A stretch of 21,362 nucleotides of DNA from positions 1 through 21,362 of IMG/VR virus record IMGVR_UViG_3300017989_002116; one strand, written 5' to 3'. The stretch comes from a virus. A program made the translations under genes and the position numbers. The notes under the pieces were generated by a model. The model did not search any database. It saw only the letters and a list, made by a program, of their open reading frames with translations, and had not been told where the DNA came from. Below are positions 1 to 21,362 of this stretch, piece after piece (position 1 is the stretch's first letter; each line of letters starts with the position of its first letter).

Positions 1-430
1 CCATTTGATTAGCTTCACGAAAAGCGTATTTTAATAATTTAATATCCGTGATTTTTTTCAATTCTACTCTGGCAGTTCTAACAGACATACCAGTAATATC
101 AGAAATTTCCATTTCTTTTTTAACTATGGGCTTGGTTATTTTATCAGGCTGTAATCTCTCTCTTTCAGGTTCTTCTGATTCAGTCTTAATGATTTTTTCT
201 TTTTTATTCACTTCTTCCTTTTTTTCATCCTGATAAACAATCTCCCATACAGTTCTGTCTGGTAATTTAATCTGTCTCAACCAATCTACAAAAGGCTTTC
301 CTTCTTGAATGTCATGCTTTTCACCATATTGTTCAAATAATTCATCCAAAGGTATTTTATGACCAGGACCAACCGATCTTTTCATAGCATGACGCCACCC
401 ATTACTTTTATTCTTTACGTATCCATTCAT
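1..430 (-). CDS. Unknown phage protein, 3' end beyond window
   Basis: An open frame starts at ATG 430-428 and runs off the left edge after 143 codons, so the C-terminus is missing. A GGAGG site lies about 9 nt before the start, between this gene and the end of the upstream membrane-protein gene. The N-terminal 65 residues look globular (short motifs GPGHKIPLDELF and FVDWLRQIKLPDR). A charged Lys/Glu-rich linker follows at about residues 68-105. The segment near residues 108-143 (ISDITGMSVRTAR) looks like a small helical domain, possibly helix-turn-helix. It is the last visible gene of the head cluster. I do not recognise the family; a virion or head-associated role is only suggested by position. 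Confidence 0.75.
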   Translation of the reverse strand, partial: MNGYVKNKSNGWRHAMKRSVGPGHKIPLDELFEQYGEKHDIQEGKPFVDWLRQIKLPDRTVWEIVYQDEKKEEVNKKEKIIKTESEEPERERLQPDKITKPIVKKEMEISDITGMSVRTARVELKKITDIKLLKYAFREANQM

Positions 431-450
431 TTTCCTTATCCTCCATATAT

Positions 451-798
451 TTATAGTTCATTTTCCTTGTCCAAACCTACATGGTTTGAATCTATTCTAT
501 CAATTATAAAATGTAAAATATTAGATAATCTATGTAATATAAGCCCCATAAAAAACAACGCCAGTATCCGTGGCAGTAAATTGTTCATGTATAAATACAG
601 CATTAGTATGCTGAATAAGCTCACCCACACTGACGTGCAATATGGACAGTCCAACAAATCGTGGACGAATCTCAATATTCGAATGTCGCTATTAAATAAA
701 AATTCTCTAAGCGGTTTAAATAAATTTGATTTAGATAATATATTTGTAATAGATTCGGTTAAAAAAATCGCCGCGATCAATTGCAAAATCCAATCCAT
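451..798 (-). CDS. Small membrane protein with CPYC motif (DUF1360-like)
   Basis: This predicts a 115-residue protein. The frame is open further upstream to 843, but ATG 798 is preferred because GAGG lies just before it and the longer version would begin inside the terminator-like hairpin. There are hydrophobic stretches near residues 3-14, 59-72 and 77-98. A CPYCTSVW motif at residues 51-58 sits at the start of a membrane segment. Paired Cys followed by a Trp-containing membrane helix recalls the DUF1360 family of small membrane proteins of unknown function; I infer this from the motif only. It follows the capsid gene and is separated from it by a hairpin. The CxxC could bind metal or be redox active, which the sequence does not decide. 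Confidence 0.75.
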   Translation of the reverse strand: MDWILQLIAAIFLTESITNILSKSNLFKPLREFLFNSDIRILRFVHDLLDCPYCTSVWVSLFSILMLYLYMNNLLPRILALFFMGLILHRLSNILHFIIDRIDSNHVGLDKENEL

Positions 799-810
799 AA
801 TTACCTCATT

Positions 811-846
811 ATAAAGGCGTGCCCGCCAATATTGGCGGCACACGCC
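811..846 (-). terminator. Terminator-like hairpin after the major capsid gene
   Basis: On the minus strand a GC-rich stem of about 12 bp (arms starting GGCGTG and ending CACGCC, inner arms CCGCC/GGCGG, one bulge) surrounds an AATATT loop. It is followed by TTTAT. It lies 15 nt after the capsid stop codon and before the next gene's ribosome-binding site. The T tract is short, so partial termination or 3'-end protection of capsid mRNA is as likely as full termination. Confidence 0.6.
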
Positions 847-861
847 ATATTATTACAATGA

Positions 862-1734
862 TTATAAAGATCTGTCGATGATCCCCATACCCAACATACG
901 AGGATCCAAGCATGCAAATCCAATCTCTTCCCAACCAAAAAATCCAGCTTTCTGAACTCTAAGAAGGGTAGGATCATCATATGCCTCATAATCTTTACGA
1001 ATAGGCATTACTAGAGAATCATTAACGCTCAAGTCAAAACCAAGAATCTGGGTTTCGCCTAAAGTATCTACGGTACCATCAGCTGCGGTAATGTTAGGAT
1101 TATCCAAAGTATACGCATTGTAAACTTCACCGCCGCCAGCGATAAATTTACCAAATGCTGAAGTACTTCCATTAATGTTATACAAACCAGTGGCACCAAG
1201 ATGCTGTACCTCATGAAGAGTTACATTCCACAAACTTCCCATTCCACCAGCCTGAAAAATTTCACGTCTGGTAACCGGGTCTATATCAGTATCGGTCCAT
1301 TCACGAATATCAGCTGCATCTTCAGGTGAAACGTACAGATCTGTAAGCGTACGACCAATTCTTTTAAAACCAACGATCATTTTGTTAATAAGCTCTTTTG
1401 AAAGATAACCAGCTCCAGTAGAGCCTGGGTCAATTTCATAAATAGGAGCAGGGCGTGATCCAAGCAAACCCTTACCAAAAAATCTTGAGGTAGCCGCGGG
1501 AAGAATTACCCTCCAACCGCACTCTTCCTCGTATTCTGAAATTGCTTTGGCTGCTTTTTCCGCTGCGCGAGCTGCAATATCAATTCTCGAATCCCTAGCA
1601 TAAGTGAGTTTCCAGTCACCAGAAGCATCGATGGTGAATGTAGGAACATATACTTCTTCACCAATACCTTCGATGAAGTTCTGAGCGACATAACCAAGGC
1701 CTGGCAGTACCCACACGGGTATCTCGAAATCTTC
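862..1734 (-). CDS. Major capsid protein, exon 2 (C-terminal 290 residues)
   Basis: This is the larger part of the major capsid protein, the subunit that builds the icosahedral shell (probably HK97 fold). It starts with EDFEIPVWVLPGLG, then EEVYVPTF, a helical region rich in Ala/Lys/Glu ending EYEEECGWRV, and several short beta-like segments. It has no start of its own: the frame opens only at a TTG (1737-1735) without a Shine-Dalgarno site, directly after group I intron sequence. Joined to exon 1 (2859-3047) the predicted protein is 353 residues, a normal size for this fold. The capsid identity rests on the YVPTF and EYEEE...GWR patterns and on its position after portal, protease and scaffold. 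The exact junction is inferred from codon phase and RNA pairing. Confidence 0.85.
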   Translation of the reverse strand, partial: EDFEIPVWVLPGLGYVAQNFIEGIGEEVYVPTFTIDASGDWKLTYARDSRIDIAARAAEKAAKAISEYEEECGWRVILPAATSRFFGKGLLGSRPAPIYEIDPGSTGAGYLSKELINKMIVGFKRIGRTLTDLYVSPEDAADIREWTDTDIDPVTRREIFQAGGMGSLWNVTLHEVQHLGATGLYNINGSTSAFGKFIAGGGEVYNAYTLDNPNITAADGTVDTLGETQILGFDLSVNDSLVMPIRKDYEAYDDPTLLRVQKAGFFGWEEIGFACLDPRMLGMGIIDRSL

Positions 1735-1802
1735 CAATTGATCTGTTACTTATAATGACCTCAGCATTATCTGTTAGGCGGGGAAGCTCTTCGGCATTCC
1801 CT

Positions 1803-1820
1803 CTCGGCGTTTCCGCCGAG
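1803..1820 (-). other. GAAA-tetraloop hairpin of the group I intron
   Basis: The minus strand reads CTCGGCG, GAAA, CGCCGAG: a perfect 7-bp stem closed by a GNRA tetraloop, directly 3' of the S element. This matches the position of a P9-type hairpin, which in group I introns often docks into a receptor helix to stabilise the catalytic fold. Two further small hairpins (GGAA/UUCC and AUAAUG/CAUUAU) follow before the 3' splice region. Confidence 0.75.
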
Positions 1821-1899
1821 CTCAGACTATATCATCACCCTATCTACTCTAACACTGTTTAGGGGGAGAACGTATAGTCGTTGAGGATATAAGTTAATA

Positions 1900-2715
1900 T
1901 TATACATAATATTTAAATTTATACTGCATACATTCAGGAACAAATTCGTAGAAATTACTTACTAACCTACGTAGTTTATCCTTACCGCTAATACATATAT
2001 AATACGATTTACCAGAAGGATAGGTTCTACTATTTATCCTAAATCCCATCCCATACTTTTCAGATAAATTTCTACACAAAGAGACATTCTCTGCATAAGT
2101 AAAACACTCAGTATGTAAATCCATACGATAAACACCAAACTTCTTATTATATGTTAATGACCCATCATCACAAACCCAGATAGCCATGGAGATATTACTT
2201 AACAAATCAGATATATTATTAGGTATAATTTTAACATTGTTAGGATAAAAAATTCCTTTTATATATGTTAACCATGGGTGCGAAATTGTTGCAAACATAT
2301 AACTATCCGATACATTACATTTAATACCACAAATACAATGCGATTTTCCATCGGTCTTAATTACCTTAGAAGTAGTAAATGGCTTCAAAACTTTGTTTTT
2401 CCAAAATAAATAATCCTTTTGTTTTTCACCATGCCTAACAACAAACCGGGCGTTCTTAGCATCTTTACCCATAGTAAGTGACCCATCACCAAGCACATTA
2501 CCTATTACTATATCTTTCTGATACTCTGTAAATCCAGTCTCCTTTAACTCCTGGTAAACACTACGTGTAGAAACCCTAGTGGGTATTTTATAATAAATCA
2601 ACCAATTCCTGACAGTAGGAGCTGACACGTTATAAAATGCCCCTATAGAAGACATAGACATATGTTTATCTACATACATATCATATAATAAATCTTTTGT
2701 TACCGGTATATTCAT
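1900..2715 (-). CDS. Intron-encoded LAGLIDADG homing endonuclease
   Basis: A 271-residue protein encoded wholly inside the group I intron. Enzymes of this type cut intronless copies of the host gene so that repair copies the intron in. Two LAGLIDADG-type motifs are visible, VIGNVLGDGSL (residues 70-80) and MAIWVCDDGSL (177-187). Each ends in a Gly/Asp pair that would supply a metal-binding acid, so the protein should act as a monomer with two half-domains. Residues about 8-46 (DLLYDMYVDKHMS, SMSSIGAFYNVS, APTVRNWL) look like a helix-turn-helix that may aid DNA recognition or repression. The start ATG 2715 has only an AGGAAAG site lying inside the Q element, so its translation and intron folding may compete. 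Confidence 0.9.
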   Translation of the reverse strand: MNIPVTKDLLYDMYVDKHMSMSSIGAFYNVSAPTVRNWLIYYKIPTRVSTRSVYQELKETGFTEYQKDIVIGNVLGDGSLTMGKDAKNARFVVRHGEKQKDYLFWKNKVLKPFTTSKVIKTDGKSHCICGIKCNVSDSYMFATISHPWLTYIKGIFYPNNVKIIPNNISDLLSNISMAIWVCDDGSLTYNKKFGVYRMDLHTECFTYAENVSLCRNLSEKYGMGFRINSRTYPSGKSYYICISGKDKLRRLVSNFYEFVPECMQYKFKYYV

Positions 2716-2858
2716 ATTAACTTATCTTTCCTGCTGATTGTCCCTATCTATAAGATTTTTACCGTCTCGGTACCTATAGCCTAACAGGAGTTCCCAGCAT
2801 ATAGTTCTCTTTATTTATACTATATTACTATAGCAGTGGCCAAAGATTTAGCCACAGG

Positions 2859-3047
2859 ATAACTTGCCTGTGCGCCAGGACCTAGTCTTTCAACAGCAAA
2901 TAGCTGTCTCATAATAGAATCTCTCTCAACTGCTTGAAGGATAGGAGTAGTTAGAGCAGCAGCAAAAGCTTTATACGCCGCCAAACCCTCGTTAGTATTC
3001 ACGGCAGCGGTAGCTTTAAACAGTTTTTGCATTTCTTTTGTATCCAT
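2859..3047 (-). CDS. Major capsid protein, exon 1 (N-terminal 63 residues)
   Basis: This is the start of the major capsid protein. ATG 3047 is preceded by AGGAGG about 12 nt upstream. The coding frame stays open into the intron as far as TAG 2822-2820, but I place the exon end after codon UAU (residue 63, ...GPGAQASY). That U can form the U.G pair of P1, and joining there gives a spacing between the GPGA..Y motif and the next beta strand (PVWVLP) that suits phage capsid proteins. The N-terminal region is helical and Ala-rich (residues 10-40), then RQLFAVERLGPGAQ. Without splicing, only a 75-residue fragment would be made. Exon 2 is at 862-1734. Confidence 0.8.
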
Positions 3048-3071
3048 AATCTAACTGTCCTCCTAAATAGT

Positions 3072-3102
3072 TTTGGATGCACTAAACGTGCTTTAATCCA
3101 AA
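3072..3102 (-). promoter_or_regulatory. Stem-loop in the capsid mRNA leader
   Basis: On the minus strand TTGGA pairs with TCCAA and, inside it, GCAC pairs with GTGC around a GTTTA loop, with a small internal bulge. It sits between the decoration-like gene and the capsid Shine-Dalgarno site. There is no T tract after it, so it is unlikely to be a terminator. It may stabilise the processed or newly started capsid message. Confidence 0.35.
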
Positions 3103-3115
3103 TAAAAAATATATT

Positions 3116-3124
3116 ATTATACCA
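3116..3124 (-). promoter_or_regulatory. Candidate extended -10 promoter for the capsid gene
   Basis: The minus strand reads TGGTATAAT across the stop codon of the upstream gene. This is a perfect TGnTATAAT extended -10 box. No good -35 box lies at normal spacing. Transcription would begin near 3109, giving a leader of about 60 nt with the 3072-3102 stem-loop before the capsid start. Separate high-level transcription of a capsid gene would make sense, but a chance match in AT-rich DNA is possible. Confidence 0.35.
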
Positions 3125-3698
3125 AAATCTTTACTCTGATTGGATACAGAGTAGTATTGGCTACATTAGCTGTAACCTGAGCTGCGCTAGCACCTTTCAT
3201 TACATAAGCTAGAATACCACCATCAGCAGTGGTCTGGGTATTATTAGTAGCGCCAGAATCACAAATTTCTGACATGCTGCTCTGACGCACGTACATTGCA
3301 GTACCAGCGTTCAAACCACCACTACCATAGTAATGAATAGTATCCCAAATTCCAAGATGTCCAACACCAACAGGCGCAGGTTTTGTACCATTGATATGGC
3401 CGTTGCTATCATAACTTGGCTGTGCAACTACGTCAGATGATCCAAGGTCGCCAGGCATATAAAACCCAGCTGGATGAACTGAATGATATCCAGTCTTTAC
3501 TTTCTGCATCAAGAAACCAAACGCACGTTTGTTTTCATTAGCAGTGTAAATTTTTACCGTGGCATCAGCCTGAGAGTCATCAAGATAACAAACTGAACCT
3601 GCGTAAGCCATAACATCGCCCGATCCACCAGAAACCGTGGTTTGACCATAGAACTGGCAGAACTGATTTTCTACAACAGGATGTCTAGGAATAAACAT
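3117..3698 (-). CDS. Putative capsid decoration or head-associated protein
   Basis: A 193-residue protein with AGGAGG about 10 nt before ATG 3698. It is rich in Gly, Ser, Thr, Val and Ala, with many short beta-like segments (FYGQTTVSGGSGDV, YAGSVCYLD, GILAYVMKG, TLYPIRVKILV) and no membrane segment or long helix. It lies between the scaffold candidate and the major capsid gene, where many phages encode head decoration or stabilising proteins. A beta-rich fold with terminal strands would fit that role. I do not recognise a specific family, so the function is inferred from position and composition; a minor capsid protein or head fibre is equally possible. Confidence 0.8.
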   Translation of the reverse strand: MFIPRHPVVENQFCQFYGQTTVSGGSGDVMAYAGSVCYLDDSQADATVKIYTANENKRAFGFLMQKVKTGYHSVHPAGFYMPGDLGSSDVVAQPSYDSNGHINGTKPAPVGVGHLGIWDTIHYYGSGGLNAGTAMYVRQSSMSEICDSGATNNTQTTADGGILAYVMKGASAAQVTANVANTTLYPIRVKILV

Positions 3699-3735
3699 AA
3701 TTACCTTTCCTCCTTACACAATATTTTCAAAAAGA

Positions 3736-4521
3736 TTACTTACTGTCTTTCTTGGCATATCTTGAAGCCATGGCTTTGCCAAGCTCTCTATATTTAGAAA
3801 CCATATCCTTTGAAGGGGTACCTTCCATATTAAGAGCAGCAGCAACAGCTTTCATCGGGTCAATCGAATCTTCAGAATCAGCAGCAGCTTCTTCTTCCTC
3901 ACCTTCTACTTCAAAATCTTCTTCAGAAGCGTCTTCTTCACTTGAGGTCTCCTCTTTTTCTTCAGCAGGAGTTTCTTTAGCTTTTTCTTCTGAACCGGCG
4001 GGGGTAGAACTTTCAAGTTCCTCAAGAATACTCTTACGGAGCTCGATACGTTCATCTTTGTAAGCTGCAAACTCTTCATCTTCCATTTCACGAATCTTGG
4101 CAATCTGATCCTTTTTAGCTTTTTCCTCGGTAGCAGCTACGCCGCCTTCTTCCAACTCGGCATATCTAGTCTGAGCAAGTTGATCTTTCTTCATATTAAG
4201 AAGTTCTTCCTCAGCCGCTTCCGCTCTTTTAGTTAATTCTTCTTCTTTAGCTTCAAGATCAGACTGTGCTTTCTCAAGATTCTTCTCTAGATCTTCTTTA
4301 CTACCAGATAACTCTGAAATAGTTGCTTCCAATTCTTCTACTTTAGTAGCAAACTCACTTAGTTCTTCATCTTTTGCCTCTAAAGATGAGGTAAGATCGT
4401 TTATCTTCTCAGCAGACTTATTCAGAGCCTCTTCAGTTTCTTTACGCATAGCAGCTTCTTCTTTTTGCTTAAAGATACTGTCAACAATGGCTTGAATATC
4501 TTGAGTAAGTTTATCAGTCAT
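3736..4521 (-). CDS. Putative capsid scaffold protein (coiled coil, acidic)
   Basis: A 261-residue, highly charged protein. Residues about 15-170 are a nearly continuous heptad-rich coiled coil of Glu, Lys, Leu and Ala. Residues about 172-220 are strongly acidic (EEDASEEDFEVEGEEEEAA). The last 40 residues (MKAVAAALNMEG ... YRELGKAMASRYAKK) return to a basic helical segment, like the capsid-binding ends of known scaffolds. Position between the prohead protease and the capsid gene supports a scaffold, which directs shell assembly and is then removed or cut by the protease. GGGAGG lies 8 nt before ATG 4521. The assignment rests on architecture and gene order, not on a recognisable family signature. 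Confidence 0.8.
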   Translation of the reverse strand: MTDKLTQDIQAIVDSIFKQKEEAAMRKETEEALNKSAEKINDLTSSLEAKDEELSEFATKVEELEATISELSGSKEDLEKNLEKAQSDLEAKEEELTKRAEAAEEELLNMKKDQLAQTRYAELEEGGVAATEEKAKKDQIAKIREMEDEEFAAYKDERIELRKSILEELESSTPAGSEEKAKETPAEEKEETSSEEDASEEDFEVEGEEEEAAADSEDSIDPMKAVAAALNMEGTPSKDMVSKYRELGKAMASRYAKKDSK

Positions 4522-4641
4522 GAACTAAACCTCCCTATAAATTTTCAAAAAATAACAAATTCTACAACCAACCTCGTGTGTAAATAATTAAATTTTTAAT
4601 CACCATTTCCTTAACCTAATACGTAGTTTTATTAATATTTA

Positions 4642-5073
4642 TTAATCACCAGTATAAGTTACAGATGACGCTCTCCAAAATACCTGAGTAGTATCGGTTG
4701 GATTGAAAGAATGACCGACGCCCAGCATAAATAAGACATCAAATCCACATGCTTCTGACGGAGCCCCAGTGGTTTTCAATTTCACTACGTTATTTACTAC
4801 GTCTTTTTCTACGTAATAAGATAACACAGCTCCACCAGAAGAAGTTGGTACCATGCCTACGCCAGCTTCAGCCACTTTCTTACCATGAAACTCAACACCG
4901 CTAGCCAGTACAACTTCCGTACTGCCGGATGCCAAAGTCACGTGATCTCCCCAAATAAAAGGAACCCTGCGACCATTGCCCAAATTTCTGTAAAGTATAG
5001 CTTCCGAATCGGCAGCGTTTACCCTAACTACTTTGGGAGTACTTTTCTTTTTACCAGTTTGTGCTTGTGGCAT
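4642..5073 (-). CDS. Unknown structural-type protein
   Basis: A 143-residue protein with AGGAGG before ATG 5073. The first 15 residues are basic and disordered-looking (QTGKKKSTPK). The rest alternates Val, Gly, Ser and Thr in beta-like strands (FIWGDHVTLASGSTEVVLAS, VVKLKTTG, DVLFMLGVG, VFWRASSVTYTGD). It lies between the prohead protease and the scaffold candidate. Composition and place suggest a virion component such as a head decoration or capsid-associated beta protein, but I recognise no family. A stretch of about 120 nt without a gene follows it (4522-4641); it is AT-rich and holds no convincing promoter or terminator. Confidence 0.75.
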   Translation of the reverse strand: MPQAQTGKKKSTPKVVRVNAADSEAILYRNLGNGRRVPFIWGDHVTLASGSTEVVLASGVEFHGKKVAEAGVGMVPTSSGGAVLSYYVEKDVVNNVVKLKTTGAPSEACGFDVLFMLGVGHSFNPTDTTQVFWRASSVTYTGD

Positions 5074-5097
5074 GAGCGATTTCCTCCTTTATTAGTA

Positions 5098-6183
5098 TTA
5101 ACTCAACAAATCTAATAACTTGGCCAAAAGACCGCCTCTTTTGTCTTTAGCCTCCAAATCATTCAATTTATGTTGAGTATAATTCTTAGTTATCGCAACA
5201 ACTTTATTTCTAAGGCACTCTGGATGATCGGCGCCCCTTGAAGGTGATGTACACCCAGTATCATACAAAGTACACCAATCTTCATGCAAAACTTTTGCGT
5301 CAGGACCTTCAAACGTTGCGTCAACAACTCGTCTTTTATAATTAACGCAAATACCGGGACTAGTTTGAGTACGAGTATCATAAGCACCTGGACCATCAGT
5401 AGTAGCTGCTGGAGAAGTTACGATAGCCTCTGCGTCTTCCTTATCCATTTCGGGATCTAGTTCTATCACAATTTCTTCCCCCTCTTTTTTTACTTTAGCG
5501 GTTTCTAAAATCACTGACCTTGGATTAGCTGGATTTTTTACTAGCCCACATCCAGAAAACATCAAATCTCTTAAAACTCTAGCTATTTCTCCCTTTGCAA
5601 TTTCCTTTCCCTTTTTTAATATCCTAGCTACCCTTCCAAGTATGTCATCAGAAGCAAGCCCCAATGCTTCTGCTTCTTTCTTAGACATTATTAAATCACC
5701 TATTTTAACATCGTAATTTTGAAAATAAGTTTCCATTGATAATTTCCATTTACCATTTTTTACTTCTTCAGCTAATTCTGGAAATCTACTTTTATATAAA
5801 ATACCCGCTATCATTACATCCATATCCATCTTATCAATTTCTGATTCATTTAATGATGCTAGTTCAGCTAAATTCAGCTCTTTGCCATCTCTTCCAATAA
5901 AAGCACTAGAATAAATGTGCCCTACTATGTCCGTTTCATCATGTTCAATGTCCAAGGCCTTATTATTTATGGAACTCCTGGCTTTTACCAATTCGGAAGG
6001 CATAAAAAAGGCTTTATTCAAATTTTCTCCGGAAGAAACAAAAATACCAGAAAAGAACAACATATCTGGCGTTTTATTTTCAGGAAATTTTACTATAGAA
6101 GCAACTTCTTTTTTCAGCTCATCGGTGCCCTCTTCAAGCTGAATCTCGGCTTCAAGTATAAAAGGTTTTAATTTAGTTTCCAC
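5098..6183 (-). CDS. Prohead (capsid maturation) protease
   Basis: A 361-residue protein starting at GTG 6183, with AGGAGG 7 nt upstream and no better ATG. The first 225 residues match the herpesvirus-type serine protease fold of phage prohead proteases. ALDIEHDE places the likely catalytic His at 81, KWKLSMETYF the likely Ser at 149, and GCGLVKNPANP (211-221) is the usual conserved motif after the active site. Such enzymes sit inside the prohead and cut scaffold and capsid precursors. After an acidic linker (about 233-252) there is an unusual tail (278-330) with Cys 279, 304, 311 and 323 and His 300 and 320, which may bind metal. It lies between portal and scaffold genes, as expected. The 28-nt repeated element precedes it. 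Confidence 0.88.
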   Translation of the reverse strand: METKLKPFILEAEIQLEEGTDELKKEVASIVKFPENKTPDMLFFSGIFVSSGENLNKAFFMPSELVKARSSINNKALDIEHDETDIVGHIYSSAFIGRDGKELNLAELASLNESEIDKMDMDVMIAGILYKSRFPELAEEVKNGKWKLSMETYFQNYDVKIGDLIMSKKEAEALGLASDDILGRVARILKKGKEIAKGEIARVLRDLMFSGCGLVKNPANPRSVILETAKVKKEGEEIVIELDPEMDKEDAEAIVTSPAATTDGPGAYDTRTQTSPGICVNYKRRVVDATFEGPDAKVLHEDWCTLYDTGCTSPSRGADHPECLRNKVVAITKNYTQHKLNDLEAKDKRGGLLAKLLDLLS

Positions 6184-6206
6184 GACTGCCCTCCTTTAAA
6201 AAATGT

Positions 6207-6234
6207 ATGCCTCTACTGTTATATGGTTAGTTTA
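6207..6234 (-). repeat. 28-nt intergenic element, copy 1
   Basis: Matches 8638-8665 at 20 of 28 positions with no gaps. The conserved parts on the minus strand are AACTAACCAT and TAGAGGC, separated by the same 7-nt variable spacer in both copies. It lies between the portal stop codon and the protease ribosome-binding site. The other copy sits in the same place relative to the next gene upstream, which suggests a promoter, processing site or protein-binding site. Confidence 0.5.
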
Positions 6235-6245
6235 TTATTTGCCCA

Positions 6246-8204
6246 TTAAGTGCCCTTAGCATTATTTAGTTCATTCAAATATCCATCTAAAAATGCCTCA
6301 AACTGCTCTTCGGTAAAATTATTCATGGCATAAGAAAAAACAGATTTTACGTTAACGCTAGCCGCCTGTGGGCTTCCTTTTGGTTGATTGCTAGGCGATT
6401 GATTAGGCACTTTAGTTTTATCTTTTTGATTAGTTTTAGTTTGTTTCTGTTTTGCTGGCTGCCCTTTTGGCCTCCCAGATGAGGGCGTACCTTTCGGAGC
6501 GCCCTGCTGTTGCTGAATACCAGATTGTTGAAAAGGGCTACCAAGAATACCAAGAACGCCGTCTAAAACATGTGGTAATTCGGTTTGCATATTATTAAAT
6601 TCATTTGGAAAATCAAATCCAAGCTGTTCCATGGCGGTTTGATACGACAACATTCTTCTATCCACCAATTGAGAAATAGTGCTCATATATAATATAATAT
6701 CACGAAGAATAGTATTATCCCACCGTACTTTTGGAAACCTATCAAATCCTGCCGCCTCGGCTATTTGTCTGTATTCATTATATATCCAACGCTCCACTTG
6801 TCGGCGGGCATAATTTATCTCTTCAATTAAAGTTTTAGTTAATAAAGCCGCCTCACCCTGATTAACATTCGTAGTACCATCAATCAAAGCTCTGGACATT
6901 GCAATGGCACCAGTAATATCTTCATTTACTTGTTTATATTTATCCTGACCCAAAATAGCTTCAATTTCAGGAGAAACTATCTTTTCTATTTCAAGAGTAT
7001 GGTTCCATACCACGTCAAAAGATTTTGAAGGGGTATTAAATAATTGTGATACCGTTTCTAATTGGCTTTGATCAGTACACGGAAATTCATCGTTACCGAT
7101 GGTTATCTTCAATATGTAATTGGAAATACCATCCAAAGTACTCAAATCAGCTTCTCTTAAGCTATTTTTATATTCAAGCGAATCAAAAGCTTTTATGCCT
7201 CTCGGTCTTGGGTATCTCTCATATGGTTGTTTTCTATAATCAATCTCTCCAACAAACATAGGATCAAGGTTAATGCCGCCACCTTCTTCTATGCCCTTCT
7301 TAAAATCAGACGGCAATAATTTTAAAATTTCCTTTTCATCATCCGTTAATTCTGACTGATTTTTTTTCATAAGGTCTTTAAGTTCATCAGAAGGTTCCAA
7401 AATAACTTTTGATTTATTGAATAACAAACTACCTTCTATGGTAACCAACGTCGGGTTTAATACGGTATAAGCGACTGGCATATGCCCTTTAGACCATACT
7501 TTTTTCTTTGCGGCCAACTCCGTTTTCACGGCGGCTTGCTCTTTATTTCTACCATCAAGACCCTTAATACGGGCATTTATTTTTTCTATCTTCTTTTTAC
7601 GTATTCTTTCAGCGCGGGCAGAAATTTCCTTCAATTGCCCACGAGCAATTTTTTTACCCGGCACGTTTGATAAATAAGTAATGCCCGGCTCATATTTACC
7701 TACTATTTTATAAGTTCTAACCATTCCAATTCTAAAAAAATCAAAAAATATCCAATCCAATATCTGTTTAAAATTCACGTCAAAATTCCATACGTCATAA
7801 AACAATTTTATATTATCATCATCTATATCGTTTTCAAAACCTTTTGAAGCGAAATTGGATAATATATCGATATGAGTCCCATAAACGTCATACTCATAAT
7901 AATATTTATTTGCTCTTCTAAATATTTCTTTGGGGTCTTCTTCGGATACTGATCTTTTTGCCAAATCCAGAATACTTCTATCTATTACGTCTCGCCTAAT
8001 GGTTGCCGCAAATTCTTTATTAGTCATTGGCATATGCAAATTAACGGCTTTCTCAGAAGGCAAAGCAGCAAGTATTTGCTTATTAGGCTCTATATAAAAA
8101 GTAGATTTGCCATTATTTTCATCTACTTCTATTTTTTGTATTCCAGCTTTAGGATATTTTTCCCGTAATTCAGCCGTTATTTTATTTAATTTATCAGAGT
8201 TCAT
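6246..8204 (-). CDS. Portal protein
   Basis: A 652-residue protein whose ring of twelve subunits would form the DNA entry channel at one capsid vertex and hold the terminase motor. GGGG lies before ATG 8204. Visible regions include an N-terminal helical part with many aromatics (residues 95-170), a Lys/Arg-rich coiled segment (196-236), beta-like segments around VAYTVLNPTLVTIEG (244-258), and a long helical region (400-520) that would contain the clip and stem. Residues about 557-613 are a low-complexity Gln/Pro/Lys linker. A short conserved-looking helix (VFSYAMNNFTEEQFEAFLDG) ends the protein. Identity rests on size, overall pattern and position between large terminase and prohead protease; the linker and tail are longer than usual for portals. 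Confidence 0.85.
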   Translation of the reverse strand: MNSDKLNKITAELREKYPKAGIQKIEVDENNGKSTFYIEPNKQILAALPSEKAVNLHMPMTNKEFAATIRRDVIDRSILDLAKRSVSEEDPKEIFRRANKYYYEYDVYGTHIDILSNFASKGFENDIDDDNIKLFYDVWNFDVNFKQILDWIFFDFFRIGMVRTYKIVGKYEPGITYLSNVPGKKIARGQLKEISARAERIRKKKIEKINARIKGLDGRNKEQAAVKTELAAKKKVWSKGHMPVAYTVLNPTLVTIEGSLLFNKSKVILEPSDELKDLMKKNQSELTDDEKEILKLLPSDFKKGIEEGGGINLDPMFVGEIDYRKQPYERYPRPRGIKAFDSLEYKNSLREADLSTLDGISNYILKITIGNDEFPCTDQSQLETVSQLFNTPSKSFDVVWNHTLEIEKIVSPEIEAILGQDKYKQVNEDITGAIAMSRALIDGTTNVNQGEAALLTKTLIEEINYARRQVERWIYNEYRQIAEAAGFDRFPKVRWDNTILRDIILYMSTISQLVDRRMLSYQTAMEQLGFDFPNEFNNMQTELPHVLDGVLGILGSPFQQSGIQQQQGAPKGTPSSGRPKGQPAKQKQTKTNQKDKTKVPNQSPSNQPKGSPQAASVNVKSVFSYAMNNFTEEQFEAFLDGYLNELNNAKGT

Positions 8205-8218
8205 GAATTCTTATCCCC

Positions 8219-8617
8219 TTAAGTTTTATCCATTTCACTATTATTACCATTACCATTATTTTTCCAAACAGACGCAACTTGAAACGTACCTTTCAATCCC
8301 ATAATTATGCCAAGTATAGTTGCAAATTGAGCGCTGCTAATTAAACTCGTAGCTAGAAGTATGGTTATTAATGCAATAATCCATATTTTTACAGATATTA
8401 CTTGAGCAAATAATTTCTGAAACCACACGTCCCAAAATTTATTTTTACAAATGAAATAAGAAGATTTACCCTTTATCACGCTCTTAGATTCTTCATTCAC
8501 GAATTCATTATCTATATCTTCCTGCGCCCTATCAATATGAGTATGTATTCTAGTTAATACATCTTTTACTTTAACGTCAGAATCTTCTTTATTTTCCACA
8601 AGTTTTGGATCTTCCAC
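8219..8617 (-). CDS. Small membrane protein between terminase and portal
   Basis: The frame opens at ATG 8629, but that ATG overlaps the ribosome-binding site itself (GGAGGG at 8627-8622). The GTG at 8617 is the likelier start, giving 132 residues. The N-terminal 60 residues are charged and helical. Two hydrophobic segments follow close together, about residues 74-93 and 95-112 (counted from GTG), joined by a short Ser-rich turn. A polar tail rich in Asn and Gly ends the protein. Two close membrane helices with charged ends resemble holins or other phage hairpin membrane proteins, but the place inside the packaging and head cluster argues equally for a head-associated membrane factor. I recognise no family. 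Copy 2 of the 28-nt element precedes it. Confidence 0.75.
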   Translation of the reverse strand: MEDPKLVENKEDSDVKVKDVLTRIHTHIDRAQEDIDNEFVNEESKSVIKGKSSYFICKNKFWDVWFQKLFAQVISVKIWIIALITILLATSLISSAQFATILGIIMGLKGTFQVASVWKNNGNGNNSEMDKT

Positions 8618-8637
8618 AACGCCCTCCATATATAAAT

Positions 8638-8665
8638 ACGCCTCTATATAAACATGGTTAGTTAA
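8638..8665 (-). repeat. 28-nt intergenic element, copy 2
   Basis: Counterpart of 6207-6234, with boxes AACTAACCAT and TAGAGGC at identical spacing on the minus strand. It overlaps the stop codon of the large terminase gene and ends just before the ribosome-binding site of the membrane-protein gene. A third copy was not found in the window. Confidence 0.5.
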
Positions 8666-11600
8666 TTTGATTTCTTCAATACGGCGCCACTTAAATTAGG
8701 ATTACCTATTTTACCGTGCCCAGAAAGTTGCCTAAAAGCGGCGTTAGGTTGTCTAGGCCTAACCATGCCGCCATTGTGTACAAATTTATCTTCTTCTTCC
8801 AATTCCCTAGTCAATTCTCTAACTCCCCAAGCCGCTAATACTAAAGCTGAATATAAATCTTTATTTTGTCCCTTCTTTGGAGTATCAAAATGTCTTACGC
8901 CACGTGCGGTTTGAGTTACTATTATATTAAGTAACTGCGATTTCAATACCCTAACTTCCTCATATAACTTTTCGGCTATAGGATCTGCTGAAGTAGGTAA
9001 TTGTGGAAATCTTAATTCCTTATGTTCGAATAAAGCCAAGCTATCAAAATTAGCATCGCTTATCCATTGCGTAGTAGGATTAACTAGCTGTAAAATTCTC
9101 CTACCATCCCTACCCTTCATATTTTCATCATCTATATCAATAATAGGTATTTTGCCGCCATAACCTTCTTGTAATAAATCTCTTATGGGTTTACCACCGC
9201 CTTGTGAATCCATAAATATTCTCTTTATATTAAATGATTCAGATAATTTTTGAATGGACTCAACCATTTGTTGAGTAGTCTTTTTCTTTAATTCTTTTAC
9301 GTATATTATTTTGTTGGGATCACCCATTTCAATTATTATTACGCCGCATGAAGCCGAACCGCCCTGGTTGGGATCAACGCCCATCACGTAACTTCTACTA
9401 GGTTTACCACTAAGCTGAATTGTAAAATTACTACCTTCCGTACACGCCTCAATCATAGACGCTTTAAAAAACCCATCACTATCGGATACCATGGCAGCTT
9501 CGTATTCCATCATAAACTCTATGCTAGACATGGTTCTTCGCGCTTCTTTAATATTCTCTTCGTCCAAAAATCCTTTAGGCAATAATTGATATGGTACTTG
9601 ATGAACAGCGTATTTGGTGTTTTCTCCTTCCTCTTCAATGGCTTTCCAATAAGATTTCATTCTACGCCACATATGATTAAATTTGAAAAATCCAGAGGAA
9701 GTCATTATCATTTTATTAGCCGTTTCCCCGATAAAATCATCTTCAGTCGCCAACCCTCTACTAATTAATTCTTCTTGGCGTTCACGCTCACGAACGCGCT
9801 GCATAGGTTCCAAAGAAACTGCCGCCATTGGACGAATAACCAAATCAATGATATCCGTCGGCATTTGCGCCAATTCATCTATCTGGATCAAATAAAAACG
9901 GGAACCACGAATCTTGGCACCATCTACTCCTATAGGCAATGCCTCAATGTAACTCCCGTTTGATTTATCCGTTCCTTTGAATTTCAAAAAACAAGTATCT
10001 GAACCACGAGTAGGCTTTTTTTCCACGGCTTCTCTTAATATAGAAGACCTTTGATAAATTTTTTCTACTTCCGAAAAAATCATTTTAGAGTTATGATTTA
10101 TAAAACCACCTGCCCAATAACAAGATTCATTATCTACTTCAATATCAATAGTTTCTGCTGAATGTGGTACAATTTCTACTGGTTTCACAAACACAATATC
10201 TTTGTATAATAATTCTTTTAATTTATAATATTCTTTATTACATACACCAATATTATCTGCAAAATCTAATAATTGATTTATTTTTTCTTTGGTAAATCCT
10301 TTATTTCTACCAAACTTATTTTTAAAATACCCCAAAAATTTATTTGAATAAATATCACCATATTTAAATAATTTAGAACAGTCCTCTACCAAAGGTCTAA
10401 CCAATATTTCAGATCCAGGAATAACATAAGAATTTTTTACTTTATTAAAATTAATACCATCAATATAATTATTTAAAGCTCTATCCTTATATTTTAATCT
10501 AAAACCAACACAATCCCTAAATTTAATCATATCTATGACATTAGTTATTCTTACTTTATAAGATGTAGCACAATTGGAATACTTATCCCTGCCATTCAAT
10601 TTTCTTAAAGAATTTTTTTTATCTATTCCCAAAGAGGAAACAATACCAAGATTTAAAAACCATGCTTGAACTTCTTTAGCTAATTGTAAAGAAGAAGTAG
10701 AGAAAGATATAGAAGCACCTCCTTGCTGTATATCCATACCACCATCCGTATCCATCAACCCACTTAAAAAAGAAATCACGTTTATTTTTGATGATCTGTT
10801 TATAACATGAGGTATCTTCTTATCTAAAGCATTAGTAGTCGTAAACCCACATTCAATAAAAAAATCACATAAATTTTTATTATAAACCTCAATCTGCCTA
10901 GTTTTTCCTTCCTTGGTATATTCAGAAAATTTATTAATATCGAAATAATTCGCCATAACATTTTTAAACTCATTAATTAAGCTGCTAGATTCTGATGTAA
11001 AATTAATTCTATATTTACCATTTTTATAAGATATACACCCATCACCAACAATTAACCCAAATAAATAAGAAATATTTTTATTTATGTTATTTGGTATTTT
11101 ACATTTATTAGTACGCCAATCTTTTAATAAACAATGTTTTGGAAATTCATCGATATTACCAAATAATTCAAATCCTTTCTTTATCACTATATTATCATTC
11201 ATAGTTACATCTTTTAAAGTTTTCCATATTAATTCACATTTATCTAAAACCAAAATCCTATGATCATATAACCCACCAATTTCAAAACCTTTTTCTGTTT
11301 TAATTATCAAACCATCTGATTTAGCATTTACCCACTTATTCAATATACTATTATTATCTTTTAAAGATTGAATCTTTGTATCATCATCTATTGAGTCGTA
11401 AAATTTCTTTGGTGAAGTTATTAAACCTTTGTTTGTAAAAATAGGCAAATAATCAAAATCGTTAAAAAAGCATTGCCTAAAAGATGGCGCTATCAAACCT
11501 ACTCTATAACCAGGATATAAAAGAGCGTGCAATACCGCATTAACGCCCAACATGAACGTCTTTCCTCCACCACGCCCCATAACCGTAATATCAAAATTCT

Positions 11601-11760
11601 TGAACCACATATCACGTAATACTATGCGCTGTATTGGAGCAAGGTCTACCCGCAAAAGATCATACGCCGCCATTACAGGATCACGTCGATAATACTCTAT
11701 TAATCCAGTGCCCTGTTGAACGACGACGTCAATATTCTCGTAAAGATCCAATCGTCCCAA
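8662..11760 (-). CDS. Terminase large subunit containing an intein
   Basis: The DNA-packaging motor: an ATPase that pumps DNA into the prohead and a nuclease that cuts it. The precursor has 1032 residues; removing the intein (97-557) leaves 571, normal for the family. Walker A is GRGGGKT (62-68), Walker B FYLIQIDE (622-629), and the coupling motif lies near MIMTSSG (685-691). The nuclease domain has D796 (VMGVDPNQGG), D851 (FMDSQGGG) and D968 (KDLYSAL). The start is TTG 11760: AGAGGAG lies just upstream, overlapping the previous gene's stop. An ATG at 11763 is in another frame and opens only 11 codons. After splicing, SFRQ joins SKMIF. The gene follows the putative small terminase and precedes portal. 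Confidence 0.95.
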   Translation of the reverse strand: MGRLDLYENIDVVVQQGTGLIEYYRRDPVMAAYDLLRVDLAPIQRIVLRDMWFKNFDITVMGRGGGKTFMLGVNAVLHALLYPGYRVGLIAPSFRQCFFNDFDYLPIFTNKGLITSPKKFYDSIDDDTKIQSLKDNNSILNKWVNAKSDGLIIKTEKGFEIGGLYDHRILVLDKCELIWKTLKDVTMNDNIVIKKGFELFGNIDEFPKHCLLKDWRTNKCKIPNNINKNISYLFGLIVGDGCISYKNGKYRINFTSESSSLINEFKNVMANYFDINKFSEYTKEGKTRQIEVYNKNLCDFFIECGFTTTNALDKKIPHVINRSSKINVISFLSGLMDTDGGMDIQQGGASISFSTSSLQLAKEVQAWFLNLGIVSSLGIDKKNSLRKLNGRDKYSNCATSYKVRITNVIDMIKFRDCVGFRLKYKDRALNNYIDGINFNKVKNSYVIPGSEILVRPLVEDCSKLFKYGDIYSNKFLGYFKNKFGRNKGFTKEKINQLLDFADNIGVCNKEYYKLKELLYKDIVFVKPVEIVPHSAETIDIEVDNESCYWAGGFINHNSKMIFSEVEKIYQRSSILREAVEKKPTRGSDTCFLKFKGTDKSNGSYIEALPIGVDGAKIRGSRFYLIQIDELAQMPTDIIDLVIRPMAAVSLEPMQRVRERERQEELISRGLATEDDFIGETANKMIMTSSGFFKFNHMWRRMKSYWKAIEEEGENTKYAVHQVPYQLLPKGFLDEENIKEARRTMSSIEFMMEYEAAMVSDSDGFFKASMIEACTEGSNFTIQLSGKPSRSYVMGVDPNQGGSASCGVIIIEMGDPNKIIYVKELKKKTTQQMVESIQKLSESFNIKRIFMDSQGGGKPIRDLLQEGYGGKIPIIDIDDENMKGRDGRRILQLVNPTTQWISDANFDSLALFEHKELRFPQLPTSADPIAEKLYEEVRVLKSQLLNIIVTQTARGVRHFDTPKKGQNKDLYSALVLAAWGVRELTRELEEEDKFVHNGGMVRPRQPNAAFRQLSGHGKIGNPNLSGAVLKKSN
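10090..11472 (-). mobile_element. Intein with LAGLIDADG endonuclease in the large terminase
   Basis: Residues 97-557 of the precursor form a 461-residue in-frame insertion. It begins with Cys97 (CFFND) and ends INHN, followed by Ser558 as the +1 nucleophile. Block A is recognisable (PIFTNKGLI) and block B has His167 (LYDHRILV) but lacks the usual Thr three residues before it. Two LAGLIDADG-type motifs mark the endonuclease: FGLIVGDGCIS (234-244) and FLSGLMDTDGG (331-341). Blocks F/G are IDIEV and CYWAGGFINHN. The insertion separates Walker A from Walker B at SFRQ/SKMIF, so unspliced protein should be inactive. Its DNA is visibly richer in A and T than the flanking terminase sequence, as expected for a transferred element. 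Confidence 0.93.
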
Positions 11761-11770
11761 TCATTCTCCT

Positions 11771-12289
11771 CTAATCGTCTTCTTCAATTACATCGGCGTC
11801 TTGATCATATCTATTACCTTTTAGTAATTTAGATTTAGAAACTTCTTCTTCCTCTTCCAAAAGTTTAGACGCCTTTCGCATCATTCTCTCTTTCTTCTCA
11901 TTATCAAATGACACTGCTAAGTCAACGATTGAAAAACCACTATACTTTTTTGGATCTATTCTGTCTTTTCTTCTCGAAGCTAAATTTTCTTTTAATTTTT
12001 CGGTTTGCTTCCTAAGCTTTTCAATTGCCGCAGAAGCGTCTATATGGCCCATGGCACCCTTGGAGCTTCTCAATAATCTTACTTCTAATACTCTATTCAT
12101 GGCTATTGACATTATATCATCCATATCATTAGCGGTAAGACTATCTTCATCAAAATCTTTTAAATAAACCGCCACCAAGCCTTCATACATTTTCTTTTCT
12201 TCTGGCTCAAATATATCATCCAAAGGAATAAGATCATTTAAAACTTCTCTAAATTTAGGTGGGTTTTTTGGTCTTCCTAATTTCGCCAT
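11771..12289 (-). CDS. Putative terminase small subunit
   Basis: A 172-residue, highly charged protein directly upstream of the large terminase; the stop codon overlaps the terminase ribosome-binding site. It opens with a basic LGRPKNPPK segment (residues 4-12) that resembles an AT-hook core. A helical region follows (about 16-75). A Lys/Glu-rich helix with coiled-coil character spans about 88-110, and acidic tracts lie near 145-150 and at the C-terminus. Small terminases bind the packaging site and regulate the large subunit; they are short, helical, charged and usually encoded just before it. That position and architecture are the only evidence. The neighbouring NUMOD3-like protein is an alternative candidate. 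An AGGA site lies 6 nt before ATG 12289. Confidence 0.65.
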   Translation of the reverse strand: MAKLGRPKNPPKFREVLNDLIPLDDIFEPEEKKMYEGLVAVYLKDFDEDSLTANDMDDIMSIAMNRVLEVRLLRSSKGAMGHIDASAAIEKLRKQTEKLKENLASRRKDRIDPKKYSGFSIVDLAVSFDNEKKERMMRKASKLLEEEEEVSKSKLLKGNRYDQDADVIEEDD

Positions 12290-12297
12290 TTAATGTC

Positions 12298-12729
12298 CTA
12301 TAGTATTGATTTAAACTCGTCTAAATCCTCTACGTCAGAAAGTCTTTCTTTTATCATCACTAAAAATTCAGGAGTCATGTTATGTCCAAACAAGTATTCT
12401 ATCTCTGAACCAAAATTTAACTCTATTTGATTCATATAATACATTCTTTTATCAGTAAGTACGCTAGAATCTAGTTTAGCGTCTATCTCTTCTCTATTTT
12501 CTGATATCCAATCAGTAGCTTCTTCGGATATATAGCTATATTCGTGTTCTATACTTTCCGCTAACGAATTCTTCTTACGGAAATATATAAGTAAAGATCT
12601 AGAGATTTTATTTTTAGTAGCTTCAGAATGCTTTTTTCCTATTCTACTTTGCCTTATTTTTTCTTTAGTACAGTCACTAAGCCTATGTCCAAACGGCCTC
12701 CCTCTTGGCCTACTAATTTCATTTTCCAA
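12298..12729 (-). CDS. DNA-binding-type protein with AT-hook core and NUMOD3-like repeats
   Basis: A 143-residue protein. Residues 7-12 are RPRGRP, a match to the AT-hook core that binds the minor groove. Residues about 14-46 hold two units of the NUMOD3 pattern, HRLSDCTKEKIRQS and GKKHSEATKNKISRS. NUMOD3 is known as a sequence-specific DNA-binding module in GIY-YIG and HNH homing endonucleases. No nuclease motif follows; the remaining 95 residues are acidic and helical. It may be a homing-endonuclease DNA-binding module reused by the phage, perhaps for packaging-site recognition since it precedes the terminase genes. It could also be the remnant of an endonuclease. A GGGGTGAT site is rather far from the ATG, so expression may rely on coupling to the NusG-like gene 6 nt upstream. 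Confidence 0.75.
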   Translation of the reverse strand: MENEISRPRGRPFGHRLSDCTKEKIRQSRIGKKHSEATKNKISRSLLIYFRKKNSLAESIEHEYSYISEEATDWISENREEIDAKLDSSVLTDKRMYYMNQIELNFGSEIEYLFGHNMTPEFLVMIKERLSDVEDLDEFKSIL

Positions 12730-12735
12730 CTTTTA

Positions 12736-13212
12736 TCACCCCAACTCTATATCATATATTGAACATTTAATTAACCTATCCGAACCAAATATCTCTACCG
12801 AAACCGTCAATTTTTCACCATCTCTATCTATAACTCTACATAACATCCCTTTAAATGGGGTGTCCATTAATTTATAAGTTTCTCCTACCGTGATAGAATC
12901 TGATCTTATCACATCTTCATATTTTTGGTCTGTCAGTTCTTTTACTTTTGCAATTTCATCTTTACCACATTTACCAAGATAATCTTTCAACCATGGAAAG
13001 TTAGATAGCTGAGTTTCAATTTCTGGCACGGTTTCGTACTTAATAAATATATAATTATTATATAAAGGCACTGTCTTAATTTTCTTACCAGACTTAGTTT
13101 TTTGTTCTACGGTTGGATAAAGATACTCTTCAATCCCATTTAACCCACTTAAAAATTCTTTTACCTTTTTATGTCTTTGTGGAGCTATAGTCCATATATG
13201 CCATTTATTCAT
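12736..13212 (-). CDS. NusG/RfaH-like transcription elongation factor
   Basis: A 158-residue protein with the two-domain layout of NusG. The N-terminal NGN-like domain (1 to about 95) opens with KWHIWTIAPQRHKKVKEFL and has the central VPLYNNYIFIKYE strand. The C-terminal KOW-type domain (about 108-155) has VGETYKLMDTPFKGMLCRVI and LTVSVEIFGSDRLIKCSI, matching the GPF.G pattern and the IFGR-type strand, with R changed to S. NusG proteins bind RNA polymerase at the clamp and modify pausing and termination; specialised paralogues such as RfaH act on particular operons. A phage copy may help host polymerase read through long late operons. Its ATG overlaps the zinc-ribbon gene by 8 nt, suggesting coupled translation. 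Confidence 0.88.
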   Translation of the reverse strand: MNKWHIWTIAPQRHKKVKEFLSGLNGIEEYLYPTVEQKTKSGKKIKTVPLYNNYIFIKYETVPEIETQLSNFPWLKDYLGKCGKDEIAKVKELTDQKYEDVIRSDSITVGETYKLMDTPFKGMLCRVIDRDGEKLTVSVEIFGSDRLIKCSIYDIELG

Positions 13213-13459
13213 TAATTCTCTCCGCTTTCGTTACCTTATTACATTCCTTACATATACACATGATTGTATTTTTTGGCGCTGAAAAAATACGACCACATTC
13301 TACGCATCTAAAAACTTCATTCGATTTCCTTTGAGGTTTAGAGAATGTAAATGGTAGATTTTTGTGTTCATCAGCAAATTTACTCTCTCTGTGTATCTTT
13401 TCCCTGTGTTTTTGCAATCCCCCTTCAGGCACCCACCGCCTTCCATCTTCCAAAGGCAT
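13205..13459 (-). CDS. Zinc-ribbon protein
   Basis: An 84-residue basic protein with GGAGGG 6 nt before ATG 13459; that site lies in the last codons of the upstream HD gene. Residues about 1-48 are polar and rich in Lys, Arg and His. Residues 52-74 form a compact metal site: CVECG, then CICKEC, giving two Cys pairs in zinc-ribbon spacing with one additional Cys. The C-terminal tail is basic. Small zinc ribbons commonly bind nucleic acid, RNA polymerase or partner proteins. It overlaps the NusG-like gene by 8 nt, so the two may act together in transcription, but this is inference from gene order. Confidence 0.8.
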   Translation of the reverse strand: MPLEDGRRWVPEGGLQKHREKIHRESKFADEHKNLPFTFSKPQRKSNEVFRCVECGRIFSAPKNTIMCICKECNKVTKAERINE

Positions 13460-13461
13460 AA

Positions 13462-14037
13462 CTAACCCTCCATAAGCTTTCTTCTTGCATCTACATGAAC
13501 GAATCTTTTACTCGAAATGTAGTCCGCTACGTAAACTGCAAGCTCTTCCATGGAAAAATCCTTTACTGGTTTACTTACTGCATCCGAAGTCCATGGACCA
13601 TAATGATAAAATATACCATTATAAATAATATAAAAAGATTCCTTACTCATATTGCATGAATTTTCTTTATACACGTCTGCAACTAATTTGGCCATGGTCT
13701 GAGGGTGGTTTTTACGAGTATGACCACTTCTTTTAAATCCTTGCTTAGTCATATCATGTAACAACGCCGCAGCACAAATCTCGTCTCTATGGTGTTCGCA
13801 ATCTAATCCTCTACTTAATTCATATGCTACCGCAAATACTTTCTTTGTATGTAAAATAGTACCATCCGGACCCAACTCCTCTATTGGATGAAATTTACCA
13901 GTAGAGCTAGACGGACAATTAGTAAATACGTAATCCGGCACTTTTCTTATACATTCTCTTACAAAATCCCTTACCGGCTTTTTGCCTATCAACTTTAACT
14001 CTTCTTTGAATACTTTTAGCCTTTCCCTATAATTCAT
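13462..14037 (-). CDS. HD-domain phosphohydrolase
   Basis: A 191-residue protein with AAGGAG before ATG 14037. It has the metal-binding pattern of the HD superfamily: His63 (ILHTKKV), the His94-Asp95 pair (ALLHDMTK), then His111 (KNHPQTMAKLV), His145 (FYHYG) and Asp172 (VADYIS), which closes the site. The spacing resembles bacterial HD proteins that hydrolyse nucleotide or phosphomonoester substrates. Phages use such enzymes to remove nucleotide signals or reshape nucleotide pools, and a dNMP kinase gene lies just upstream, which fits nucleotide metabolism. The substrate cannot be read from the sequence; tRNA- or RNA-directed HD activity is also possible. Confidence 0.85.
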   Translation of the reverse strand: MNYRERLKVFKEELKLIGKKPVRDFVRECIRKVPDYVFTNCPSSSTGKFHPIEELGPDGTILHTKKVFAVAYELSRGLDCEHHRDEICAAALLHDMTKQGFKRSGHTRKNHPQTMAKLVADVYKENSCNMSKESFYIIYNGIFYHYGPWTSDAVSKPVKDFSMEELAVYVADYISSKRFVHVDARRKLMEG

Positions 14038-14054
14038 TATAATTCTCCTTTCTA

Positions 14055-14291
14055 TTATCTAGCCCTAATTACGGGAGTTTCAGTATCTAACTTTATATTT
14101 TCTACGTAAATAACTGGGTTTTGCGCGTTATATCCAGGCTGAGGTTGGATCCTCCAGCTTCTTTGAGGTTGATTAGCATACCTCAACTGCATATTATCAA
14201 ATCTACGTCTATCATCTCTAGCCAAGGTAGCCTCTGATTCAGAATAACGAATCCATCGCGGGTTTCGCATCTCATATTCAGATATTACCAT
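14055..14291 (-). CDS. Small unknown protein, Arg-rich
   Basis: A 78-residue protein with AAGGAGG 7 nt before ATG 14291. It has many Arg residues (DDRRRF, RSWRIQ) and Gln/Asn/Pro-rich stretches around 40-60, with a short beta-like end (PVIYVENIKL). No membrane segment, signal peptide or known motif is visible. It sits among nucleotide-metabolism genes, between the HD-domain gene and another small unknown gene. The strong ribosome-binding site and tight spacing support that it is real; I cannot assign a function. Confidence 0.7.
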   Translation of the reverse strand: MVISEYEMRNPRWIRYSESEATLARDDRRRFDNMQLRYANQPQRSWRIQPQPGYNAQNPVIYVENIKLDTETPVIRAR

Positions 14292-14303
14292 TACAAAACC
14301 TCC

Positions 14304-14579
14304 TTAGACTTTTGAAAATCTTTCTTTCATTTCATCGTATTCATCTTTTCTTTCTTCTTTCAATTCTGCAATTTCTTTATTTGAAGACATCCAAGACATT
14401 AAACCCATTACGAACTCTGGCATGGAATCCCCTTTCCATTCATAAGAAATCCTCATGTATTCATTATCTCCTCTTTTAATACCTACACTAGCATACTTAT
14501 AATCCCCACTTCTCATAACTTCTGACCCAACGATTTCGTCGGGCATAATCTTAATATTCAAACTTTTATTACTTGCCAT
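14304..14579 (-). CDS. Small unknown protein
   Basis: A 91-residue protein whose ATG overlaps the end of the dNMP kinase gene by 11 nt, with GGGAGGG inside the kinase coding sequence. The first 55 residues look like an alternating beta sheet (SLNIKIMPDEI, DYKYASVGIKRG, YMRISYEW). The rest is helical and ends in a charged segment (ELKEERKDEYDEMKERF). No catalytic motif is visible. Overlap with the kinase suggests coupled translation. A single-strand-binding or accessory role would be a guess, so I leave the function open. Confidence 0.75.
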   Translation of the reverse strand: MASNKSLNIKIMPDEIVGSEVMRSGDYKYASVGIKRGDNEYMRISYEWKGDSMPEFVMGLMSWMSSNKEIAELKEERKDEYDEMKERFSKV

Positions 14580-15195
14580 CGTAAACCCTCCCTTCTTTCA
14601 TAGTTCTCTCTAATACGTTTATTACGTGAACGATATCTTGAGCTACTACTTTTAATTCATGCAAAGTCCCAGAATTATCTATCGTCATATCAAATAATTT
14701 ATCTGACTTATCTAATGCCGTCTCCGATTCATGCTGCATGCCATGAATTTTTTCAGCGTCTTTTCTATTAATTTTAATCAAAATACCTTTATTATTTTTT
14801 ACAAAATTACATTCATTTATATGCCTTACATCAGTAATAATGACATTTTCATATCCATTACGCAAAATAGATTTACGTAAAGATTCGACCCAGTAATCAC
14901 TTCTAATTTTTCTATAAAAACTTCCAAGTTCCTGCATAATTTCTCGTGGAGCCCAATATCTATGATCTGGATCTTGATAAAAAGGTTTATGAAATCTTTC
15001 ATCAGGAACTTCTTTTTTATCTCCATATAATTGATCATGTGACAATTCAAAATGATTTTCACACATATCTTTCAAATGCTTTGCAAAAGCCATTCGTTTA
15101 TAATGAACTTTGTATTCATTCTCAAAGCATTCTAATAGATATGAAGCCAATGTATCTTTCCCAGACCGAGCTTTTCCCACAATTCCAATAATCAT
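14569..15195 (-). CDS. Deoxynucleoside monophosphate kinase
   Basis: A 208-residue P-loop kinase that would phosphorylate dNMPs to dNDPs to feed phage DNA synthesis, like T4 gene 1. The Walker A loop is GKARSGKD (7-14), ending in Asp rather than Thr or Ser, as usual in this family. YWAPREIMQELG (80-91) matches the substrate-binding region, and VIITDVRHINECNFV (118-132) is the characteristic motif after the lid. HESETALD (155-162) follows, then a C-terminal helix. The start overlaps the previous stop as ATGA, so translation is probably coupled. Which dNMPs are used cannot be told from the sequence; a broad-range enzyme is the usual case in phages. Confidence 0.9.
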   Translation of the reverse strand: MIIGIVGKARSGKDTLASYLLECFENEYKVHYKRMAFAKHLKDMCENHFELSHDQLYGDKKEVPDERFHKPFYQDPDHRYWAPREIMQELGSFYRKIRSDYWVESLRKSILRNGYENVIITDVRHINECNFVKNNKGILIKINRKDAEKIHGMQHESETALDKSDKLFDMTIDNSGTLHELKVVAQDIVHVINVLERTMKEGRVYDGK

Positions 15196-15428
15196 ATCTT
15201 CATTCTCCTTAATTCTTTAGTAGTTTTTTCCAATTCCGTACAAAATCGTTTTATATTGTCATTTATTTCTCTAGCCTTTTCAGTAGCCTCTTCCAAAGAT
15301 TTCTCGGTTCTATCAACTGGTATTAATTTTACAATAAATTCCTTACAGTTCTCACACTCCGATTTGTTCTTATGTAATGATTTTATTTCACCGTCTTCGT
15401 CAAATTCTACAAAATAAAGAAAATCCAT
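15192..15428 (-). CDS. Small unknown protein with CxxC and coiled coil
   Basis: The frame opens at 15473, but ATG 15428 is preferred: it comes just after the upstream stop codon and has GGGGAT about 6 nt before it. The earlier start would overlap 44 nt of the neighbouring gene. The product has 78 residues. An N-terminal beta-like segment (FLYFVEFDEDGEI) is followed by a CENC pair (residues 25-28) and then a charged coiled-coil helix (about 41-76). A single Cys pair could be redox active or half of a zinc site in a dimer. It overlaps the dNMP kinase by 4 nt. Family not recognised. Confidence 0.75.
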   Translation of the reverse strand: MDFLYFVEFDEDGEIKSLHKNKSECENCKEFIVKLIPVDRTEKSLEEATEKAREINDNIKRFCTELEKTTKELRRMKI

Positions 15429-15429
15429 C

Positions 15430-15858
15430 TTATATCCCCACTTTCCACGTAGCAAATTGTATTTCCGATTCAATAGTCTTTAAATCCAGCCTAGTTTCTT
15501 CCATAGAATCAAAAATACCATCCGACATAGCATGCATGGAAGCATTATTTATTATAGAAGTAAAAATTCCTATTTTAGATCTAAATACTTCGCATAAAGC
15601 TTCTGCGTCTAGCATGTTTAATTCCGAATCATTTACTTTAATGATAGCTTTAGCCTTTGCCATTTGTATTCTGACAGAAAATTGTTGATATCTCTTATAA
15701 AGATCTTCTAATTCATCCAATCTGCTATCAATTAAAGTTTTATTTGATCTAAATTCCGTCTTATCCTTTACAGACAATAGATTTCCGATATGTTTACCTA
15801 AATTGTAAATCGAATTCTCTATATAATCCTTTTCCCTAATTGCCTCAGCTAAAAGCAT
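15430..15858 (-). CDS. Unknown all-helical protein
   Basis: A 142-residue protein with AGGAGAG 6 nt before ATG 15858. It is predicted almost entirely helical with no Pro-rich or membrane segments. It opens MLLAEAIREKDYIENSI and continues through amphipathic helices to ATWKVGI. The N-terminal pattern distantly recalls the small helical DIP1984/septicolysin-type family, but I cannot confirm this from motifs and do not assign it. It lies between the cold-shock gene and the small CxxC protein gene, 2 nt from the latter's start, so all are probably one transcript. Confidence 0.75.
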   Translation of the reverse strand: MLLAEAIREKDYIENSIYNLGKHIGNLLSVKDKTEFRSNKTLIDSRLDELEDLYKRYQQFSVRIQMAKAKAIIKVNDSELNMLDAEALCEVFRSKIGIFTSIINNASMHAMSDGIFDSMEETRLDLKTIESEIQFATWKVGI

Positions 15859-15870
15859 AAACTACTCTCC

Positions 15871-16089
15871 TTATTCAGGAATAACGTCTTGAGCCTGGAT
15901 TCCTTTGTCGGTCTCCACCAATTTAAAAGTCACGGGTTGACCAGCCCTTAAAGTTTTATACCCATCCATTTGAATATAGGAGTAATGGACAAAATACTCT
16001 GTCGTATCATCCCCATCTTGAAGTATAAATCCATATCCACGTTCCGCGTTAAACCATTTGACACTTCCATTAACTCTTTCTTCAGACAT
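15871..16089 (-). CDS. Cold-shock domain protein (Csp family)
   Basis: A 72-residue single cold-shock domain with TTGGAGG before ATG 16089. RNP1 is KWFNAERGYGFI (11-22) and RNP2 is EYFVHYS (31-37), where bacterial Csps usually have DVFVHFS. Such proteins bind single-stranded RNA and DNA, loosen mRNA structure and can reduce transcription termination. As the first gene after a promoter in a long operon with a NusG-like factor, it may help expression of downstream genes. Its leader, about 60 nt from the predicted start site, carries a GC-rich stem-loop. Phages often carry Csp homologues acquired from hosts; the changed RNP2 suggests it has diverged. Confidence 0.93.
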   Translation of the reverse strand: MSEERVNGSVKWFNAERGYGFILQDGDDTTEYFVHYSYIQMDGYKTLRAGQPVTFKLVETDKGIQAQDVIPE

Positions 16090-16124
16090 AATACTAAAAC
16101 CTCCAAAATTTATAAATTACTTCC

Positions 16125-16142
16125 CGCGGCTTTTTTGCCGCG
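16125..16142 (-). promoter_or_regulatory. GC-rich stem-loop in the cold-shock gene leader
   Basis: The minus strand reads CGCGGC, AAAAAA, GCCGCG: a perfect 6-bp GC stem with an A6 loop, between the predicted promoter and the cold-shock Shine-Dalgarno site. No T tract follows, so it is not a standard terminator. It stands out in very AT-rich DNA and may stabilise the transcript or expose the A loop for protein binding. Confidence 0.5.
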
Positions 16143-16158
16143 TAAAGCTTCTGTTATT

Positions 16159-16187
16159 ATTATAGAATATTATTCATTATTTGCTAG
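16159..16187 (-). promoter_or_regulatory. Promoter for the cold-shock to head-gene operon
   Basis: On the minus strand CTAGCAA (16187-16181), a 16-nt spacer ending ATTC, and a perfect TATAAT (16164-16159). The same boxes with the same spacing occur ahead of the clpP gene. It lies 6 nt after the actin-like gene's stop codon. The -35 position (TAGCAA) is a poor match to TTGACA, so it may serve an alternative or phage-modified sigma factor. The predicted start is near 16152. Confidence 0.65.
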
Positions 16188-16193
16188 ATAAAT

Positions 16194-18296
16194 TTATAAA
16201 ACAGCAGCCATTAAACACCCATGAGCAACGCAAGTCATAGGATCTTTGGCTTTTCTAATTTCCTTTACTTCAAAAGGAAAACTCTTATTATTAGACTCCT
16301 TATTAAATTTTTCAACGAATCCACCAGCCAAAGTCAGCCCGCCAGAAACTACAATGGGGATTGGCTCTCTAAAAGCCGGTAATTTCGATGAATCCAGTTT
16401 ATATACTATATTATCCAACGTGTAATTAATCAATACGTTGTAATAAACCGCAATCGCTTCCTGAATCTTACCTTTAGGTTCTATAAGATTTATTTCAGAC
16501 TCTTCTTTTTCAATCTGAACCATGGATTGCGTTAAATCCAAAGCTTTACCAACCGACGCATCAATCCAATCACCGCCTTTAGTCAATGAAAATTCAGTAA
16601 TTGGATCACCTTCATATACCACAGCTATGTTCACCATTCCAGCTCCACAGTTGTGAATTGTCAAAAAAGGCCCAGAAAAGGAATGATCGTCTTTAACGTT
16701 TATATCATATACTATGCCATCATATTCTTCATATTCTATGGACTGAACACGCGTACAACAAAAATCACCATCTATAAATAATCTTTCTGTATACTTACTA
16801 TTAGTACAATCCATATTACTTATTATAGATGATAATGATGCAAATAACTCTTTATCTCCACTATTAACCAACCATTCATCTTTTTTACCTTCTATAATTC
16901 TACCATCATCCAATATATGTGATCTAGGCGGTCTAAACGTTATACTAGCGGCTATACCTATTCTGGAAAACAATTGTTTACATAACCAAATTAATCTCGT
17001 TGAAGTATTGTAAAAACTTATAGATCCGCTACTTATGGCACCATCAGATCTTATTAAACCAGCTAATAAATTTATACAATCAGATTTGCCTATTTTACTA
17101 ATATCCCATGGATAATTTTTTTCTGAACCATAATAACAATGATTTCTAAACCAACTAGCAAGTCCTTTACTATAACACTTTATACGTGAACAATTATCCC
17201 CATGATCAACTATAGTACATTTTTTTTCAAAACTATTTTTTAATATATCAATTACATCATTTATATTGGATATTTCTTCTTTATTAAAATCAAATTGAAT
17301 ACCACCCTCACGTTCACAGATACTACCATCACCTAAAAAGTAACCTATCAATCTTTGGACATCCCCGCCGACATAAACTTGTTTTTTATTATATTCATTA
17401 GATGAAGTTACTCTCTCACATATAGTCATAGTTGGTTTTCTGCCGGCCCTGTCTTGCCTAACAATAGGCTCACCTACAATATCACCTACTTTCAAACTTT
17501 CACAACCAATCCATACCCAGTTACCATTTCTATTAACTAACAGTTCATGATCATCTACAAATTTATAATAATCAGTACTATCTTTATAACCCTGTAATTG
17601 TATTTTGGTACTAATACCTTTAAATTGCTTGGTTATTATAGCATTTATATCTTTAAATCTACCTTTATGCGTTAAAACTTTATCACCTTCTTTTATATCC
17701 TCAATATTAACGATACCTTTATCGGTATAAATTTTAGTTCCTGGAACCACACAACTAATACACATGCCAGTAAGATTATCATCCAAAAGTTCCGAGAAAG
17801 CTATTGCAAAAGCTTCATTCAGAGAATCTGGCATAAATCCCATCTCCCTCAAATATGCTTTCATCATTTCCGTATGATAAAAAATATCAAAATCACCATC
17901 CAATGGTTCTGCTGGAATTGAAAAAACTATTTTATCTTGATCTTCCGGCGTTCCAACCAAACTCTTGATAATAAGTTTTATCATAGGTAAAGAAGTTTTC
18001 TCTTTGGGAGATAAAACACCTTTACTCATGGGTCTTCTCGCAACCATGTTTCTTTCATTGGCCATTCTAAGAGCATCTTCGCCAACTACTACGAAATCAT
18101 TCCCATCTATAATAAAATTGGCTTTTTGACTTTCTAATGACATTTTAATACTCTTACGATTTATTTCCGATTTTGGGGTCATCCTGAAAAAAGCATCCCT
18201 TTGCTTTTTATACATAGGATTACCGCCCTCATCCATCATTGCAGATACAAGCATGTTAGTGCCTATATCCAACCCTACGCCTTTAATGCTTGACAT
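16194..18296 (-). CDS. Actin-like ATPase containing an intein
   Basis: The precursor has 700 residues; removing the intein (182-549) leaves 332, the usual size for bacterial and phage actins. Phosphate-1 loop is GLDIGTNMLVSA (8-19). Phosphate-2 becomes MCISCGAGMVNIAVV after splicing. The adenosine motif is IVVSGGLTLAGGF (648-660). The protein should polymerise with ATP into filaments, as do ParM, AlfA and phage actins such as Alp6A and AlpC, which position or segregate DNA. Closest relation (ParM-like or MreB-like) cannot be decided by eye. AGGAGG lies 8 nt before ATG 18296. It follows a long coiled-coil protein gene by 12 nt, a possible filament partner. Confidence 0.9.
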   Translation of the reverse strand: MSSIKGVGLDIGTNMLVSAMMDEGGNPMYKKQRDAFFRMTPKSEINRKSIKMSLESQKANFIIDGNDFVVVGEDALRMANERNMVARRPMSKGVLSPKEKTSLPMIKLIIKSLVGTPEDQDKIVFSIPAEPLDGDFDIFYHTEMMKAYLREMGFMPDSLNEAFAIAFSELLDDNLTGMCISCVVPGTKIYTDKGIVNIEDIKEGDKVLTHKGRFKDINAIITKQFKGISTKIQLQGYKDSTDYYKFVDDHELLVNRNGNWVWIGCESLKVGDIVGEPIVRQDRAGRKPTMTICERVTSSNEYNKKQVYVGGDVQRLIGYFLGDGSICEREGGIQFDFNKEEISNINDVIDILKNSFEKKCTIVDHGDNCSRIKCYSKGLASWFRNHCYYGSEKNYPWDISKIGKSDCINLLAGLIRSDGAISSGSISFYNTSTRLIWLCKQLFSRIGIAASITFRPPRSHILDDGRIIEGKKDEWLVNSGDKELFASLSSIISNMDCTNSKYTERLFIDGDFCCTRVQSIEYEEYDGIVYDINVKDDHSFSGPFLTIHNCGAGMVNIAVVYEGDPITEFSLTKGGDWIDASVGKALDLTQSMVQIEKEESEINLIEPKGKIQEAIAVYYNVLINYTLDNIVYKLDSSKLPAFREPIPIVVSGGLTLAGGFVEKFNKESNNKSFPFEVKEIRKAKDPMTCVAHGCLMAAVL
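16650..17753 (-). mobile_element. Intein with LAGLIDADG endonuclease in the actin-like ATPase
   Basis: Residues 182-549 are a 368-residue in-frame insertion starting Cys182 (CVVPGTKIYTDKG, block A) and ending TIHN, followed by Cys550 as the +1 nucleophile. Further block A/N2 pattern is IEDIKEGDKVLT. Block B contains His250 (FVDDHELLV), with Val where Thr is usual. The endonuclease motifs are LIGYFLGDGSI (316-326) and NLLAGLIRSDGA (409-420). Block F is VYDINVKDDHSFSGPF. It interrupts the phosphate-2 loop between CIS and GAGM, so the ATP site forms only after splicing. Conserved nucleotide-binding motifs are a typical intein target because loss by deletion would be lethal to the protein. Confidence 0.95.
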
Positions 18297-18308
18297 GATT
18301 TAATCCTC

Positions 18309-19199
18309 CTACTTTAATTTTAGCAAATTTTTCAATTTTGCCAAGTCACTTTTCATATTCCTATCACTTGATGCGTCCTTACTTTTTTCTTCTTTTACTT
18401 CTATATGAGAATCTAATTTAGGCTCTTTTCCAGATTCCAGTGGATCTATAAAAATTTTATCTTCCAAAGCTGGCTTATCTTGGCCAATAAAAGACGTTAT
18501 AGTTCCATCGGATATTTTCTGATACAATTTATCCATTTTGGATTGCAATCTTTCATATATTTCTTCTTTCTTATCTACTTGATTTCTTAAATCTTTTAAG
18601 TTGGATTCCATACTTTCTATCAAAGATTGCTTAGATTCTAGCTCGGTGGATAACTTCGTAAGCTCTAATTCTTTTTTATTTACTGAATCTTTTATTTCAT
18701 TATATAAATGGTGAGCTTCATCAAGTTTTATTTTTAACTTTTTTATTTCAATGCTTCTATCTTCAACTTGTTGTTTAAGCTCTTTGGAACCATTATTTTG
18801 TGATTCCGTTAACTGTGATTGTAGTTTTTTTATCTCGGCATTTTTATTTATCACCGTTTCATCAAAAACGGAAGCCTTCTTTTTGGCTTCTTTTAGCTGA
18901 TTATTTATATTTCTCAAACCACTTTCATATCTTTTACGAGCTTCTTCACGAGTATATTCAACGGCTTCCTCTATTTTCTTTTTTACTTCAGTCAGAGGCA
19001 TATAATTAGATAAATCTACTTCTCTCGGACCTTCTTCTACTTGTTTTTTAGTGCCAATTTTAGGGGCCAATTCATCTGGATCAGCTTCTCCTCTAACGGC
19101 CTCATGATATCTAATTTGTTGTCTCATTTGTACGTCTCTTGGGCCGCCTCGGCCTATTTGTTTACCAGATCTAACTTTATTATATTTAATTCGAGCCAT
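18309..19199 (-). CDS. Long coiled-coil protein
   Basis: A 296-residue protein. Residues 1-30 are basic and Gly/Arg-rich (KVRSGKQIGRGGPRDVQMR), suited to nucleic-acid or membrane-surface contact. Residues about 70-232 are a nearly continuous heptad-repeat coiled coil of Lys, Glu, Leu and Ile, likely a rod of over 20 nm. The C-terminal region is charged and looks disordered except for a final basic helix (DLAKLKNLLKLK). Its ribosome-binding site AGGAG lies in the last codons of clpP, one nt separating the genes. It lies between ClpP and the actin-like ATPase, so it might be a filament adaptor or cross-linker, or a ClpP substrate. A tail or head scaffold role cannot be excluded. Family not recognised. 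Confidence 0.8.
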   Translation of the reverse strand: MARIKYNKVRSGKQIGRGGPRDVQMRQQIRYHEAVRGEADPDELAPKIGTKKQVEEGPREVDLSNYMPLTEVKKKIEEAVEYTREEARKRYESGLRNINNQLKEAKKKASVFDETVINKNAEIKKLQSQLTESQNNGSKELKQQVEDRSIEIKKLKIKLDEAHHLYNEIKDSVNKKELELTKLSTELESKQSLIESMESNLKDLRNQVDKKEEIYERLQSKMDKLYQKISDGTITSFIGQDKPALEDKIFIDPLESGKEPKLDSHIEVKEEKSKDASSDRNMKSDLAKLKNLLKLK

Positions 19200-19200
19200 T

Positions 19201-19782
19201 TTATCTCCTCATAATAAAAACATCATCGACTATACCATAATTTTTAGCTTCATCGGCTGTCATAAAATAATCCCTATCCATGTCTTTTTTTAATTTTTTT
19301 ATTGTATGTCCCGTATTCTTAGCTAATTCAGAAATCAATAAATTATTTATTCTTTCAGTTTCTTTATAGTCTATTTTCATATCTTCAACATGGCCATGCG
19401 TAGCACTTGATACTTGATGTATCATTATGCGTGAATGCTTAAGAGCATGTCTTTTTCCTTTGGCACCAGATGCTAAAATAAAAGCCGCCATGCTTGAAGC
19501 TGCACCAAGGCACACTGTCGAAACATCCGGCTTTATATAGTTCATTACATCATAAATAGCCATGCCAGTAGATACGTAACCGCCTGGACTATTTATATAA
19601 ATTGTAATATCCTTTTCTGGATTATCAGCCTCTAAAAATAATAACTGAGCAGTGATCGAACTAACCAATTCTTCATCAAACCTCTTAGTAATAAAAATAA
19701 TTCTATCCTTCAGCATCCTTGAATATAAATCATATACTTTTTCTTTATTTCCAGTTCCTTCAATCACATATGGTACAGCCAT
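19201..19782 (-). CDS. clpP: ClpP-type serine protease
   Basis: A 193-residue protein of full ClpP length with the catalytic triad in place: Ser97 (GAASSMAAF), His122 (MIHQVSS) and Asp171 (MDRDYFMTADEA). Other hallmarks are VPYVIEGT at the N-terminus, YDLYSRMLKDRIIF, YINSPGGYVSTGMAIYD (62-78) with the oxyanion glycines, and GIVDDV near the end. ClpP forms a 14-subunit chamber that degrades unfolded proteins delivered by a Clp ATPase; no ATPase gene is visible here, so it would need the host's or act alone. GGAGGAG lies before ATG 19782. It is first in the clpP, coiled-coil, actin cluster. Some phages use ClpP-like proteases for head maturation, but a separate prohead protease is present. Confidence 0.95.
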   Translation of the reverse strand: MAVPYVIEGTGNKEKVYDLYSRMLKDRIIFITKRFDEELVSSITAQLLFLEADNPEKDITIYINSPGGYVSTGMAIYDVMNYIKPDVSTVCLGAASSMAAFILASGAKGKRHALKHSRIMIHQVSSATHGHVEDMKIDYKETERINNLLISELAKNTGHTIKKLKKDMDRDYFMTADEAKNYGIVDDVFIMRR

Positions 19783-19823
19783 AATAACTCCTCCGAAATT
19801 CTTTAAAATATCTTACTTATTAT

Positions 19824-19852
19824 ATTATAGAATACTTTTTCAATTTTGCTAG
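19824..19852 (-). promoter_or_regulatory. Promoter for the clpP/coiled-coil/actin operon
   Basis: On the minus strand CTAGCAA (19852-19846), a 16-nt spacer ending ATTC, then TATAAT (19829-19824). It matches the 16159-16187 promoter box for box. It begins 1 nt after the tail-fibre stop codon. Predicted transcription starts near 19817, about 35 nt before the clpP start codon. Confidence 0.65.
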
Positions 19853-19853
19853 A

Positions 19854-21362
19854 TTATGAACGATTTACGGTAACGGAACCATCGTTCCAGCTTCCGCCAT
19901 CATACCATTGGAATTTTAAACTTTCACCAGATCTAGTTATTCTCCAAGAACCACTTGTAGTAGCATTGCCAATATAGTAAGATTCACCGTCTGGTACGGC
20001 CACGCTGCCACTAATAGTTAAATTTTCCTGAACTGGTGAGTGATCATATATTTTACTCCACCCATAATCATTGTACGTACCGGAAAATGGATTAAATCCT
20101 TCTGGCGGATCATATGTAAAATCAATTGAATCAAAACGAGCCGTAGCTTTTACACCATTGCCGTAATTATTTTGTGAAGACATGGCTGGATATAACGTAC
20201 CAACTAAATTAGAAAAAGCTGGGTTACTGCCTACAGATGGATCGGTAGGTATGTTATTAGTCAAACTTTCACCATCCTGCCATACACCATTAACAGCAAA
20301 CCACATCTTTCCTTGTACTGTATCTATGGCTATTCCTATAATATCTCCAGTAGTAACTTTTTTAGTAGCATACCCATATGCTCCAGCATTATACCAAAAT
20401 CGTGAATTTGTAGTTACGCCATCTCTTAACGCCCACCCATTAACTTCATTACCCAAAACCTGGCCTAATGAATGACTAGAATTACATACACCAAAACTTC
20501 CTAATGCCGTGGATGCGGTGCTATTAAAATCCATATAGTACTCCCAGTACCATTTACCTGAAGATATGGATTTATCAGCCCTCACGCCTACATAACCAAT
20601 GCCAGCACCAGTTGCTTGAGCTGTCAAATCATTATTAGTTAAAGTAATATCATCGTGTTTATCAGCAGAATTCCATTTAGCCTGCGTACCAGAAACTATG
20701 GCTATAAATCCCTTTTTATATATATCTCCAGTATCTACATCTATATAAAAATCATCATTATTACCTAAAACATCTCCAGGAGTACCGCTGCCGTAATGCC
20801 ATGTACCAATGCCGCTAATGGTAATTTCAGTGAGATATCTACCACTTCCATAATAATATCTAGCGTCTAAATCATTAGTTCCATCAAGATATAAAGCTCT
20901 CCAAGGATTATCAGACGAACCTAAATCATAATCTCCAATACCGGTGGAAGTAACGGTTGGTATAAGAGATCCTGATATAGTCCTTGAACCATCACCTAAT
21001 AAGTATTGCGGATGATCATCATCAAGTAATCCAGACAAATTACCATGATCAGTAATAATTTGATTCACTATATCACCACTTATTGTGGCTATTTCTCCAG
21101 TAGTATAATAATCGGTGGGTATCTGCGCGACAATGTCACCACTAATTGTAGCAATCTCGCCAGTGGTGTAATAATCCGTTGGAATTTGCGAGACTATGTC
21201 ACCACTTATTGTGGTCATTTCGGATTCAGAGATATAATCGGTAGGGATTTGAGAAACTATATCTCCGGAGATTGTTGTTATTTCAGCCTCGGTATAATAC
21301 CTACCGTCATGATCCCCACTTGCGGCGTGCGTAGTAATGTCATTATCGATCTCAGAACTTAG
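19854..21362 (-). CDS. Tail-fibre-like protein with repeats and SPRY-like domain, 5' end beyond window
   Basis: The frame is open to the right edge; 502 residues are visible and the N-terminus is missing. An ATG at 21218 lies inside the repeat region and has no claim to be the start. Residues about 22-105 are four 21-residue repeats with core TISGDIVSQIPTDYYT. Then come motifs common in phage fibres: DDDHPQYLL, a DLGSSDNPWRALYLDG segment, and DFYIDVDTGDIYKK. Residues about 240-425 match the SPRY pattern (GKWYWEYYM, GDIIGIAIDTVQGKMWFAVNG, LYPAMS). The C-terminal 80 residues are beta-rich. This layout fits an adhesin that recognises the host surface; which ligand cannot be told. It is the last gene before the clpP promoter. 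Confidence 0.85.
   Translation of the reverse strand, partial: LSSEIDNDITTHAASGDHDGRYYTEAEITTISGDIVSQIPTDYISESEMTTISGDIVSQIPTDYYTTGEIATISGDIVAQIPTDYYTTGEIATISGDIVNQIITDHGNLSGLLDDDHPQYLLGDGSRTISGSLIPTVTSTGIGDYDLGSSDNPWRALYLDGTNDLDARYYYGSGRYLTEITISGIGTWHYGSGTPGDVLGNNDDFYIDVDTGDIYKKGFIAIVSGTQAKWNSADKHDDITLTNNDLTAQATGAGIGYVGVRADKSISSGKWYWEYYMDFNSTASTALGSFGVCNSSHSLGQVLGNEVNGWALRDGVTTNSRFWYNAGAYGYATKKVTTGDIIGIAIDTVQGKMWFAVNGVWQDGESLTNNIPTDPSVGSNPAFSNLVGTLYPAMSSQNNYGNGVKATARFDSIDFTYDPPEGFNPFSGTYNDYGWSKIYDHSPVQENLTISGSVAVPDGESYYIGNATTSGSWRITRSGESLKFQWYDGGSWNDGSVTVNRS
21048..21299 (-). repeat. Four 63-bp tandem coding repeats in the tail-fibre gene
   Basis: Four in-frame units of 63 bp encode 21-residue repeats (core TISGDIVxQIPTDY). 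The middle two are closest at protein level, and the last differs most (VNQIITDHGN). Synonymous differences between units show that the copies are not recent duplicates. The repeats probably form a rod or trimeric shaft segment. Confidence 0.85.

Follow-up and report, generated by a model that had tools for sequence, protein, structure and literature searches.

The splicing of an intron in a phage major capsid gene has been demonstrated in vivo for mycobacteriophage LittleE, by RT-PCR and N-terminal sequencing (PMC3706429). The intron described here lies on a 21.4-kb viral fragment from IMG/VR (21,362 nucleotides, the whole stretch of DNA that was analysed, below called the window) belonging to an uncultured and unclassified phage. 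The two have in common a major capsid gene as host, a LAGLIDADG ORF, a first exon ending in U, an intron ending in G and a sporadic occurrence in close relatives. The LittleE intron differs in its length of 819 nt, an ORF on the opposite strand, a tentative group I assignment and a single site (PMC3706429), whereas the window ORF is situated on the coding strand in P6 and the intron belongs to a family with many sites. The crAss-like phages of the Delta and Zeta groups resemble the window phage in that group I introns interrupt core genes, the capsid gene among them, and that the terminase contains inteins; the capsid ORF of one Zeta-group phage consists of five fragments, according to the part of that report used here (PMC7886860). 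These phages are from the human gut and are unrelated to the window phage, and exons down to 15-29 nt and within-gene intron mosaics distinguish the window family from what that part of the report describes.

A many-intron capsid gene is also found in Faustovirus E12, with five group I introns, some carrying homing endonucleases, but this is a giant eukaryotic virus with GIY-YIG endonucleases and with spliceosome-like introns mixed in (PMC6247863). In mirusviruses, morphogenesis genes and chiefly the capsid gene are intron hot spots, the positions vary between close relatives and, as a further likeness, the endonucleases target a given gene; these are however spliceosomal introns of eukaryotic viruses, and no ribozymes are involved (PMC12768974). 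Two to three group I introns per gene, separated by small internal exons, occur in Bastillevirinae phages and Twort, but in genes for DNA polymerase, terminase, ribonucleotide reductase and thymidylate synthase; the word capsid is absent from that source (PMC11878797). Since the LittleE intron, with its demonstrated splicing, and the crAss-like capsid introns are already known, the window intron is not a new phenomenon. Phage capsid introns, several per gene included, have been published, and the window adds one more, from an unusually rich family that stands out by its site density, its very short exons and its signs of intron traffic within one gene.

The insert in the window is very probably a group I intron, self-splicing and mobile, that has the phage major capsid gene as its host; its splicing, endonuclease activity and homing are predictions from sequence. 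On the minus strand the reading frame of this gene falls into two parts, exon 1 starting at 3047 and exon 2 ending at 862. The following features were assigned:

2850..3047, minus strand: exon 1 of the major capsid gene, 66 codons, ending ...YPVA with U2850 as last base (translation and tblastn against uninterrupted homologues)
2849..1735, minus strand: group I intron, 1115 nt, first base A2849, terminal G1735 (Rfam match in the 3' half, covariance model, covariation)
862..1734, minus strand: exon 2 of the major capsid gene, 290 codons and stop
2850..2855, minus strand: 5' strand of P1, GUGGCU in exon 1, with U.G at the splice site, pairing with 2841..2836
2836..2841, minus strand: 3' strand of P1 (internal guide), GGCCAC, partner of GUGGCU
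2842..2849, minus strand: P10 strand AAAUCUUU in the P1 loop, 8 bp with exon 2 GAAGAUUU (1734..1727)
2820..2833, minus strand: P2 hairpin CUAUA-GUAA-UAUAG, covarying in four relatives
2804..2809, minus strand: 5' strand of P3, GAGAAC, pairing with 1871..1866
2732..2799, minus strand: P4 (UGCUG 2799..2795 with CAGCA 2736..2732), enclosing P5
1900..2715, minus strand: homing endonuclease ORF, 271 aa, in the P6 loop, with an HTH-like N-terminal part and a LAGLIDADG_2 domain
1866..1879, minus strand: R element, with the 5' strand of P7 (GACUAU, 1879..1874) and the 3' strand of P3 (GUUCUC, 1871..1866)
1840..1865, minus strand: P8 hairpin, outer pairs CCCUA/UAGGG, of which four out of five change on both sides in the five site-66 introns
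1825..1830, minus strand: S element, 3' strand of P7, AUAGUC (Rfam match, covariation)
1803..1820, minus strand: P9 hairpin CUCGGCG-GAAA-CGCCGAG, four of seven pairs changing on both sides
1759..1801, minus strand: P9.1 (1801..1781) and P9.2 (1778..1759), preceding the conserved 3' tail AGUAACA

The exons joined in silico encode a capsid protein of 356 aa, and the junction reads ...GAQASYPVAEDFEIPVW... (QASYPVA|EDFEIP). This protein, whose in-frame splicing is an in silico result, is colinear with 101 uninterrupted homologues, which read ...SYPVAEDFEIP... without a gap across the junction. The corrected P1 comprises 6 bp and ends in U.G, and the 8-nt P10 strand follows it directly; P10 likewise has 8 bp in the related intron of locus L142. 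U2850.G2841 in P1 and G1735 at the 3' end of the intron follow the group I splice-site rule, as do the U and terminal G of the other well-resolved introns of the family. The same intron is carried by a second contig, L002. The original prediction had placed the 3' splice site after G1735, which was right, and the 5' site after U2859, based on a UUAU/GUAA P1. The latter choice was dropped: it loses the PVA that is present in the homologues and pairs the exon with the loop of P2, GUAA being the tetraloop of this covarying hairpin, whereas U2850 restores PVA and fits both the 6-bp P1 and P10. Homologues consequently do not continue from QASY directly into EDFEIP, the continuity by which the predicted junction was to be judged, because exon 1 runs 9 nt past the proposed site; the joined protein predicted at 353 residues has 356. 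For the suggested P10 pairing GAAGAU/AUCUUU the partner was correct, but the true helix is longer.

The host gene had been taken for the major capsid gene, which was supported by matches of the joined protein to the PHROG 2522 major head protein (E 1.7e-13) and to the major capsid protein Gp27 in PDB 6wkk (E 6.1e-16). The AlphaFold2 model of the capsid protein was too poor (pLDDT 37) for judging the HK97 fold. On the minus strand the putative gene order is portal, scaffold-like, decoration-like and capsid gene, and an intein-bearing terminase gene is also present. No cultured relatives were found by tblastn among 50,697 phage records, and the three genome contigs that could hint at a host came from unrelated bins (Geobacteraceae, WOR-3, Fermentibacteria) and were uninformative. 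Two members of the capsid family (L216, L219) are located on contigs of nearly 300 kb; the phage group therefore includes jumbo-sized phages. The large terminase subunit of the window (8662-11760, minus strand, 1032 aa) contains an internal intein with a LAGLIDADG_3 domain, and an actin-like protein (16194-18296, minus strand, 700 aa), matching the Pfam family Volactin named from Haloferax, contains a LAGLIDADG intein, so that together with the capsid intron the fragment has one intron and two inteins. A small protein encoded at 12298-12729 (minus strand) carries NUMOD3, a motif by which homing endonucleases bind DNA, and no recognisable nuclease domain.

Judged on its sequence, the insert is a group I intron: the core P3-P8 was found with its P, Q, R and S elements. 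The window is matched by Rfam model RF00028 at 2000..1803 (minus strand) with an E-value of 7.5e-7, so the proposed Infernal search did return a hit, but its 38.8 bits stay below the gathering score of 50 bits. The low score is explained by the ORF splitting the core and by the divergence of the family; related introns score low as well, no matches were obtained for them at the Rfam gathering thresholds, and the endonuclease-free codon-66 intron of L291 was missed by Rfam. In the window every core helix pairs. The pairing of P3 (GAGAAC/GUUCUC), P4 (UGCUG/CAGCA) and P7 (GACUAU/AUAGUC) and the GAAA-capped stem after S, which is P9, were thereby confirmed from the original prediction together with its group I assignment, for which the RF00028 match, the helices and the covariation all speak. 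The tail pattern AGUAACA occurred in 11 IMG/VR stretches, eight of them in capsid genes of the same family.

Covariation was analysed with relatives inserted at the same place, after codon 66 (L142, L068, L235/L236 and L291). In three homologous introns with their ORFs removed, 95.8% of the cells pair and 20 pairs change on both sides, against a mean of 7.4 after shuffling (0 of 500 shuffles as high) and 0-2 when the partners were slid by 1-3 columns. Across the five site-66 introns, 13 two-sided pairs were counted in P1, P2, P3, P8 and P9, with 4 of 215 cells unpaired; two of the five relatives have a single unpaired cell in P7. P2 is CUAUA-GUAA-UAUAG in the window and UUACA-GCAA-UGUAA in L142. 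Four of the six pairs of the corrected P1 are invariant among five related introns, one is compensatory and one is unpaired in two sequences. The pair at position -4 is G-C in the window, L142 and L291 and C-G in L068 and L235: the valine codon is GTG with a guide C in three phages and GTC with a guide G in two, so codon and guide base switch together and exon and intron covary. An own covariance model was built for the 3' half of the intron from 15 training sequences, one of which was the window, matched by it at 1885..1739 with an E-value of 1.3e-24. The model also detected the codon-66 intron of L291, itself a training sequence, and recovered held-out introns at capsid sites 58, 71, 81, 94 and 137 (E 4.7e-14 or better) and in another gene; it gave zero matches in the intronless capsid loci searched.

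The ORF in P6 is a predicted LAGLIDADG homing endonuclease and could be inactive despite its intact motifs. It was matched by Pfam PF03161 (LAGLIDADG_2) with 122 bits (E 2.8e-35; cut-off 25 bits), which upholds the placement of an endonuclease ORF in P6, and it has sequence relatives in PDB (6x1j, I-SceI). Two motifs, LGDGS and CDDGS, are present; their aspartates D77 and D183 are invariant in nine relatives, and the frame is open. The helix-turn-helix-like character of the N-terminal part was judged by eye only. An endonuclease ORF in the P6 loop is also known from the td group I intron of phage T4, which differs in having a GIY-YIG enzyme and another host gene. At the codon-66 site the ORF lies in P6 in the window, L142 and L235, a diverged LAGLIDADG_2 ORF lies between the P7 and P3 strands in L068, and L291 has a natural ORF-free intron of 280 nt. 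The endonucleases are homologous between sites and distinct per site, with the highest identity at equal sites (50-57% at site 66, 72-74% at 81, 57% at 94 and 69% at 137). In one intron class (L050, L092, L068, L271 and others) the endonuclease ORF begins inside the Q element, where AUGGACAAUCAGCAGG encodes MDNQQ; core helix P4 therefore doubles as coding sequence.

Capsid loci were surveyed with both protein ends as queries, which avoids search bias. Of 130 distinct loci, some of them near-copies, 101 were uninterrupted and 22 interrupted, the remainder being cut by contig ends or carrying simple deletions. About 12 intron sites were found, after codons 58, 61, 66, 70.67, 80.33, 89, 93.67, 137.33, 205, ~209, 214 and 333. 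Seven of the 12 fall inside 36 codons (P 0.003), and the mean DNA conservation at the sites is 0.847 compared with 0.792 for random sets, none of 2000 being as high. Capsid introns had been described as uncommon, which holds for phages generally but not here, where about one in six capsid loci carries at least one. A first survey with exon 2 as query had put all sites within codons 58-81; this was search bias, because introns within exon 2 lower the rank of a locus, and the end queries gave sites up to codon 333. L175 and L048 were rejected as interrupted genes: both are contiguous with about 31-45 internal codons missing, as assembly errors or defective alleles. No in-frame junction could be fixed for three inserts, which were not relied on: in L291 the fourth one and in L294 the one at codon 137, where a G at the intron end does not fit the frame, and in L287 the second one (codon ~209). 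Introns of the same family with HTH and LAGLIDADG_2 ORFs also occur in a second gene (L094, L097, L099); L097, with two model matches, is on the contig of L294 and L094 on that of L178. A different group I intron (L083, RF00028 82.3 bits) is located in a cold-shock-like protein gene on the contig of L050.

Empty and occupied alleles could be compared directly at two sites. At codon 70.67, L107 (empty) and L092 (occupied) share 94% DNA identity and the gap falls exactly at the predicted splice sites (8746/9934); at codon 80.33, the gap between L139 (empty) and L154 (occupied) likewise coincides with the predicted sites (4271/4998). Presence and absence at one site in close relatives were found at these two other sites, the empty allele of the window site being less close: the search gave no intronless allele nearly identical to that of the window phage, and the nearest empty junctions have 2 mismatches in 30 nt. 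Placed on the capsid tree, the intron label takes 17 changes for 19 rows and is as scattered as shuffled labels. Empty and occupied alleles, site-specific endonuclease lineages and scattered distribution are together the pattern of homing, from which we infer that homing takes place.

The densest case is L271 (3005-6369), in which four group I introns are inserted within 98 coding nt, at codons 61, 70.67, 80.33 and 93.67, leaving internal exons of 29, 29 and 40 nt; splicing in silico restores a complete 356-aa protein. In two of the four, about 97 nt of ribozyme core are identical while the guide sequences differ, and one of this pair has almost the same 3' end as a third intron. L271 is known from one metagenome contig with internal repeats, and the other multi-intron genes likewise come from single contigs; provided that the assembly is correct, the shared stretches would reflect copying from one intron to another within the gene, or recombination between them. 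Whether a single intron family is radiating in the capsid gene by hopping, copying and recombining between neighbouring sites is evenly balanced. If so, L271 and the homologous but site-distinct endonucleases would form a natural record of ongoing intron transposition and retargeting.

In the proposed mechanism, the end of exon 1 (...GUGGCU) would pair at the RNA level with the guide GGCCAC as P1, and a bound guanosine would attack after U2850. P10 would then align exon 2 GAAGAUUU, and the exons would be joined after G1735, giving the normal 356-aa capsid protein. At the DNA level, when relatives infect the same cell, their intronless capsid alleles are most likely cut at this position by the LAGLIDADG enzyme from the P6 ORF, and repair of the cut allele would copy the intron in. 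The capsid gene would be a standing target, in which related introns with related endonucleases occupy about 12 places, for the most part where its DNA is best conserved.

The intron might be retained not as a purely selfish element but by harming rivals, its endonuclease cutting the capsid gene of intronless co-infecting phages. In phage PhiPA3 an intron endonuclease interferes with a co-infecting relative, as far as the part of the source used here goes (PMC11620839), and the sites on conserved capsid DNA and the coexistence of empty and occupied alleles agree with such a role. Selfish homing alone gives the same pattern, however, and we regard this added role as possible, though rather unlikely. 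Splicing could also depend on the endonuclease acting as a maturase and not be autonomous. Some LAGLIDADG proteins are maturases and most introns of the family retain their ORF, but the frame is also restored by ORF-free introns, one of 280 nt in L291 at the site of the window intron and others at different sites in L271 and L294; the ribozyme architecture therefore needs no protein in cis, and dependence on the ORF product appears improbable.

It is very unlikely that the intron has degenerated past splicing, leaving a broken capsid gene or a truncated exon-1 product. The Rfam score below gathering and the fact that splicing is a prediction from sequence would allow this, but all core helices of the window pair, compensatory changes at P1, P2, P3, P8 and P9 show selection for structure, P1 and P10 match the exon sequences, neither capsid exon is damaged, and the ORF remains uninterrupted and retains both motif aspartates. 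An arrangement with no splicing at all, whether two separate capsid genes, an endonuclease gene standing by itself or a false join in the assembly, is hardly credible: exon 1 read on its own does stay open for 75 codons, up to 2820, but 101 loci have one uninterrupted capsid gene, a group I core is present, the same intron recurs in L002, insertion is clean against empty alleles at two other sites, and independent introns occupy the same site in L142, L235, L291 and L068.

The preferred reading thus remains a mobile, probably self-splicing intron. The window provides a well-resolved capsid intron, and the surrounding family is the more useful of the two. For annotators it is a warning: capsid genes of such phages look broken because the general Rfam model misses or under-scores their introns. 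The family offers one highly expressed essential gene with about 12 sites, in which occupied, endonuclease-free and empty states are found together, as natural material for testing how group I introns move to new sites and how their endonucleases are retargeted. It would likewise allow testing how a late gene copes with several self-splicing reactions in series when each virion needs hundreds of copies of its product.
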